Positions 1 through 64,000 of a stretch of 64,000 nt of DNA are shown here, piece after piece. A program made the translations under genes and the position numbers. This stretch comes from Desulfosediminicola ganghwensis. Lineage in GTDB: Bacteria > Desulfobacterota > Desulfobulbia > Desulfobulbales > Desulfocapsaceae. Where the stretch lies: the NCBI RefSeq assembly GCF_005116675.2, contig NZ_CP050699.1:2255001-2319000 (forward strand), given 5' to 3'. Each line of letters opens with the position of its first letter. Position 1 is the first letter of the stretch. Below the pieces are notes generated by a model, which worked only from the letters and a program-made list of their open reading frames with translations, searched no databases and had not been told where the DNA came from.

Positions 1-119
1 TTTTGACAGGGTCTGGCAGAACCAGGTCTATCCCTTGCGGGATACATATGTTATGAATGACTAGATAATTAAGCTGATAGAGTAGTCAATATATATACTT
101 TGCATTTTCAGGGGTTGAG

Positions 120-1301
120 ATGGGTCATCATATTAATGGTAAAGATTCGATAGTTCCGCTGATCGATCGATTGAACAGGTATCCGATCGGTTTGCCCGAT
201 AATGAAAAACTGCGGCAGATTCTGGCCATTCTCTTTTCTGAAGATGAAGCCTATGTCGGTTCGAGGTTTCCCTTGCAGGAATCGACCATGAAGGAGTTGA
301 TACGCGCCACCGGCTGGCAGGAAGAGAAGCTGACGCCGGTACTTGATTCCATGGCCGACAAGGGTCTGATAATGGATTTCAAGTATGGCCGTCGTGTCTA
401 CTACCTGCTCTTGCCCGGCCTGATCGGTTTTTTCGAGCTGACCTTTATGAAGCGTAGGCAGGATCTGCCGGTGGAGGAACTCGCGCAGCTGATGCACGAT
501 TACCTCTTTGAAGATCCCGATGATTCCATGGGCAATGAATTCTTCAACAGCCCGACTCCGCTGACCCGTTCGCTTACCTATGAAGAACATATTCCGGTGC
601 ACTCCGAGGTGACAACCTATGAAAGTGCCCGCGATATAATAAAAAAGGCGGGCTATGGTGCGGTGGGCATGTGCTATTGCCGCCACAAGAAGGAGCATCT
701 CAACAAGAGTTGCGATAAAAATGCTCCGGTGGAAGAGATCTGCATATCACTTGGACATGGGGCAAAGTTCATGGTTCGCCGTGGCTTTGCTGAAGAGAGA
801 AGTGTCGATGAACTGCTGGCAGTTCTGGATCGTGCCCGGGAATTGAACCTCACTCATATCACTGACAATATCCGCAATAAGCCGTCATTTATCTGCAACT
901 GTTGTTCATGCTGCTGTGAACTGCTGGGCGGTGTACTGCGTGGTTTTCCAAACGGTGTGGCCAAGGCGAATTTTACCCTGGAGATTGAGGCTGAGAGTTG
1001 TAAAGGATGTGGGTTATGCGCCAAAGCCTGTAATGTTGAAGCGCTTGTCCGTGTGGAAAATCCGGCTGGTGGCAAACCGAAGTTCAAGATGACAGTTGAT
1101 CCGGAGCGTTGCCTTGGCTGCGGTGCCTGTGTATCCGCCTGTAAAACAGACTCCCTGTCAATGGTTCGCGTTGAACGTCCCGAGACTCCGGAGAAGAAAA
1201 AGGATCTCTTTAAACAGATCTTAAAAGAGAAGAAGCGTCTTACTCCATTTGTGATCGAAGGGGTAAAAACAACGGTGATGAGGAAGATTGGTCTCAGTTA
1301 G
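120..1301 (+). CDS. 4Fe-4S dicluster protein with N-terminal winged-helix-like region
   Basis: A 393-residue cytoplasmic iron-sulfur protein. The C-terminal part carries two ferredoxin motifs, CKGCGLCAKAC near residue 293 and CLGCGACVSAC near residue 331, each ending in a partner cysteine as in a 2[4Fe-4S] ferredoxin. Upstream are further cysteine clusters: CYCRHK with a following C around 185-198, and CNCCSCCC around 258, which could hold another metal centre. Residues 20-110 look like a helical winged-helix region, as in related annotated ferredoxin-like proteins of sulfate reducers. No signal peptide or membrane segment is visible. The ATG at 120 follows a purine-rich AGGGGTTGAG. Electron transfer is likely, but the partner is unknown and the gene stands alone, closed by its own terminator. 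Confidence 0.75.
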   Translation: MGHHINGKDSIVPLIDRLNRYPIGLPDNEKLRQILAILFSEDEAYVGSRFPLQESTMKELIRATGWQEEKLTPVLDSMADKGLIMDFKYGRRVYYLLLPGLIGFFELTFMKRRQDLPVEELAQLMHDYLFEDPDDSMGNEFFNSPTPLTRSLTYEEHIPVHSEVTTYESARDIIKKAGYGAVGMCYCRHKKEHLNKSCDKNAPVEEICISLGHGAKFMVRRGFAEERSVDELLAVLDRARELNLTHITDNIRNKPSFICNCCSCCCELLGGVLRGFPNGVAKANFTLEIEAESCKGCGLCAKACNVEALVRVENPAGGKPKFKMTVDPERCLGCGACVSACKTDSLSMVRVERPETPEKKKDLFKQILKEKKRLTPFVIEGVKTTVMRKIGLS

Positions 1302-1334
1302 TCCTATATCGTAGTTTCAAGTCATATTGCACTC

Positions 1335-1384
1335 CCAAAGCCCCTCGGATCCCGCCTGAATTTTTAATATCCTTGGGGCTTTTT
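1335..1384 (+). terminator. Intrinsic terminator after the 4Fe-4S protein
   Basis: AAAGCCCC near 1338 pairs with GGGGCTTT near 1375, which is followed by a T-run. The loop is long (about 30 nt). It lies about 35 nt past the stop codon at 1301. Confidence 0.6.
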
Positions 1385-1547
1385 ATCGCTTTATTCCAGT
1401 TGTGTCCGGATTTGTATTTTTCTTATGTTTTTCAGCATATACTCTAGCCCTGCAATGGTATTGTAATGTTTTATTAATCTTCATCTAACCTCGTCGTAGA
1501 AAGGTAAATGTTTTAAGATACTTAAACTCTACACAAGAGGAACAGGG

Positions 1548-3176
1548 ATGAAAAAGACTATTGTTCGTGGAGCAATTGCGCTGGGATTAGTGTGTTTTGC
1601 AGGGCTTGGGACTTCATGTAAAAAGGATGTCGATACCACCGCGCTTGAGATCAATAACCCGAACTTCGGTGGGGGGAAGGTGCTTCTGTATACCACTGGC
1701 GGTGAGTTCAAAGGTGCGGCACATGTTGGCAATCTTCCGGATATGGTGGCTTTCCTGCCTTCAGGTGATGGCTTGATTGTTGCCAATGAGGGGGAACCAA
1801 AGGATGACTACTCTGTTGATCCGATTGGTTCTATCAGCATAATTACCTTAAATCCACGGCTTGATGGTCTGGTCCAGGATGTTACTACACTCAACTTTGA
1901 TGGTGTGGCTATTCCATGGGATGTACGAATCAAGCCTGGTGCGACACCAATTGCCGACCTCGAGCCTGAGTATGTGGCAGTAAATGAAGATGGTACCAAG
2001 GCCTGGGTTACCTTGCAGGAGAACAATGCCATTGCCGTCGTCGATCTGGAAGCGAAAGAGATTGTGGCAGTTAAATCTCTGGGCAAAAAGAGCTTTGACA
2101 AGGTTGATATAGACACGAAGGACGGTGCTAATGTGGTTGCGCCACCAGCAAATGTTTACGCACTGTATCAGCCGGACACAATCAAGTCCTATCGTGTTGA
2201 CGGTGTCGACTATATCGTTACCGCCAACGAAGGCGATGATCGTGAGTATGCTGGTTGGGAGGATTATGAAAAAGCATACAAGCTGACCGGGAAAGCAAAG
2301 GTCTCCGAACAATTGACTCAAGATGTTCTTGCTCAGAAGGGCAAAAAGAAGCTTCGTGTATTGAAAGATATGGGTATGGACGGCACCGGTACCTACACCG
2401 AGTTTTATCTCGCTGGAGGTCGTTCATTCTCGATATGGGATGCTGAGGGCAATCAGGTATATGACAGCGGCAGTGAGTTTGAGAGGTATCTGGCTAAGAA
2501 TTTTGCGGATAACTTCAACACCCGTGTCGATGATACCAAAGATCCTGAGGATATAGCCGAGCTGATCAAAGATGGTGTACCTTTTGAGATGGTAGGTGAA
2601 ATAGTCTACTTCTGGGAAGGTGTGGATGCACGTAGCCAGAAGAAAGGTGCTGAACCAGAGGCACTGGCCCTTGCTGCAATTGGCTCCAGAACCTTTGCCT
2701 ATATTGGTCTCGAGAAGCAGGGTGGTTTCTTTATCTATGACATCTCTAACCCGAAACAGCCTGTAATGATCAATTACATCAATGAGATCGACTTTGAATC
2801 GCTGCCGAGCGAAAGTGGTGATCTGGCTCCAGAGGGAATGGTCACTTTCGTTCAGAACCAAAAGCATTACCTGGCTATTGCCAATGAGTTAAGCGGTACC
2901 GTAGCGATCTATCAGCTTGCTGCAGATGGTGATGCCACCAGGCTTGCCTCTCTTGGCATTGGTACTTTCGGTGAAGGAGCTGCTGAGATTCTCGATTATG
3001 ATCCGAAGAGCCAACAGCTTTTCGTAACCAATGGTGAGAAAAAGAGTGTTGATATAATCAATGTAGCTCAGCCGGAAGCACCTGAACTGGTTGGTTCAAT
3101 TGATTTCTCCACCCATGCAGACAGCCTGCAGTCGGTTGCTGTGAAAAATGGCCTGGTTGCCATTGCGGTGGAGTAA
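1548..3176 (+). CDS. Exported choice-of-anchor I-like beta-propeller protein, permuted
   Basis: A 542-residue protein with an N-terminal signal sequence ending in SC near residue 24, possibly a lipoprotein although the lipobox (GTSC) is imperfect. The rest resembles the choice-of-anchor I / alkaline-phosphatase-associated beta-propeller family. Segments LPDMVAFLPSG, VANEGEPKDDYSVDP, DLEPEYVAV, TLQENNAIAVVDL, TANEGDDREY, GGRSFSIWD and LAPEGM are family hallmarks as I recall them. The order is unusual: the AAEILDYDPKS, LFVTNGEKKSVDI and SVAVKNGLVAIAVE segments, which normally open the mature protein, sit at the extreme C-terminus here, and the protein starts with the segment that normally follows them. 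The start is set by AGAGGAACAGGG before the ATG. The biochemical function of the family is poorly defined. A terminator follows directly. Confidence 0.7.
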   Translation: MKKTIVRGAIALGLVCFAGLGTSCKKDVDTTALEINNPNFGGGKVLLYTTGGEFKGAAHVGNLPDMVAFLPSGDGLIVANEGEPKDDYSVDPIGSISIITLNPRLDGLVQDVTTLNFDGVAIPWDVRIKPGATPIADLEPEYVAVNEDGTKAWVTLQENNAIAVVDLEAKEIVAVKSLGKKSFDKVDIDTKDGANVVAPPANVYALYQPDTIKSYRVDGVDYIVTANEGDDREYAGWEDYEKAYKLTGKAKVSEQLTQDVLAQKGKKKLRVLKDMGMDGTGTYTEFYLAGGRSFSIWDAEGNQVYDSGSEFERYLAKNFADNFNTRVDDTKDPEDIAELIKDGVPFEMVGEIVYFWEGVDARSQKKGAEPEALALAAIGSRTFAYIGLEKQGGFFIYDISNPKQPVMINYINEIDFESLPSESGDLAPEGMVTFVQNQKHYLAIANELSGTVAIYQLAADGDATRLASLGIGTFGEGAAEILDYDPKSQQLFVTNGEKKSVDIINVAQPEAPELVGSIDFSTHADSLQSVAVKNGLVAIAVE

Positions 3177-3232
3177 GTGCCGGATTGTACATTGTGCTGA
3201 ATGGGGAAATTTCTTTTGGCAGCGGTAGCAAT

Positions 3233-3262
3233 AAAAAGGGGCCTCAGTGGGCCCCTTTTTAT
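3233..3262 (+). terminator. Intrinsic terminator after the beta-propeller gene
   Basis: AAAAGGGGCC, loop TCAGT, GGCCCCTTTTT: a GC-rich stem followed by a T-run, about 60 nt after the stop codon. It could also act on the opposite strand. Confidence 0.85.
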
Positions 3263-3361
3263 ACCTGTTGTGCTCCTCTTTTCTGTGCCAAAGTTATGCA
3301 CTGCTGGAGGAGGTTGGTGTGCAAAAACTGAAATCACGCCTACCTCCTGCCGTTGTAGACA

Positions 3362-4219
3362 TTACTTGTTGTACCGCTCTTCTTCCCGATAATAGTCATT
3401 AAAGCCAATCACATCCTTAACGTGCTCGAAATCACGGAGTCCTTGCGGATGGGCCCCTTCCAGCAACCCGGCGAGCGCATTCTCCATGGCGGTGATATTG
3501 GCCTGCAGCAGGGTGAGCGGATAAGCGGCAATGGAAAAACCCAGCTTGTGCAACTCTGCCGGCGAGAGCACCGGGGTGAGGCCATGCTCGATCAGGTTAG
3601 CCATCTTGACACCAGGAACAGATTCACAGAATTGCTGCATTTCTTCCATTGATCTCGGTGCTTCCAGAAAGAGGATATCTGCACCCAGATCGTGAAACGC
3701 CTTCATTCTGGTCAGTGCCTCCTGCATGCCAAGTACGCCACGGGCGTCGGTCCTGGCCATAATCAGGATATCCGCACCTTCCTCACGTGCATCAACAGCG
3801 GCCCGGATTCTCAGCACCGCTTCATCGAAATCGACCACCTGCTTGCCTTTGGTGTGGCCGCAACGCTTGGGGGACACCTGATCCTCTATCATGATGCATG
3901 ATGCACCGGCGGCGCCATATTCACGCACGGTGCGTTTGATATTCATCGGGTTGCCGTAGCCGGTGTCACCATCAGCCAGTACCGGAATTGAGACACCGCT
4001 GGTGATGGTACGCAGCTGGTCGACCATCTCCCCAAAAGAGATTAAGCCGGTGTCCGGCATGGCCAGCCGGTTAGCAGAGACGGCAAAGCCGCTCATGAAG
4101 GTGATGGGAAAACCGGCACGCTCAATGATGCGTGCAGAGAGTGCGTCGTGGCAGCAGGGCATGGTCAGCATCTCCCCGCCCGCCAGCAGTTCTCGTAATT
4201 TTTGAGTTCTTGGGTTCAT
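3362..4219 (-). CDS. Isocitrate lyase/PEP mutase superfamily lyase
   Basis: A TIM-barrel lyase of about 285 residues in the methylisocitrate lyase / dimethylmalate lyase / oxaloacetate decarboxylase group. Family marks are the Mg-binding stretch LADGDTGYGN (about 81-90), IMIEDQ, and the catalytic loop SPKRCGH (about 116-122) with its cysteine. The reaction is probably C-C cleavage of a 2-hydroxy or methylated dicarboxylic acid, or decarboxylation of a 2-oxo acid. The exact substrate cannot be read from sequence. It is last in a minus-strand operon with a complete TRAP transporter, five bases after the dctM stop, so it probably acts on the imported acid. An ATG at 4219 is chosen. A GTG at 4228 that overlaps the dctM stop is possible. 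Neither has a good ribosome site, which suggests coupling to dctM. Confidence 0.8.
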   Translation of the reverse strand: MNPRTQKLRELLAGGEMLTMPCCHDALSARIIERAGFPITFMSGFAVSANRLAMPDTGLISFGEMVDQLRTITSGVSIPVLADGDTGYGNPMNIKRTVREYGAAGASCIMIEDQVSPKRCGHTKGKQVVDFDEAVLRIRAAVDAREEGADILIMARTDARGVLGMQEALTRMKAFHDLGADILFLEAPRSMEEMQQFCESVPGVKMANLIEHGLTPVLSPAELHKLGFSIAAYPLTLLQANITAMENALAGLLEGAHPQGLRDFEHVKDVIGFNDYYREEERYNK

Positions 4220-4224
4220 AACAA

Positions 4225-5496
4225 TCACAGTTTAAACGGTATATAGAGAACGATATCCGGAAAGAGATAGATCAGGATAACAGAAGTGAACATGATAATG
4301 ATAAATGGCCAGACGCCTCTGATTACCTCTGACAGTTTTGATTGGGCCACTGCCTGTATCACAAAGAGGTTCATACCGACAGGCGGAGTGATAAGAGCAC
4401 ATTCTATCATTACCACAAAGAGAATGGCAAACCATACCGGATCGATCATTAAGGCGCCGAGGGCCGGGTGAAGAACAGGAACCATGATGAGCAGCATGGA
4501 CATCGATTCCAGGAAAAAGCCCATGACCAGGAGTACACAACAGACCATGACCACGAACATCAGCGGCTCTGAAAAGGTGCTGGTAATGGCCATGGAGAGT
4601 TCCTGCGGGATTCGATACAGGGTAATGGCTTTACCGAACAGCTTGGCACCGGCGATAATCAGAAAAATTGTCACGGTGGTAATCATTGAGCTGTAAATCG
4701 CTTCTTTAAACTTCTGCCAGTCGAGTCTTCGCATCAGGCCGACGATGAGAAGCGAAAGCGCAAGGCCTACACCTGCAGATTCGGTTGGGGTAAAGATGCC
4801 GAGGTAGATGCCGCCAATAACCACAGTTGCCAGGAGTATGGTGGGCAGCGCCCTGATGCTGGCACGCTTTCTCTCCTGCCAGTCGGCTTTGTCGCATGGG
4901 ATGTAATTTTTATCGAAGTGTGAATAGATCATGCAATACAGCATGAAGAAAAAGGTCAGCATCAAACCGGGACCGACACCAGCCAAAAACAGATCGACAA
5001 TGGACTCTTCGGCAATGACACCGTAGAGGATAAGCGGAATGGAGGGTGGAATGAGTATGCCGAGTGTTCCGCCAGCTGCCAGCAGGCCGAGAACAAAGGG
5101 CTTGTTATAGCCACGTTTGGTCATCTCCGGAATAGCCACGGTGGCGATGGTTGCGGCGGTGGCGACAGAAGACCCGGAGATTGCTGAAAACATAGCACAA
5201 CTTATGATAGTGGCAACACCAAGGCCCCCAGGCCAGTGGCCTACCCAGGACTGAACTGCATTGAAGAGGTCTTTACCAACCCCGCCTTTAAGCAGAATAT
5301 TCGACATCAGCAAAAAGAGCGGCACGGCCAGAAGTACAAAGTTATCAGTGGTGCTGTAGAGCGACTGGGGCACCATGATGATGTTGATATCCTTGAGCCA
5401 GAGCAGGAAAAGGCCGAGTCCACCAAGGGCAAAAGCTACCGGAACCCGAATGAGCAGAAGTGCCAGCAGGGCAATTAATATTAAGGCTGTAGTCAT
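4225..5496 (-). CDS. dctM: TRAP transporter large permease subunit DctM
   Basis: A polytopic inner-membrane protein of 423 residues with about 12 hydrophobic segments and typical DctM stretches (ISGSSVATAATIATVAIPEM, TLGILIPPSIPLILYG, TPTESAGVG). It is the channel of a tripartite, ion-gradient driven importer of carboxylates. The ATG at 5496 (MTTALILIALL) gives the usual family N-terminus; the open frame continues upstream without family similarity. It lies between dctQ, 13 bp upstream, and the lyase gene. Confidence 0.92.
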   Translation of the reverse strand: MTTALILIALLALLLIRVPVAFALGGLGLFLLWLKDINIIMVPQSLYSTTDNFVLLAVPLFLLMSNILLKGGVGKDLFNAVQSWVGHWPGGLGVATIISCAMFSAISGSSVATAATIATVAIPEMTKRGYNKPFVLGLLAAGGTLGILIPPSIPLILYGVIAEESIVDLFLAGVGPGLMLTFFFMLYCMIYSHFDKNYIPCDKADWQERKRASIRALPTILLATVVIGGIYLGIFTPTESAGVGLALSLLIVGLMRRLDWQKFKEAIYSSMITTVTIFLIIAGAKLFGKAITLYRIPQELSMAITSTFSEPLMFVVMVCCVLLVMGFFLESMSMLLIMVPVLHPALGALMIDPVWFAILFVVMIECALITPPVGMNLFVIQAVAQSKLSEVIRGVWPFIIIMFTSVILIYLFPDIVLYIPFKL

Positions 5497-5509
5497 TTCG
5501 GTAAAAAGC

Positions 5510-6010
5510 TCAGTGGTGGTTATTGGTATTGGGCTGCGAATATGCGAAAATGGTTCGGTAAAGTTCGGCCAGACACTGCAATAACAGGAGACCAAAACCG
5601 ATTGGAATGGCGATCTCAGTCATCCAGCTAGGTACTGCCATCATGGTGGAGGTAGCTCGACCGATCTTAACTGAAGCAATGACAATCTTGATGCCGTAGA
5701 TGCAAGCCACCGATGAAAAAATCGCGATTATCACAAGGGACAGCGATTCGAAGAACTGCTGGGCACGATGCGGCATTTTGCTGACGACCACGTCGATTGC
5801 AATCAGCTTACGCTGGTGCAGGATGTATGCTGCTGCAAGGTAGGTGGCCCAGATCTGCAGAAAACGCGATATTTCCTCACTCCAGATGGTAGGTGAGAAG
5901 AATAGGTAGCGGGCGATTACTTCATAGACGATTATGCCGCCTATGACGAAAAACATCCACGCTGCGAGTTTGGCAAAGAAGGTAGTTGTAGTGTCAATCA
6001 GTTTAAGCAT
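5510..6010 (-). CDS. dctQ: TRAP transporter small permease subunit DctQ
   Basis: A 166-residue membrane protein with four hydrophobic segments and the DctQ signature WSEEISRFLQIWATYL near residues 43-58, normal length for the family. It forms the membrane complex with DctM. It sits between dctP (48 bp upstream) and dctM. Confidence 0.9.
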   Translation of the reverse strand: MLKLIDTTTTFFAKLAAWMFFVIGGIIVYEVIARYLFFSPTIWSEEISRFLQIWATYLAAAYILHQRKLIAIDVVVSKMPHRAQQFFESLSLVIIAIFSSVACIYGIKIVIASVKIGRATSTMMAVPSWMTEIAIPIGFGLLLLQCLAELYRTIFAYSQPNTNNHH

Positions 6011-6058
6011 GGAATTATAGAGAGCGGGGACCAGGCAGGTCCCCGCTACGTAATGGGA

Positions 6059-7051
6059 TTACATCGATTTTGCTGCTTCAACAAGTTGCTTGCCAAGATC
6101 ACCCGCATTCTGGATGTACTCTTCAACTACCGGCTGGGCAAGTTCACGCCAGGCGACCATTTCCTCTTCTGTGAGGTGAACAACGTTCATCTTGTCATCG
6201 ACAAAGTCAAAAGCTTCAGCTTCAAGGCCGCTCATCTGACTGCGCAGTTCTTCTTCAACTCTCTTGGCGGCGGCGGTGATGATCTCCTGCTGTTCGCCGG
6301 TAAGGCCTTGCCATACCTGGTCGTTGATCAATACCACCCACTCGATGTCAACCATGGATGGTGGCGCGGTGAGGGTATTCATTACCTGGTAGAGTTTACG
6401 CTTCTGCACTGCGGTTACACCGGTGGTGCCGACATCGACGGTGCCGCGCTGGTAGGCGATAAACTGTTCGGAACCGGAGATTGAAGTTGCTGCACCTCCG
6501 GCTGCCTCGATCATGGCACCAAGGGTTTTACTGAATACGCGAACCTTTTTACCTTTAAGGTCGTCAGGTGAGCGAAGCGGGGTGTCTTTGCTCAGGAAAA
6601 CGGCATCACCATATGCCTGCCACCAGAGAACGCGAGCGCCGGTTTTGAGTATTTCATCATCAAGAGGTTGGCGAATTGGGCTGCCTGGAGCGACTGCTTT
6701 ACGTACAGCTTCTTCATTTTTGAAGAGGAATGGCACGTAAAAAAGATCAACAGCCGGGATGGTGCCTGCAAAGCGTGTGAGAGAAGCTACACCCATTTCG
6801 ATAGCGCCGGAAGATACAGCTGCCGGGACTTCTGTATCTTTATAGAGTTGGGCAGAGGGGTAAACCTCGACATTGAGTTGACCGTTGGTCTTTTCCATCA
6901 CTTCATCTGCAAAAGACTGGATATTGAGACCAAGATGATGGGATGCCGGAAGCTGCAGGGTGATTCTGATAGTTTTCTTGGCGTGGGCGGTTGTAGTAAA
7001 GATAACTAAGGCTGCAATTGCCAGGAACAGGCCTATTCTTGAGCTACGCAT
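6059..7051 (-). CDS. dctP: TRAP transporter substrate-binding protein DctP
   Basis: A 330-residue periplasmic binding protein with a signal peptide (MRSSRIGLFLAIAALVIFTTTAHA). Family features are GVASLTRFAG, LFYVPFLFKNEEAV and the KGKKVRVFSKTL region that carries the carboxylate-binding arginine (VRV). It is the first gene of the operon dctP-dctQ-dctM-lyase. The start has a good ribosome site (AAGGAGAAGTC). Substrate is unknown; the downstream lyase suggests a C4 or branched dicarboxylate or 2-oxo acid. Confidence 0.9.
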   Translation of the reverse strand: MRSSRIGLFLAIAALVIFTTTAHAKKTIRITLQLPASHHLGLNIQSFADEVMEKTNGQLNVEVYPSAQLYKDTEVPAAVSSGAIEMGVASLTRFAGTIPAVDLFYVPFLFKNEEAVRKAVAPGSPIRQPLDDEILKTGARVLWWQAYGDAVFLSKDTPLRSPDDLKGKKVRVFSKTLGAMIEAAGGAATSISGSEQFIAYQRGTVDVGTTGVTAVQKRKLYQVMNTLTAPPSMVDIEWVVLINDQVWQGLTGEQQEIITAAAKRVEEELRSQMSGLEAEAFDFVDDKMNVVHLTEEEMVAWRELAQPVVEEYIQNAGDLGKQLVEAAKSM

Positions 7052-7559
7052 GACTTCTCCTTGTCTGAAAGTGGGAAACTGCTGACTATTGTTCGTAAAG
7101 AGTCGTGAAATATCATTTTTGATTAAGCAAAGTCAAGAAAAATGGCTAATGAAGTTCAATTGGTTGGGCCATAGAGACAGCCTGAACGATTAAATCTTAC
7201 CGTAACCTGATGATAATCATTCGTAAATACAGAAGATATAGTTGTTAAAGAAGGTGGGCCACGGTGTGTTAAAGTGTTTGCTTGTGTTGACCGGCCGGAT
7301 GCAGCCAACCTTTTGCTGAGCAGGGGGAAGGTGTCGGAAAAAGAGCCGAAAAGGAAAACGCCCGGCGTTCAACCTGGAAGATGAATGGCAGAAGGGGGGG
7401 AATCGGTGTTCAGGGGGGGAACGATCCGGTCAATCAGGATAAAAAACCGACTGGAATTCTGTAATTTCTGGTCGGGCAAACAACGTGTTAATATTTAATA
7501 TTTCTTATTTTACAGGATAAATTAAATGGGGAAGAGGATGCGGAATCATCATCGTTGAA
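7052..7559. other. 508-bp intergenic region, promoter side of dctP
   Basis: The 5' side of dctP (minus) and the 3' side of the D-lactate dehydrogenase-like gene (minus). I see no gene. A purine-rich stretch with runs of G lies around 7320-7420. No convincing promoter or operator could be fixed by eye. Confidence 0.5.
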
Positions 7560-8594
7560 TTAATCGTTAATACGTTTGACACCCCAACCTTTAGTGCCAT
7601 CAACATAGGCCAATTCATTCGTCATAGTTTTTTGATCAACGAATTCCTGAATATTACCTAAGGTGGTTGTGGCAATATTCCCCAATGCATCTTCAGTGAA
7701 ATACGCCTGGTGGGAGGTGACCAGCACATTTGGGAACATAATCAGCCTGGAAAGTACATCGTCACCAATACCTTTTAAGGAAAAATCTTCGTAGAAATAT
7801 TCGTTTTCTTCTTCGTAAACATCCAAGGCTGCGCCACCGACTTTACCGGTTTTTAAGGCATCAATAAGATCTAAAGTGTTAATGAGTTTGCCTCGACCGG
7901 TGTTGACGATAATTACGTCATCTCTCATTATATTCAGCGTCTCGCGGTTAATCAGGTAATGATTGTCTCTTGTTAACGGACAGTGCAGGGAAATAATATC
8001 ACTGTTTTTGAAAACGTCTTCCTGAGACATATATTCGAAACCGACTTTTTGGGCGTAGTCATGATCCGGGTACAAGTCATAGGCAATAACTTTACATTTG
8101 AATCCCATGAGGATTTCTATGAAAACCCGGGCGATTCTGCCGGTTCCGATGAGACCAACTGTCTTGTTACAAAGATCGTAGCCCAGCAGACCCTGGAGGG
8201 CAAAGTTAAGATCGCGTGTACGGTTGTATGCCTTGTGAATCTTCCTGATCAAGGTGAGAATCATCAGGATGGTGAACTCCGCTACGGAATTAGGTGAATA
8301 TGCAGGCACATGTACTACCTGGAGTTTACCCTGTGCCGCCTCGAAATTGACGTTGTTATATCCTGCACATCTCAAGGCGATAAGTTTAACGCCGAAAGAA
8401 TACAGTTGGTTGACAACTAATTCTGAAGCATCGTCCGCCACGAAAATACAAACTACGTCAAAACCTTTTGCCAGGACAGCACTTTGCTCTGTGAGACGTT
8501 CCTGAAAAAAACGTAATTCAAAGTTGTAATTTTTATTGTGAATTTTAAAGATTCTTTCGTCGTATCCTTTGGAATCAAAAAAAGCAATTTTCAT
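7560..8594 (-). CDS. ldhA: D-lactate dehydrogenase-like D-2-hydroxyacid dehydrogenase
   Basis: A 344-residue NAD-dependent enzyme that interconverts D-lactate and pyruvate or a similar pair. The nucleotide-binding motif is GLIGTGRIARVF (about 148-159; the usual form is GTGKIG). Catalytic residues are visible: the arginine in NTGRGKLI, the glutamate in DVYEEE and the histidine in VTSHQAYFT. The RCAGYNNV substrate-loop segment is typical of the LdhA group. The gene stands alone, with intergenic DNA on both sides. It could serve fermentative lactate formation or lactate use. Codon and base use is more AT-rich than its neighbours. Confidence 0.88.
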   Translation of the reverse strand: MKIAFFDSKGYDERIFKIHNKNYNFELRFFQERLTEQSAVLAKGFDVVCIFVADDASELVVNQLYSFGVKLIALRCAGYNNVNFEAAQGKLQVVHVPAYSPNSVAEFTILMILTLIRKIHKAYNRTRDLNFALQGLLGYDLCNKTVGLIGTGRIARVFIEILMGFKCKVIAYDLYPDHDYAQKVGFEYMSQEDVFKNSDIISLHCPLTRDNHYLINRETLNIMRDDVIIVNTGRGKLINTLDLIDALKTGKVGGAALDVYEEENEYFYEDFSLKGIGDDVLSRLIMFPNVLVTSHQAYFTEDALGNIATTTLGNIQEFVDQKTMTNELAYVDGTKGWGVKRIND

Positions 8595-8832
8595 GATGCA
8601 CCTGATTTAAATCAAATATTACTGAAATTTAGCCTTTTATTTGGATATATTTCACTGTGTTAAAGTCTAATGCACAAGCCGGGTAAGTCAACGTTGTCTC
8701 TATGTTTGCATTACGACCAATAAAAGGCGTGTTGTTATATAATTATGTTGTGTTTTGAGCAGGAGTCTCAGGAGAAAATAGAGAGGAGAGAGTAGAGGGG
8801 ATGGTGTGTCATGTTGCCGTGGCAGAATCGTC

Positions 8833-10272
8833 TCATGCCGACTCGACATGCTTCTTGACGGTTCTTCGGTCCAGCCTGGTTATGCGGGCTACTGCTTCGT
8901 AGGTTCCGTGCTGGCTGTAGAGCCGGGCGCAATATTTGGCCAGTAATTGTTGAGCACTGTAGCCCTCTTCGGCAAGACTGGCGAGATTGTGCTGCAGGGT
9001 GGCCTGGTGGGCTGATTTTTGCTGCCAGCTATAGCTCTTGTTGAGCAGCATGCGTCTGGCGCATTGTTCGAGTTCGCGGATGTTGCCCGGCCAGTGATAG
9101 TCAGCTGGTAAACTGTCCCTGATTGAACCATGCAGCTGTTCGGTAAGCTCCTCAGAGACACCGCCGATTATGCGTTTTACTACAACGGTAAGCAGTTCCT
9201 TCAACTCTTCAGGGTTCTGCATGATTCTGAGTCGAAGGGGCGGGATTTCAATGACATCAGAGCAAAGGCGATAGTAGAAATCGTCCCTGAAGTCACCGCT
9301 TTGCCGCAACTTTCTGAGATCCTTGTTGGTAGCTGCGATAATCCTGCCCTGGAACAGTTCTGTATTCCGGCTGCCGACTGGGGTAAATGTTCTGGATTGC
9401 AAAACCTGCAGGAGTTTCACCTGTACCGGCACGGTAACATCGCCGATCTCGTCTAAGAAGATCGCACCACACGGGCTGCACCTGGAGAATACTCCATGAT
9501 GGGACTCTATTGCCCCGGTAAAGGAACCTTTTTTATGGCCGAACAATTCCGATTCAATGAGCTGTTCAGGAAATTGGGAAAGATTTATCGAGGTAAAGGC
9601 TTTGGCGAAACTTTCACTGAACGTTCCTGTTTTCGCATTGAAAGGAATAAAGTTGGAGCGACCGATAGCAGTGGCTGAAACGCCTTTGCCTGTGCCGGTC
9701 TCTCCAAGGAGCATGGTCGAGAAATCTTCCATGCGATTCCAGAGATAACGATGGTATACCTTTATATCCCCGGTAAAGATGTTACTCCATAACGCGCTGC
9801 GAAGTTGCCGCACGCACTCACTGGAGCCGGTTATGGAGCGAATGAAAAAATAGGCCCGGCGCATTTGAAAGGCGAGTTCGAGAAACCTCCCGGCATCCGC
9901 ATCATTGAAGCCGAATTGACTGAGCATACCGAGAAAACCGTCGGCAAATTTGACCGGGCAGCATTCATCTCCCTGCTTGATCTGGTCCTGAATGTGGGCG
10001 TCGATGTCCTCACAGAAGAGGTGAAAAGTGTAGAAGAGCTTGCCGTAACGCAACAGTTCTTTTTGCTCTGAGTCCAGCTGGTGCTGTTGGCACTCGACTT
10101 CCTGGATTGTGTTTCCTACTTTTTCTACAAGGCTTTTCAGAATTACCGGTAATGGGGAACCGCTGGTCATGCCGGTTGCCTGCAGGTCGTGTTCAAGCCT
10201 TGCCGAACCAAAGGGGTTTGCGAAAATTGCTTCCCTGACTGATGTGAAAAAATCCAGCTCACTGCCCAGCAT
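8833..10272 (-). CDS. Sigma-54-dependent transcriptional activator (AAA+, HTH)
   Basis: A 479-residue enhancer-binding protein. The AAA+ core has Walker A GETGTGKG (near 191), a GSFTGA sigma-54 contact loop (GAFTGA in most members), Walker B AIFLDEIGD, and the R-finger region PADYHWPGNIRELEQ. A C-terminal helix-turn-helix (YEAVARITRLDRRTVKKHVES) closes the protein. The N-terminal 160 residues are helical with no response-regulator, GAF or PAS signature I recognise, so the signal is unknown. It is divergent from an exported lipase that has a -24/-12 type promoter, which makes that gene the likely target. Confidence 0.9.
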   Translation of the reverse strand: MLGSELDFFTSVREAIFANPFGSARLEHDLQATGMTSGSPLPVILKSLVEKVGNTIQEVECQQHQLDSEQKELLRYGKLFYTFHLFCEDIDAHIQDQIKQGDECCPVKFADGFLGMLSQFGFNDADAGRFLELAFQMRRAYFFIRSITGSSECVRQLRSALWSNIFTGDIKVYHRYLWNRMEDFSTMLLGETGTGKGVSATAIGRSNFIPFNAKTGTFSESFAKAFTSINLSQFPEQLIESELFGHKKGSFTGAIESHHGVFSRCSPCGAIFLDEIGDVTVPVQVKLLQVLQSRTFTPVGSRNTELFQGRIIAATNKDLRKLRQSGDFRDDFYYRLCSDVIEIPPLRLRIMQNPEELKELLTVVVKRIIGGVSEELTEQLHGSIRDSLPADYHWPGNIRELEQCARRMLLNKSYSWQQKSAHQATLQHNLASLAEEGYSAQQLLAKYCARLYSQHGTYEAVARITRLDRRTVKKHVESA

Positions 10273-10408
10273 AACGTTGTCTCCTGTTCATTAATTGTGC
10301 GTCAACTATACAAAAAATGAACATTGCTTGCCAGGTGAAAAACGCTGTATATCAAGTGCGCCAAATGAATCCTGCGAAAAGACAGGGGTAAGTGATAAAT
10401 ATATGATA

Positions 10409-10426
10409 TTGGTACGGTTCCTGCTT
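10409..10426 (+). promoter_or_regulatory. Sigma-54 (-24/-12) promoter upstream of the lipase
   Basis: TTGGTACGGTTCCTGCTT has GG at 10411-10412 and GC at 10423-10424 with exactly 10 nt between, the invariant spacing of RpoN promoters (consensus TGGCAC-N5-TTGC). The match is good but not perfect (TGGTAC, CTGC). It lies about 50 nt before the lipase ATG and beside the sigma-54 activator gene. Confidence 0.6.
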
Positions 10427-10473
10427 CCTGGGTTAGCAAATGAGGTTTTTTTGAGAATTCAGGGAGAAAAAAT

Positions 10474-11241
10474 ATGACATTTCAAGACGGGGTAAGGACA
10501 GAGCAAATGATCTGTTTCAGGATGACACTGCTGGCTACGGCACTGCTGTTCAGCTTTGCCGGAACAGGTTCAGCCGGGGTCACAGAGCAGAACGAGGTAG
10601 TGATTCTTCTGCATGGTCTTGGCAGAACTGATAGATCAATGGCAAAGATGGCCGATAAACTCCAAAAGGCTGGCTATGCGGTGGAAAACATAGGGTACCC
10701 ATCCACTCGATTGTCTATTGGCCAGATCAGCGACCAATACCTGGTGCCGACTGTGCAACGGGCCTCAAAAAAATATGAAAAAATCCACATCGTCAGCCAC
10801 TCCATGGGTGGCATTGTCATCCGTCAGTATCTCGCTGATAACGGTTCGGACAAGATCCGCAGGGTGGTAATGCTCGCTCCCCCCAATCATGGCAGTGAGG
10901 TTATCGATAACCTAAGAAAAATTGGCCTGATGAAGTCCGTGCTTGGGCCGGGTGCCGATCAACTCTCAACTGCTGCTGATTCACTGCCGAATACCTTGCC
11001 GCCTCTCAATTGTGAAGACTGCCAGGTGGGCATTATTGCCGGAACGCGTTCGTATAACCCCCTTTTTTCGTACTGGGTTAAGGGCAAAGATGACGGTAAA
11101 GTCTCGGTACAGTCTACCACCCTTGAAGGTATGTCGGACCATCTGGTGGTGAAGGCAAATCATTCATTTATCATGCGAAACAAAAATGTTATCGAGCAGA
11201 CTATCTATTTTCTGAGCGCTGGTCGGTTCAAGGCAGATTGA
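10474..11241 (+). CDS. Exported lipase/esterase, alpha/beta hydrolase
   Basis: A 255-residue hydrolase with an N-terminal signal sequence (hydrophobic MTLLATALLFSFAGTGSAG). HGLGR forms the oxyanion segment, SHSMGG near 109-114 is the nucleophile elbow, the aspartate in KGKDDGKVS and the histidine in KANHSFIM complete a plausible triad. It resembles LipA-type triacylglycerol lipases and would act on lipids or esters in the periplasm or outside. The ATG at 10474 has a good site (AGGGAGA). A later ATG at 10507 would give a shorter n-region. It is followed by the phospholipid acyltransferase fusion gene, so both may belong to one lipid-turnover unit under sigma-54 control. Confidence 0.82.
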   Translation: MTFQDGVRTEQMICFRMTLLATALLFSFAGTGSAGVTEQNEVVILLHGLGRTDRSMAKMADKLQKAGYAVENIGYPSTRLSIGQISDQYLVPTVQRASKKYEKIHIVSHSMGGIVIRQYLADNGSDKIRRVVMLAPPNHGSEVIDNLRKIGLMKSVLGPGADQLSTAADSLPNTLPPLNCEDCQVGIIAGTRSYNPLFSYWVKGKDDGKVSVQSTTLEGMSDHLVVKANHSFIMRNKNVIEQTIYFLSAGRFKAD

Positions 11242-11393
11242 GCTGGAATTATCATCAGATCCAGATCGTGTCAGCCAAGGTGAACACGTTGGATATTTGA
11301 TGCAAACCGGCATTTGACTGAAAAAGCTTGAGACACAGAGTTTTGTGAAATTGATTCGATGTTCATGGGAACTGCAGGTTAAAGGAGAACATA

Positions 11394-14300
11394 ATGAGAC
11401 CAGCTAACAGACAGAAATCACTGCCGGCAATGGCTGCTACGTATTGTCTGGGAGTTTTTAACGATAATTACTTCAAACAGGCTGCAATGCTCCTGGCCGT
11501 GGCGGCGGGTGCCAACCAGTTGCAGGGGTGGGCCGCCATTCTCTTTGCTTTGCCCTTCATCCTCTTTTCAGCACACGGGGGCTGGTGCGCTGACAGATTT
11601 GCGAAAAAGCGTGTGGTCGTCATGGCCAAGGGGCTTGAAGTGTTGGCGATGATGGTCGGTGCTGTAGGACTGATTACCGGCAGTTGGGCCTGCATTCTTA
11701 TGATGGTTTTTGTGATGGGGCTTCAATCCACCTTTTTCAGCCCATCTCTGAACGGCTCTATCCCGGAGTTGTATCCTGCGGAGTCGGTTCCGCGCATCAA
11801 CGCAATTATTAAGTTGGCAACCACCGTGGCCATTCTGGCGGGCATCGCTATCGCCGGCATCTCCCTTGATCAGAACTGGATGGATACCGATGCAGCCCCC
11901 TTCGGTGTACTCCTGGTGGCGGTGACGTCGGTTCTGGTGGCAGTGACGGGTCTTGTGGCCAGCTTCGGAATTCACAAGTATAAAGGGGCGACAGAGAATT
12001 CAGAGGTGCCGTTTCCCTGGTTCGGGCCATACCGCTCGGTCAAAGATCTCATCGATATTTGTCGTGATCGACAGCTGCTGGTGGCTGTAGCTGGTGATGC
12101 CTGGTTCTATTTCATCGCCTCCATCGCGGTCCTGGTTATTAATGCAGTTGGAATCCAGCAATTCGGTTTTTCCCAAACCATGACCAGTCTGCTTTCCGTA
12201 TCCCTGATGCTCGGTGTCTGTGCAGGTTCCTTTCTGGCAGCCCGTCTGACCCGTGTTGATAATTGGTCAGCCTATCTGGTTCCGGCAGTTTTGGGCATTG
12301 CAATCGGTTTGATTATGGCCGGCATGACTACCAGTGTGCCGGAGAGTGCCCGTTTCTGGTGGCTGATGTTTGCACTCGGATTCGCAGGTATTGCCGGTGG
12401 ATTGTTCCTTATCCCGATTACCAGTTTCCTGCAAATTCGACCGGCAGATTCAGACAAGGGCAGGGTACTCGCCGCTGCCGGTTTCACCGCTTTTGTGGCC
12501 ATTCTGCTCTCTGGCATGCTCTATAATATTTTTGAGTCACTTCTTGCTCCCACCGCTTTCATGCTGGCACTTGGTGTGCTGAGTGTGCTGATGGTTTTTG
12601 TCTTCCAGCGGCTGGTGGCAAGCACCGGCAGCACTCCTCGCAGCTTTGTCGGAACCGTACTTCGCACTATGCTGTGTCTGCGCTACAAGATCACTGTGCA
12701 GGGACGTGAGGAACTTGTAAAAGCTGCAGAGCATGGTGGAGACCGCCCTCAACCTGGTACGATATTTTTGCCGAATCATCCGGCACTGATCGATCCGGTA
12801 ATTGTGATGTCCATCCTGCATGACAGGTTTGCACCGCGACCTCTGTCCGATGAAGCGCAGCTTAGAAAACCACTGACAAAACATGCCATGCGTTTTATCG
12901 ACCCGATCGCTCTTCCCGATATAAAAACCAATGGGCGAGGCAGCAGGGAAGCAGTTCACCAGGCAATAAATGAGGTGGTCGCCTCCCTTAAACGTGGCGA
13001 GAATGTACTTTTTTATCCGGCAGGTCGTTTAAACCGAGGACCGCTGGAAGATCTGGGCGCAAATTCGGGTCTTGAGTTTATCCTGCGTAATGTGCCGGGT
13101 GTACAAGTGGTTCTGGTACGAACAACAGGTCTCTGGGGGAGCAGTTTCAGCCGGGCTTCAGGCAAATCACCAGCACTTGTTAAGCATTTGAAGCGTTATC
13201 TGACAGCGCTCCTGGCCAATGGACTCTTTTTCGGGCCGAAACGAGAGGTTCGTGTCGAGTTCAGACGGGATGACCTGGTGCAGGAGCTCGGTGAGAGAAA
13301 CAGCATCAACAGGTATCTGGAGGAATTCTACAACGAAACTCCCCAGGCTAATATCAGTGTACCCTATTTCTGGTGGCAGGGAACAAAGCAGGTAGAGCTG
13401 CCCGAAGAAATAAAAAATACTGCTGAACAGGATCTTGCCGCAGTGCCAGTCTCACTGCAGCAACAGGTCAAGGCAAAAGTTGCCGAGCTTGCCGGTGTCG
13501 AAATAGACGCGCTCGGCCCCAATCTGCGGCTGGCCAACGACCTGGGCCTTGACAGCCTCACCATTATGGAGATCGCCACCTGGCTGGAGAGCGAGTTTGG
13601 TACCAGGATTGATGATCTGGCAGTGTTGGACAGTGTTGAAGACTGTATTATGGCTGCGGCCGGTCAGCTATATCACTCTGAAGCGGTACAGCATGAACCG
13701 CCGCCGAAGAAGTGGTTTAAAGAGGATGCAGAGATTCTCAAGGTGAGCGGTGCGCAGACTCTCACAGGGGCATTTCTGGATAAGGCGCTGGCAAATCCGG
13801 GAAAAGTAATTCTGGCTGATCGTATTGCCGGAGTAAAAACCTACCGGGATATCCTTACAGCTGTCTTTATCCTGCAGCCTGTTTTAAAAGAGCTCAAAGG
13901 GCAACGGGTCGGCGTAATGTTGCCCGCCTCGGTCTCAAGCTCAATCGTTTACCTGGCCTTGCTATTTGCCGGTAAGACGCCGGTTATGTTCAACTGGACC
14001 TCTGGCCGGGTAAATATGCAACATGGGATAGAGGAGACTGGTGTCAACTATATCCTGTCAGCCACTCCGCTCTGTTCCCGCCTGGAAGAGCAGGGGCTTG
14101 ATCTCGCCACGTTACCGGTAAAGTGGTTGCAGCTTGATCAGGTGCTGCCAAATCTTGGTAAAAAGGCAAAACTGCTTGGGGTTGCCAAATCGTACCTGTT
14201 GCCGCTATTTGCCGGAAAATTGCGAAGAGCAGAGGTGGGAGAGAACGCCGCCATCCTTTTCACAAGTGGTTCAGAGTCGAGGCCCAAATCCGTACCTTTG

Positions 14301-15308
14301 AGCCACGAGAATATTCTCACCAACCTGCGAGACCTGTCCGGTGTGCTTGAGCTTACCGGCGAACACAAATTACTGGGCATGCTGCCTCCATTTCACTCGC
14401 TCGGCCTGGTGGGTAATATTGTGCTGCCGCTGACCATGGGAATCCGCACAGTCTATCATGCCAACCCGACTGAACCGGTGATTATGGCGGATATCATCGA
14501 CCAGTATAAAGTTTCCCTGGCCCTTTCAACTCCGACCTTCTTAAACGGAATTCTCCAGGCGGGTGAACCAGCCCAGCTGGAAAGTCTGCGACTGGCGTTT
14601 ACCGGTGCGGAGAAATGCCCTGAACATGTGCGACGGAATTTATATGAAATGGTGCCTGAGGCGGAACTCTGCGAGGGGTATGGTATTACCGAATGCTCTC
14701 CTCTGGTGAGTTTGAACCTGCCGGGAGAGTCGCAGGCAGGGACTATAGGCCGGGTGCTACCTTCGGTGGAATTTGCCGTTGTCGACGAGGCTCAGACCAG
14801 AGAAGTGGAACCTGGAGAACGTGGGCAGTTATTGGTCAAAGGGCCATCCATCTTCAATGGCTATTTGAATAATGATAACCTGAAGGGGTTTTGTGAGTTT
14901 GATAATTCAATCTGGTATCAGACCGGTGATTTTGTGTCGGTGAATGAAGATGGTCACCTGGTCTTCAAGGGGCGCAAAAAACGCTTTGTGAAGCTGGCCG
15001 GTGAGATGATATCCCTGCCTGCAATTGAAACGACACTCTTTGAGATGATTACGGCAATAGATGAGCTTGATGGTCTACTTGAGAATTCAGGCCCGAGACT
15101 TGCTGTAGAAGCAACTACAGGTGATGGCCATCCTGAGATAGTACTGTTTACCACGGTTGGTTTAAAACGCCAGAAGGTGAATGCGTATCTCAAGCAGCAA
15201 GGGTTTTCTGCACTGCATAATATCCGGCGCCTGATTGAAATTGATGAAATCCCGGTACTGGGAACAGGAAAAACCGATTACACCAGATTACGTAGTTCAC
15301 TCGCTTGA
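11394..15308 (+). CDS. Fusion of LplT-like MFS, PlsC acyltransferase, ACP and acyl-ACP synthetase (Aas-like)
   Basis: A 1304-residue inner-membrane protein with four modules in order. Residues about 1-405 are an MFS transporter like LplT, the lysophospholipid flippase. Residues about 425-620 are a PlsC-type acyltransferase with NHPALID near 459. Residues about 685-755 are a carrier protein with the phosphopantetheine site LGLDSL (serine near 720). Residues about 770-1304 are an AMP-forming ligase with FTSGSESRPKSVPLS near 954, GYGITECSP near 1096 and YQTGDF near 1178. In E. coli LplT and Aas are separate and Aas borrows soluble ACP. Here flipping, acyl activation, carrier loading and reacylation of lysophospholipid seem joined in one chain. 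The start has GGAGAAC before the ATG. A perfect inverted repeat follows the stop. Confidence 0.88.
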   Translation: MRPANRQKSLPAMAATYCLGVFNDNYFKQAAMLLAVAAGANQLQGWAAILFALPFILFSAHGGWCADRFAKKRVVVMAKGLEVLAMMVGAVGLITGSWACILMMVFVMGLQSTFFSPSLNGSIPELYPAESVPRINAIIKLATTVAILAGIAIAGISLDQNWMDTDAAPFGVLLVAVTSVLVAVTGLVASFGIHKYKGATENSEVPFPWFGPYRSVKDLIDICRDRQLLVAVAGDAWFYFIASIAVLVINAVGIQQFGFSQTMTSLLSVSLMLGVCAGSFLAARLTRVDNWSAYLVPAVLGIAIGLIMAGMTTSVPESARFWWLMFALGFAGIAGGLFLIPITSFLQIRPADSDKGRVLAAAGFTAFVAILLSGMLYNIFESLLAPTAFMLALGVLSVLMVFVFQRLVASTGSTPRSFVGTVLRTMLCLRYKITVQGREELVKAAEHGGDRPQPGTIFLPNHPALIDPVIVMSILHDRFAPRPLSDEAQLRKPLTKHAMRFIDPIALPDIKTNGRGSREAVHQAINEVVASLKRGENVLFYPAGRLNRGPLEDLGANSGLEFILRNVPGVQVVLVRTTGLWGSSFSRASGKSPALVKHLKRYLTALLANGLFFGPKREVRVEFRRDDLVQELGERNSINRYLEEFYNETPQANISVPYFWWQGTKQVELPEEIKNTAEQDLAAVPVSLQQQVKAKVAELAGVEIDALGPNLRLANDLGLDSLTIMEIATWLESEFGTRIDDLAVLDSVEDCIMAAAGQLYHSEAVQHEPPPKKWFKEDAEILKVSGAQTLTGAFLDKALANPGKVILADRIAGVKTYRDILTAVFILQPVLKELKGQRVGVMLPASVSSSIVYLALLFAGKTPVMFNWTSGRVNMQHGIEETGVNYILSATPLCSRLEEQGLDLATLPVKWLQLDQVLPNLGKKAKLLGVAKSYLLPLFAGKLRRAEVGENAAILFTSGSESRPKSVPLSHENILTNLRDLSGVLELTGEHKLLGMLPPFHSLGLVGNIVLPLTMGIRTVYHANPTEPVIMADIIDQYKVSLALSTPTFLNGILQAGEPAQLESLRLAFTGAEKCPEHVRRNLYEMVPEAELCEGYGITECSPLVSLNLPGESQAGTIGRVLPSVEFAVVDEAQTREVEPGERGQLLVKGPSIFNGYLNNDNLKGFCEFDNSIWYQTGDFVSVNEDGHLVFKGRKKRFVKLAGEMISLPAIETTLFEMITAIDELDGLLENSGPRLAVEATTGDGHPEIVLFTTVGLKRQKVNAYLKQQGFSALHNIRRLIEIDEIPVLGTGKTDYTRLRSSLA

Positions 15309-15315
15309 TTGGTCG

Positions 15316-15357
15316 CATATTCAACTCCTGAGCTTTGAAGTCCAGGAGTTGAATATG
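15316..15357. repeat. 15-bp perfect inverted repeat after the fusion gene
   Basis: CATATTCAACTCCTG at 15316-15330 and its exact complement at 15343-15357, with a 12-nt loop, 8 nt after the stop codon. There is no T-run, so it is a strong mRNA 3' hairpin rather than a classical terminator. Confidence 0.75.
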
Positions 15358-15904
15358 TCAGGCAACATTCAAAATCTCTTTCCTGCTGGATTCTCCTCTT
15401 CGTCTGCCGACCTGGCAGGCTGACAAATACCCCTGTTTGCACATTCCGTATAAAACCCACCGGCCAGTCTGGAGGTAGCGAGAATACCATTAACATTGCA
15501 AGCGTCTGGTTGCTTTTCTGCCATAATCAAATTTGCTTGTCTGGTGGGTAGAATTGAATTGATATATGCTTCAAGTAATCAAGATGTCAGGAAAATTATG
15601 ACCCACAAGTGTCACATTTCTGGACCATATGCCTTATATTGTGTATTTATATTGATATAACGCAAATTTATAGATACTATCAGTCGTTAGCGGGTTTGTG
15701 TTGTGGACGGGCCGGTTCCCACCTGTACAAGGTGGTGCCGCTATCATTTATCAATTGCTGTAATACCAGACAGCTATATTAACAGAGAGGAGGTCTTCAG
15801 CGTCTATCAGCGAAAATCGATGGTTTTCTCCGATAGATACCAACACTTAAAGCAATATTGCAGAGGTATACGAACACTTAACCATCAGCACTTAAGGAGT
15901 CATC
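15358..15904. other. Leader region upstream of hdrA
   Basis: About 550 bp without a recognisable gene. A small hairpin CCACCT-N5-AGGTGG lies at 15719-15735. The region is AT-rich around 15600-15680, a likely promoter zone for the hdr-met operon. The ribosome site AAGGAG stands at about 15893. Confidence 0.5.
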
Positions 15905-18900
15905 ATGGTATTTGAGACGCGCGAGAAGAGTGGATCGGTTATGGTTGTAGGAGCAGGAATTTCAGGGATGCAGGCATCGCTCGATTTGGCTGAGTCCGGC
16001 TATTACGTTTACCTTGTAGAAAAATCTGCCGCCATCGGCGGAGTAATGTCACAGCTCGACAAAACCTTTCCGACCAACGATTGTGCAATGTGAGTAATTT
16101 CACCAAAACTGGTCGAGGTCGGCCGGCATCTGAATATTGAACTGTTGACGAATACAGAGATTCTGGAGCTTGAAGGCGAGCCCGGAAACTTCACCGCGAA
16201 AATTCACCAATCACCAAGATTTGTAGACCTGACAAAATGCACCAGCTGCGGCGAATGCGCCAAAGTCTGTCCGGTCTCCCGCCCCAACGAGTACAACGAG
16301 AAGCTCGACTTTCGTAAAGCAATTTATAAGCAATATCCCCAAGCCATTCCAGGCGGTTACGGCATCAATAAGGAAGGAACAGCCCCCTGTAAGGCTACCT
16401 GCCCTGCCCATGTCTCCATTCAGGGGTTCGTAGCACTCATCAACGAAGGAAAGTACGACGAAGCGCTCAAACTTTTCAAGCAGGATCATCCTTTCCCCGG
16501 CATCTGTGGCCGTGTATGTCACCACCCTTGTGAGAGTGAGTGTACCCGCACCCAGGTGGACCAGGCGCTGAACGTTCGGGAATTACACCGGTTCCTGGGC
16601 GATTATGAAAGAGAGAAGGGCGAGTTTTATATGCCTGAGATCGAGGCGGAGAAACGCGATGAGAAGATCGCGGTCATTGGTTCCGGCCCAGCCGGCGTGA
16701 CCGCGGCGTATGAGTTATTGCAGCAGGGGTATCAGGTAACCATCTTTGAAAAGCAGGAGGAACCTGGCGGCATGATGCGTTACGGCATCCCGGAATACCG
16801 GTTGCCGCGCGATATCCTGGCTGGCGAAATCGAGGTCGTTCAGAATATGGGCGCCGAGATCAGGTGCGGGGTCAATTTCGGCACCCATGTGACCTTGGAG
16901 AGCCTCAAAATGGATGGCTACTCTGCCGTGTTTCTGGCAATTGGTCTGCATGCCGGGCGAAATCTGGGCATCGAAAACGAAGAAATGACAGGCGTTTTGC
17001 AAGGTGTCGATTTCTTGCGCGATGCGGCCAGCGGCAAAAAAGTCGAGGTCGGCAAAGAGGTCGTTGTGGTGGGCGGCGGTAACGTGGCCGTGGATGTGGC
17101 CCAGACCGCCAAGCGTCTTGGCGCCGAGAACGTGACCCTTATCTGCCTTGAGCGCAGGGAAGAGATGCCTGCCTGGGAGTATGAGATAATCGAGGCGCTG
17201 GAAGATGACATCAAGATCGTCAACAGCTTCGGTCCCCGCAATTTCCATATAGATAAAACCACTCAAAAGGTCTCCGGCATCGAGTTCAAGAGCTGTAAAT
17301 CTGTCTTTGATGAGAGCGGCCGTTTCAACCCGGAATATGACGAGAGTGTCTGTGAGATATTCAACTGTGATACGGTAATCGTGGCCATCGGCCAGGCCAC
17401 CGACCTGAACGGCATCAAGGAGCAGGGGATCGCAATTTCGCGACCAGGCGGCCTGGAAGCCGACCCGGTCACCCTGCAGACCCCGATCGACTGGGTCTTT
17501 GCCGGTGGCGATGCTTTCTACGGCCCGAAATCGGTGGTGGACGCGGTGGCATGCGGTAAGGAAGCGGCCATCTCCATCCATCGCTATATCAACGATATGG
17601 ACCTGCGCGAAGACCGCGACAAGGTGTGGGAATATGTACGACCCGCTATCGAAGGGGAAGGAATCATCGAGCGGATCAAGGCCAGGCATCTCGACCCGGA
17701 AGTCAGGGCTGGGAATTTTCTGGAAGTTGCCAGCGGCTACAACGAAGAGCAGGCACGTCTGGAATCAGCCAGGTGCATGAGTTGCGGTATCTGTTCTGAG
17801 TGTTACCAGTGTCTCGATGCGTGTCTGGCCGGGGCCATCGACCATGAGATGCTGCCGGTTGACAAGGATCTTACCGTCGGTTCAGTAGTGCTTGCTACCG
17901 GTGCCAAACCCTACGATCCAAGCCCCCTCTCTGAGCTGTACCTGTATAAACAGAATCCCAACGTACTTACCAGTCTGGAATTTGAACGGCTGCTCTCTTC
18001 AGGTGGACCGACCATGGGACATCTGGTACGGCCATCTGATCATAAGGAACCGAAGAAAGTCGCCTGGCTGCAGTGTATCGGCTCGCGGGATAATAACAAG
18101 TGCGGCAACAGCTACTGCTCTTCCGTCTGCTGCATGTATGCCATGAAAGATGCGATGATCGCCAAGGAGCACGCCAGCGAAGACCTTGACGCTGCCATCT
18201 TCTATATGGATATTCGCTCGTACGGCAAAGATTACGAGATGTACTACGACCGGGCCCGTGACCGGGAGGGTATCCGTTTCGTCAAGGCCAGGGTTCATTC
18301 GGTGGTCGAGAACAAGGAGAACAAAAACCTTATCCTCCGTTTTGCCGACGAGAATGGCCTGATTCTGGAAGAAGAGTTCGATATGCTGGTACTCTCGGTG
18401 GGGCTTGAGGTCTCTAAGGAAACACTGGAACTGGCGGATAAGCTCGGTATTGAGGTCAATAAAAATAATTTCCTCAAGAGCGATCCATTTAATCCGCTGG
18501 AAGCTACCAGAAAAGGTATCTTTGCCTGCGGCACCTTCCAGGGACCAAAGGATATTCCGTCTTCGGTTACCGAAGCAAGTGCGGCCGCTGGTCTTGCCGG
18601 TTGTCTGATCGCCGAGGCCCGCGGAACTGATACCAAGGTGCTGGAGGTCCCGGAAGAGATCGATATCAGTGGCCAGGAACCACGGGTCGGCGTATTTGTC
18701 TGCAACTGCGGCTCGAATATTGCGGGCGTAGTCGATGTGCCGGCAGTTCAGGATTATTCAGCGACACTGCCCGGCGTGGTCTTCACAGACAACAACCTCT
18801 TCACCTGCAGTCAGGATACCCAGGCCAAGATCAAGGATAAGATCCTGGAAGAAGGGTTGAACCGGGTGGTTGTGGCCTCATGTAGCCCCAAGACCCATGC

Positions 18901-20365
18901 ACCGATGTTCATGGAGACCCTGGAGGCCTGCGGTTTGAATCGCTATCTATTTGAGATGGCCAATATCCGCAACCAGGATTCCTGGGTCCATACCAATAAT
19001 CCGGAACTTGCCACCGAAAAGGCAAAAGACCTGGTGCGCATGGCTGTGGCCCGCGCTGTTACGTTGCAACCGCTGCACGGTAAAGTTATCCCCGTGAACA
19101 AGCATGCTCTGGTGGTCGGTGGCGGTATCGCCGGCATGAACGCGGCGCTGGATCTGTCACGGCAGGGGTTTGAATCCACCCTGATCGAAAAGCAGTGCGA
19201 GCTGGGCGGCATGGGCAAGAAGCTGCACCACACCATCGAAGGTGCAGATATTAGAAACTATGTGGATAAGCTATCCAGCCAGGTTGTGGCGGATGAAAAG
19301 ATCACCGTGCTCACCGAGTCGGAGATTGTTGCATTTGAGGGCTTTCAGGGCAACTTCAAGACCGCTGTCAGTGCCGGCGGCCGGGAGGCGCAGCAGATTG
19401 AACATGGTGTGATCATCGTTGCCACAGGTGCGGGCGAGAACACGCCAACAGAGCACCTCTACGGTGAAGACGACCGAGTGCTCACTCAGAGCCAGCTGAG
19501 CGACAGGCTGGCGGATAAAGGGGCTGCAGATCTTGACACCGTGGTAATGATCCAGTGTGTCGGTTCACGTAACGAAGAGCGGCCCAATTGTTCGCGGATC
19601 TGTTGTCAGGCCGCGATCAAAAATGCCCTGGATATCAAAAAGAAGAGCCCGGATACCCAGGTCTATATCCTCTATCGCGACATGCGTATGTACGGTCAGA
19701 TGGAAGACTATTACACCGAGGCCAGGCAGCAGGGTGTGCTTTTCGTACGCTACACCAAGGACAAGCTTCCGGTTACCGTTTCTTCAGATGAAGGCGTGCT
19801 GATAACGGTGAAAGATCATGTGCTGCAAAGGGATATCGAGATCTGTGCCGACGTGCTGGCCCTGTCGGCAGGGGTGCTGCCCAATATCTCGGATGAGCTG
19901 GTGAACAGGATGAAGCTCAACACCAACCCTGAAGGCTATTTCCTTGAAGCGCATGTCAAACTGCGCCCGGTGGATATGGGTAGTGACGCAGTCTTCTTAT
20001 GTGGCACGGCCCATAGCCCGCAGCTGATTTCGGAGGCAATCGTCCAGGCGAATGCTGCGGCATCGAGGGCGGTCACCTTCCTTTCCAAGGATGAGATCAA
20101 ACTTTCGGCAATCAAGGCCGAGGTCTTCCCTGAAAATTGCGTCAAGTGTCTCACCTGTGTTCGGTCCTGTCCGTTTGAGGTACCAACGTTCAATTCTATA
20201 AAGGGCGAGATTGAGATCGATCCGGCACTCTGCCAGGGATGCGGTGTATGTGCCTGCGTCTGCCCGAGACAGACCATCAACCTCAATAACTACAAAGACG
20301 ACCAGATAACCTGTGAGGTCGAAACTCTGCTGGCTGAGGAGCTGAAATGGACGATATCAAATTAA
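15905..20365 (+). CDS. hdrA: HdrA-like electron-bifurcating flavoprotein with selenocysteine and NADPH-GltS-type insert
   Basis: A 1486-residue protein read through an in-frame UGA at 16091-16093 (Sec63). Around it the product reads [29 protein letters not shown], collinear with HdrA proteins that have Cys at that place in the iron-sulfur site. The N-terminal FAD motif [13 protein letters not shown] is followed by [12 protein letters not shown] (about 112). Next comes an inserted GltD-like dinucleotide module ([14 protein letters not shown] near 257), [13 protein letters not shown] (about 622), a second HdrA copy with [13 protein letters not shown] (about 1070), and a C-terminal two-cluster ferredoxin ([24 protein letters not shown], about 1412-1460). 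It should be the FAD bifurcation or confurcation hub for MvhD, HdrBC and MetVF encoded next to it. Start: AAGGAG 8 nt before the ATG. The end overlaps mvhD by 19 bp. Confidence 0.93.
16091..16126 (+). promoter_or_regulatory. Sec UGA and SECIS-like hairpin in hdrA
   Basis: UGA at 16091-16093, then 15 nt, then stem CTGGTC (16109-16114) pairing with GGCCGG (16121-16126) around the loop GAGGTC. All six pairs form, two of them G-U. The UGA-to-loop distance of about 21 nt fits the known range for bacterial SECIS elements, and the loop contains GGU. Confidence 0.7.
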
Positions 20366-20814
20366 ACATTGTAGCGTTTTGTTGCGATTATTGAGGGTAC
20401 TCTGCAGCGGACCTGGCAGGTTCGATGAGGCTGACATACCCAACCAATATCAAGATCATCCGTGTTCCCTGCACCGGCAAGGTGGATGTGACCTATCTGC
20501 TCAAGTGCTTCCAGCAAGGTGCCGACGGCGTTTTTTGCGTTGGCTGCCTTGAAGGCAACTGTCACTACAACGAGGGCAATCTCAGATGCCGGGAGCGGGT
20601 CGAGTATATCCATGAGCTGCTGGAAGAAATCGGAATCGAGGGCGAACGGGTCAGGATGTATAATCTCTCTTCCGGTGAAGGACCGACCTTTGCCAGGTAT
20701 GCCGAGGAGATGACCGAACACATCCGCGCTCTCGGGCCCAATCCATTGCGGGACAAACCCAGAAAAGCGGCTGAACCCGTGTTGGACGGGGAAAGTGCCG
20801 GGACTCTGAATTAG
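20347..20814 (+). CDS. mvhD: MvhD-like electron-transfer subunit with selenocysteine
   Basis: A 155-residue [2Fe-2S]-type subunit that passes electrons between HdrA and its partner oxidoreductase. The true start is the ATG at 20347, inside the hdrA 3' end, preceded by GAGGAG. Translation gives [27 protein letters not shown], with an in-frame UGA at 20392-20394 (Sec16) where the family has the second Cys of a CxxC. Without recoding only an internal start at 20425 would be seen and the cluster site would be lost. Later motifs VPCTGKVD, GCLEGNCHY and GPTFARYAEEMTEHI are typical of MvhD. The gene lies between hdrA and hdrBC. Confidence 0.93.
20392..20423 (+). promoter_or_regulatory. Sec UGA and SECIS-like hairpin in mvhD
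   Basis: UGA at 20392-20394, a 14-nt spacer, stem GGACCT (20409-20414), loop GGC, stem AGGTTC (20418-20423). The geometry matches the hairpins in hdrA and hdrBC. Confidence 0.72.
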
Positions 20815-20868
20815 CAGATTTGGAAAGGATACGTCGAAAATAGCGGCACCTCATAAAAGGAGTCAATC

Positions 20869-22167
20869 ATGTATGAAGGAGCTATTCGAATAGGCGGTAA
20901 AAAGAAAAGCAGGTTGATGGACCAGGTCAAGCAACTGCTGCCCGAGGGCGGCAATCTTGATATGTGCCTCACCTGCGGAGCCTGTACTTCAGGCTGCCCT
21001 GCAACGGGGCTGGAAGATATGGACCCGCGCAAACTGCTGCGCATGGCCGCCATGGGCATGGACGATGAGCTATTGGCCTCTGACTGGCCCTGGATGTGCA
21101 CCATGTGCCAGCGTTGTATTTACGTCTGCCCTATGAAGATTGATATTCCCCAGCTGGTATTCAACCTTCGGGCTCTACGACCACGCGAGGAGCGCCCCAA
21201 AGGCATCCTCGGTTCATGTGATATGGCGCTCAGAAGTGACACCTGCAGTGCCATGGGGGCAAGCGAGGAAGACTGGAAGTTCGTGGTGGAGGACGTAGCC
21301 GAAGAAGTACGGCGGGATCAGCCGGGAATGGAGAACCTGCAGGCGCCCATGAATAAGGAGGGCTCCTACTTCTACCTTAACCAGAATTCCCGCGAACCGA
21401 TGACCGAGCCGGATGAGATGGTTCCGCTCTGGAAGATATTAGATAAGGTCGGAGCCGACTGGACCTACGGATCCAAAGGCTGGGCAGCAGAAAATTACTG
21501 TCTGTTCCTTGCCGACAACAAGAGCTGGGAGCATATCATCAGGGTGAAAGCCAAGGCGGTGGATGATCTTGGCTGCAAGGTGTGGCTCAACACCGAATGA
21601 GGTCACGAACTTTTCGCAGTCCGGGCCGGACTGAAAAAATTCAACATCGAGCATAACTTCGAGATTGCCAGCATTATTACATATTACGCCAAGTGGATAC
21701 GGGAAGGCAAGCTACCGGTAAACTCCGACTGGAACAAGGAGAGAAAGATCACCTTCACAGTGCAGGACCCCTGCCAGCTGGTACGAAAATCTTTTGGCGA
21801 CCCGGTAGCCGACGATCTGCGTTTTGTGGTGAAGCAGGTTGTGGGTGAAGAGAATTTCATCGATATGGCGCCGAATAAATCCAACAACTATTGCTGCGGC
21901 GGCGGTGGTGGTTTTCTGCAGTCAGGCTTCCCAGAAGCCCGGCGGGAATATGGACGTCTGAAGTTTGACCAGATCAAGGATACCGGAGCGCAATACGCCA
22001 TCACCCCCTGCCATAACTGCCACGCCCAGGTGCATGATCTGGCAGAGCATTTCGGCGGCGAGTGGCACACCCTGCATCTCTGGACGTTAATATGCCTCTC
22101 CATGGGGATGCTGGGTGAGAATGAACGTGTATATCTTGGGCCGGATCTGGCTGAGGTCGGCCTGTAG
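20869..22167 (+). CDS. HdrC-HdrB fused subunit (HdrD-like) with selenocysteine
   Basis: A 432-residue fused iron-sulfur protein. The N-terminal HdrC-like part has CLTCGACTSGCP (about 33-44) and CTMCQRCIYVCP (about 77-88). The C-terminal HdrB-like part has a CCG-type domain with CCGGGGGF and CHNCHAQ. The frame runs through a UGA at 21598-21600 (Sec244): VWLNTE-U-GHELFAVRAGLKKFN, where relatives have Cys as first ligand of the CCG site. After the UGA the same frame stays open to 22167 with clear family sequence (DPCQLVRKSFGDP). It should carry the electron exit or entry site of the HdrA complex. Here the partner is MetV/MetF rather than a heterodisulfide. The ribosome site is AAAAGGAG. Confidence 0.92.
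21598..21633 (+). promoter_or_regulatory. Sec UGA and SECIS-like hairpin in hdrBC
   Basis: UGA at 21598-21600, a 16-nt spacer, then a perfect 7-bp stem CAGTCCG (21617-21623), loop GGC, CGGACTG (21627-21633). This is the strongest of the three hairpins and has the same loop as in mvhD. Confidence 0.78.
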
Positions 22168-22181
22168 CGCGAATATCTCAG

Positions 22182-22265
22182 GAGCATTTTGTCGAAACTC
22201 AAGAGGGGGATCCATTATCAATGCTTGAAAGTACCTACAAGAATAAGGGTTTCGACAAAATGCTC
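22182..22265. repeat. 17-bp perfect inverted repeat in the hdrBC-metV gap
   Basis: GAGCATTTTGTCGAAAC at 22182-22198 and its exact complement at 22249-22265, 50 nt apart, just after the hdrBC stop. The whole gap 22168-22485 holds no convincing gene. The pair could form an mRNA processing or stabilising structure between the bifurcating subunits and metVF. Confidence 0.7.
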
Positions 22266-22485
22266 ACCAGAGCTGCCCTGAAACAAATGCTCTTGGAGTG
22301 CAGCCCATGCGGTGCCATCTTCTTCAGTATTTTGGCTGTCAAAGTAGTTCACTATGATTTACAGCCCAAAACTTCGAAGCTGACACCGTCTGAACTGACG
22401 AGAAATTCGAGCCAGCATACATTTTTTCAGAGGATCGGGGGGAAGGAATTGTTCAATTTCCCGGTCCATATTGGAGGACATTTTT

Positions 22486-23169
22486 ATGATAGTTGCCAAT
22501 AGAAAGCCTTTTGCCGAGATTAAGGAGATGCTTGAGGGGTATACCAAGGTCTTAAACGTCGGCTGCGGCACCTGTGTCTCTGTCTGTTTGACAGGTGGAG
22601 AGAAAGAGGTGGAGATCCTGAACACCGAGCTGGAGATGGCCAGGCGTCTCGATGACAACCCCATAGATATTCACGGTCATACCATCGAGCGTCAGTGTGA
22701 TCGCGAATATCTGGCCGAGCTTGACGAGAAGATAGCAGAAGGTGAATTTGACGCGCTGATGTCCATGGCCTGTGGTGTGGGAATCCAGTTCCTGGCGGAA
22801 CGATATCCCGATATCCCAACGTTTCCTGCAGTGGATACCAGTGGTCTTGCGGTTAATCAGGCGGTTGGCTGGTATGAAGAGCGTTGCAGATCCTGCAGTC
22901 AGTGTGTGCTCGGTTTTACCGGCGGTATCTGCCCAATCACCCTCTGTGCCAAAGGGCTGTTAAACGGCCCCTGCGGCGGGACGAATATGGGCAACTGTGA
23001 GATCTCAAACGATCAGCCGTGCGCATGGTTCAGGATTTATGAACGTCTCAAAGGTCAGGACAGGCTCGATGCGATAAAAAGCATTAACGTCAGCCGTGGC
23101 TGGAAAGATCAGTCTCCAAGAGATCTGCTGCAGCCGGGATATAAAAAACCGGAGAGCATGGCCAAATAG
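22486..23169 (+). CDS. metV: MetV-like zinc-finger subunit of methylene-THF reductase
   Basis: A 227-residue member of the MetV (methylenetetrahydrofolate reductase C-terminal) family. Cysteine-rich motifs are visible: NVGCGTCVSVC near 28, CRSCSQCVLGFTGGICPI near 138-155, and LNGPCGGTNMGNCE near 166. In acetogens MetV binds MetF and links it to the HdrABC-MvhD module. The start is the ATG at 22486, with GGAGGA seven bases upstream; a TTG farther upstream is not needed. metF follows after 200 bp on the same strand. Confidence 0.9.
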   Translation: MIVANRKPFAEIKEMLEGYTKVLNVGCGTCVSVCLTGGEKEVEILNTELEMARRLDDNPIDIHGHTIERQCDREYLAELDEKIAEGEFDALMSMACGVGIQFLAERYPDIPTFPAVDTSGLAVNQAVGWYEERCRSCSQCVLGFTGGICPITLCAKGLLNGPCGGTNMGNCEISNDQPCAWFRIYERLKGQDRLDAIKSINVSRGWKDQSPRDLLQPGYKKPESMAK

Positions 23170-23370
23170 TTGAAACCCGAAAGCGGTGCTTTTTCTCTAA
23201 CTGATCGTTGTTCAATGATTTTTACCCTTGGGGGATTTGCTATATGGTTCCGGTAAAATGAATCGAATCTCTCGATTTAGAAGAAAATCAATCGCTTCGG
23301 GATAGATGCTAATTGACTGAACGTAAATGGTATCATTTCCTCGCTACCATCAATAATCAGAGGATTACAT

Positions 23371-24312
23371 ATGAGCACAGAAACGAAAGTAAATCCCAAG
23401 AGCAACCTGGAAAAGGTGCTGACAGGTGGCCACTTTGCTTTTACCGGAGAACTCGGTCCCCCAAGGGGTACCGATGCCCAAGAGGTAAAAGAGAAAGCCC
23501 GCTTTCTAAAAGGCAATGTCGATTCCGTCAACATCACCGATAATCAGACTGCAGTGGTGCGAATGTCAAGTTGGGCGGCATCGCTTCTGATCCTCGAAGA
23601 AGGTCTTGAGCCCAATTACCAGATGGTCTGCAGGGACAGAAACCGCCTTGCCATGCAGGCGGATATTCTGGGTGGAGCTGCCCTGGGCATAAAAAACATG
23701 CTCTGCCTCTCCGGTGACCATCAGCAGTTCGGCGATCACCCGGATGCCAAAGGTGTTTTCGACATCGATTCGATCCAGCTGATAGCCATGGTTAAACAGA
23801 TGCGGGACGAAGGAAAGTTTTTAAGCGGTGGCGAAATTGAGCATCCGCCCGGGATGTTTATCGGCGCAGCTTCCAATCCTTTTGCTGAACCGTTTGAATG
23901 GCGTGTGGATCGTCTGGCCAAAAAGATTGAGGCGGGTGCAGACTTTATTCAGACCCAGTGCATCTATAACATGGATCGTTTCCGCGAATTCATCCATGTT
24001 GCCAATGAAGAGGGGCTGACGGATCAGGTCTATATTCTTGCCGGGGTAACTCCCATGAAGAGTATCGGTATGGCCAGGTATATGAAGAGCAAAGTTCCCG
24101 GTATGGATGTACCTGATGAGATCATCGATCGTTTAAAGGGGGTCGAGAAGAAGAAGGTCGCCGATGAAGGCATCAGGATAGCCTGCGAACAGATTGAAGA
24201 GTTCAAGGAAATGAAAGGGGTCCACGGCGTGCATATGATGGCGATCGAGTGGGAGCATAAAGTTCCTGAGATTGCCGAGAGGGCAGGGGTGTTACCTCGT
24301 CCGGGACTGTAA
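23371..24312 (+). CDS. metF: Methylenetetrahydrofolate reductase
   Basis: A 313-residue FAD-dependent TIM-barrel enzyme that interconverts methylene-THF and methyl-THF in the methyl branch of the Wood-Ljungdahl pathway and in methionine synthesis. Family segments: FTGELGPPRGTD (acid residue near 27 for catalysis), VDSVNITDNQ, LSGDHQQFGDH, GAADFIQTQCIYN-type strand and ILAGVTPMKS. The context with metV and hdrA-mvhD-hdrBC argues for the electron-bifurcating complex described in Moorella rather than a plain NADH-dependent MetF. A hairpin terminator follows. A decayed copy of its 3' end lies 4.3 kb downstream. Confidence 0.92.
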   Translation: MSTETKVNPKSNLEKVLTGGHFAFTGELGPPRGTDAQEVKEKARFLKGNVDSVNITDNQTAVVRMSSWAASLLILEEGLEPNYQMVCRDRNRLAMQADILGGAALGIKNMLCLSGDHQQFGDHPDAKGVFDIDSIQLIAMVKQMRDEGKFLSGGEIEHPPGMFIGAASNPFAEPFEWRVDRLAKKIEAGADFIQTQCIYNMDRFREFIHVANEEGLTDQVYILAGVTPMKSIGMARYMKSKVPGMDVPDEIIDRLKGVEKKKVADEGIRIACEQIEEFKEMKGVHGVHMMAIEWEHKVPEIAERAGVLPRPGL

Positions 24313-24346
24313 TCTTTCTTTTGGAGTGATACTGCCACAGATTCAA

Positions 24347-24370
24347 ACCCGGCTCCTGTCGGAGCCGGGT
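24347..24370 (+). terminator. Hairpin at the end of metF
   Basis: ACCCGGCTCC, loop TGTC, GGAGCCGGGT. It is GC-rich and perfect but has no clear T-run. The same structure recurs in degenerate form at 28644-28667. Confidence 0.65.
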
Positions 24371-24914
24371 CACTATTGAAGGTTTCGTCCCAATAGTAAC
24401 CTGGGTGAAGTCGTATTTGCCAACGATGAAGTCACCGTTCAAACAGGCCAAGGGGGATACATCTGCAGAAAGCCGGGCTTGTGAGGTATAAAAATTTTCT
24501 AGCTATCAAAATTGTATAGAGCTCCCTTCATGGCAATTCAGATAGGCGTTAATTGAACCTGGAGAGCCAGATGGGGCGTTGATAACCACTAAAGCTCAGC
24601 TTCAGGGAGAGAGGTGTTCGGAGAAAGGTGATTGGACTGACAACTTAAAGCTAAAAAGCTCTTCTCTACAAGCCGATTGCAGAATTGTCCAGGGATTGGG
24701 CACTGGCCAATCGGTCACGTTTCACAATGAACCTTTATAACCTCATCTTTTCAAGCTGAAGATCAGGGGCAAACAGATCTGATTTTACTCTGTCCTTCGT
24801 TGGTCGCCCTTCCTTAACATCACAAGCGGTTACTGTTAAGGAAGAATCTAACGTTTCGGGTGATGGCTGCAAGACGAAGATTGCCAAAGCAAATGTTTTC
24901 TAATTGAATACAAC
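24371..24914. other. Intergenic region after metF
   Basis: About 540 bp without a recognisable gene. CTTCCTTAACA at 24809-24819 and its complement at 24834-24844 form an 11-bp hairpin, probably the 3' end of the minus-strand cold-shock-like gene. Confidence 0.5.
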
Positions 24915-25178
24915 CTAAGTCATCACGCCAAAAGGGAATTTCTTGCCTCCCAGATCTCTGTTTTTTGAGTTCTTCACTGTATTCTGCCCCAGAAGCTTGA
25001 CCTTTTTGGCAGTTAGGCAATGCTTGTCTATGTGGCACTCGAACTCAACCGTTACACCAATCTTCAAAAATTGACAGTTTACCAGATCAGCCTTACGAAC
25101 CATTATGTCCGGACCATTTCCGTTTTCGAGAAATCCGGTGCCTTTGTCACGGAACCATTTTTTAACTACTGTTTGCAA
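24915..25178 (-). CDS. Divergent cold-shock-domain protein
   Basis: An 87-residue protein whose first 65 residues fit a cold-shock domain (KKWFRDKGTGFLENGNGPDIMVRKADL, then VTVEFECHIDKHCLTAKKVKLL). The RNP1 motif KGFGFI appears as KGTGFL. It probably binds single-stranded nucleic acid. The start is a TTG at 25178 with a strong GGAGGT seven bases upstream. The 20-residue basic tail (NSKNRDLGGKK) is outside the normal fold. Confidence 0.65.
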   Translation of the reverse strand: MQTVVKKWFRDKGTGFLENGNGPDIMVRKADLVNCQFLKIGVTVEFECHIDKHCLTAKKVKLLGQNTVKNSKNRDLGGKKFPFGVMT

Positions 25179-25421
25179 AAATATACCTCCAATTTGTTAT
25201 TGAATTCTATAAGATTTCATAGAATTGAACATAATCATAGCCAATAACCAACATTCTTTTGTCGAACCAATGCGTTTTAGAGAATCTGCTAAAATATGAA
25301 AGAGGCAATTCTATTCTGAAGCCAATGAAACAAAGCAACGAACCGTTGGATGGATGGGCAACTTCTTATCTGGGATTTGCCTGTATGTCTTCAATATTAC
25401 AGAGCATGAGGCAATCAAGAC

Positions 25422-25592
25422 CTATGAAATCTTAGTAAGATATTTTGAACCTTTGGCGATGGATATTTTCTTGTTGCCTTCAAAGATAACTCTAATCACA
25501 CCACCTTTTTCTACAGTAACAATTTTTCCAATACCCCAATCCGCTTTCTTGTTGTGTCGAACTTTTTCACCTGCATATAATATTCCACTCAT
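25422..25592 (-). CDS. DUF3553-like small protein
   Basis: A 56-residue protein: MSGILYAGEKVRHNKKADWGIGKIV and then a short beta strand pair (GGVIRVIFEGNKKISIAKG). The GEKVRHNKKADWGIGKI stretch matches the DUF3553 pattern of small SH3-like proteins often found next to helicases and stress genes. The start at 25592 has a good site (GGAGGG). The open frame continues upstream, but nothing there resembles the family. Confidence 0.65.
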   Translation of the reverse strand: MSGILYAGEKVRHNKKADWGIGKIVTVEKGGVIRVIFEGNKKISIAKGSKYLTKIS

Positions 25593-26104
25593 TAATTTCC
25601 CTCCAGGAAAATATTTAAACACCAACATACTATTATAAACCTTAATCGTATAAAGGTCCCAGGTTTTATAATAATTATAGATGTGGCCTCTTCGGGTAAC
25701 ACGGCAGTCCACAAATTATATTTGGCCGAAATTGATTAATCGCTTTAAAGATGCTGGTGGAGATCGCAACAAAGTAGGTCTCATCCAAGATGTTGTTTTA
25801 CCAGGGGTTAACCTGGCAAATACGAGCCACTGAAACCTTTGGAACAAGGGCGTGGGGCACCTCAGCCTTGGTGCGAGTATTTGGTATAAACGAGATGAAA
25901 CCCCATCTTTTTTTCTGGTGATAAAAGGTCGTTCTCGGTTTTGAGGTACTTGGCCAAGTCCGCGGCCAGAGACTGCACCAGTTACTTTTCAGGTCGAAGT
26001 AAATTGATTGTAAGCAGTTAGATAATTTTATTTATAGACTCTCAGGCGGCAGGAAGATAAGAGAGTTCTGGTAAAAGCTGTATTTTGTATAGGTCGATCA
26101 GTTC
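25593..26104. other. Intergenic stretch with a possible gene remnant
   Basis: No complete gene. On the minus strand a 39-codon frame at 25862-25978 (VQSLAADLAKYLKTENDLL... ending YTKYSHQG) reads like the tail of a protein but has a stop just upstream. I cannot assign it. Confidence 0.3.
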
Positions 26105-26257
26105 TTAATTTTTGGATTCTGTGGTGGAGGTGTTCTCCTGATCCTCTTCCGGACTGTTCTGTTTATCTAGCTTGCGCTGCCTCTTATCCTCTTTTTTCTT
26201 TTTCTTTTCCAGTTCCTTTTGGCGCTTTTCAAATGAATAGTTTGCTTTTCTGGCCAT
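26105..26257 (-). CDS. Small basic coiled-coil protein, 50 residues
   Basis: ATG at 26257 with AGGAAA upstream; stop TAA at 26105. The product starts MARKANYSFEKRQKELEKKK and goes on through a lysine/arginine/glutamate helix (EDKRQRKLDKQN) to an acidic, Ser/Thr-rich tail. The charged helix suggests an RNA- or ribosome-associated role, but none is known to me. Similar short proteins occur near cold-shock genes in other proteobacteria. It lies between the DUF3553-like gene and the csp gene on the same strand. Confidence 0.6.
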   Translation of the reverse strand: MARKANYSFEKRQKELEKKKKKEDKRQRKLDKQNSPEEDQENTSTTESKN

Positions 26258-26298
26258 GATTTTCCTCGGGAAAGTTTAATTCAATTGCTGCCAAGAAT

Positions 26299-26341
26299 GT
26301 ACAAAGTAAAGACCCTGCCAGGCAGGGTCTTTACTTTGTAC
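26299..26341. terminator. Long perfect palindrome after the cold-shock gene
   Basis: A 21-bp arm starting GTACAAAGTAAAGACCCTG at 26299 pairs perfectly with 26321-26341. The centre CCAGG leaves almost no loop. It lies 8 bp after the csp stop codon on the minus strand and can act in both directions. The inner core GACCCTGCC/GGCAGGGTC followed by CTTTACTTT resembles a bidirectional terminator. Confidence 0.7.
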
Positions 26342-26349
26342 GACAGCTA

Positions 26350-26550
26350 TTACAGCTGGACTACATTCGCTGCGGCTGGTCCTTTCGGACCATCTACAAT
26401 CTCGAAGCTCACGCGTGCATTTTCTTCTAGGGTCTTGAAGCCTTGAGCCTGAATTGCTGTATGGTGGACAAATACATCTTTGCCGCCATCTTGCTCAATA
26501 AAACCAAAACCTTTAGCATCGTTAAACCACTTAACTGTTCCTTCAACCAT
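26350..26550 (-). CDS. csp: CspA-family cold-shock protein
   Basis: A 66-residue cold-shock domain protein with [26 protein letters not shown] (RNP1 KGFGFI and RNP2 VFVHH). It acts as an RNA chaperone. The start at 26550 ([11 protein letters not shown]) follows AGGAGT. It is downstream of the helicase gene on the same strand, a common pairing in cold adaptation. Confidence 0.92.
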
Positions 26551-26661
26551 TTTGTGATACTCCTGTGTACCTGGTTCCCTTGGGAACCTTTTGTTAAAAG
26601 CCATGCCATCAGTTGTGGCTTGGCCGGTCATCCGGTTGTTCCGGATGGAATGTTTTTATTC

Positions 26662-27927
26662 TCAGCTTGAAAGACTATTGATTCCAAAGTCAAAGGACGT
26701 AGCCTTGCTTCGATTGCTCTTTCTCGGAGCAGTACGAGCCGGATGCCTTTTCTGGCTAGTCTTTCTGTAAGGGGCTGAGGTACCCTTTGGGTTTGTTGTA
26801 TTATCTTTGACGTCACCGAAAGATTCGATCTGTTCAAGATTCATCTTTTTACCGAGATTTTTTTCGATAAGAGAAATAATTATACGATCATCTCTGTCGG
26901 CGAAAGTGATGGCACTACCGCTTTTTTTAGCACGCCCAGTCCGTCCGGTTCTGTGGGTATATGTTTCTGCTGTATCAGGCACGTCGTAGTTTATTACGTG
27001 GGAAACGCCGGATACATCTATTCCACGTGCAGCAATGTCTGTTGCGACAAGAATCCTGTAGGTGCCGTCACGGAAGCCATCCATTGCACGTCGACGACTT
27101 TGCTGGGAAAGATTACCCTGGATAGAGGCTGCTTTGAGGCCTGCTTTTTCAAGCTGTAATGCAAGATTTTTCGCCTTATGCTTGGTTCGGGTAAATACCA
27201 CGGTGCTCGTCATTTCCTGCCTGGTCAACAGATTTTTGAGTAGAGAGGTCTTCTGTGCTTTCCCGACATTGATGAGGGTATGGGAGATCGTTGCCGCAGG
27301 TAATGCGTGATCGATCTGAACGGTACATGGGTCTACCAGAATCTCTTCGATAAGGTGTCTGATTGCTTTGGGCATAGTAGCGGAAAAAACCAGAGACTGC
27401 CTTTTGTTTGGTAACTGCTTGATGATTCGACGAATATCAGGGAGGAAACCTTTGTCGAACATATGGTCTGCTTCATCAAGAACAAATGTTTCCACGTCCC
27501 GAAGTGAAATACCCTGCTCTTTGAGGAGATCAAGAAGACGTCCCGGACAGGCTACGATTATGTCAACCCCGGAACGAATTGCTTTTATTTGGGGTTGCTT
27601 TCCTACACCGCCATATACGACGACACTGCGAAGTGCAGTCCCATTTGTCATACTGGTGATTGTATCATGAATCTGTTGTGCCAATTCTCGTGTGGGGGCG
27701 ATGATTACTGCCCGTGTTTTTTTGGATGATCCTGTTATCAGTTTCTGCAGTATCGGTAAGACAAAAGCTGCAGTTTTGCCGGTACCGGTTTGGGCAAGCC
27801 CAAGAACATCCTGACCCGCGAGGATCGGCGGTATTGTTTTTTCTTGTATAGGTGTTGGGGTGGTGTAACCACAGGAGGATATGTTGCTAGTGATGGAAGG
27901 GTGAAACCGAAAATGCTCGAAACTCAT
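26662..27927 (-). CDS. rhlE: DEAD-box RNA helicase, RhlE-like
   Basis: A 421-residue ATP-dependent RNA helicase. In order: Q motif GYTTPTPIQ (about 19-27), Walker A AQTGTGKT (about 44), PTRELAQQ, DEADHM, SAT, and HRTGRTGR in the second RecA domain. A basic low-complexity tail of about 50 residues (KTSQKRHPARTAPRKSNRSK) should add RNA affinity. Next to csp, it probably acts in RNA remodelling or ribosome assembly in the cold. Confidence 0.92.
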   Translation of the reverse strand: MSFEHFRFHPSITSNISSCGYTTPTPIQEKTIPPILAGQDVLGLAQTGTGKTAAFVLPILQKLITGSSKKTRAVIIAPTRELAQQIHDTITSMTNGTALRSVVVYGGVGKQPQIKAIRSGVDIIVACPGRLLDLLKEQGISLRDVETFVLDEADHMFDKGFLPDIRRIIKQLPNKRQSLVFSATMPKAIRHLIEEILVDPCTVQIDHALPAATISHTLINVGKAQKTSLLKNLLTRQEMTSTVVFTRTKHKAKNLALQLEKAGLKAASIQGNLSQQSRRRAMDGFRDGTYRILVATDIAARGIDVSGVSHVINYDVPDTAETYTHRTGRTGRAKKSGSAITFADRDDRIIISLIEKNLGKKMNLEQIESFGDVKDNTTNPKGTSAPYRKTSQKRHPARTAPRKSNRSKATSFDFGINSLSS

Positions 27928-28524
27928 TAAAACTCCGTTGAGATCTTATAGTGTGTAGCCAAGGCTTACCAAGGCTTGAAAGTGCGTACAATGGGTGAGC
28001 GCCGATCAACTGCGAAACTCAGTTCAATGTGGAACCTGAGTGTAAATCAACAGCTATTGACCAGATGCAGAACGGTCATCAAAAGTACACCTTCATACTG
28101 ATTCCTGTTTAAGTAAACAGTATAAACTTCTATGGTTGCGAACTACGCTAAGACATAAACGAGGTTTACGAGGAGAACATAAAGGAATTTAACTTCTACT
28201 TTGTAGGATTGTCAGGATTAATATACTCGTCCTGAGCAATAGTGCAATAAAATAATAATGTTTTCTTAAAATTACCATTTCCTGTATGAGCAAAAAGCTT
28301 TTTTTTCAGAGCTATTAGAAGCGTAATTTCAGCCAGATACATGGATGGTGATTTGATTGTTGAACCAGCCGCATAGAATGCTGGTGATTAGCAGAAAAAG
28401 ACAAATACGTGTTCGGTAGGGCAGTCACAGCGAATCGTGCCTGGCAGACTTTTAACTCTTTACTCACAAGACAGCCAGGTCTCCCGGGTTGGGTTTGATT
28501 TCACGCAGATAAATCAGGTAGGCG
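27928..28524. other. Gene-poor region upstream of the helicase
   Basis: About 600 bp before the metF remnant with no supported gene. It is AT-rich, with a possible minus-strand promoter zone for rhlE near 27950-28250. Nothing specific can be fixed. Confidence 0.4.
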
Positions 28525-28670
28525 GAAGGGGGTACGAGGTGCATGGTACGCCAATTGAGTTGGAGCATAAATCGCCGGAGATTGCTGAGAGGCCTTTGAC
28601 TGGAGGTGTGATATTATTTTTGAATTCAACCTGCCAAATATTGAAACCCGGCTCCTTTAGGAGCTGGGGC
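28525..28670 (+). pseudogene. Decayed copy of the metF 3' end with its terminator
   Basis: The segment translates in one frame to VHGTPIELEHKSPEIAER, clearly related to the end of MetF (VHMMAIEWEHKVPEIAER). The DNA also matches, for example GGAGCATAAA and then GAGATTGC-GAGAGG. The similarity continues past the stop into a worn version of the metF hairpin (AACCCGGCTCCTTTAGGAGC). No upstream metF body is present, so this is a relic of a duplication or rearrangement. Confidence 0.7.
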
Positions 28671-29031
28671 CATATTCAAGGGCATGCCAGTCACCAATAT
28701 ATCGTTGGAATATACAAAGCATTCTAGCTCAAGCCAATAGAGTCATACCCAGGTCGACAAATCAAGTCTTTGCCTCATAATGCCCGTGGCAATCCCAACC
28801 ACCCCCGTTCAGGAGATACTTGGATTGCCATGAACATTATCATTTGCTTGCCATCTAATTGGTTTCCTGTATCATTTTGTTTTCAAAATACTCAATGATC
28901 GCCATTTCAAGATTAATTTTATCTTACCGGAATAGATGGAACTTCCAATAGTTCACTGGAGTATTGCGTGAAAAGCTTTTGTGGTGGAAACGGTGAGGGG
29001 AAAGGACCACTCTTGCTATTCTGAAGTGCTT
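28671..29031. other. Intergenic region between metF remnant and GntR gene
   Basis: About 360 bp. I see no gene, repeat or clear signal. Confidence 0.4.
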
Positions 29032-29688
29032 TTAATAAGGCATTCTGACTATTGTGGCATATGTTTCTTTGATGATCTCCAGCCCACTTTCAATATTGAT
29101 TGCAATAGACTTTTTAAGTCCCTCGCGGTCCTGGTTTTTTAGGGCTTCGATAATTAAATCATGCTCTTTATTGAATTTCACGGAGTGCTCTTTATCTCGT
29201 CGATAAATATTGAGTACACTCTCCACTGCCCCTCTTAATGTCCTGGCAATATTGCATAAGTGAGGGAGGTTTGAAGCATCATAAATGAGAAAATGAAAAT
29301 TGCTATCCAGGTGGTGATGATTCTTGGGGGTCTGCTGCATGGCAACATGGAGTTCCTCAAGTTTAAGGATATCCGCATCGGTTATGTTTTCCATTGCTTC
29401 AGCAGCAAGTTTAGCCTCTAAATCTATTCGCAGATCAAAAATGTGAAATATTTCCTTCTCGGTGGGAGGTGTCCCGACAATAGCGCCTTTATACGGAATA
29501 TTTTTTATCAGTCCGGTTCGATCGAGCCTCATTAAAGCTTCCCTGATTGGACCACGCCCTATGTTCAGTTCCTCTTCAAGATCGTACAAGATAAGACGGG
29601 AACCTGGCAGTTTTTCGCCCCTCAGGATCATGTCCCGTATAATCTCATACGCTTTCAGTGATTTCATGGAAGACTTAGTGCTTTCCAT
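29032..29688 (-). CDS. GntR-family (FadR/FCD type) transcriptional regulator
   Basis: A 218-residue repressor or activator: an N-terminal winged helix (LKAYEIIRDMILRGEKLPGSRL, then IGRGPIREALMRLDRTGLI) and an all-helical FCD ligand domain (FDLRIDLEAKLAAEA, then NFHFLIYDAS with metal-type H/D positions, HDLIIEALKNQD). Ligands of this group are often organic acids. It is the last gene of a same-strand row (TRAP transporter, SerC-like, DegT-like) and probably controls it. A repeated AACATTTTATAA motif at the TRAP promoter is a candidate operator. Confidence 0.88.
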   Translation of the reverse strand: MESTKSSMKSLKAYEIIRDMILRGEKLPGSRLILYDLEEELNIGRGPIREALMRLDRTGLIKNIPYKGAIVGTPPTEKEIFHIFDLRIDLEAKLAAEAMENITDADILKLEELHVAMQQTPKNHHHLDSNFHFLIYDASNLPHLCNIARTLRGAVESVLNIYRRDKEHSVKFNKEHDLIIEALKNQDREGLKKSIAINIESGLEIIKETYATIVRMPY

Positions 29689-29834
29689 TACAATACCTTT
29701 TTTAAATTTTAGAATGGTGTTTATTGCATTTTTTCAATATTCGGTTAATGCCACCGCTTTTCTTGTCACTGCAGTCGATTGATCTTATTGAGAAATCAGA
29801 GTGATTTCAGCAGCAAATGTCCTGGGCTATTGGC

Positions 29835-31028
29835 TCACAGCGGCACAGTATGAGCGACACTTTTTATAATGTCGAGAATTATTTTACAATCCTCTTCACT
29901 AAATGTAAGCGGAACACGCATATCACACATAGTACTGAGAATACGATCTGTACGGGGAAGAGAAGGGATTTCGCTAAAATACTCCCAGCTTGAATAGACA
30001 CTAGTAAACCCAACAGGCTCTTTGTTGCCGAACCATTTGAGCTCAACACCCCGGTCTAAACAGGCCTGGAGAAACGTTTTTATGGTCTCTTTATCTTCGA
30101 CATCCAAAGAAAACTGGATGGAGCTTCCCACATACGATTCCCTGGGGTCTCTTCTCGGGCAGCTTATTCCATTAATATCATTCAGCCCTTTCTCCAGAAT
30201 CCGGTAGCGCCTGTTCCAACGTGCACATTGCCCATCCAGCTTCCGCAATTGAGGCCGCAGTATGGCCGCCCGAAGGTTATCCATACGGCATGAATAGTTA
30301 GGAACTATACTTTTTATGCATTCAAACACATCCCTGTCCGGTCGTGCAGTGTGACGTTCATATAACATATATGACCCTGAATGGAAGATAGCCCGGGCAA
30401 TAACCTCGGGATCATCGGTCACAAGCAGTCCGCCTTCTCCGGAATTGATATGTTTATAAGTCTGGGTGGAAAAGCAGCCTACCTTGCCAAACGATCCAGA
30501 TTTCTTGCCGTTCCATGATGCCCCGAGGGTATGGGCACAATCCTCGATGAGGGTCAGGTCATAGGTCTTGCAGATCTCCATAACCCGGTCCATATTTGTA
30601 ATGTGCCCCCTCATGTGAGAGAGCATAAACCATTTCGCTTCCCCGGCCTTGCTTTCCAAGTCATCAAGGTCAATGGTGTAGTCTTCTGTTATCTCGACAA
30701 GTTCTATGTCTGCACCTGCGTTTTCTATTGCTCCCGGAACGGGGGCTAAGGTATAGGCATTGCACAAAACTTTATCCCCGGGGCGTACACCCAGAGATTT
30801 CAGAGCCAGATACATGGCGCTCCCGCAGGATGCGCAGGCAAGACAGTATTTCTTACCCAGATATGCTGCAAATTCTTCTTCCAGGAGAGCAACATCACCT
30901 TTTTCTTCGCTATTGACATTATACCTGTGGAGTCTGCCGGTCCTGAGAATGTCGAGAGCTTTTCCCATCCCTTCCTCACAAATGGGCTCCTGTTTGGTGA
31001 AATCCTTTGTAAATACGTGTTCCGACAT
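29835..31028 (-). CDS. DegT/DnrJ/EryC1-family PLP aminotransferase
   Basis: A 397-residue PLP enzyme. ACASCGSAMYLALKSLGV is the cofactor-phosphate loop, TLIEDCAHTLGASWNGKKSG carries the aspartate that contacts the pyridine nitrogen, and QTYKHINSGEGG holds the Schiff-base lysine. This family usually aminates keto-sugars, but the neighbours (SerC-like aminotransferase, TRAP importer, GntR) point to catabolism of a small amino acid-like compound instead. The ATG at 31028 (MSEHVFTKDF) follows GGAGGG; the upstream extension is not conserved-looking. Confidence 0.85.
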   Translation of the reverse strand: MSEHVFTKDFTKQEPICEEGMGKALDILRTGRLHRYNVNSEEKGDVALLEEEFAAYLGKKYCLACASCGSAMYLALKSLGVRPGDKVLCNAYTLAPVPGAIENAGADIELVEITEDYTIDLDDLESKAGEAKWFMLSHMRGHITNMDRVMEICKTYDLTLIEDCAHTLGASWNGKKSGSFGKVGCFSTQTYKHINSGEGGLLVTDDPEVIARAIFHSGSYMLYERHTARPDRDVFECIKSIVPNYSCRMDNLRAAILRPQLRKLDGQCARWNRRYRILEKGLNDINGISCPRRDPRESYVGSSIQFSLDVEDKETIKTFLQACLDRGVELKWFGNKEPVGFTSVYSSWEYFSEIPSLPRTDRILSTMCDMRVPLTFSEEDCKIILDIIKSVAHTVPL

Positions 31029-31154
31029 CTTCGCTTGTCCCTCCCGGAAGGTTAAGAGGCAGAATGTTAGCAGACTGTAAAATCCCAATTAATTTCAATG
31101 GAATGTATGGGCTGGAAATCCAGGGCCCCTGCTCTTTTTATGCGTGCCATGCCA

Positions 31155-31182
31155 GTGACAGGACCTGTGAACAGGTCCTGTC
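31155..31182. terminator. Hairpin between the serC-like and degT-like genes
   Basis: TGACAGGACC at 31155-31164 pairs with GGTCCTGTCA at 31173-31182 around an 8-nt loop. It has no T-run on either side. It could reduce read-through or stabilise an mRNA end. Confidence 0.5.
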
Positions 31183-31304
31183 ACCAGGAAACAGTCTTGT
31201 GTCTCCGGAAAGCCGCGACCCAAAAAAAATCTGGTAAGCACCTTGAATGGTATAATATATTTCTCAAAGGAAATTATACTTTTACCACCATGATGCACGA
31301 TCGG

Positions 31305-32522
31305 CTACGCCGAATATTTGCTCGCGAACTGTTGCATGAAATCAGCGAGGGCGGCGGCGTCCTCTTCAGTGATTGCATTATACAAGCTCGCTCTGAGATA
31401 ATCTCCCACCCCAAAGGGTGTGAGGGTGCGCAGCCCAACTATACCCTCGTTCCAGCTCTGAATGAGAAATTCTTCGGTTAATTTTTCGTCCCCCCCTTTG
31501 ATATTGAAGGGGATATTCATACGGCTTCTCAACTTTTTATCTTGCACAGGTGTGCTATAGAAGCCGTCAGAGTTATCGATGACATCGTAAAGGATACGGC
31601 TTTTGGCGATGGAACGGCGCTCGTTCTCCGCTACGCCGCCTTCGCGCTCAAGCCAATCCATGAGGAAACTCACGACTTCGATGTTGAAGGTCGCGGCGGT
31701 ATTCCAGAGGTTGTCTGCCTCCACATTGGTTGTGTAATTAAAAACCCCGGGGCAGAAGGGGGATGCCTTGTCTTTTCCAAGAAGATCCTTGCGCACGATG
31801 GTCAGGGTGACACCCGGGTGACCAATATTTTTCGACGCACAGGCAAAGAGTACTCCAACACCGTCGGCGTGCCAATCGATCGGCTTCGTTGTGAAGTCCG
31901 AACTTGCATCGATGACCAGGGGGATCTCCCGGCGCGACTCTGGAAGTCTGGGAAGCCTGTGCAGCTCAACGCCATTTACGGTCTCATTGGAGCAAAGAAA
32001 GACGTATTTACTCTTGGGATCAATATCCTCTTCTTTCAGCTCGGGGAAGGTCGTATACCCCCCCGTTTGAGGGTCCCTTCCATCAATGGCTTGAACGGTA
32101 CAGTACCTCTGAGCTTCTTCGCTGGCCCTCTCTGTCCACGTGCCGTTAACGATGTATGTCGCAACGTCCGAGGTGTTATGGCAGAGGTTCAACGGTACGG
32201 CGGCAAACTGCCCGTGGCCGCCGCCATGTGTAAACAGCACCTCGTAGTCATCCGGTATCTCCATGATTCGTCTGACAGACGATGTTACGTGGTTGAGTAT
32301 ATCCAGGAACTCCGGTGAACGGTGCGATAATGCGAGAGAAGTGAGCCCGGGTTTTTGGAAGCTGGCAGCAATCTCGTCCTCGACCGCTTTGGGTAAGGAT
32401 GTAGGTCCAGGACTGAAGTTGATGAGCTTTACCGAAGGGGAGGCTGGCCTGAGTGACCCAACAAGGGCAGGGTGAGAATTCTCATTTATTGTGGTTGTCA
32501 TTTTCTTATTCCGAATTGTCAT
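31305..32522 (-). CDS. SerC-type phosphoserine aminotransferase-like enzyme
   Basis: A 405-residue PLP enzyme of the phosphoserine transaminase group: NFSPGPTSLP near the start, SHRSPEF, THGGGHGQFAAVPLN, VIDASSDFTTKPIDW (pyridine aspartate) and ACASKNIGHPGVT (Schiff-base lysine). SerC makes phosphoserine from phosphohydroxypyruvate with glutamate. Placed beside a TRAP importer and a second aminotransferase, this copy may deaminate or aminate another substrate. The ATG at 32522 is used; a second ATG at residue 8 is possible. Confidence 0.85.
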   Translation of the reverse strand: MTIRNKKMTTTINENSHPALVGSLRPASPSVKLINFSPGPTSLPKAVEDEIAASFQKPGLTSLALSHRSPEFLDILNHVTSSVRRIMEIPDDYEVLFTHGGGHGQFAAVPLNLCHNTSDVATYIVNGTWTERASEEAQRYCTVQAIDGRDPQTGGYTTFPELKEEDIDPKSKYVFLCSNETVNGVELHRLPRLPESRREIPLVIDASSDFTTKPIDWHADGVGVLFACASKNIGHPGVTLTIVRKDLLGKDKASPFCPGVFNYTTNVEADNLWNTAATFNIEVVSFLMDWLEREGGVAENERRSIAKSRILYDVIDNSDGFYSTPVQDKKLRSRMNIPFNIKGGDEKLTEEFLIQSWNEGIVGLRTLTPFGVGDYLRASLYNAITEEDAAALADFMQQFASKYSA

Positions 32523-33006
32523 TATGGGTAAAAGGGACCAATATTCAGTCCGGTTAAATACGGGCTACAAGTGGTCTATCCCGACACCGATGACCAGAAG
32601 AGCCTTTTAGACATTGGACATCATACGCGCTGGCAAGGGCCGACAAGATACGCTGGGAGAGACAGGGCAGGTTTGAATGGTTCTGTAACAAGCTTGTAGG
32701 AAAAGGTGCTGATATTCAGGCTTTCGCTTGTACCGATTGTCGTATGATCTCCCAAAATGTACCAATTATGTACCTCGATGCTGCAAATCTTATCGCCAAA
32801 GAATTGGTACCACATCATTCTCTCTAAATTCGAGGGTGTTCAGGTACCACAAGTTATATACAAAGCCGAGCAAGCCCCTGGTCATAATTACATTGATGTT
32901 CCGGTAACTTCGTACAAACGTTTCGGGCGTATCTGTGTATGGTTGACTGCGGAGTTGCAATAAACTGGGTGTCACACCTGTATGAGTGAGGATACCCGGC
33001 TATAAT
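32523..33006. other. Intergenic region upstream of the serC-like gene
   Basis: About 480 bp without a gene. Several copies of GTACC lie between 32755 and 32860 (ATGTACC twice, GGTACCAC twice), spaced irregularly. They might be regulator sites. Confidence 0.4.
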
Positions 33007-34299
33007 TCACTGAAAAACAGTATTAAGAACATTGGGCAGCCATAAGGTCAGCCCTGGCAAATATGCTATGAGAAAGACAACAAAGACACTGACAAAGACA
33101 AACGGCAGGGCATTGACGGAGATCTCTTCCAGGGTAGCTCGTGCGACTCCGGAGGCGATAAACATATTTTCGCCAAGCGGTGGGGTGGCAAATCCAATTT
33201 CACAGCAACATACCAACACAACACCAAAATGGATGGGGTCTACCCCTAAGGAGACCATCACGGGCAAGAGCACAGGAGTGACCAGCATTATGGTGGCCAG
33301 AGTTTCCATAAACATCCCCATGAACAGGAGGAAAAAGATTATCAATGCCCAGATCACGTAGAGGTTGTCGGTGAGATTCAGCAGTCCCTTGGCGATGAGA
33401 TCAGGAATGTTATTGAGGGTGAGAAGATGGCCAAAGGCAAGGGCTGTGAACATGATGATCAGCACTCGGCCAGTAATCCATGTGGTGCTCTCCAGGGCCT
33501 TCATGACCCCGCCGAGTTCTATTTCTTTATAGATGAAAATACCGACAAAGAGAGTATAGAAAATCGAGACGATAGCAGCCTCGGTCGGTGTAAAAAAACC
33601 GGTGTAGATCCCGCCCAGGATAATGACCGGAGTAAGGAGCGCCCAGAACCCGTCTCTCATTGTCTTGAGAATTCCCTGGGCGGAAATCTCTTTGCCGTCT
33701 CCCTCATACTGTCTGCGCCTGGATATGAAATAGTTCATGCCCATGAGGCCAACAGCCAGCATCACACCGGGGATAAACCCTGCAATGAAAAGGTCTGCAA
33801 TCGACTCCGATGCGGTAACACCATAGATAACCATGGGGATGCTCGGGGGAATGACTACACCCAGACCTCCGGACGATGAGGTAATAGCTCCGGAATAGCC
33901 TCTGTCATAACCGTGCCTGACCATTGCCGGAATCATCAACATACCTACTGCGGCAGTGGTAGCAGGACCTGAGCCAGAGATTGCGCCAAAGAACAGACAG
34001 GACAAAACCGTGGAAGCAGCCATACCACCAGTGAAAGGCCCCGCTAAGGCTTCGGCGACTGCAACCAGTCGTTTTGATATCCCGGCTGATTCCATCAACG
34101 CCCCGGAAAGGATAAATGCGGGAAGGGCCATGATAGGGAAAGAATTGACGGAGGTATAGGCAATCTCAACAAGGCCTTCAAGAGGCTTGCCGCTGACAAG
34201 CATACCGCCCATTGCCGCAGCGCCGAGGGATAAGGTAATGGGAGCACCGAGGAGCAGTAACCCAATAAATGAGACGAAAAGAACCGCTGTAACACTCAT
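33007..34299 (-). CDS. dctM: TRAP transporter large permease subunit DctM (second system)
   Basis: A 430-residue membrane protein with typical DctM segments (GAISGSGPATTAAVGMLMIPAMV, GLGVVIPPSIPMVIYG, FFTPTEAAIVS). It shares four bases with the end of the small subunit gene (ATGA), which indicates coupled translation. Imports an unknown carboxylate or zwitterion together with the DctP and DctQ encoded upstream. Confidence 0.92.
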   Translation of the reverse strand: MSVTAVLFVSFIGLLLLGAPITLSLGAAAMGGMLVSGKPLEGLVEIAYTSVNSFPIMALPAFILSGALMESAGISKRLVAVAEALAGPFTGGMAASTVLSCLFFGAISGSGPATTAAVGMLMIPAMVRHGYDRGYSGAITSSSGGLGVVIPPSIPMVIYGVTASESIADLFIAGFIPGVMLAVGLMGMNYFISRRRQYEGDGKEISAQGILKTMRDGFWALLTPVIILGGIYTGFFTPTEAAIVSIFYTLFVGIFIYKEIELGGVMKALESTTWITGRVLIIMFTALAFGHLLTLNNIPDLIAKGLLNLTDNLYVIWALIIFFLLFMGMFMETLATIMLVTPVLLPVMVSLGVDPIHFGVVLVCCCEIGFATPPLGENMFIASGVARATLEEISVNALPFVFVSVFVVFLIAYLPGLTLWLPNVLNTVFQ

Positions 34300-34937
34300 T
34301 GCATCACCTTATCCTTTGAACTCATGCTTTCATATGCTTCAGTTTCGATTCTATCCACGTCAGCAATTTCAATTTTCAGGACATATTTCATTATATTTAC
34401 CTGAATAATCCGCATGGTCATCAGAGTGAAGGCGATAGGAAAAATCAGGAATACATAGGCCATAATCCAGTCGAGAGTCGGAGAATATTCCGGATACTGA
34501 AACCCTTCTTTGATTACGTTGATACTGAAGAAAATCATGGTGGCGTTAAAAGCAATCCAGACAAGATCCGACAGCAGCATCGAAATATTTCCGACGAATT
34601 CGGGAAACAGCTTGAACTGGAAAGTGACCCTGTTATGGGCAGCGAGTCGTGCCGCATACGTTGCACCAAAATAGACAAACCAGACAAAAGCGAATCGTGA
34701 TAGCTCTTCACCCCAGGGCAGAGATGCAGGCAGGTCATATTTGTCAAAAAAAACGATATAATGGGACAGAGTATCCATTAAGCCAAACACCAGCCTGAGA
34801 ACAATCTGCAAAAAGAGCAGACACACAAAAAAAACCAGCAGGATCTGACAGAGATAGCTCTCTAAATTGTCCAATACTTTCAAAACTGTTTTGGCTCGCA
34901 TAAATGACTCCGATCTTTCGTAATAACCTGCCCGCAA
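34296..34937 (-). CDS. dctQ: TRAP transporter small permease subunit DctQ (second system)
   Basis: A 213-residue membrane protein with four hydrophobic segments and the family motif LPWGEELSRFAFVWFVYFGATYAA. It is longer than the other DctQ in the window because of an acidic C-terminal tail (EIADVDRIETEAYESMSS). Located between dctP and dctM. Confidence 0.88.
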   Translation of the reverse strand: MRAGYYERSESFMRAKTVLKVLDNLESYLCQILLVFFVCLLFLQIVLRLVFGLMDTLSHYIVFFDKYDLPASLPWGEELSRFAFVWFVYFGATYAARLAAHNRVTFQFKLFPEFVGNISMLLSDLVWIAFNATMIFFSINVIKEGFQYPEYSPTLDWIMAYVFLIFPIAFTLMTMRIIQVNIMKYVLKIEIADVDRIETEAYESMSSKDKVMQ

Positions 34938-34959
34938 GTAACGGGCAGGTTATTAAAAT

Positions 34960-35955
34960 CTAACGTCCAAGTGCTGTTACAACCTCATCCACGGCAGCTT
35001 TTCCGCCTACACTGTCATAAAATTTCGGCCAGACCTTCTCCATTGCAATCTTTGCCCACTGATCTTCATCTTCGATGTCGTTATATGCGACACCTTCTTT
35101 GATCATGTTTTGTTTTGCTGTTTCAGCTCCGGTAAGGCTGAACATGAGATTATACTGCTGCGCCTCTATACCAGCCCGGGTGAACATTGCCTGATCTTCC
35201 GGGGAGAGGGATTGAAAAAATTTCTCTCCGAAAACAAGGGGCTGCAGGGAAAAAAGATAATGGCATTCAGAGGTGTAATTCTGCACTTCATAAAACTTCA
35301 TGGTGTAGTTGACCATATGGGGATTGTCCTGCCCGTCAACAACCTTTTGCTGCATGGCGGTAAAGGTCTCCGGCCATGCCATGGGCACTGGTTCCGCATC
35401 AAGTGCTTTCCAGGTTTCAATCATGATTGCATTCTTCGGAACCCTGATTTTAAGCCCTTTGAGATCTGCAAGTGTATTGACAGGTCTTTTGGAGTTGGTC
35501 AGGACGCGGAAGTTAGAATACCCCCATCCCAAGGGACGGATACCTGCTTCCTTAACAAGAATTTCTCTCCACTTATTGCCAAGATCACCAGTCGTTGCTT
35601 TTACCGCATCATCGAAGCTCTGTAAGAGATATGGCAAGGTCAGAACGCCTAATTTCTTAGCAAAGGGAGTGACGTTATTAATGGCCACAACCGCTCCATC
35701 AATGGAACCCCTTCTGGCATCCTTGACCATTTTTTGTTCGTCACCGAGTTGCCCGCCTGGGAAAATATCGACTTTGTATCTTCCACCACTGGCTTTTTCC
35801 ACGATATCTTTAAAACGTAAGGCCAGAACGCCCTGATCGGAGTCAATGGGGTCTCCCAGGCCTATTTTCAAAGTCTTTTCTGCAAATGCAGATAGCGGCA
35901 CTGTGAACGTCACAACCAACAGAGCCATCAAACACAACATCGTTAACCGTTTCAT
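34960..35955 (-). CDS. dctP: TRAP transporter substrate-binding protein DctP (second system)
   Basis: A 331-residue periplasmic protein with a signal peptide (MKRLTMLCLMALLVVTFTVPLSAFA). Family features: FPGGQLGDEQKMVKDARRG, LKGLKIRVPKN (substrate-binding arginine) and WPETFTAMQQKVVDGQDNP. It is the first gene of the dctP-dctQ-dctM-serC-degT-gntR row. A clear sigma-70 promoter lies upstream at 36134-36162. Confidence 0.92.
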   Translation of the reverse strand: MKRLTMLCLMALLVVTFTVPLSAFAEKTLKIGLGDPIDSDQGVLALRFKDIVEKASGGRYKVDIFPGGQLGDEQKMVKDARRGSIDGAVVAINNVTPFAKKLGVLTLPYLLQSFDDAVKATTGDLGNKWREILVKEAGIRPLGWGYSNFRVLTNSKRPVNTLADLKGLKIRVPKNAIMIETWKALDAEPVPMAWPETFTAMQQKVVDGQDNPHMVNYTMKFYEVQNYTSECHYLFSLQPLVFGEKFFQSLSPEDQAMFTRAGIEAQQYNLMFSLTGAETAKQNMIKEGVAYNDIEDEDQWAKIAMEKVWPKFYDSVGGKAAVDEVVTALGR

Positions 35956-36609
35956 ACATCCTCCAATTTTTTTCAGTTTTTACATCTGATTGTCTGCAAG
36001 CAGCAGGCAACCTCAGAAAGCCCAGTTATATAAAACGGGCACGAACTTATCGCCCAGGTACTGGTGATTCGATGTATGCCAATCAGTTGTCAGCAGGTAG
36101 AAAAATAACAAAAATGTTAAAGTTATGTAAAATTTTATAAAATGTTTTTTTTGTGTTGTCAACATTTTATAAAATATATTATAAAATGTTACTGGGTGTA
36201 GAACTGCGACCGGCGACTACCCAAACTTAACGGGAAGTCGGAGGGGATACGCGGCCTGCAGATTTGTGTTAATGAAGGAAATGCGCCGATAAACCTATGG
36301 AATTGTTTGGAGATACAGGCAGTGTGGTCGTGACAGAAACAAAAGAATTATTTCTTAAAGGGATGACCGAATTGCCCGCCTTTAGGTTATGGCGAAGGCA
36401 GGAAAATCAAGCCGACACAGCGGCTGAAGATATTTTTCACTGTGATGTACCGTACCACAAATGGCTGTTTGATCGCAGTTGAGGCATCTGGTCTTCGTCA
36501 GTGCATCATGACAAGAATTTATGGGAGCGCGTAACAACATTGTGGCCACATTTGCCTGTCTGAAATCAGTGTCGTGGCCATATAAAGATATTGTCTGGAG
36601 TTTAACGGA
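35956..36609. other. Divergent intergenic region between dctP and the SDR gene
   Basis: About 650 bp. It holds the dctP promoter and AACATTTTATAA repeats listed separately. A 61-codon frame at 36297-36482 has no recognisable similarity and is not called. Confidence 0.5.
36133..36190 (-). promoter_or_regulatory. dctP promoter with repeated AACATTTTATAA operator-like motif
   Basis: On the minus strand TTGACA (36162-36157), a 17-nt spacer and TATAAA (36139-36134) form a near-consensus sigma-70 promoter that reads toward dctP. The motif AACATTTTATAA occurs three times: plus strand at 36161-36172, minus strand at 36190-36179 and 36146-36135. The first two form a 30-bp palindrome. The copies cover the -35 and -10 boxes, as expected for repression, perhaps by the GntR protein of the cluster. 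Confidence 0.7.
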
Positions 36610-37386
36610 ATGAAAATTATTGATAAGTTATTTGACCTTAACGGTCGTGTTGCACTTGTTACCGGCGGCAACTCAGGAATTGGCAGAGCTATTGCGTTCT
36701 GTCTTGCCGAAGCAGGCGCTGCCGTTATCCATGTGGCAAGAAAAGAAGAACCATTAAAGGATGCTGTCAATGATGTGTTAAATATAAACGGGAAGGCAGC
36801 GTATTTAACCTGTGATGTGGCTGATATGGATGCTCTGGCTGAAACAGCAGAAAAATCGGCGTCATTTTTCGGAGCACCTGATATTCTGGTGAATGCTGCT
36901 GGTATTAACATGCGGCAGTCCTGGGAAAACATCAGCACCGATAGTTGGGACAAGCAGATTGATATTAATTTGAAGGCACCTTTCTTTCTGGCGCGACACC
37001 TTATTCCAGGCATGAAAGAAAAAGGGTGGGGAAGAATCATCAATATTGCCTCACTTCAATCAGAACGTGCGTTTCCAAACAGTGTGCCCTACGGTGCCTC
37101 CAAAGGCGGAGTAGTGCAGTTAACCAGGGCTATGGCTGAGGCATGGTCCGCTGATGAAAGTGGTATCACATGTAATGCTATTGGACCTGGCTTTTTCAAA
37201 ACAGGTTTGACTTCAGGCCTCTATGGTCAGGAGCAGGTGATTGACGCCCTTGCCCGTCAAACCATTATTGGCCGAAATGGAGAGCTTGATGACCTGAAAG
37301 GCGTTGCAATATTTCTTGCTTCACCTGCGTCTGGTTATATTACTGGCCAGACGGTTTATGTCGATGGTGGCTGGACTGCAAAATAA
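36610..37386 (+). CDS. SDR-family dehydrogenase/reductase
   Basis: A 258-residue classical short-chain dehydrogenase. The cofactor motif is VTGGNSGIGRAIA (about 18-30), then DILVNAAGINMRQ, the catalytic Ser in IASLQSE and the YGASK motif (Tyr-x-x-x-Lys near 158-162), and a C-terminal SGYITGQTVYVDGGWTAK. The R at the end of the second strand (VARKEE) suggests NADP(H) is possible. Similar to gluconate 5-dehydrogenase and related polyol dehydrogenases. It is divergent from the TRAP operon and could share its operators, so it may act on the same substrate. Confidence 0.85.
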   Translation: MKIIDKLFDLNGRVALVTGGNSGIGRAIAFCLAEAGAAVIHVARKEEPLKDAVNDVLNINGKAAYLTCDVADMDALAETAEKSASFFGAPDILVNAAGINMRQSWENISTDSWDKQIDINLKAPFFLARHLIPGMKEKGWGRIINIASLQSERAFPNSVPYGASKGGVVQLTRAMAEAWSADESGITCNAIGPGFFKTGLTSGLYGQEQVIDALARQTIIGRNGELDDLKGVAIFLASPASGYITGQTVYVDGGWTAK

Positions 37387-37439
37387 ATAGCCACGCCAGT
37401 GTTTCAGGATCGGTTCTTGACTTTTGCGAAGACCTCTTT

Positions 37440-37557
37440 CTAGGAGTCTGTCGGACTGACCACTTTAAGGCTCTGAGAATCGCATAATTTGATATCAGAG
37501 TCCAATAGGAGTCCACGGATTAAAGTAGAAAAAGGCTAAAGTCCGACAGCCTCCTAG
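37440..37557. mobile_element. 118-bp MITE-like element with 18-bp terminal inverted repeats
   Basis: Left end CTAGGAGTCTGTCGGACT (37440-37457) and right end AGTCCGACAGCCTCCTAG (37540-37557) are complementary at 17 of 18 positions. The interior of about 80 bp is non-coding. Size and ends fit a miniature inverted-repeat element moved in trans by a transposase elsewhere. No target duplication could be fixed by eye. Confidence 0.65.
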
Positions 37558-38350
37558 TCAGAACTATCGGCATATCTGGTTCTAATACATTGAGTACCAG
37601 GGTCGTGACCCACAACGAACTTCTCTTCTAGTTTTGGGTCACGATTCTACCAGTACTATTATTTCAAGTTCCCCAAGGCCTCCTTTTGCTTTTAGGCAAT
37701 ACTCATTGGTCTCCTGTCAGAATAATCCAGGGCATATTCAGGAAAAGCCTTAACTGAGTATGTGCCTACTGTTGATTACCCTCACCTCGTGACCCTGACT
37801 ATTTCGTACAGGAGGCTGGTCTGCCACTGAACGGCAGTTTGCTGATCAAGACCTTGGTTCACAGATACAGGAAGAATCTTCAGTAGCCCTTTTCTGCAAT
37901 CCCATTAGATTGGCAATTGAAATCCTTAATCCTGCATCGAATGATTCTGTCGTGTAATCTTACATTCTGCCTAACACCGTAGAAACCCCAACCTCTGAGG
38001 TCCGTAGATGACGATAAACAGAAAGCACCTTTCGTTGGAGTAAGTGACAAGAATGACAAGCTTCGTCCTGGCAACGTTAAGGCTTATAATAAGTCGCAGA
38101 CATTATGTGATCAGGATGGACATCTTCTTAACCCTGAGAGCTATAATCAAAGCTGCGGTTGCCAATATCAACTCCTCATAATCTTAAAAAGTGGAAACTC
38201 AAACTTCCCTTACAAAGATAACATATCAAAGGGTTCACATCAGCGGCATATGGTTAAGAGGCATGCGTAGGTGATTCAATGTGTTCCTGAATCTGCGAAT
38301 CAAAGATATTAATTGCGACAAATTTGCCTGTTTGGATATGTCTTTTGCAA
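37558..38350. other. Gene-poor region after the MITE-like element
   Basis: About 790 bp with no intact gene. A plus-strand stretch near 37810-37950 (GGWSATERQFADQDLG) looks weakly coding but has no start or family match. It may be decayed sequence. Confidence 0.35.
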
Positions 38351-38995
38351 TTAAACTCTGCTGACAATATCTTTCATATTTTGACGAATCTGCTGGTAGT
38401 CTTCCTTGCTGATGCCGGCACCGAGACCGACCTTTTCTGCCATCTCAGCAGAAAGGAAGTCGCTTGAATCGTGGGCATCGGCGTTAATGACCAGAGGTGC
38501 CCCGGTCTTTGCAGCCATCCTGGCGACATGACCATTGGTCAGGCTGTGGCCTTTGCGGCCTGAGAGCTCAAGGTAGGTGTTGTTTTCAGCTGCAAGAACT
38601 GAATCCTCCTCACTGAGAAAACCGGGGTGAGCCAAGATGTCAACTCCAGCCTCGAGCGCTGCCCTGTTTGTACCGGCAAGGACCGGCTCCACAGGTGTTT
38701 CCCCATGCACAACAACCAGTTGAGCTCCGAGTTCACGGGCTTTTATTGTTAATGGCTTGATTAACGATGGTGGAACATGGGTTAATTCAACACCGACGAT
38801 GAGCCTGGTTTTCGTGACGGGATTGAGATCAGCAGCAACTCGGGCAAGATTTGGGATCAAGATATGCAGATTTGAGGAGTCTGCATGGTCGGTAATGGCG
38901 ATAGCCTCGTAGCCGAGTGTTTCCACTCTCCGTAGGTGCTCTGAAGGAACAAAGGCGCCATCACTGAACAAGGTGTGGGTGTGAAGATCTATCAT
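38351..38995 (-). CDS. PHP-domain phosphoesterase
   Basis: A 214-residue metal-dependent hydrolase of the PHP superfamily: MIDLHTHTLFSDG (HxH metal site), AITDHAD, GVELTH, VVHGE, ILAHPG and NADAHD supply the usual His/Asp/Glu ligands. Relatives hydrolyse phosphomonoesters (histidinol phosphate) or cyclic and di-phosphoesters. It is 41 bp downstream of eutC in the same direction, so it is probably in the eut transcript. One reading is dephosphorylation of an imported ethanolamine phosphate ester before ammonia-lyase acts, but this is inference. Confidence 0.85.
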   Translation of the reverse strand: MIDLHTHTLFSDGAFVPSEHLRRVETLGYEAIAITDHADSSNLHILIPNLARVAADLNPVTKTRLIVGVELTHVPPSLIKPLTIKARELGAQLVVVHGETPVEPVLAGTNRAALEAGVDILAHPGFLSEEDSVLAAENNTYLELSGRKGHSLTNGHVARMAAKTGAPLVINADAHDSSDFLSAEMAEKVGLGAGISKEDYQQIRQNMKDIVSRV

Positions 38996-39036
38996 GTTGT
39001 TATCCTTTCAGGACGCTTGTCGTGTAAATTGAAGTG

Positions 39037-39822
39037 CTATAAATCAGTCTTGAAACTGAGTAACGGTGTATATTCATCATCCATTTTGTCCTTAAGTCTG
39101 ACACCTGTCTCGCCAATTCTGAACCCCTCCTCAACAAGATACGCTATTTTTCTGACTGCTTTGGAAACGGACATTCCGCCATGTCTGATGTTTGAGATGC
39201 AGTTTCGAGCCTCATCGGTTGTACCAGGCTTCGGATCACAGGTTATATATGCCCCAAGTGAATTAGGCGAACTCAACCCCGGTCTTTCCCCTATGAGTAT
39301 CACGACCATTTTTGCTTTTAAGAGAAGGCCGATCTCATCTCCGACAGCAACACGCCCGTTGGTAACCATACAGACAGGTGAAGCGCTCAGGGTTGTCTGG
39401 TCAACGAGTTCCAGCAATCCGTTCGTTACCGCTGCTGCTGTTTCATTTACAGCAGGGGCAGACAGGCCGTCGCAGATAACAATACAAATATCAAAACCGC
39501 TTTTCCCGCTACGCAATAACTCTTTGGAGGTGTGGTTGAGCGCCCTCCCTATATCAGGCCTAGTGAGGTACTCCATCCTGTCAGAGGCCATGGAGTGAAG
39601 CAGCAGTGCTTTTCTTTTATCGGTCTCCAGGGACGAAAGGATGTCATCGGTTCGGACAGGCTGATACACGGCATCCCTTGCTCTGGCGTGGGCAAGCTTG
39701 AACCTCAGGTGCTCATTGAGAGGGAGGCTGACCCCAGCCCTTCCAAGGGCAATTCGGGCATCGGTGTGCCGCCGCAACTTTTTCCAGGGATCCTGGGTGA
39801 TTATTGGGTTGTGTATACTCAT
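39037..39822 (-). CDS. eutC: Ethanolamine ammonia-lyase small subunit
   Basis: A 261-residue EutC. Recognisable stretches: TDARIALGRAGVSLPLNEHLRFKLAHARARDAV, VICDGLSAPAVNE, VGDEIG, LIGERPGLSSPNSLGAYITC and RNCISNIR. Together with EutB it converts ethanolamine to acetaldehyde and ammonia with adenosylcobalamin. It overlaps the eutB end by four bases. No eutA reactivase or microcompartment shell gene is in the window. Confidence 0.93.
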   Translation of the reverse strand: MSIHNPIITQDPWKKLRRHTDARIALGRAGVSLPLNEHLRFKLAHARARDAVYQPVRTDDILSSLETDKRKALLLHSMASDRMEYLTRPDIGRALNHTSKELLRSGKSGFDICIVICDGLSAPAVNETAAAVTNGLLELVDQTTLSASPVCMVTNGRVAVGDEIGLLLKAKMVVILIGERPGLSSPNSLGAYITCDPKPGTTDEARNCISNIRHGGMSVSKAVRKIAYLVEEGFRIGETGVRLKDKMDDEYTPLLSFKTDL

Positions 39823-40787
39823 GAACAGGCCTCCGATGTTAACCGCAGCAGCGTATTACCATTTTGAATGGGTTGTAGTTTTCCTTGGTGGTTTATGATA
39901 GACATGCTCTCCACCCATGCGGTGAATTCCGGAGCCGGGGTCAGGTTGAGCAGTTTGCGTATATATGTTGCATCATGAAATGATGTTGATTGATAATTCA
40001 ACATGATGTCGTCAGCGCCAGGGACGCCCATGATGAAATTGCACCCCGCATTACCAAGTAAAGTAAGAAGTACATCCATGTCGTCCTGGTCGGCTTTGGC
40101 ATGGTTGGTGTAGCAAATATCAACGCCCATAGGCAGGCCCAGTAATTTTCCGCAAAAATGATCTTCCAGGCCTGCTCTTTGGATTTGTTTGCCGTTATAG
40201 AGATATTCGGGTCCGATGAAACCGACAACGGTGTTGACGAGTAACGGTTTGTATTTCCTGGCAACTCCATAGGCTCTTGCTTCCAGGGTCTGCTGGTCGA
40301 CCCCGTGATGCGCATCTGCAGAAAGGGCGCTCCCCTGTCCTGTTTCGAAATACATGACATTCGTGCCTGCTGTGCCGCGATTCTGGCTCAGGGTTGCGTC
40401 CATACCCTGTTTGAGTAAATCAAGGGTTATGCCGAAACTGTTGTTGGCTTTTTCTGTTCCTGCAATCGACTGAAAGCAGAGGTCTACAGGTGCGCCTGCT
40501 TCAATCGCTTCGATGGTGGTGGTAACGTGGGTTAGAATGCAGCTCTGGGTAGGGATTTTGTATTGGGTTATCAGGTCGTCAAGCATAAAAAGCAACTGCT
40601 TGATATTGGCAACGCTGTCTGTGGCAGGGTTGATGCCTATCACGGCATCGCCACATTCGTAGCAAAGCCCGTCCAGAATAGATGCAGCGATGCCGTTCAA
40701 ATCATCTGTTGGGTGGTTTGGCTGTAACCTGACCGAAAAAGTACCAGGAAGGCCGATGGTGTTCCTGAAAGCTGTTATGACGTACAT
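39819..40787 (-). CDS. eutB: Ethanolamine ammonia-lyase large subunit, main part (split)
   Basis: 322 residues covering the TIM-barrel part of EutB: FRNTIGLPGTFSVRLQPNHP, YECGDAVIGINPATDS, THVTTTIEAIEAGAPVDLCFQSIAGTE, FETGQGSALSA, NTVVGFIGPEYLYNGKQI, GLEDHFCGKLLGLPMGVD, CYTNHAKADQDD and NYQSTSFHDA. The first 130 residues of normal EutB lie in the preceding frame (40775-41164). A -1 shift at the AAAA near 40786 would restore the usual sequence AAK-MY-VI. The ATG at 40787 could also start a separate polypeptide. Catalytic and B12 contacts are in this part. Confidence 0.9.
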   Translation of the reverse strand: MYVITAFRNTIGLPGTFSVRLQPNHPTDDLNGIAASILDGLCYECGDAVIGINPATDSVANIKQLLFMLDDLITQYKIPTQSCILTHVTTTIEAIEAGAPVDLCFQSIAGTEKANNSFGITLDLLKQGMDATLSQNRGTAGTNVMYFETGQGSALSADAHHGVDQQTLEARAYGVARKYKPLLVNTVVGFIGPEYLYNGKQIQRAGLEDHFCGKLLGLPMGVDICYTNHAKADQDDMDVLLTLLGNAGCNFIMGVPGADDIMLNYQSTSFHDATYIRKLLNLTPAPEFTAWVESMSIINHQGKLQPIQNGNTLLRLTSEACS

Positions 40788-41164
40788 TTTGCGGCCACCT
40801 GAATAAGATCCTGCATGCGCATGAGTTTTGAGACCGCTGCCACCATTTCAGGAGTGAGCCCCGGAGACAACCTCGCAAGTGCCTGGCTGTCTGCCTGATC
40901 AGTCAGAAGCCAGTCTCGAAATTCTCCGACGGTAAATGAACTGACCGCTTGAAATGCCTCATTGTCATGTTCGTCAAATATTAAACGGGTGACCTCATCT
41001 TCTTCATAGGGGATAACAGGCTCGTGTAAAAACCGCTGTAATAGTGTGTCGGCCAGGGCCATTTGGGCGGTTACCCGATCCTCTTCAGTTTCTGCAGCTA
41101 TACTGGCAAGAACATCACCGGAACGAAGAGGCGAGGCTTTTGCCAGCAGCTTTTTCAAGGACAT
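40775..41164 (-). CDS. eutB: Ethanolamine ammonia-lyase large subunit, N-terminal part (split)
   Basis: 129 residues that match the N-terminal helical part of EutB (LLAKASPLRSGD, IAAETEEDRVTAQMALADT, FLHEPVIPYEEDEVTRLI, VGEFRDWLL, LTPEMVAAVSKLMRMQDLI). The frame stops at TAA 13 nt inside the next open frame. The junction GCAAAATGTACGTCATAA contains four A residues, at which a -1 slip joins both parts. It may be a real mutation, a recoding site, a split two-chain enzyme or a sequencing indel. Confidence 0.88.
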   Translation of the reverse strand: MSLKKLLAKASPLRSGDVLASIAAETEEDRVTAQMALADTLLQRFLHEPVIPYEEDEVTRLIFDEHDNEAFQAVSSFTVGEFRDWLLTDQADSQALARLSPGLTPEMVAAVSKLMRMQDLIQVAAKCTS

Positions 41165-41261
41165 TTTTTTGCATGGGATACTCTTAATAAGTCATACCTG
41201 GGGTTCTGGTGTGCAGGTTCTTTTTGTCATGAGGATTGTCTGGGCAATTCGGACAGAGCGA

Positions 41262-41287
41262 CCATATTTGCAATATTTGCGATATGG
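41262..41287. promoter_or_regulatory. Candidate DeoR operator upstream of eutB
   Basis: CCATAT and ATATGG flank a TTTGC-rich centre (TTGCAATATTTGCG) in the 173-bp gap between deoR and eutB. It is a weak palindrome with direct TTTGC repeats in the place expected for an operator. Confidence 0.35.
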
Positions 41288-41337
41288 TTGATATCGTTTG
41301 TTCAAACAATGTCATTTTCCTCTGTCCGGCAGCGCAT

Positions 41338-42114
41338 TTAGGCAAAAACTATATCCTCGATTTTGTCCTTAATCTCCTGAAGTTCCTTTTTTTTCAGAGC
41401 CTTTTTGTCGGTGAAGAAGACATCAATATCCTCAGTCGGGCAAAATCCAACCCGACTGATTCGACCAATTTTTGTCGAGTCAGCCAGCAGGTAGGATGCC
41501 TTGCTGTTGCCGATCATCGCTCTGGCAATTTCCGCCTCAGCGGGGTCAAAACTTGTTGCGCCGTATTGTGCATCAAGGCCGACCGGTGAGACGAGTGTGA
41601 TGTCGGCATGATGACGATAAATTTCAGCGATTGTCTTTTCGCCAAAGGTTGCCGGGAGAGAGTCATGCAGCATTCCGCCGAGGAGAATAGTCATAATAGA
41701 ATTTGTAAGCCGGCACTTTTCACATGAAAGTCTTTGGGCGATGTAAAGCGAGTTTGTGATTACGGTAATCCCAGTTATTTTTGCCAACTCTTCCGCCAGT
41801 ATCGAGGTGGTGCTGCCGGCATCAATAAACAAAGTCTGGCCGCTTTTAATTCGCGAAACGACTGCTTTTGCAATGGCTCTTTTTTCTTTCCTCTGTTCGT
41901 AATTTCGTAATGTTATCGGTGGCTCGTGCTCTGGGTCCAGAGCGATTGCACCGCCTCTTATTTTTTTTAATTCGCCAAGTTGTTCCATTTCAGAAAAATC
42001 TCTTCTGATGGTTTCTCTTGATGCATCCAAATCTTCAGCAGCTCTTTTTATGGTGACTCTGCCATAGGTTTGCAAAAGGGTTCGTATTTTCTGGAATCGC
42101 TCTTCTTTCCACAT
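41338..42114 (-). CDS. DeoR-family transcriptional regulator
   Basis: A 258-residue repressor with an N-terminal DeoR HTH (ERFQKIRTLLQTYGRVTIKRAAEDLDASRETIRRDFSEMEQLG) and a DeoRC sensor domain (TLFIDAGSTTSILAEEL, VITNSLYIAQ, LGGMLHDSLPATFG, DSTKIGR). Effectors of this family are usually phosphorylated small metabolites. It lies between eutB (same strand, downstream) and a divergent ABC importer, so it probably controls both. Confidence 0.9.
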   Translation of the reverse strand: MWKEERFQKIRTLLQTYGRVTIKRAAEDLDASRETIRRDFSEMEQLGELKKIRGGAIALDPEHEPPITLRNYEQRKEKRAIAKAVVSRIKSGQTLFIDAGSTTSILAEELAKITGITVITNSLYIAQRLSCEKCRLTNSIMTILLGGMLHDSLPATFGEKTIAEIYRHHADITLVSPVGLDAQYGATSFDPAEAEIARAMIGNSKASYLLADSTKIGRISRVGFCPTEDIDVFFTDKKALKKKELQEIKDKIEDIVFA

Positions 42115-42265
42115 ATATCCTGTACCGTTAATTCCTTTGTGAGAAGTATCGGATGTTATTAGCCGACACTTGTGTTACAAATATGTAACAAATTAGTTAA
42201 CGAGTTTCCTGTGTTTGCTTTAATAAAATAATTACACAATTATGAAAAAAAAGATAGACAAAAAA

Positions 42266-42304
42266 CCACAAAAGTGCAAATGTGGTCAAAACGCCACATG
42301 CGAA
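42266..42304. promoter_or_regulatory. Candidate operator between deoR and the ABC importer
   Basis: CCACA at 42266, ATGTGG at 42280-42285 and CCACAT at 42294-42299 give overlapping inverted repeats, with GTGCAAAT and CATGCGAAGTG around them. The site is in the 234-bp divergent gap, about 50 bp before the importer ATG. Confidence 0.45.
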
Positions 42305-42348
42305 GTGAACCAAAATCCAATGAAAAGTAAACACGAATGGAGGGTTAG

Positions 42349-43371
42349 ATGAAGAGTTTCAGTATCAAGAGTGTGAGAAGGTTGACCACAGGTGCGCTTG
42401 TGGGCCTGGCATTTTGCACTCAGGTTCAGGCCGGAGAAATTACAGTCTACAGCGCCTTGGAAGAAGACGAGATCGCTGATTATCTGGCAGTTGCAAAGAA
42501 GTCACTTCCGGACATCGAGATAAATGTCATGCGTCTTTCAACAGGTGATCTCGGGGCGAGGATAATTGCCGAGTCTGAAAATCCACAAGCGGATGTGATC
42601 TGGGGTTTTGCAGTCACAAACATGGCGGATAAACAAATAGTATCGCAGCTCGAACCCTATAAGGCTGCAAATTCAGAATCTCTGCCGGCCCAATATCGGG
42701 CTGAAGACGATTCCTGGTTCGCAGCCACTGGATACATGGGGGCTCTCTGCGTTAATACTGCTGTTTTGGAGTCTAAAAATCTTCCAATGCCCAAGTCGTG
42801 GTCTGATTTGACCAACCCGGTTTACAAGGGTGAGGTTGTCATGCCAAACCCTGCATCATCGGGTACCGGCTATCTTCAAGTAGCGGCAATCATCCAGGGG
42901 GCAGGCCAGGAGGACGGCTGGAAACTCATTGATGATATGGATGAGAATATGGCCCAGTACACATCATCCGGCTCCAAACCATGCAAGATGGCACGAGCCG
43001 GCGAGTATGCAATCGGTGCTTCCCTTTCATTTGTGGCAATGAAATCGGTGGAAATGGGGTACCCCGTTTTGATGGTGCTCCCTTCCGACTGGGCCGGTTA
43101 CGAACTCGAGGCTTCAGGTCTTTTGGCCGGGTCGAAGAACAAGGAAGACGCTAAAAAGTTCCTCGACTGGACCCTTTCACAAGAAGCTGCCGAGGTATAC
43201 GCCAAGTACAAGGCAATCATAACCATTCCTGGGACAAAACCTTCAGCAATGGCTGCTGCGGCAGGTCTCCCTGAAAACCTCTCAGAAGTTCTCTATCCTG
43301 TAGATTTTGCCAAGTCTGCTGTGGAAAGGCCTGAAATATTGAAAAAGTGGAACGCAACCGTAGCGAAGTGA
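42349..43371 (+). CDS. ABC transporter substrate-binding protein, 2-aminoethylphosphonate type
   Basis: A 340-residue periplasmic binding protein of the iron/thiamine/phosphonate class with a signal peptide ending at VQAG. EITVYSALEEDEI, GDLGARIIAESENPQADVIWGF, GYMGALCVNT and MPNPASSGTGYLQVA match the putative 2-aminoethylphosphonate binding proteins (PhnS2 type). Gene order SBP-ATPase-permease is as in that system. No phosphonatase or transaminase for the phosphonate is present. Next to eutBC and a phosphoesterase, ethanolamine phosphate or a related ester is an alternative substrate. Confidence 0.82.
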   Translation: MKSFSIKSVRRLTTGALVGLAFCTQVQAGEITVYSALEEDEIADYLAVAKKSLPDIEINVMRLSTGDLGARIIAESENPQADVIWGFAVTNMADKQIVSQLEPYKAANSESLPAQYRAEDDSWFAATGYMGALCVNTAVLESKNLPMPKSWSDLTNPVYKGEVVMPNPASSGTGYLQVAAIIQGAGQEDGWKLIDDMDENMAQYTSSGSKPCKMARAGEYAIGASLSFVAMKSVEMGYPVLMVLPSDWAGYELEASGLLAGSKNKEDAKKFLDWTLSQEAAEVYAKYKAIITIPGTKPSAMAAAAGLPENLSEVLYPVDFAKSAVERPEILKKWNATVAK

Positions 43372-43433
43372 TTCCTTGCAGGAAGTAATCAATATCTAAA
43401 ACAATGCACCTTGAGTCCGGTAAAATTTAAGTA

Positions 43434-44438
43434 ATGAAACTGTCAATTAAAAATCTGTATAAAACGTTCAACGGCTTTGTCGCGTTAGATCGTATTAACA
43501 TGGAAGTTGGTGAGAATGAGTTCGTCTGCCTTTTAGGGCCGAGCGGTTGCGGTAAAACCACGCTGCTGAGAATCATTGCCGGACTGCTTGATTTTGACGG
43601 CGGAAGCATGAATCTTGGCGATAAGGATCTTGTTGAAATTGCAGCCCGTGATAGAGGTTTCGGTCTTGTCTTTCAATCATACTCACTTTTTCCAAACATG
43701 ACGGTGAAAGAAAATGTGGGATATGGGCTTAAGGTGCAAAAAATTGATAAGAAAGAAATTGATGAGAGGGTAGAAACGCTCCTTGAACTCATTAAATTAC
43801 CGGATCTTGCCGGTCGATACCCGCATCAGCTATCCGGCGGTCAGCAACAGCGTGTGGCCATTGCACGCGCTCTGGCTGTAGAACCTTCTTTGCTGCTTCT
43901 TGATGAACCTCTTTCAGCTCTTGACGCCAGGGTGCGTGCAGAGATGCGTTTTGAGATTCGTGAAATGCAGCAGCGTCTCGGGATACCGACAATCATGGTT
44001 ACCCATGACCAGGAAGAGGCGTTGACCATGGCAGATAAAATTATCTGCATGAAGGACGGCCGCATTGAGCAGATTGGTACTCCCCGGGAGTTATATGCTG
44101 AGCCGGCAACTCGATTTGTCGCAGATTTTGTCGGGGTAAGCAATATTTTTCCGGCCTCCTGGATTCGTAAAAACATACCTCAAATGGAGGAGACGAGACC
44201 TGAGGGAAGAGACGATGCCTTTGAATTTTCTGTTCGCCCGGAGCAGTTGATTATAGACGCCAAGGAGGGTGGGGCTGAGGTGAAGGATTTGCAGTTCCTC
44301 GGCAATTTGAGCAGGGTCACCCTGGACTGGCATGGCGAAGATGTGGTTGTCGAGATGCAGGGTTACCCGGACTTTACTGAGGGAGCTTCAGTTGAGGTTT
44401 CGGTAGCCGATGGCTGCGGCAGGTGGGTGAAGGTATGA
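43434..44438 (+). CDS. ABC transporter ATP-binding protein, 2-aminoethylphosphonate type
   Basis: A 334-residue ATPase: Walker A GPSGCGKTT (about 36-44), Q-loop SYSLFPNM, signature LSGGQQQRVAIARAL, Walker B LLLLDEPLSALD, switch histidine in VTHDQEEA, and a C-terminal TOBE-like regulatory part. It energises the importer. The permease start overlaps its stop codon (ATGA). Confidence 0.92.
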   Translation: MKLSIKNLYKTFNGFVALDRINMEVGENEFVCLLGPSGCGKTTLLRIIAGLLDFDGGSMNLGDKDLVEIAARDRGFGLVFQSYSLFPNMTVKENVGYGLKVQKIDKKEIDERVETLLELIKLPDLAGRYPHQLSGGQQQRVAIARALAVEPSLLLLDEPLSALDARVRAEMRFEIREMQQRLGIPTIMVTHDQEEALTMADKIICMKDGRIEQIGTPRELYAEPATRFVADFVGVSNIFPASWIRKNIPQMEETRPEGRDDAFEFSVRPEQLIIDAKEGGAEVKDLQFLGNLSRVTLDWHGEDVVVEMQGYPDFTEGASVEVSVADGCGRWVKV

Positions 44439-46192
44439 GCAGTGTAACGGCAAAACCATGGTTAAAAAGAAGTCAGGTGGTTGGAGACAGGTTGCTGGTG
44501 ACTTCAGCGGTCGCCTTTCCCCTGATCGGCTTGTGTATTTTCTTCTGCTACCCCATGTTGCTGGTGGCTGGGAAAAGTTTTCAACTTGCCGACGGAACCT
44601 ATGGCATAGCAAACTATATCAACGTTCTCAAGTCGCCAGGTGTTGTAAAAGCCGCCTTCAATAGTCTGGTTCTCAGTACCTGCACCACTGCATTTTGCCT
44701 GGTTTTGGGTTTTTCCGTCGCTTTTGCCCTGCAGCGGTCAGGTATTGGAGGGAAACGGTATTTGAAAGGAGCCTTATCACTGCCATTGCTTGCCCCGTCA
44801 CTTGTTCAGGCCTTAGGCCTTCTGTTTCTACTTGGACGAAATGGTTTGGTACACAAGTGGACAGGGTGGGACATTGAAATATATGGTTTCTGGGGGCTGC
44901 TCATCGCAAACATTTTATACGGCTTACCCCAGGCGATACTGATAATCGAGGCTGCCCTGCGTCAATCTGACGCAAGGTATTATGAAGCTGCCGAGATTCT
45001 AGGAGCTTCCAAGTGGAAACAGTTTTTCGATATCACCCTTCCAAATGCAAAATTCGGCCTACTCAGCGCCGGCTTTGTGGTCTTTACCGTCACCATAACG
45101 GATTTTGGTAACGCAGCTGTGATCGGCGGCAACTACAAAGTGCTGGCTACAGAGATTTACAGCCAGGTGGTGGGGCAGATGAATTTTGGAATGGGTGCCG
45201 TGATTGGTATTATCCTTCTTTTGCCTACCTTGGTTGCTGTCTATATAGAGAGGGTTGCCTCTCAAAAACAATTTGGCGGCTCCTCTGAAAGTGCCATACC
45301 TGTATCGGCAGAATTTTACCCAAAACGAGATTTACCCCTTGGAGTGTTTGTGCACACCATCGGATCGATAGCTGTGCTTGTTGTGATTACGGTGATCATA
45401 GCCAGCTTTATAAAGCTGTGGCCTTACCGTATGGACTTTACCCTTGCTAACTATAACATAACACTTAGCGGCGGTTATGCACCGCTTTGGACATCTTTGC
45501 TGGTTTCCGTTGAGGCGGCAGTTCTTGGAGTTGTTTTCCTGTTTGCTCTGGCCTTCAGCATGAAAAGAATACCGCCAAAACTTGCCAAGCTCGTCTATCT
45601 GCTGGCTGTTCTGCCAGTTGGCGTTCCGGGTCTGGTATTTGGTATCTCATATGTACTTGCCTTTAATGTGAGCGATAATATGCTGGGGATGCTGTATGGC
45701 AGCAGTTTCCTTATCGCTCTCTGTAATTTTTATCACTACCATTCACAGGGTTTTCTCACCATGGTAACAGGAGTGCGTGCGGTGCCTCCTTCTTTAGAGG
45801 AGACGGTCTCTTGTTTTGGAGGTGGAAATTTACGAATTCTTCGAGATGCTGTTTTGCCATTTATGGGGCCAACCATAATATCCGTGTTCTTTTTTATCTT
45901 CATGCGATCCATGGTAACTCTTTCAGCTGTTATCTTTCTTATCTCATCAAAAGTAAGTGTAGCCTCAGTCTCTGTGATGAGGCTCGACGAGGCTGGGTTT
46001 ACATCCCAGGCGGCAGCCTTTTCAACCTGCATCATGCTTACGGTGATCTTGGCGATGGGCCTGATGAACACTCTTATTCACCTCTATTCAAAAAATGGAT
46101 CCAGGCAAGAGCAAAACAGCAATCAGCAGGAGGAACAGAAGAGTGGTTTTGCAAGGATGTACGATCGAACATACTGCTGGACAAATGCGTAA
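44435..46192 (+). CDS. ABC transporter permease, fused, 2-aminoethylphosphonate type
   Basis: A 585-residue membrane protein with two permease halves and about 12 membrane segments. The first EAA loop is EAAEILGASKWKQFFDITLPN (about 180) and the second is LEETVSCFGGGNLRILRDAVLP (about 450). This fused form is typical of PhnU2/FbpB-like permeases. The ATG at 44435 that overlaps the ATPase stop is chosen over 44423. A charged, Gln-rich tail (RQEQNSNQQEEQ) follows the last segment. Confidence 0.9.
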   Translation: MSSVTAKPWLKRSQVVGDRLLVTSAVAFPLIGLCIFFCYPMLLVAGKSFQLADGTYGIANYINVLKSPGVVKAAFNSLVLSTCTTAFCLVLGFSVAFALQRSGIGGKRYLKGALSLPLLAPSLVQALGLLFLLGRNGLVHKWTGWDIEIYGFWGLLIANILYGLPQAILIIEAALRQSDARYYEAAEILGASKWKQFFDITLPNAKFGLLSAGFVVFTVTITDFGNAAVIGGNYKVLATEIYSQVVGQMNFGMGAVIGIILLLPTLVAVYIERVASQKQFGGSSESAIPVSAEFYPKRDLPLGVFVHTIGSIAVLVVITVIIASFIKLWPYRMDFTLANYNITLSGGYAPLWTSLLVSVEAAVLGVVFLFALAFSMKRIPPKLAKLVYLLAVLPVGVPGLVFGISYVLAFNVSDNMLGMLYGSSFLIALCNFYHYHSQGFLTMVTGVRAVPPSLEETVSCFGGGNLRILRDAVLPFMGPTIISVFFFIFMRSMVTLSAVIFLISSKVSVASVSVMRLDEAGFTSQAAAFSTCIMLTVILAMGLMNTLIHLYSKNGSRQEQNSNQQEEQKSGFARMYDRTYCWTNA

Positions 46193-46688
46193 CCTTTGGA
46201 TTCGAAGTCTTGCTACGTGCCAGGAATGCAGTCACTGAATAACTCGATATCGCATGCAGGGTCCGTTTCTGAAGATCAATGGAGAAAAAAATCTTATCGT
46301 TTATTTCCAACTTGTTAGTATTGCGTAAACTCGATTTTCTTTTCATTATAGTTACTACTGCGAGCCTGCAAAGGCACAGGTTATAGCAACTGTAGAGGCT
46401 ATTATTGGCAATGTTAACCATTTAAGAAATTCTGAAAGTTTACACTATTCTTGTGCAGGTAGGATTTTGCCTAGTTGATAGATGGCGGCACGCCGAGATA
46501 GAGATGCCTCAGAAGAGAAACAGGAAACATCTCTACCGTTTACTGAACGAAATTGACTATGATTGCCAATTATAACCTTTGACTACTATACGGCTTTTAC
46601 CAAGTAAGAAATCAGTGGTACCGTCAGGAAGGCTCGTACCTCCCCGACGATCCTAATCCAGCCGTTGCCTCAACCGTTACTGGATATG
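46193..46688. other. Intergenic region between converging operons
   Basis: About 500 bp without a gene. It lies between the plus-strand importer and a minus-strand small exported-protein gene. I see no clear terminator. Confidence 0.45.
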
Positions 46689-47108
46689 CTATTTTCGTTC
46701 AGCAAGCTTCTGTTTGATTTTCTTTCTCATTTCCTCTTGAGCGTTTTTATAATCATTGAATTGATCCTGGCTCAAAACCTGCTCAATTTTCTTATATTTT
46801 TCAGCGAGAAGCGATTTGATAGCACGAAATTTTTTACGCCTCGATTTACCGCTGTTTTGTAGAGTTTGTATTTCTTCGGCATAGTAGAGATTGATCATTC
46901 CAACCTCTGCGGTTTTCTGATCACTGAGTTGCAAAAACTCACTCATCATTTCCGTTTGCATCTGTGCTCGCTCAGTTGGAGAGGAATCGGCAAACGTCCC
47001 TCCCGCACCAGATTGAGCCAAACAGGGAGTGGTGACCAGCAATGAAAAAAATATCAACATCATCACTATTGGATTTAAGAACGAGTGTGTGGTTTTGTAA
47101 TTGTTCAT
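46689..47108 (-). CDS. Small exported helical protein
   Basis: A 139-residue protein with a signal peptide (hydrophobic PIVMMLIFFSLLVTTPCLA). The mature part is helical and charged (EMMSEFLQLSDQKTAEVGMINLYYAEEI, then basic KSRRKKFRAIKSLLAEKYKKIEQVLSQDQFNDYKNAQEEM). The length and the LSxxQ-like points resemble Spy/CpxP periplasmic chaperones, but the match is loose. It is first seen of three small exported-protein genes that run away from a CpxAR-like pair. Confidence 0.65.
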   Translation of the reverse strand: MNNYKTTHSFLNPIVMMLIFFSLLVTTPCLAQSGAGGTFADSSPTERAQMQTEMMSEFLQLSDQKTAEVGMINLYYAEEIQTLQNSGKSRRKKFRAIKSLLAEKYKKIEQVLSQDQFNDYKNAQEEMRKKIKQKLAERK

Positions 47109-47369
47109 TGTAATTCTCTTTATTCTGAAAGTGGGGTATCCACTTCACTGGCCTAATTGTTTTAGCATGAATAGAAAGTCCAATGTTAGCAACAGGTTGC
47201 TGAAACAATAAGTATTGCAGTAATTGATAAAGTAGTTGCCTTGTAAAGATTCAGAGAATCACAACTGCTTGAAAAAAAGGCATTTTCGGCTGTGAAACTT
47301 ATGGTAAGAAATCAAGGCCAGTGAAATGGATACCCCCTTTCTGAAATATTGAAAGTATCGTTTTCTATT

Positions 47370-47972
47370 CTACTGCGTAGTTTTTTCCCACCCAGAATCT
47401 GGCGAATAAACAACTTCGTGTTGCTGAATAGTGCCGTCGGCTGAAGTAGTAGTAATCGTTTTGTTTCCTGAGAGATTTCCACCCTCATCACGTATAAACG
47501 ATCCTTCTCCCTCAACTGTCGTTCCATTCTTCCCAGTGTAGGACGATTGAGAATCACGGACTATACTTCCATCCGCATTGACTGTTGTCTGCTTGTTCTT
47601 GCCGCCACTACTTCCGCCCGCTCCATGGAAAGCCTTTGTTTTCTCATAGGTGGCATTTCCATACTGATCCGTTGTGGCTGTTTTTCTTTTCATCCGTCCA
47701 TTACCTGACCCATCTGAAATTCTTCTACTTTTAACAGCGGTAGCTGATCCGTCATCATCATAGAAAGAACGCCCTCGCGATACCGCTCGTTGACCGGTAT
47801 CACTGACAATGGCTGATCGTTTTCCTGCATAGACATCAGAACCATTACCGGCAACGGTACGCCGTTTTCTTAAAGAACCCGCTTCCGCATCCATGTGATA
47901 TAATTCAAAAACACTTGTTGCCAGAATGGAAAGAGCTATACAGATAATAGTGGTAAACTTCATTCTTCTCAT
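47370..47972 (-). CDS. Exported Gly/Ser/Thr-rich protein with degenerate repeats
   Basis: A 200-residue protein with an N-terminal signal sequence (FTTIICIALSILATSVFELYHMDAEA). The rest is hydrophilic, rich in G, S, T, K and N, with repeats of about 20 residues that carry a D-x-x-G or N-x-G turn (DQYGNATYEKTKAF, NADGSIVRDSQSSYTG, DEGGNLSGNKTITTT). The pattern suggests an extended beta-type surface or periplasmic protein. I do not recognise a family. GAGGAG lies before the ATG at 47972. Overexpression under envelope stress is plausible from its place beside cpxAR-like genes. Confidence 0.65.
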   Translation of the reverse strand: MRRMKFTTIICIALSILATSVFELYHMDAEAGSLRKRRTVAGNGSDVYAGKRSAIVSDTGQRAVSRGRSFYDDDGSATAVKSRRISDGSGNGRMKRKTATTDQYGNATYEKTKAFHGAGGSSGGKNKQTTVNADGSIVRDSQSSYTGKNGTTVEGEGSFIRDEGGNLSGNKTITTTSADGTIQQHEVVYSPDSGWEKTTQ

Positions 47973-48008
47973 AATGGTGAACTCCTCTTAGTTATAGAGT
48001 GATAACCG

Positions 48009-48524
48009 TCACACCTGATCTTGCTGTAGACCAGGAAAATGCTGCATAACCCTTGATTCAATGATCGATCGCACTACAGTGCGCAATGCAGTTGCTTTTA
48101 CCCGCTGCTCCGGTGTCAATACCGAGCCGATTTTTGCTTTCAACTCTTGCCTGATCACAATCAGATCATTAATAAGTTCCGATTGCTGTTGGGCCGAGTC
48201 CAAAACAAATTCTGGGTTATAATCTCCAGCCTCATGCATAACTCGTAATTCCTGGCGGAATGCACGAACTTGTTGTACCAACTCCTGAATCGTTTCTTTT
48301 TCTGATGAAACAATTCCACGAATCTCTGCAATCTGCTCTTCGGTGAGATTAAGATACTCTTCAAGCCTCTCAAAAGATCGGTAAGTACCAGATGCATGAG
48401 TTGTATTGGTAGGTACCGATGATTCGATTACCTCGGGTAGTACATTTTCATTTGCCTGGCAGCAGATGGGAAAAATGAGTGTCGCAGAGAGCAGAACGGT
48501 ACATATACGTTTTTTCGTTATCAT
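48009..48524 (-). CDS. Spy/CpxP-like periplasmic protein (LTxxQ)
   Basis: A 171-residue exported protein with a signal peptide (MITKKRICTVLLSATLIFPICCQA). Two LTxxQ motifs, LTEEQIAEIRGI near 58 and LTPEQRVKATAL near 136, mark the Spy/CpxP family of periplasmic chaperones and stress sensors. The long helices between them are charged. It is divergent from the response regulator by 260 bp, as cpxP is from cpxRA in enterobacteria, so it is probably both a target and a modulator of the neighbouring pair. Confidence 0.82.
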   Translation of the reverse strand: MITKKRICTVLLSATLIFPICCQANENVLPEVIESSVPTNTTHASGTYRSFERLEEYLNLTEEQIAEIRGIVSSEKETIQELVQQVRAFRQELRVMHEAGDYNPEFVLDSAQQQSELINDLIVIRQELKAKIGSVLTPEQRVKATALRTVVRSIIESRVMQHFPGLQQDQV

Positions 48525-48783
48525 GTTTTACTCCTTAAATTGTTGTGTATACTTCTTGTTAATGTGGAAAATATCAGCTGATGTATGTGACAAGCATAGA
48601 GGTTTTTTCCAACAAACCCCAGTTAAGTAAAATTAAGAAATTGGTGTACTCCGGTGCCTGAAATTTACATTTCTTAACATTCAAAAAATGAAATGGTGTG
48701 GTACTTAATGTTTTTACAGCTGTGTGCCTGTTTCCTGCGCTCTCAACATGCTGTGATACGATAGAAAAAGTCTTTAAGGCAAG

Positions 48784-49503
48784 ATGATGGATACTACAAA
48801 AATTCTAATTATCGATGATGATACTGAGCTCTGTGAACTATTGGATGAATACCTCAGTGATGATGGATTTGAGATCGAGATGGTGCATAACGGAGAGGAT
48901 GGCTGTCGGAAAGTGACAGAAGAATCCTTTTCTTTAATAATCCTCGACGTCATGTTGCCGGATATCAATGGGCTTGAAGTTCTGAAGATAATCAGAAGAA
49001 ATTCTGAAATTCCAATCATCATGCTCACTGCACGAGGGGAAGAGGTGGACCGAATCATCGGCCTGGAAGTTGGGGCGGATGATTACCTTCCAAAGCCGTT
49101 TAACCCGAGAGAACTTCTGGCTAGAACTCGATCGATTTTGCGCAGATCGGCTACTGAAAATGTTGAAAAAGCTGATACGAAACGAGTGGTCTTGTCTCTG
49201 GCTGATTCAATAACAATGGATTTAACACGAAGAACCGTACATGCATTCGAACAGGAGATTAACCTTACTTCCTTAGAGTTCAAACTGTTGGAACGGCTGG
49301 TTTCAGCAGAAGGCGATATTGTTGATAGAGATGAGCTTTACCGGTCCGTTCTGGATCGCGAGCAGTCCCCGCTAGATCGAAGTCTTGATGTACATTTAAG
49401 TAATCTTCGCAGAAAGCTGAAACAGGCAGTCGGAAAATCAAAGCTAATTGTGTCTGTACGAGGTGAAGGGTATCTCTTTGCGGAAACAATACGGCCAATT
49501 TAG
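48784..49503 (+). CDS. cpxR: CpxR/OmpR-type response regulator
   Basis: A 239-residue regulator. Receiver domain: IIDDDTELCELL acidic pocket, phosphorylation aspartate in IILDVMLPD (about 51), MLTARGEE and KPFNPRELLART lysine. The OmpR-type winged helix ends LDVHLSNLRRKLKQAVGKSKLIVSVRGEGYLFA. The next gene encodes the kinase, 4 bp after the stop. Gene symbol is by similarity of order and type only. Confidence 0.88.
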   Translation: MMDTTKILIIDDDTELCELLDEYLSDDGFEIEMVHNGEDGCRKVTEESFSLIILDVMLPDINGLEVLKIIRRNSEIPIIMLTARGEEVDRIIGLEVGADDYLPKPFNPRELLARTRSILRRSATENVEKADTKRVVLSLADSITMDLTRRTVHAFEQEINLTSLEFKLLERLVSAEGDIVDRDELYRSVLDREQSPLDRSLDVHLSNLRRKLKQAVGKSKLIVSVRGEGYLFAETIRPI

Positions 49504-49507
49504 TTCT

Positions 49508-50896
49508 ATGAAATCAATTTATTGGAAAATATTTTTATGGTTCTGGCTTTCGATGATGGGAGTCGGAATACTCTTTGTCTCTTCTTCATTTTTTCTTGAA
49601 TCAGATTCTCTTTTATCGAAAGGAAGAGAGAATGCTTTGCGTTCCCTGGATCGAGTTGGAAATTTGAGTGTCACCCTGTTTGAACAGAACAAAATTAGAG
49701 CGCTCGACAGACTGGCAAGCAGAGTTGAAGAGACTAACGGTTTTGTCCTGTATCTGTTTTCAGGAGACGGTCAACATCTCTATGGCGACCGTCTCCCCCA
49801 AAATGCAAACAGGATCATTAACCGGGTTCTGGATAAGGAAGGACCAGCATTTTTAGTTTTTGGCAGTAGGCCGCTAGTGGCAAAACCGATTACTTCGAAC
49901 AATGACAAACAGTTTATAATTGCTGCTGCATTACCCAAACGGTGGATAAATGAACCTCTCAATCCTTCGTACTACAGTAGTGTAAGGTTATGGATAACCA
50001 TCGTGACATCAGCCGTTGTTTGTCTGATCCTTGCCAAACATATTTCCAAGCCTATTACGATCCTGACCAAATCAACCCGGAAGTTTGCAGGTGGTAAATT
50101 TGACGAACGGGTTCTTCCCTTAATCGGAAGAAGGCGGGATGAGTTCTATGACCTGGCCGCAGGATTCGACGAAATGGCAGGGAGAACTGAAAAGCTTATA
50201 TCATCAAGAGAAGAGCTGTTGAGAAATATATCCCATGAACTGCGATCTCCTTTAAGCCGCATGACCCTTGCTCTGGATCTGGCGAGGAAAAAGGGTACTC
50301 CTGAGGTTGAAACAGCTCTGCAGCGAGTAGATAAAGAAATTGTAAAGATGAATTATCTGATAGGCCAGGTAATTACCCTCTCACAGATCGAAGCTATTCA
50401 TTCCCCTGTTAAGCAAGACCCTATAGATCTTGAAGAACTCATTCAAAAAATACAAAAAGATGCTGAATTGGAAGCGTCCAGTCGTAACTGTTTCGTAGAA
50501 GTTACTAAAACAGAAAAAATTAGTATAGCGGGAGATTATGACCTCATCTACAGCGCAGTGGAAAATCTTGTCAGGAATGCGATACGGTTTACAAATGAAA
50601 GCACAGCTGTTGAAATAAGCCTCAAAACGGAACCGCTTCTTGCTGAGAAAAAAGCTGTAATCGCAATAAGGGATCATGGCCCTGGTGTTAATGATAACGA
50701 TCTGGATAAGTTGTTTTTACCATTTTTCCAGGCAGGAACAGAGCTGCGGACGACGAAGCGGAACAGCGGACTTGGGCTGGCTATAACCTTAGGGGCTGTC
50801 GAGCAGCATGGTGGTAAAGTTACGGCCAGAAATAAGGATGATGGCGGGCTTGAGGTGTCAATCACTCTTCCTTATATAGGTGAGCATAAAGATTGA
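49508..50896 (+). CDS. cpxA: CpxA-type sensor histidine kinase
   Basis: A 462-residue membrane kinase: TM1 (IFLWFWLSMMGVGILFVSSSFF), a periplasmic sensor of about 130 residues, TM2 (VRLWITIVTSAVVCLILA), HAMP (KHISKPITILTKSTRKFAGGKFDERV), HisKA with NISHELRSPLSRMTLAL phospho-histidine, and HATPase with ENLVRNAIRF, RDHGPGV and NSGLGLAITLGAV. The ATG at 49508 matches the usual short N-terminus before TM1; a longer upstream frame overlaps cpxR and is less likely. It should sense envelope stress. Confidence 0.88.
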   Translation: MKSIYWKIFLWFWLSMMGVGILFVSSSFFLESDSLLSKGRENALRSLDRVGNLSVTLFEQNKIRALDRLASRVEETNGFVLYLFSGDGQHLYGDRLPQNANRIINRVLDKEGPAFLVFGSRPLVAKPITSNNDKQFIIAAALPKRWINEPLNPSYYSSVRLWITIVTSAVVCLILAKHISKPITILTKSTRKFAGGKFDERVLPLIGRRRDEFYDLAAGFDEMAGRTEKLISSREELLRNISHELRSPLSRMTLALDLARKKGTPEVETALQRVDKEIVKMNYLIGQVITLSQIEAIHSPVKQDPIDLEELIQKIQKDAELEASSRNCFVEVTKTEKISIAGDYDLIYSAVENLVRNAIRFTNESTAVEISLKTEPLLAEKKAVIAIRDHGPGVNDNDLDKLFLPFFQAGTELRTTKRNSGLGLAITLGAVEQHGGKVTARNKDDGGLEVSITLPYIGEHKD

Positions 50897-50903
50897 CAGA
50901 ATA

Positions 50904-50973
50904 GGTTTATCAATAGTTGCGCTCTGGCAGTCCTTGAATTCACAACAAAACATGCTGCAATTATTGATAAACC
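50904..50973. repeat. 17-bp inverted repeat after cpxA, near the IS91-type element end
   Basis: GGTTTATCAATAGTTGC (50904-50920) pairs with GCAATTATTGATAAACC (50957-50973) with one mismatch, 36 nt apart. It starts 8 bp after the cpxA stop. It may be a 3' hairpin of the cpx transcript or part of the insertion-element end. GAAC and CTTG, tetranucleotides IS91 elements target, follow at 50974-50985. Confidence 0.55.
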
Positions 50974-51261
50974 TTGAGAACTGAACTGCGGGGGAGTTGT
51001 GGCCGGAAACGTTATGCTATGGGGATTAATTGCGGTTCCTGATTACTGTTTATCGGTCGTGGTGCAAGATTGAGAAGCGGGTCTTTCGAGCATAGCCGGC
51101 GAAACTGGTCTTTGATGACGCTGGTTTTGCGACAAAATGTATATTTTTTCATGGCACCCACGTATTTGCTCGCAATTTTCACCTGTGCAAGATGCAGCTA
51201 TCCTGTTGAATCCAACATCGGTATATCTGGAAATTAGATAAATCCTGATACAGAAACCTGA

Positions 51262-52446
51262 TCAGGAGCTATCATCATAAGCCAGGTCGGTAATCGGCCT
51301 GAGATAGACCAGCTTTCCCTTGCCGCACTGCGGGCAGCAGCAGATGTCGATGCCGGTCAAGCGCAGCATCATCTCCTGAACGGTCTCCACTGTTTTCTGT
51401 GTATATTTGACGTCTGAACCGATCAGGGTGCGGATTAAAGCGATGCAGGTTTTCTTGTTAGCATGAGCCAGGAAGCCGTAATAGCGGATTTTGGTAAAGC
51501 CGCTCGGCAGCACGTGCAGGAGAAATCGCCTGATAAATTCTTCAGCACTGAGGGTAAGTTCTTTTTCCTTATTGTCGTCGCTGCGGTCCCGATACCTGAA
51601 GCTAACCTTGCCATCATCGATAGCAATGATCCGGTTGTTGGTTATTGCCACCCGGTGGGTATAGCGACCGAGATATTCGAGTACCTGTTCCGGTCCACCA
51701 AAGGGCTGTTTGGCATAAGTGATCCACTGCTTGCCACGCAACGTTTCTATGAACGTCAGGAACTGTTTTTTCTCTTGCAGCCCTGCAACCTTGCCAGGGA
51801 AAGAAAGGAGGTTTTTCTTATGTGCCCTTTCTAGCTTGTCCAGATAGCGTTTTTTGAGCTCCTTCGCCAATGACTGAACCCGGAATAAATATTTTCTTCT
51901 GGTGCCGGTCCAGCTTGTACGATCAAATGAAAGAACTCCTGCCGGGATGATGCAGTGCAGGTGGTAGTGGTCCATGAGTTTCTGATTCCATGTGTGAAGC
52001 ACGGAAATGAAGCCGAGTTGGCCCCCAAGGCGCCACTGCGGATCACGGGCGAAGACCTGCAATGTTTCTTTGACTGCGGTAAACAGCAGAGTCAGCATAA
52101 TGTGTTTATTGCCCATAACCAGGGGGTTGAGCTCATGCGGCAAAGTGAAAACGTTGTGAAAATAGGGGCAAGGCAGCAGTTCTGTCCTTCTGTCACTGAG
52201 CCATTTCTCCTTGACCATGGTCTGGCATTTCGGACAGTGTCTGTCCCGGCAGGAGTTATATGCGTTGCGGCTATAACCGCAATGATTACAGGCTTCGACA
52301 TGGCCTCCAAGGGCAGCGGTCCGACATCTTTCGATGCGTCTCATGACCTTATATTGCTGCGATCCCACCACATGCATATCCCGGTATTTCTTACCATATC
52401 TGCGAAAGATATCGGCAATCTCCGGTGTGTTGCCATTATCTTTCAT
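51262..52446 (-). CDS. tnpA: IS91-family transposase
   Basis: A 394-residue rolling-circle transposase. N-terminal zinc-finger region: [18 protein letters not shown] and [11 protein letters not shown] (about 45-75). The HUH-like [11 protein letters not shown] motif lies near 175, and the [16 protein letters not shown] tyrosine region near 255. A second zinc-type pair, CCCPQCGKG, is near the end. It cuts and transfers a single strand. The ATG at 52446 has GGAGGGAGC upstream and overlaps the end of the recombinase frame. It looks full length. Confidence 0.9.
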
Positions 52447-53307
52447 CTGCTCCCTCCTTCGTCTCGTCCAGCAGATCAAGCGGACTCTTGAGTTGGACAT
52501 ACCTGGCTGGAACCAGATGCAGATAGATCGTCGTTGTTTCTATGTTGCTGTGGCCGAGCAGTTGGCTGATGGTATAAAGGTCGTAGCCTTTATAGAGGAG
52601 GTGGGTGGCAAAGCTGTGTCTGAGAGTATGGAGACTGCATTCCCTGGTTAAGCCGATTTTTTTTTAGCTGCGTAGAGCATCATCGAGACGGAAGCACTTC
52701 TGATATGGGTTCCGGGCTTCTGGCCGGGAAACAACCACAGCTTGGGCTTGTACTCCTGCCAATAGGCCCGCAGTTCAGGGAGCAACTGTCTGGACAGAAC
52801 CGTATAGCGATCCTTGCGTCCCTTGCCCTGTTGGACCCTGATTACCATCCTGGACGGATCGCTTTCAATATGCTCCGGCTTGAGGCGAATAGCTTCCCCG
52901 ACTCTAAGCCCTGCGCTGTAGATGGTCTTGAGCAGAACCCGGTGTTTAAGGTTATCAATGCAGCCCAGAAGACGGCCTACTTCTTCCATTGACAGTACGG
53001 CCGGTAGTTTCTTGCTCCGTGGTTTCGGCGGCAGGCCAAAGCGGTCATCAACCTCCCGGTCGCAAATATGACGGTAGAAATAGGTGATGCCTGAGAGATA
53101 GGTCTTGCATGAACTCCATGCCAGTTTTTTCTCCAGCAGCAGATGGCGGAAATAGCCCCGCACCTGGTCATTGCTCAGCTTCTCCGGGGACTGATTGTAG
53201 TACTTTGCCAGGCATCTGACCCCACTGATGTACCCACGCTGGGTCTCATGGGTGAGACCGTGAAAATTCATGTGTTCGACGAACTCGTCTCGGATCGGAC
53301 TACTCAT
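52436..53307 (-). CDS. Tyrosine recombinase of the IS91-type element, frameshifted at A9
   Basis: A site-specific recombinase of the XerC/D integrase class: N-terminal SAM-like DNA-binding domain (about 5-90) and catalytic domain with [12 protein letters not shown] (first Arg). The frame ends at 52648 after AAKKKSA. A -1 shift within nine A residues (52657-52665) continues into [20 protein letters not shown] (HxLRHS, with second Arg), [16 protein letters not shown] (catalytic Tyr) and ends at TAA 52436, overlapping the tnpA start. The A9 run in frame as AAA-AAA-AAA is a classical slip site, so recoding or transcript slippage is possible. An inactivating deletion is the alternative. Confidence 0.82.
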
Positions 53308-53366
53308 GACGCACCTCCTTGGTTGAGTTGATAAGGACGCTACTACAGTATCTTATCAATCAAGGA

Positions 53367-53640
53367 AGTAATGGTAGAAATGAATTTCATGCTGGAAGAG
53401 GTGGGACAAAAGGGAGGCTGGTTGGTCGGTTTTTCCGCGTAGCGGTTCAGTTCTCCTTGATAAGCTCAAAGGCTATGTCATTTGGCTCTGCTTGACCTTC
53501 TTCCTGTTAAGGCAAAGCTCAGATCAACATTTACACCAAGCTCCATGCGCCAAAGCCGTTGGTCAAATTTTGCCAACAAACATAACCCCCAATTTCAAGG
53601 CCTGGCCCCAATCTTTCCTTGAAGGGAGGATGCTAATGAC
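53367..53640. other. Region between the IS91-type element and the zinc-ribbon gene
   Basis: About 275 bp without a supported gene. It is the outer flank of the element. Confidence 0.4.
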
Positions 53641-53648
53641 TTCTCAGG

Positions 53649-53678
53649 TTGACAATATTTTTACAAAGCAGTTATATT
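53649..53678 (+). promoter_or_regulatory. Sigma-70 promoter abutting the zinc-ribbon ATG
   Basis: TTGACA at 53649-53654, an 18-nt spacer, and TATATT at 53673-53678. The expected start of transcription, about 7 nt later, coincides with the ATG at 53685. Confidence 0.55.
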
Positions 53679-53684
53679 TTGTTC

Positions 53685-53912
53685 ATGTCTGAATATATCG
53701 TAAAAACTTGCCCTAAATGTGACCAGCAGCTGCGCTTCCCCAAACGCATAGGAGGAGTGCTTATGGCATGTCCATCGTGCAAAACAAAATTCGCTTCTGA
53801 CTTCAAGATTGGAAGTACGAATAAGATCGAGTCTCGCGGGACTTTGACTGCAATATTTGAAATACCCTCAACACTCCTCGAGCGGATTCTTCGATTTTTC
53901 GTTTCCCGATAG
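53685..53912 (+). CDS. Small zinc-ribbon protein
   Basis: A 75-residue protein: MSEYIVKTCPKCDQQLRFPKRIGGVLMACPSCKTKFASDFKIG. The two CPxC pairs about 20 residues apart form an MJ0042-like zinc ribbon. The C-terminal half has no match I know and ends in a hydrophobic LLERILRFFVS. There is no ribosome site before the ATG, and a promoter stands immediately upstream, so the mRNA may be leaderless. Function unknown. Confidence 0.6.
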   Translation: MSEYIVKTCPKCDQQLRFPKRIGGVLMACPSCKTKFASDFKIGSTNKIESRGTLTAIFEIPSTLLERILRFFVSR

Positions 53913-54112
53913 CCCATGCGGGGCAGGTCTGCCCTTTCTTCTAATGTTGAATCATGAACGGGGGAGGTTCTGTATGACCTCTTCTGTGATGCTGAGGATG
54001 CGAACCCGAAAATTCAGATGAATTGGCGAGATATTACATCAATCGTGGTCCGTCTCCGATTGATTCTTGTTCGGATGCTGTTTCAAGCTCAGGGGTGTAA
54101 CGTCCACAACTC

Positions 54113-54889
54113 TCAGAGTAAAAAATATGAACTCCTGCTTCTTATGACGACCCCGACGAAAAAGAGTAACAGACAGGCAAGCAGAATAAGATAGTCGAAC
54201 ATGACAAGTTTCGCTTTCTTCATTACAGTCCAGTTGTTTCGGCAGCCGAAGCCTCTATTAAGCAAGGCAATTGACAGGTGCTCAGCAAGGGATATCCCCT
54301 GAATTATGAGAGGGATCATAATAGCGATCCTGGCCTTTAAGCCTCTCAACCACTGCCCCGTTTCCATATCGACACCGCGCGCCCGTTGAGCATTAATTAT
54401 CTGCTCTTTCTTGCGGTTGAGTTCAGGGATAAACCTGATCGCGGTGGTTATCACAAAACTGACAGAGGGTGGTAATCCGGTGGTATTGAAAAAATCTATA
54501 AAATCATCAAGCGAGGTGGTCTGTAAAAGGATTGAAGTCGAGAGGATCATGAGAGTAAGCCGACATAAAAAGCTCACCCCCAGCAGAAATCCTCCCCTGG
54601 TGGCGCAGACACTGTCACCAATACAGAACAGCACGCCATTATTTGCAGGATCAGTGAACCTGACCACAGAAAAAAATCCGCTACAAATTCCAAGCAGTAT
54701 AAAAATCGGCAGTAAGGGAAGAAGTATTGCTGCCACTTTTTTCATATCCACAGAACAGACCATACCGATCAGTAGGGTACAAAGTAGCAGGGCGGACAAA
54801 AAGAAGGGCGAATTGAAAATCATCGAGAACACGATAACAAGAAAGAAAAGAGCCAGTTTTGAACGAACATCCACAGATAAATTTTTCAT
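54113..54889 (-). CDS. ecfT: ECF transporter transmembrane component EcfT
   Basis: A 258-residue membrane protein with about six hydrophobic segments and EcfT coupling features: FVITTAIRFIPELNRKKEQIINAQRARG (contains the ARG motif) and MIPLIIQGISLAEHLSIALLNRGFG. It links the S component to the ATPases. Its ATG overlaps the ecfA stop by four bases, the third member of the riboswitch-led operon. Confidence 0.88.
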   Translation of the reverse strand: MKNLSVDVRSKLALFFLVIVFSMIFNSPFFLSALLLCTLLIGMVCSVDMKKVAAILLPLLPIFILLGICSGFFSVVRFTDPANNGVLFCIGDSVCATRGGFLLGVSFLCRLTLMILSTSILLQTTSLDDFIDFFNTTGLPPSVSFVITTAIRFIPELNRKKEQIINAQRARGVDMETGQWLRGLKARIAIMIPLIIQGISLAEHLSIALLNRGFGCRNNWTVMKKAKLVMFDYLILLACLLLFFVGVVIRSRSSYFLL

Positions 54890-56370
54890 CGTCCAATAAA
54901 ATCCTTAAATTCTATACTCTGCAGTGCACTGGCAGTTGACATGTTCACCTTGATCTCGCCCTGTTCAAGTAAAAGGAGCCGGGAGCAATGCTCTCTTACC
55001 AGTTCCATATCGTGCGTGATCATTACAATTGCGGTTCCTCTGTCGTTGAGCTCCCTTAATCTGGATAGTATGATCTCTTTTCCTTTTGTGTCTAAACCTG
55101 TGGTCGGTTCATCAACCACCAGAATTTCAGGCGAAAGGGCCACTATTGAGGCCACACTGATAAACTGACGAATCCCCTTTGGCAGGGTGGCGGGATGATG
55201 GTCCCGGTAATCCTCCAGAGCCATAAAGCCCAGAACTTCTTCGACCTTCTTCTTAATCTCTTTAGTATTTATGCCCTGCTGAACAAGGCCGAAAGCGATC
55301 TCTTTTTCCACGCTTGTTTCAAATATTTGATGATCAGGGTTTTGAAAAACAAAGCCGATCGAACGTGCTATCTCAGCGCGACTAAACTTCTCGAGGGATT
55401 TCTTCTGATAGCTGACGGTACCTTTTTGTGGTTTCAGCAACCGGTTGAGATGCATCGCAAGGGTTGTTTTACCGCTGCCGTTGTGTCCGACCAGTGCAAG
55501 AAAGTCCTGTTGCCGGATCTCCATGCTGATGTTTTTCAGTACCGGTGTTTCGGGGCGATATGCAAAGGAGAGGTTTTCAACAGTCAGGACGGTCGGAGCT
55601 TCGTTGCTCGAAAGAACTGGTGGCAGCGTACAAGGTACGGAACACTCTCCTATGCTATCGGCTTCTTTCAGCTCACCATCCTTTAGGAAGAGCACCTCAT
55701 CTACCAGGGGATGACTTGTGGGAAGCTGCTGGTCCACAATAACGAGACTAAGACCCTCTTCACGTTTAAGCTTGAGCAGCAAATCATAGAGATTTCTGCG
55801 GCCTGCAGGATCTAATTCTGAAGATGGTTCGTCGAGAATCAGCACCTGAGGCTTCATCAGCAGTACACCGGCGATAGCCAAACGCTGCTTTTCTCCTCCT
55901 GACAGCTGGTATGTTTCTCTGCCCTCATAACCTTCGAGCCCAACTGCCTGAAGAACAGAGGGGAAATCTGAAACGATTGTCTCTTTGGCGATCAGGAGAT
56001 TGCGAGGACCAAAGATCAGATCTTCATAAACATTACGGCCAACAATCTGGACCTCCGGATCCTGAAGAACAAAGCCAATGTGCCTGGAGAGAGTTTGGAT
56101 TCTGTATTTGGTTACATCCATCCCGGCTATTTCAAGCTGACCGCTAAAATCCCCTTCAACAGCCTGCGGAATCAGACCTTTGAGACAATAGCAGAGAGTT
56201 GTCTTGCCAGAACCTGATTCACCTCTTACAAGGGTGCATGTGGCGGGTGAAAGCTGAAAGCTTACATCGTTTAAAGCCGGGACGTCCCCTGTCCTGTATT
56301 GAAAAGACACCTTGGAAACAGATATAGCCGGGCCAATATCTGTTGTAATTGCGTGTTGTTGTTCAGTCAT
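54886..56370 (-). CDS. ecfA: ECF transporter ATPase, tandem EcfA1-EcfA2 fusion
   Basis: A 494-residue protein with two ABC ATPase domains. First: Walker A GESGSGKTT (about 53), signature LSGGEKQRLAIAGVL, Walker B VLILDEPSSELD. Second: GHNGSGKTT (about 293), a degenerate signature LPKGIRQFISVASIV in place of LSGGQ, and LVVDEPTTGLD with ITHDME. The changed second signature suggests one of the two ATP sites is weak, as in many asymmetric ABC systems. It powers import with EcfT and the S component. Confidence 0.9.
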   Translation of the reverse strand: MTEQQHAITTDIGPAISVSKVSFQYRTGDVPALNDVSFQLSPATCTLVRGESGSGKTTLCYCLKGLIPQAVEGDFSGQLEIAGMDVTKYRIQTLSRHIGFVLQDPEVQIVGRNVYEDLIFGPRNLLIAKETIVSDFPSVLQAVGLEGYEGRETYQLSGGEKQRLAIAGVLLMKPQVLILDEPSSELDPAGRRNLYDLLLKLKREEGLSLVIVDQQLPTSHPLVDEVLFLKDGELKEADSIGECSVPCTLPPVLSSNEAPTVLTVENLSFAYRPETPVLKNISMEIRQQDFLALVGHNGSGKTTLAMHLNRLLKPQKGTVSYQKKSLEKFSRAEIARSIGFVFQNPDHQIFETSVEKEIAFGLVQQGINTKEIKKKVEEVLGFMALEDYRDHHPATLPKGIRQFISVASIVALSPEILVVDEPTTGLDTKGKEIILSRLRELNDRGTAIVMITHDMELVREHCSRLLLLEQGEIKVNMSTASALQSIEFKDFIGR

Positions 56371-56389
56371 GGCAAATGTTGGGAATACA

Positions 56390-56899
56390 TCAAATCAGTT
56401 TGCCCTTTTTCAAGCTTTTATACGCAATTGCGGCGACTAATATATTGAACAGAGATCCTGCAATGAGAAATGGCATAATTCCAAGAGCAGCACCCACACC
56501 ACCTATAAAGACCATGGTGAAAGCGGAAACCACCCCGTTGAAGACCACACCGGTTAAAACTGCTGGCCAAAGCCCAAGTTTTTGTTTGATAAAGCGAACC
56601 AGTATCGCCCAAAGTGCCATCTGTAATCCGATGAAAAGGTGGAGAGGTAACCCTAAGGGAAACCCGACAACTCCAGCTGTGAGCAGATGTCCGATAAAAA
56701 TGACAGCAGCACCTTCAACATACCCGAAAGCCAATGCACAGAAATAGCCGGGGGCTGAATCAAGGCCGATCGTGCCCACCGGGCTGGGAATTTTAATCAT
56801 CGCTCCAACTGCACTGAGAGCAACAAATATCGCAATGTATGCAGCACGTTTTACCAGGCGCACATCATTCTTAAGGTCTGGGGCGGTAATATCTTGCAT
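56390..56899 (-). CDS. ECF S component, probable alpha-ribazole/B12-precursor binding (CblT-like)
   Basis: A 169-residue membrane protein with about six helices, size and composition of an ECF S component (AAYIAIFVALSAVGAMIKIP, DSAPGYFCALAFGYVEGAAVIFIGHLLTAGVVGFPLGLPLHLFIG, FNGVVSAFTMVFIGGVGAALGIMPFLIAG). The operon is under a cobalamin riboswitch and begins with an alpha-ribazole kinase-like gene. In Firmicutes the pair CblT/CblS salvages alpha-ribazole, so the same substrate is proposed. Substrate assignment rests on context. Confidence 0.8.
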   Translation of the reverse strand: MQDITAPDLKNDVRLVKRAAYIAIFVALSAVGAMIKIPSPVGTIGLDSAPGYFCALAFGYVEGAAVIFIGHLLTAGVVGFPLGLPLHLFIGLQMALWAILVRFIKQKLGLWPAVLTGVVFNGVVSAFTMVFIGGVGAALGIMPFLIAGSLFNILVAAIAYKSLKKGKLI

Positions 56900-56909
56900 A
56901 GCAAACTCC

Positions 56910-57650
56910 TTAATCAGATTTCATGATGAGTTGACCAACGGGATAAATTTCGAAATGATTCAAATCTTCTATAGATTCAGGGCTAGAAAAAAGAACGCAG
57001 GTTGAAGGACCTGCTGATTTTGCAAGGTCCAGTTTGCAACCTTGGGCGGCATCGAAAATGGTTCCAGACTGTCTTGCCAGTAATTCAGCTTCTGCCCTGA
57101 TGCCCCTTGAGCCAACGGGAAGGATATCATGAATCAGTGGATGTGGTCTCAATTGTGTCACGGTGCCGCTGTGTATGATATCCATGCAGCCTGAATCAAT
57201 GACTTCTCCTCCTAGTCTGGGTACTCCCAGGCAGAAAATTTTGTCTGCCGCTTCTGATTGGGCAATCTTGAGGTCACGTGTCCTGCAGGTCCCTGTGGCA
57301 CCAATTCCAAGACCCGTCTGCCGCGTCTCAAAGTTTTTCTCGGTGCTCACGGCAAGCTTTACATCAGGATGACCACTCAATTGCAGTTCCTTTTTGATAC
57401 CCCGCAATATTTCGTCTCCAGTTGGGCTGGGTTCCGCACAGATAGAGACTGTCATAGCAACAGGTGAGGCCCCCACGGCTACAAGCTCCATGAGGACTGT
57501 TCGAGCGGTCAGGCGGCCAACAATTTCCGGCGGAGCGTTAACGAGATCCAGCTCCTTGCTGCCAACCGATCCACAGGAGTCGCAGGCAATGACCAGGGAA
57601 ATACCCGATCCTATATCGATAACTTCTACATCTCGTCCTCTGTATCCCAT
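56910..57650 (-). CDS. Alpha-ribazole kinase-like protein (CblS type, AIR-synthase fold)
   Basis: A 246-residue member of the PurM/ThiL-like AIR-synthase superfamily. IGSGISLVIACDSCGSVGSKELDLVNAPPEIVGR and TVLMELVAVGASPVAMTVSICAEPSPTGDEILRGIKKEL give the ATP-phosphate and metal site; GLGIGATGTC and HDILPVGSRGIRAEAELLA follow. This matches what I recall of CblS, which phosphorylates alpha-ribazole for assembly of the lower ligand of cobalamin. It is the first gene after a cobalamin riboswitch and precedes the ECF transporter. The ATG at 57650 is used; one two codons upstream is possible. Confidence 0.78.
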   Translation of the reverse strand: MGYRGRDVEVIDIGSGISLVIACDSCGSVGSKELDLVNAPPEIVGRLTARTVLMELVAVGASPVAMTVSICAEPSPTGDEILRGIKKELQLSGHPDVKLAVSTEKNFETRQTGLGIGATGTCRTRDLKIAQSEAADKIFCLGVPRLGGEVIDSGCMDIIHSGTVTQLRPHPLIHDILPVGSRGIRAEAELLARQSGTIFDAAQGCKLDLAKSAGPSTCVLFSSPESIEDLNHFEIYPVGQLIMKSD

Positions 57651-57667
57651 TAACAACCACCATATTG

Positions 57668-57726
57668 TAAAAACAAAAAAAGCTCATAGCTGTTACCCCA
57701 TGAAGGGTATAACAACCATGAGCTTT
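57668..57726 (-). terminator. Riboswitch-controlled intrinsic terminator
   Basis: On the minus strand AAAGCTCATGGTTGTTA (from 57726) pairs with TAACAGCTATGAGCTTT (to 57679) across a CCC/GGGG-tipped loop. It is followed by TTTTTTTGTTTTT down to 57668, only 17 nt before the first ATG. It is the expression platform of the cobalamin riboswitch. Confidence 0.85.
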
Positions 57727-57744
57727 ACCATTGATCATGATGCA

Positions 57745-57930
57745 TGCGTGAATCTGACAGGCAGGCTTCCTGACTCGGTTTCATCGAACAATTGCGCCTT
57801 CCCGTAAAATACAGTGGCTTAATGCAGTGTTCTCAACCTTACAGTGGCGGGACCGTTCAGGTTTTTCACCTGATTTCCTTTTATCCGTCTTCGTTTGTCA
57901 TTGCAAAGACAGCACCTGTAGCATGTATAT
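57745..57930 (-). ncRNA. Cobalamin riboswitch aptamer
   Basis: Read on the minus strand the segment has AGGTGCTGTC, then AAAAGGAAATCAGGTGAAAAACCTGAACGG-type paired region, the B12-box-like CCCGCCACTGTAAG, then GCCACTGTA, GGGAAGGCG and GAGTCAGGAAGCCTGCC. These are the conserved blocks of the cobalamin (adenosylcobalamin) riboswitch in the correct order and spacing. With the terminator downstream, binding of B12 should stop transcription of the alpha-ribazole/ECF operon. Confidence 0.92.
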
Positions 57931-58006
57931 TAAAGAAATATCAAATATTTTTGTGATGAAAAGTCAACCGTTTTTCCGGTTTCCCTTGCCCACCAAGTCG
58001 ATTCTG

Positions 58007-58168
58007 CAGGTCAGTGAAAAGCCCGAACAGTGGAGTTGATATCATAGAAAAGCCAAAACCTATACTGCCGTGAACTGATGCTGCAAAGAAGAATATCGCT
58101 GCTGCCGGCAGCAACAACTCCCAATTTACCTTCCATTGGCTATCGCCTCGCGTACACAATCTTTTCAC
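58007..58168 (-). pseudogene. N-terminal fragment of a TauE/SafE-family permease
   Basis: The minus-strand frame gives WELLLPAAAIFFFAASVHGSIGFGFSMISTPLFGLFTDLQ, the typical first helix pair of a TauE/SafE (sulfite exporter) permease (GxxxxGxGFS). After about 55 codons similarity stops and the frame ends at 57941 inside the riboswitch region. Normal members have about 250 residues. It is a truncated relic. Confidence 0.65.
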
Positions 58169-58408
58169 AATTGGTTACAGCCACCTGAATGCCCAGGCAG
58201 CGTTGACCTGGAAATGATGATGTAACTATTCGATTTTATAAAGGTTGATGTAGGGTTTTGTTATTGCTGGCAGGTGTCTGGGAAAAGATGTCCGGGGGAG
58301 CGAAAGCGGCGCTATTGCAGATGGTCCTCCCGATTGCGGTGGATAAAAAATGCTCTATCTTTTGGATTGGTTTGACCTCAGGTAACATTTGATTTTGGAG
58401 TTTGCATT

Positions 58409-58795
58409 ATGAAAAAGATAGCGAGCAGTATTGTGATTATTCTAACGATGGTTGTTTTTATATGGCCATCATCAGTTTTCGCAAATGGGAGAGGTCCTCA
58501 CCATAAACCGCAGAAGGTATACAAAAAGCATAAGCCGGTTCAGTTGCTCAACTATAACGAGAAAAGGCATTACAAACATAATCCCGCTCACCTGCCCAGC
58601 TATCAGGCGAGAAACTACCCCAAGGCACCGTTTCGGTACTATCATCATCCTCGATCCTACCAAAGGAATCATCTACCTTCGGTAGCAGCATTTGCAATGA
58701 CTGCAGCTGTATCCTATGCGATCATCGACAATAGGTATTATCGCCAGCAGGGAGATACGTATATCTACTTGGAACAGCCGCCGGCCTATCGCTAG
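58409..58795 (+). CDS. Exported His/Tyr-rich small protein
   Basis: A 128-residue protein with a signal peptide (MKKIASSIVIILTMVVFIWPSSVFA). The mature part is basic and rich in His, Tyr and Pro (GPHHKPQKVYKKHKP, FRYYHHPRSYQRNH). It has one hydrophobic stretch (PSVAAFAMTAAVSYAII) and ends YYRQQGDTYIYLEQPP, similar to short exported proteins of the DUF6515 type. Metal binding is possible from the His clusters. Function unknown. A strong terminator follows. Confidence 0.7.
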   Translation: MKKIASSIVIILTMVVFIWPSSVFANGRGPHHKPQKVYKKHKPVQLLNYNEKRHYKHNPAHLPSYQARNYPKAPFRYYHHPRSYQRNHLPSVAAFAMTAAVSYAIIDNRYYRQQGDTYIYLEQPPAYR

Positions 58796-58823
58796 CGGTT
58801 AGGGATGTGTAGCTTGTGTAGAG

Positions 58824-58863
58824 AGCCGCAAAGTGAAGAATTCATCCACTTTGCGGCTTTTTT
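58824..58863. terminator. Bidirectional intrinsic terminator
   Basis: AGCCGCAAAGTG (58824-58835) and CACTTTGCGGCT (58847-58858) with an 11-nt loop and a T-run after it. It closes the small exported-protein gene, and its T-run overlaps the potC stop codon (58862), so it may also serve the converging pot operon. Confidence 0.85.
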
Positions 58864-59719
58864 ATGCGTTTTCCTTTTTCTTTAGCAGCAGATTGATGAC
58901 TGCAAAGGTCGAGGTGGTGATAATCAGCAGAAAGGACACTGCATTGATGATTGGGGTGGAGCCGTCCCGTACCTGCAGGTAGAGATTGATCGGCAAAGTT
59001 GTCTCTGAACCGACCAGAAACAGGGTAGTATTAAAATTCTCAAAGCTCATCAGAAAGGCCACCGCGCCGCTGCCGATGAGGGCCGGGCGAAGATAGGGCA
59101 GGGTGATATAGCGGATCACCTCCAGCCGGGTTGCTCCCAGGTTGAGGGCCGCTTCTTCCAGGCTTCTATCAAACTTTCTCAGTCGGGCAGAAACAACTAG
59201 CAGCACAAAGGTGGTAATGAAGGAAAATTGCCCAAGCACCACCAACCAGAAGCCGGGACGAAAGAGGGGGATATCTATGCCAAAGGTGTCTTCGAAATAG
59301 ATGCCAAGGCTGTTGGCGGTCAGCAGTATTGAGATACCCAGAATAACCCCGGGAATGACCAGCGGGGTTAATGCCAGAAACCATAGTCCACGTTTCCCAG
59401 GGAATTCTTCATGTTCAAAGAGAAATGAACCTGCCGTTCCTACGATAACTGAGAAAAGAGATACCCAGAAAGCGGTTTGGCTGGAGACCCAGAGCGACTG
59501 CATATTTGAGCGGTCATGGAACAGGCCTATTCGTTCCGGACCATCGCTAAAAAACCAGTCGAGAGAGAACCCATGCCAGGGCAGTGCCGGAAAGTTCGAG
59601 TCATTGAATGCCAGAACGCAGGTGACCACCAGCGGGGCGAAGAGAAAAACATAAAAGAGTGCTATGTACAGCTTGAAAAGGGTCGCGTAGCCACGCTGCT
59701 GTGGCAGAGTACGAATCAT
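58862..59719 (-). CDS. potC: Spermidine/putrescine-type ABC permease PotC
   Basis: A 285-residue inner-membrane permease with six segments and the EAA loop LEEAALNLGATRLEVIRYITLPYLRPAL (about 177-204). It pairs with PotB. Start overlaps the potB stop (ATGA). Confidence 0.9.
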   Translation of the reverse strand: MIRTLPQQRGYATLFKLYIALFYVFLFAPLVVTCVLAFNDSNFPALPWHGFSLDWFFSDGPERIGLFHDRSNMQSLWVSSQTAFWVSLFSVIVGTAGSFLFEHEEFPGKRGLWFLALTPLVIPGVILGISILLTANSLGIYFEDTFGIDIPLFRPGFWLVVLGQFSFITTFVLLVVSARLRKFDRSLEEAALNLGATRLEVIRYITLPYLRPALIGSGAVAFLMSFENFNTTLFLVGSETTLPINLYLQVRDGSTPIINAVSFLLIITTSTFAVINLLLKKKENA

Positions 59720-60573
59720 GATAAGGCCCTCCCCAATTCCTGCCTGCTGATTTTAAGGCCGGTCCAGATGATTATTGAGCTGAGCAGCAAGAGCAGGAAG
59801 CCGAAGGCGGCGCCCTGGTTCCAGTTGAAGCTGGCAATGAACTGATTGTAGATCTGCTCGGTGAACCAGAGTGAGTTTTTGCCTCCCATCAGGTTCGGAG
59901 TGAGATAGTTGCCGAGAGTCAGCATAAACACCACAATGGAGCCGGAAGTGATACCTGGTGCAGCATAGGGGATTATGATCTTGAAAAAGATGGTCAGAGG
60001 CGAAGCACCGAGATCGTGAGCGGCCTCGATCATTGAATCGTCCATACCTTCCAGGGAAGAGATGAGTGGAACCACCATAAAGAGCATCGAGGTGTATACC
60101 AGGCCCATCACCATGGTTATGTCGTTGTAGAGCATTTCTATGGGGGTATTGATAATACCGATGGAGAGCAGCAGGTGGTTGAGCACTCCACTCTCGCGCA
60201 GCAGGATCATCCAGCCATACACCCGGACCAGTTCACTGACCCAGAAGGGCATCAGCAACAGGATAGTGAGAAAGCCGGTAAATCTGGGGGAGACAATCTT
60301 GGTGATGTAAAAGGCTACCGGAAAAGTCACCAGAAAGGTGAGGATGGTGACAGTGATCGCGTATGTTGCGGTGCGGGCAAAGGTGTACCAGTAGATCTCT
60401 TCGCTGAAGAAGGAACGGTAGTTATACAAGGTCCAGCTTGGTTCCCCATAATCATTGGTGCCGCGTAGCGACATAAGCAGCAGCTCGATATGGGGGATGA
60501 GAATCAGCAATACCAGCCAGAGCAGTACCGGGGTCAGAAAAATCAATAATCCGAGGCGAAGATGTTGCTTCAT
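59716..60573 (-). CDS. potB: Spermidine/putrescine-type ABC permease PotB
   Basis: A 285-residue permease with six segments. The EAA loop reads DSMIEAAHDLGASPLTIFFKIIIPYAAPG. The ATG at 60573 overlaps the potA stop (ATGA), which fixes the start; the open frame upstream lies within potA. Confidence 0.9.
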   Translation of the reverse strand: MKQHLRLGLLIFLTPVLLWLVLLILIPHIELLLMSLRGTNDYGEPSWTLYNYRSFFSEEIYWYTFARTATYAITVTILTFLVTFPVAFYITKIVSPRFTGFLTILLLMPFWVSELVRVYGWMILLRESGVLNHLLLSIGIINTPIEMLYNDITMVMGLVYTSMLFMVVPLISSLEGMDDSMIEAAHDLGASPLTIFFKIIIPYAAPGITSGSIVVFMLTLGNYLTPNLMGGKNSLWFTEQIYNQFIASFNWNQGAAFGFLLLLLSSIIIWTGLKISRQELGRALS

Positions 60574-61658
60574 GCCTGTTCCCTCCGCCTGTAGCATCGA
60601 CAACTGTCACGATGTACACCGGCACTGAGAATATCGCCTCGTTTTATGTGGGCGAACTGTTCATTCTGGGGCAGTGCCACGGTGAGTTCAACCTCTGTAT
60701 CGGCATTTTCGACAGTGGCGAGAAATTTGGTGTTGGAGCCATCGAAGAGGATGTTTCTTACTTTGAGCAGGAACCTGTGGATGCCTTCCAGCTCTTCGGC
60801 CGGGTTCAAGATGATAGCTTCGGGGCGGATGAAGAGGTCCAGTTCGTCTGTGAGTTGGCCATCTGCCACGGCCTGCATTTCAAGGCCGAAGGCGGTACGT
60901 ACCGTAAGAGGATTATTCTGCAGCTTTTGAACCGGGAGCGTATTGGTCTCACCGACAAAGCTCGCGACAAAACGGCTCTCCGGGTGGCGATAGAGGTTGG
61001 TCGGGCTGTCGATCTGTTCGAAGCGACCGTTATTCATAACAGCTACCTTATCCGACATCACCAGGGCTTCAGACTGGTCGTGGGTAATGTACATGAAGGT
61101 GGTGCCGAAATCATCCTGCAGTTTTTTCAGCTCAATCTTCATTTGTTCACGAAGTTTGAGATCAAGCGCTCCCAGGGGTTCATCCAGAAGCAGCAGCGAG
61201 GGTTCTAAAACCAGGGAACGGGCGATGGCAACCCTCTGCTTCTGACCACCGGAGAGCTGCGTAATATCCTTGTCTCCATAGCCTGTAAGGTGAACGCGTT
61301 CCAACATCGTCTCCACCTTTTTAACAATCTCCGATGAAGGAAGTCCCTGCCGTTTAAGGCCGAAGGCGATATTGTCGCGAACATTCATCATCGGGAAAAG
61401 CGCCAGATTCTGAAAGACCAGATTGACCGGTCGCTTGTTGGGCGGCACCCCGACCATATTACGGCCACGAATGGCAATTTTTCCGGAAGAAGGTGAGAGA
61501 AAACCCGCAATCATTCGAAGCAGGGTGGTTTTTCCGCAGCCGGAGGGACCGAGAATTGAGAAAAAACTGCCTTCTTCAACCTGAAAGTTGATGTTATCTA
61601 CGGCTGTGAAGGTGTCGAATTGTTTAATAAGATTCTGGATATCGAGAACTGGAGGCAT
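60570..61658 (-). CDS. potA: Spermidine/putrescine-type ABC ATPase PotA
   Basis: A 362-residue ATPase: Walker A GPSGCGKTT (about 37), Q-loop QNLALFPMM, signature LSGGQKQRVAIARSL, Walker B LLLLDEPLGALD, ITHDQSEA, and a C-terminal TOBE domain (LFIRPEAIIL). It drives uptake of a polyamine or similar cation bound by PotD. Confidence 0.92.
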   Translation of the reverse strand: MPPVLDIQNLIKQFDTFTAVDNINFQVEEGSFFSILGPSGCGKTTLLRMIAGFLSPSSGKIAIRGRNMVGVPPNKRPVNLVFQNLALFPMMNVRDNIAFGLKRQGLPSSEIVKKVETMLERVHLTGYGDKDITQLSGGQKQRVAIARSLVLEPSLLLLDEPLGALDLKLREQMKIELKKLQDDFGTTFMYITHDQSEALVMSDKVAVMNNGRFEQIDSPTNLYRHPESRFVASFVGETNTLPVQKLQNNPLTVRTAFGLEMQAVADGQLTDELDLFIRPEAIILNPAEELEGIHRFLLKVRNILFDGSNTKFLATVENADTEVELTVALPQNEQFAHIKRGDILSAGVHRDSCRCYRRREQA

Positions 61659-61681
61659 AATCTGGTATTGAATGAATAACG

Positions 61682-61721
61682 AAAAAAACGATGCCGCCTC
61701 CAGCTTGGAAGCGGCATCGTT
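61682..61721 (-). terminator. Terminator between potD and potA
   Basis: AACGATGCCGC (61687-61697) pairs with GCGGCATCGTT (61711-61721), followed on the minus strand by a T-run (61688-61682). It lies between potD and potA, so it should lower transcription of the membrane parts compared with the binding protein. Confidence 0.85.
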
Positions 61722-61755
61722 AGTGGAGGTTAACGAACTCTTTTTCGAGATGGGG

Positions 61756-62817
61756 CTATTTTGCAGCTTTCACCTTGTCAAGAATCTTACCTTCAATCTG
61801 CTCGATGTTTGCACTGACCGGCGGATACCAATTGATGTTGTCAATATCCGCAGGGCTAAATGAACGTTCGAGGTTCTCACGTACTTCGGCTATGAGGTAC
61901 TGGCCTGCATCCTTAGAGGCGGTCGGGTATCTCTCAGCATTGGTGAAAATAGCAGCATTTTCAGGGCGCAGCATAAAGTTGATCCACTTGTAGGCGCCTT
62001 CTACGTTATCGGCCTTGGCCGGAATGGTGAAGGTATCGATCCAACCCAGGGCACCGCTTTTCGGGGCGATGAAATCGATATCAGGGTTCTCGGCGTGCAG
62101 CTTCCAGCCACCATTCTCCCAACCCATGGCCACGGTTACCTCACCGCTACGTACCATCTCCAGCAGGGCGTCACCGTTTGACCAGTAGTTCTTTACGTAT
62201 GGCTTGGACTGGATCATTTTTTGCGAAACTTCATCCATCAATGCCTTGTATGCTTTAGGATCATCATACTTGGCAAACGGATCTGCACCCCCGGCGAAAG
62301 CGAGTCCGATCAGGGTCGGGCGCTTGAGACGGTAACTGATGCGACCATCATATGCCTGGTCAAGCAGCGCATCGTAATCTTTGGCTTCAGGAGCAAGCTT
62401 GGTATTGACGATAAGGCCGGAGGTTCCGTAGCAAAATGGTACACCGAAAGAGTCATCACCGACCTTGGTGTTTTTCTTAACCGCGTCGAGCATTGAGGGG
62501 ATGAACTGAGCGCTTTCCACCTTGCTGTAATCAAGTGGCTGATAGAGCTTGAACTCTGCCTGTACGGAAGAAATACGATCCTGGCTTGGCTGGGCAAGGT
62601 CAAAGCCTGCACCGCGGGTGGCGCGGAGTTTGGCAATCATCTCCTCGTTGTTGCTGAAGGTCAGCTCAACTTTCATACCGGTCTCTTTTTCAAATTTTTC
62701 AACCAGCTCCTGGGGGGCGTATCCTTTCCAGGTAAGAATCTTCAGGGTGTCCTGGGCCTGGGCAGTGGTGGCAAGGCCAATGAGCGCAACAGAGGCGAAA
62801 GTCAGAAGTCTCTTCAT
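61756..62817 (-). CDS. potD: Polyamine-type ABC substrate-binding protein PotD
   Basis: A 353-residue periplasmic binding protein with a signal peptide (MKRLLTFASVALIGLATTAQA). Characteristic stretches: LKILTWKGYAPQELVEKFEKETG, FDLAQPSQDRI, VPFCYGTSGLIVNT, ISYRLKRPTLIGLAF and AMGWENGGWKLH. Promoter side is 62818 upward; the operon is potD-potA-potB-potC. The substrate could be a polyamine or another cationic amine. Confidence 0.9.
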   Translation of the reverse strand: MKRLLTFASVALIGLATTAQAQDTLKILTWKGYAPQELVEKFEKETGMKVELTFSNNEEMIAKLRATRGAGFDLAQPSQDRISSVQAEFKLYQPLDYSKVESAQFIPSMLDAVKKNTKVGDDSFGVPFCYGTSGLIVNTKLAPEAKDYDALLDQAYDGRISYRLKRPTLIGLAFAGGADPFAKYDDPKAYKALMDEVSQKMIQSKPYVKNYWSNGDALLEMVRSGEVTVAMGWENGGWKLHAENPDIDFIAPKSGALGWIDTFTIPAKADNVEGAYKWINFMLRPENAAIFTNAERYPTASKDAGQYLIAEVRENLERSFSPADIDNINWYPPVSANIEQIEGKILDKVKAAK

Positions 62818-63242
62818 GGTATTCTCCTTGTTTCAATGATAGGGTGATATTTCGAATGCAGGTTTATGAGAGCGTCATGTTCTATATAGCTATGGGTGGT
62901 CTCAGGTCGTCTACCCCTTGGAACGATAGGATATAGTGACAGAACAGGGACAACCCTAAACCTTGAGACAGCGGGACGCAACGACTAATAGCATCTATAA
63001 AATGGCTTAACTGACATTTAATGAAAGATCAATGAAATTATAGAGTTTTGCTAAACAGATCTTAATGGAGATGTCGCTTTGCAATATTCGGGGGAGCGGA
63101 CGACAACATTGGGCAACACTCAAATATTGTTTTGTTCGTCTTAACCTGTACAATGGGCCGCTGATGTTGAAAAACTGGCAAGGGCATTGCTGATCGGATG
63201 CTTTTTGCCAAAGTAATAATCCATAGAGAACGTAAAGAAATT
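62818..63242. other. Divergent intergenic region potD / SDR
   Basis: 425 bp that hold the promoters of potD (minus) and the SDR gene (plus). Nothing specific can be called. It is AT-rich around 62990-63050. Confidence 0.4.
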
Positions 63243-63950
63243 ATGACAGAGCAGAAAACAGCACTTATAACTGGCGGGAATAAAGGTATTGGTCTGGTAC
63301 TTACAGAAAAATTCATCGAGGCGGGATATACCGTTATCGTTGTCGCCAGAAATTTCGAAGACTTCGAATTCGCCGACCATCCCCAGGTGACAGTTGTACC
63401 TTTCGATTTAAGTAACATAGCCGGTATTCCGGAGTTGATCGCCGGTCTCCCAGCGGTGGATATTCTGATCAACAATGCCGGAGTACTCTTTTCCCTGCCG
63501 TATGATAACTATCCGCAGGAGAAGATGGAGCAGATGATTAAAATTAACCTCGAGGCTCCAGTGGCTCTGATCCGTGAAGTTTCAAAATCCATGGTAGAGA
63601 AAGGATACGGGAGAATTGTCAATAACTCCTCCATCGCCGGCCACATCGGTCACCCGGATCTCTGGTATGGTATCACTAAATCTGGCGTAATCAATATGAC
63701 CAAATCATATGCCAAGATTCTTGGTGGCTATGGCATCGTAGTCAATGCTGTTGCTTCGGGTCCGGTAGAGACTGATATGCTGTATACCATTCCTGAAGAT
63801 CGAAGAAACGCCATAAAAGCGAGCGTTTATACAGGTAGATTTGCAAAACCTGAGGAAGTGGCAGCAGCTATGTTCTGGCTGGCAACCGATTGTCCGGAAT
63901 ATATCAGCGGCACCTGTATCGATATAAATAACGGTGCATTTCCAAGATAA
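63243..63950 (+). CDS. SDR-family dehydrogenase/reductase
   Basis: A 235-residue short-chain dehydrogenase. The ATG at 63243 (MTEQKTALITGG) matches the normal N-terminus; the frame upstream is not conserved-looking. Cofactor motif TGGNKGIGL (about 10-18), VDILINNAGV, NNSSIAG catalytic serine, YGITKSG catalytic Tyr/Lys and a C-terminal GTCIDINNGAF. The residues after the second strand (VARNFEDF) leave NAD or NADP open. It is divergent from the pot operon; the substrate is unknown, but 3-oxoacyl-type or polyol substrates are typical. Confidence 0.85.
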   Translation: MTEQKTALITGGNKGIGLVLTEKFIEAGYTVIVVARNFEDFEFADHPQVTVVPFDLSNIAGIPELIAGLPAVDILINNAGVLFSLPYDNYPQEKMEQMIKINLEAPVALIREVSKSMVEKGYGRIVNNSSIAGHIGHPDLWYGITKSGVINMTKSYAKILGGYGIVVNAVASGPVETDMLYTIPEDRRNAIKASVYTGRFAKPEEVAAAMFWLATDCPEYISGTCIDINNGAFPR

Positions 63951-64000
63951 CAAGGTATGGTATCTCCCCGGAAAAGTAGCTTTCGCTACGACGGGTGAGC

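Follow-up and report, generated by a model that had tools for sequence, protein, structure and literature searches.

A five-gene cluster of Desulfosediminicola ganghwensis that probably encodes an Hdr-type methylene-tetrahydrofolate reductase with three predicted selenocysteine sites

The window analyzed here is a 64,000-nucleotide stretch of the D. ganghwensis genome. Five genes in the order hdrA-mvhD-hdrD-metV-metF occupy window positions 15905-24312 on the (+) strand; the coordinates and gene order of an earlier sequence-only reading were correct. The genes, their in-frame UGA codons, and the SECIS-like hairpins are listed below by window position.

15905..20365, + strand, hdrA (HdrL/Moorella-type), 1486 aa
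16091..16093, + strand, in-frame UGA of hdrA, Sec63, context TNDCAM-U-VISPKL
16109..16126, + strand, hdrA SECIS-like hairpin 22 nt downstream of the UGA, stem of 7 bp, loop AGGU
20347..20814, + strand, mvhD (FlpD/VhuD family), 155 aa
20392..20394, + strand, in-frame UGA of mvhD, Sec16, context CCDY-U-GYSAAD
20409..20423, + strand, mvhD SECIS-like hairpin 20 nt downstream of the UGA, stem of 6 bp, loop GGC
20869..22167, + strand, hdrD-like gene (HdrC+HdrB fusion; Fe-S oxidoreductase similar to GlpC/DsrK/TmcB), 432 aa
21598..21600, + strand, in-frame UGA of hdrD, Sec244 (E-U-G-H motif), context LNTE-U-GHEL
21617..21633, + strand, hdrD SECIS-like hairpin 23 nt downstream of the UGA, stem of 7 bp, loop GGC
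22486..23169, + strand, metV (DUF5981, MTHFR C-terminal family), 227 aa
23371..24312, + strand, metF (MTHFR family), 313 aa

The start of mvhD overlaps the end of hdrA by 19 nt. Gaps of 318 and 201 nt precede metV and metF, respectively, vs. 75 and 72 nt in D. flagellatus (L106). The five genes are common to the window, L106, and two further loci (L107 and L108), but the flanking genes are not; one relative, represented by L081 and L115 of the same record, has the module without hdrD. The sequence-only reading had placed all five genes in one operon. They are indeed adjacent with their synteny kept but, because the gaps before metV and metF are longer than in L106, it is only the synteny that suggests a single transcript. 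At the putative operon, promoter-like matches showed no excess (8 vs. a mean of 8.2 in shuffles), and an Rfam search found no RNA family. The five genes include neither MvhA nor MvhG, the hydrogenase subunits of an MvhADG-HdrABC complex. Plain gene calling with table 11 breaks three of the five genes, giving products of 62 and 1406 aa (TTG start) for hdrA, 129 aa (internal ATG) for mvhD, and 243 and 135 aa for hdrD, while metV and metF contain no in-frame stop.

Alignment with Cys homologues at all three sites bore out the proposal that hdrA, mvhD, and the fused hdrBC gene each stay open through one conserved UGA at a family cysteine position. Cysteine codons were found at the HdrA site in L088, L089, L091, and L146 (TGC/TGT), at the MvhD site in L088, L091, and L146 (TGC/TGT), and at the HdrD site in L162 (TGC). 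Among the sequences above the set identity limits in 41 named loci, UGA is present at every visible orthologous site (24/24 for HdrA, 32/32 for MvhD, and 35/35 for HdrD); all three sites are visible in 23 of these loci, and all 23 have UGA at the three of them. In HdrA and HdrD, dN/dS is 0.02-0.09 both before and after the UGA; this range also holds for MvhD beyond its first 15 codons and the UGA, and for metV/metF. All these ratios are only rough since dS is saturated in places.

Each UGA is followed by its own conserved hairpin 20-23 nt downstream, and synonymous codons are frozen in every hairpin; the MvhD codons GCG GAC CTG GCA GGT, for example, are identical in 36/36 sequences. Hardly any variation is seen in the hairpins of HdrA and MvhD, so covariation was assessed for HdrD only. 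Here, 99.2% of 245 cells are paired and six cells have changes on both sides, and none of 500 shuffles was as high on either measure. The both-side changes fall in only two of the seven pairs, which 14 of the 500 shuffles also reach, and five of the six changed cells carry one common change, perhaps a single event. Hairpin energy was dropped as a sole proof of SECIS elements, since the z-scores of the window's own sequences against synonymous shuffles are modest (-1.31 to +1.04) and change with the window length used for the calculation; the SECIS assignment is therefore based on the frozen synonymous codons and the HdrD covariation.

Two components of the selenocysteine machinery, on which the sequence-only reading depended, were found in the genome: SelB scored above the profile cut-off and tRNA-Sec above the Rfam cut-off, the latter being detected by ARAGORN as well. 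Forty known selenoprotein genes have been counted in D. ganghwensis (PMC12013277). Neither the archaeal-type synthase SepSecS nor selA gave a match above cut-off, the latter in both the host and a congener (G038). A real loss of selA was considered and abandoned, because, judged from how the genes surrounding selA are ordered in G027 and G013, its expected place lies in a stretch that is masked in the sequences of both host and congener. The UGAs are very likely decoded as selenocysteine. The alternative that they are genuine stop codons, pseudogene lesions, or sequencing errors could appeal to the missing selA match in a host sequence whose syntenic place is masked, but is very unlikely: all visible orthologous sites share the UGA, dN/dS around the UGAs is low, the hairpins are conserved and that of HdrD shows compensatory changes, selB and tRNA-Sec are present, and selA scores above cut-off in 45 of 60 family genomes.

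The hdrA product belongs to the HdrA family but is not the plain HdrA that its first designation implied, as it is made of two fused HdrA halves and a GltD/NfnB-like insert. The first half is without the N-terminal domain, and the insert lies at about aa 156-640. The second half (about aa 920-1480) has this domain, which aligns with residues 7-243 of 8rvu_a; this half lacks a Cys at position 197, and the inserted ferredoxin domain is skipped. In a gapless alignment, Sec63 corresponds to residue 197 of 5odc_A, a Cys that serves as a cluster ligand, and 9sfi_A has an X at the same place. The two halves are complementary in N-terminal domain and Cys197, as in the published HdrA of Moorella. Since it replaces Cys197, Sec63 is a probable ligand of the [4Fe-4S] cluster carried by the second half. 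Chains of NfnA, NfnI, and GltD match the insert, which, as judged by sequence, is NAD(P)-binding; it is missing in 14 of 24 orthologous HdrAs, so that NAD(P) coupling through the insert is not general to the module.

In MvhD, Sec16 lies within a CxxC and occupies the same position as the X residue in VhuD of 9sfi_K. HdrB and HdrC were found in one chain, as first proposed, and separate HdrB and HdrC subunits are absent from the cluster; the fused chain is HdrD/GlpC/DsrK-like. Its predicted structure (mean pLDDT 85.3) matches HdrB chains, and its best NCBIfam matches are TmcB, HmcF, and DsrK, with scores well short of the respective cut-offs. The chain was also considered as a typical HdrB, which would have two complete CCG motifs, but only one complete motif was found, and Sec244 lies outside it.

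Similar clusters of metV, metF, mvhD, and hdrA are described for the Moorella thermoacetica MetFV-HdrABC-MvhD and Sporomusa ovata HdrCBA-MvhD-MetVF systems. The proposed link to the acetogen type held up: the domain plan of HdrA is that published for Moorella, whose protein, running to at least residue 1487, has an extra TrxR-like half split by a GltD domain (PMC9430772) and a second half described without the inserted ferredoxin domain (PMC9012536, PMC9430772). Unlike in Moorella and Sporomusa, HdrB and HdrC form one HdrD-like chain here and there are three Sec sites. For Moorella, PMC1794560 lists a Sec HdrA and a Sec FrhD, one of each, which may or may not belong to its metVF cluster. Operons reported in the same survey have Sec HdrA, FrhD/MvhD, and GlpC side by side, as here, including "hdrA_N-unknown-hdrA_C", but carry the hydrogenase genes frhG and frhA instead of metV-metF (PMC1794560). 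In Desulfobacterium autotrophicum HRM2, HdrL1 and HdrL3 are HdrA/glutamate-synthase fusions with Sec, and both an mvhD and HdrD4 (HdrC+HdrB) contain Sec; unlike here, the account of these Sec genes describes no metV-metF beside them (PMC2702500). Conversely, in the hdrABC-mvhD-metVF cluster of Chloroflexi DscP3, HdrC is fused to HdrB as it is here, but the text on these Hdr genes describes no Sec (PMC5736913). ANME-1 HdrA9-11, as described, are likewise insert fusions, their inserted ferredoxin domain containing an NfnB-like insert (PMC9012536). Finally, Methanococcus HdrAU/VhuD (PDB 9sfi) has a nonstandard X, taken as Sec, at the Sec63 and Sec16 positions, but this system is archaeal and tied to hydrogenase and heterodisulfide, and its VhuD has a second X; in Methanococcus, Cys isoforms are reported to go up at low selenium (PMC11097638).

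The triple Sec and the HdrBC fusion are present but were overstated as special, since papers of 2006-2009 had already described Sec versions of HdrA, MvhD/FrhD, and GlpC/HdrD together with operons containing them (PMC1794560, PMC2702500), and a metVF cluster with fused HdrBC was published in 2017 (PMC5736913). Each part is of a known type; no description of the combination of three Sec parts with metV-metF turned up in the literature searched.

Clustering of metV and metF with hdrA and mvhD is what characterizes Hdr-type reductases, and we consider it probable that the five genes encode a selenoprotein-rich enzyme of this (Moorella) type. MetF would interconvert methylene-THF and methyl-THF, and electrons would pass between MetF and HdrA via MetV and the HdrD chain. 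MvhD would be docked on HdrA, the GltD insert would exchange electrons with NAD(P)(H), and the HdrA flavins, working close to equilibrium, would couple this transfer to a carrier of low potential (probably ferredoxin). The HdrA architecture is compatible with flavin-based bifurcation; complex formation, bifurcation itself, the direction of the reaction, and any selenium tuning are predictions.

D. ganghwensis (strain IMCC35004) is a marine, cultured sulfate reducer, in agreement with the host first suggested, and uses acetate and betaine; it is reported not to grow autotrophically with hydrogen. Because of these traits, the direction in the host would probably be oxidative, from methyl-THF to methylene-THF, with NAD(P)+ being reduced and a second low-potential donor helping.

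Linear, non-bifurcating transfer is a possible but doubtful alternative, in which HdrD would join MetF to DsrC or a membrane complex, methyl-THF electrons would go to sulfite reduction, and HdrA would be a mere relay. The TmcB, HmcF, and DsrK scores of HdrD, although far below cut-offs, fit such a path, as do the HdrB/TmcB-like CCG domain of a HotSeep-1 complex, predicted to contact DsrC (PMC10553843), and the Sporomusa Hdr-type enzyme, reported to be partly membrane-associated and not to oxidize NADH, against its authors' hypothesis (PMC9430772). The frequent absence of the GltD insert points the same way, but the HdrA found here retains two FAD-type halves and the NAD(P)-binding insert, which would be superfluous for a plain relay. 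A biosynthetic (methionine-cycle) methylene-THF reductase next to unrelated Hdr electron carriers by chance would agree with the lack of any Wood-Ljungdahl gene among the five genes or the five annotated flanking genes of the window, but is improbable, as the five genes stay together where other neighbors differ, the Sporomusa pull-downs described show MetV and MetF bound to MvhD and to Hdr subunits (PMC9430772), and a separate homocysteine methyltransferase/MTHFR fusion is found elsewhere in the genome (L088 1002-2900).

CODH/ACS, FTHFS, and FolD are encoded in the host genome. The triple-Sec module was at one point considered part of the CODH/ACS locus, an idea dropped because it is not near that locus; two paralogous modules are nearer to Wood-Ljungdahl genes. 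Counting HdrA, MvhD, and HdrD-type parts, the four MetVF-HdrA-MvhD modules of the host have 3, 1, 1, and 0 Sec, the one with none (L091) lying at about 3.15 Mb. As the three others have fewer or no Sec, the triple-Sec module may be the selenium-replete isoform. A joint reading, which we offer tentatively, is that the four isoenzymes are graded by selenium, the triple-Sec form having it at three points of the path from MetF through HdrD and HdrA to MvhD, of which one or more are known cluster-ligand positions. Compared with the Cys forms, this form might then oxidize methyl-THF more rapidly or at lower potential, and the forms might be switched by selenium supply.

The interest of the module lies in the electron partner of the acetogen Hdr-type methylene-THF reductase, which is an open question: the acceptor of the Moorella enzyme is marked "?" in PMC5861303, and the mechanism of the Hdr-type enzyme is called unclear in PMC9430772. 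With four paralogous modules that vary in Sec content in one cultured sulfate reducer, and roughly two dozen sequenced relatives sharing all three Sec sites, there is a natural setting for comparing Sec with Cys along a single electron path.

Five genes make up the putative operon, all on the forward strand of a host genome that is a single contig of 5,653,142 bases:

15905-20365, forward: hdrA, one in-frame UGA (Sec63)
20347-20814, forward: mvhD, one in-frame UGA (Sec16)
20869-22167, forward: hdrD-like gene, one in-frame UGA (Sec244)
22486-23169, forward: metV
23371-24312, forward: metF

The gene names are backed by Pfam and NCBIfam, with all the proteins scoring under the listed NCBIfam cut-offs except for one GltD-type subfamily match in HdrA. 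The sequence-only reading had named the genes hdrA, mvhD, hdrBC, metV and metF, with one in-frame UGA in each of the first three. Exactly one apiece was found, and the names stand, except that the third gene is an HdrD-like fused HdrC and HdrB chain. The long hdrD-metV gap holds a perfect 17-nt inverted repeat (arms 22182-22198 and 22249-22265, 50-nt spacer), whose 15-nt core matches nowhere else in the window at under three mismatches. Upstream of the operon, 11394-15308 encodes a protein of 1304 aa that combines MFS transporter, acyl-carrier and AMP-binding domains, and a cobalamin riboswitch was mapped to 57743-57934 on the reverse strand (106 bits).

Comparison with relatives makes it very likely that the three UGAs are selenocysteine codons. 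The 41 named loci come from a scan, with one genome per species, for exact peptide stretches of the window's MetV, and are thus biased to close relatives. Among site-covering matches above identity limits that we set ourselves, UGA is present in 24/24 loci for HdrA (at least 56%), 32/32 for MvhD (at least 64%) and 35/35 for HdrD (at least 60%). These limits exclude the relatives with Cys (L145 and L146), one MvhD-like match with Ser (L142) and four short out-of-register HdrA self-matches (L113, L114, L127, L133). Alignment with Cys homologues had been proposed as a check; such homologues were found in L145, L146 and, for HdrD, in the host itself (L162). The host homologue (the same gene at L175 7526-8809, reverse strand) has Cys at the Sec position, and an FAD oxidoreductase and a lactate permease are encoded nearby. 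All three sites are visible in 23 of the 41 loci. A contig end cuts 13 of the other 18; the remaining five are L115 (without hdrD), L142 (another gene order), L145 and L146, and L144, where no Hdr gene was seen near MetV. Nine relatives read separately belong to records already among the 41 loci and do not count as independent evidence. In a phylum sample of 395 genomes, limited to four scored candidates per genome, an HdrD-type match at E <= 1e-120 occurred in 50; a TGA lies inside 53 of the 71 matches and is absent from 18, scored by presence and not by position or neighbourhood. Against L106 (D. flagellatus) and L107, dN/dS came to 0.02-0.09 in HdrA and HdrD on both sides of the UGA, in the part of MvhD that follows it, and in MetV and MetF; these are rough values, since several of the comparisons have high or saturated dS.

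A short stem-loop with GG in its loop lies 3' of each UGA, at 22 nt (hdrA), 20 nt (mvhD) and 23 nt (hdrD). Its codons are frozen while synonymous codons alongside vary. In sets that take in tandem and paralogous copies, the MvhD codons GCG GAC CTG GCA GGT are identical in 36/36 sequences, and from AAA to GGC in HdrA a single codon is kept in 97-100% of those sequences that share the prevailing residue (32 or 33 of 33). For HdrD, 99.2% of 245 cells are paired and six are changed on both sides, which none of 500 shuffles reached; two-sided changes fall in 2/7 pairs, a level reached by 14/500 shuffles. One change is common to five of these six cells, which may represent a single event, and stem changes also alter the amino acid. 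Mean folding z against synonymous shuffles was -1.12, -1.78 and -1.25 versus +0.83, 0.06 and 0.21 in control windows, the window's own sequences ranging from -1.31 to +1.04 with gene and window length. As judged by eye, no such stem is present in the host Cys HdrD gene (L162), and some Cys MvhD genes retain part of one, which protein constraint may explain. Such a part-stem is seen in L145 and L146, where a Cys MvhD lies beside metV, and could reflect either a Sec-to-Cys change or protein constraint.

The selenocysteine machinery, also named as a check, was represented in the host by a tRNA-Sec (called by ARAGORN and scoring above the Rfam cut-off) and by SelB (above its cut-off). SelA had no match above its cut-off in the host sequence searched, in which the place of selA, by the gene order of relatives, is masked. 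In genome G027 (L147) selA adjoins an rRNA operon, in G013 (L148) it is close to an rRNA gene at the end of a contig, and in 16 of the 46 family genomes with a selA match it starts 185-669 bases from a contig start. The accessible text of PMC12013277 counts 40 known selenoprotein genes in this genome, so the host's richness in Sec as such is already published.

HdrA consists of a first half that opens directly with the FAD fold, then an insert resembling GltD/NfnB (about aa 156-640), and finally a second half with the N-terminal domain. The best PDB matches of the insert are NfnA 9n5u, the large oxidoreductases 9bov and 8oh5, and NfnI 5jca. In a gapless alignment Sec63 pairs with residue 197 of 5odc_A; it also falls on an X residue in HdrA 9sfi_A, as does MvhD Sec16 in VhuD 9sfi_K. 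Cys197 is a ligand given by one HdrA to the N-terminal cluster of the other (PMC9012536, accessible text). The second half aligns with residues 7-243 of 8rvu_a (2-236 of 5odc_A), without a Cys at position 197 and without the inserted ferredoxin domain. The halves are therefore complementary, and by this alignment Sec63 probably ligates the cluster held by the second half. In its accessible text, PMC9430772 describes the same plan for Moorella HdrA, an extra TrxR-like half broken by a GltD domain, with the inserted ferredoxin domain likewise absent from the C-terminal half (residues 922-1487). Read from match segments, 10 of 24 HdrA orthologues have the insert and 14 lack it.

Besides two [4Fe-4S]-type motifs, the third protein has a single complete CCG motif (C302, C342, C343, C381, C384), with residue 244 in a separate E-C/U-G-H motif, invariant in 25 sequences. 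Its predicted structure (mean pLDDT 85.3) matches HdrB chains, with E between 6e-6 and 4e-5, and less strongly HdrC, at E 2e-3. The same model matches mycobacterial EtfD (E 4e-10), and the top NCBIfam scores are for TmcB, HmcF and DsrK, none reaching its cut-off. The chief rival explanation is that electrons pass linearly to DsrC or to the membrane via a TmcB/DsrK-like HdrD. Our best reading is that the five genes encode an Hdr-type methylene-THF reductase. They are the unit common to the window, L106, L107 and L108, with differing flanking genes (open frames of at least 120 aa; 18 regions compared, seven of them listed).

The host has four full-length MetV matches and four MetVF-HdrA-MvhD modules, with Sec counts of 3, 1, 1 and 0:

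Window module: Sec in each of HdrA, MvhD and HdrD
L088, at about 4.05 Mb: Sec in HdrD, Cys in HdrA and MvhD; CODH/ACS genes no more than about 25 kb away
L089, at about 3.10 Mb: hdrC-like and hdrB as separate genes; Cys in HdrA, Sec in MvhD
L091, at about 3.15 Mb: Cys in HdrA and MvhD, then FTHFS and FolD; no HdrD match within the region examined

Several Desulfobacterales loci have an extra hdrA with UGA and a Cys mvhD upstream, and three relatives (L111, L112, L113) have a tandem mvhD pair, both with UGA. L115 (the L081 record) is hdrA-mvhD-metV-metF without hdrD, with UGA in hdrA and mvhD. In D. flagellatus a second metF (L106 17340-18269) follows the module after a few kb and shares 84% identity with the metF of the window; L116 has a second Sec hdrD copy after metF, from 10525.

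Sec forms of each part are already known from the accessible parts of the literature: Sec HdrA, FrhD/MvhD and GlpC, with their operons with hydrogenase genes, in 2006 (PMC1794560), and HdrL, MvhD and HdrD selenoproteins of Desulfobacterium autotrophicum in 2009 (PMC2702500). An hdrBC fusion within a Chloroflexi metVF cluster was described in 2017 (PMC5736913) and metF adjoining HdrABC in Seep-SRB1g in 2023 (PMC10553843). A metV-metF module whose HdrA, MvhD and HdrD all contain Sec was described in none of the titles, abstract openings and passages searched, which took in few subscription papers. Moorella has its own Sec HdrA and FrhD, and these may lie in its metVF cluster.

For such a methylene-THF reductase, we infer complex formation, bifurcation, direction and an effect of selenium. 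MetF would trade electrons with HdrA via MetV and HdrD, and HdrA would trade them with NAD(P)(H) via the GltD insert as well as with a second partner of low potential. D. ganghwensis reduces sulfate, and its substrates include acetate, betaine and glycine; no autotrophic growth on hydrogen was seen (PMC8497536, accessible text). The reaction proposed for Moorella is near equilibrium, near -5 kJ/mol (PMC5861303, accessible text), and the oxidative direction would therefore be plausible in this acetate-using host.
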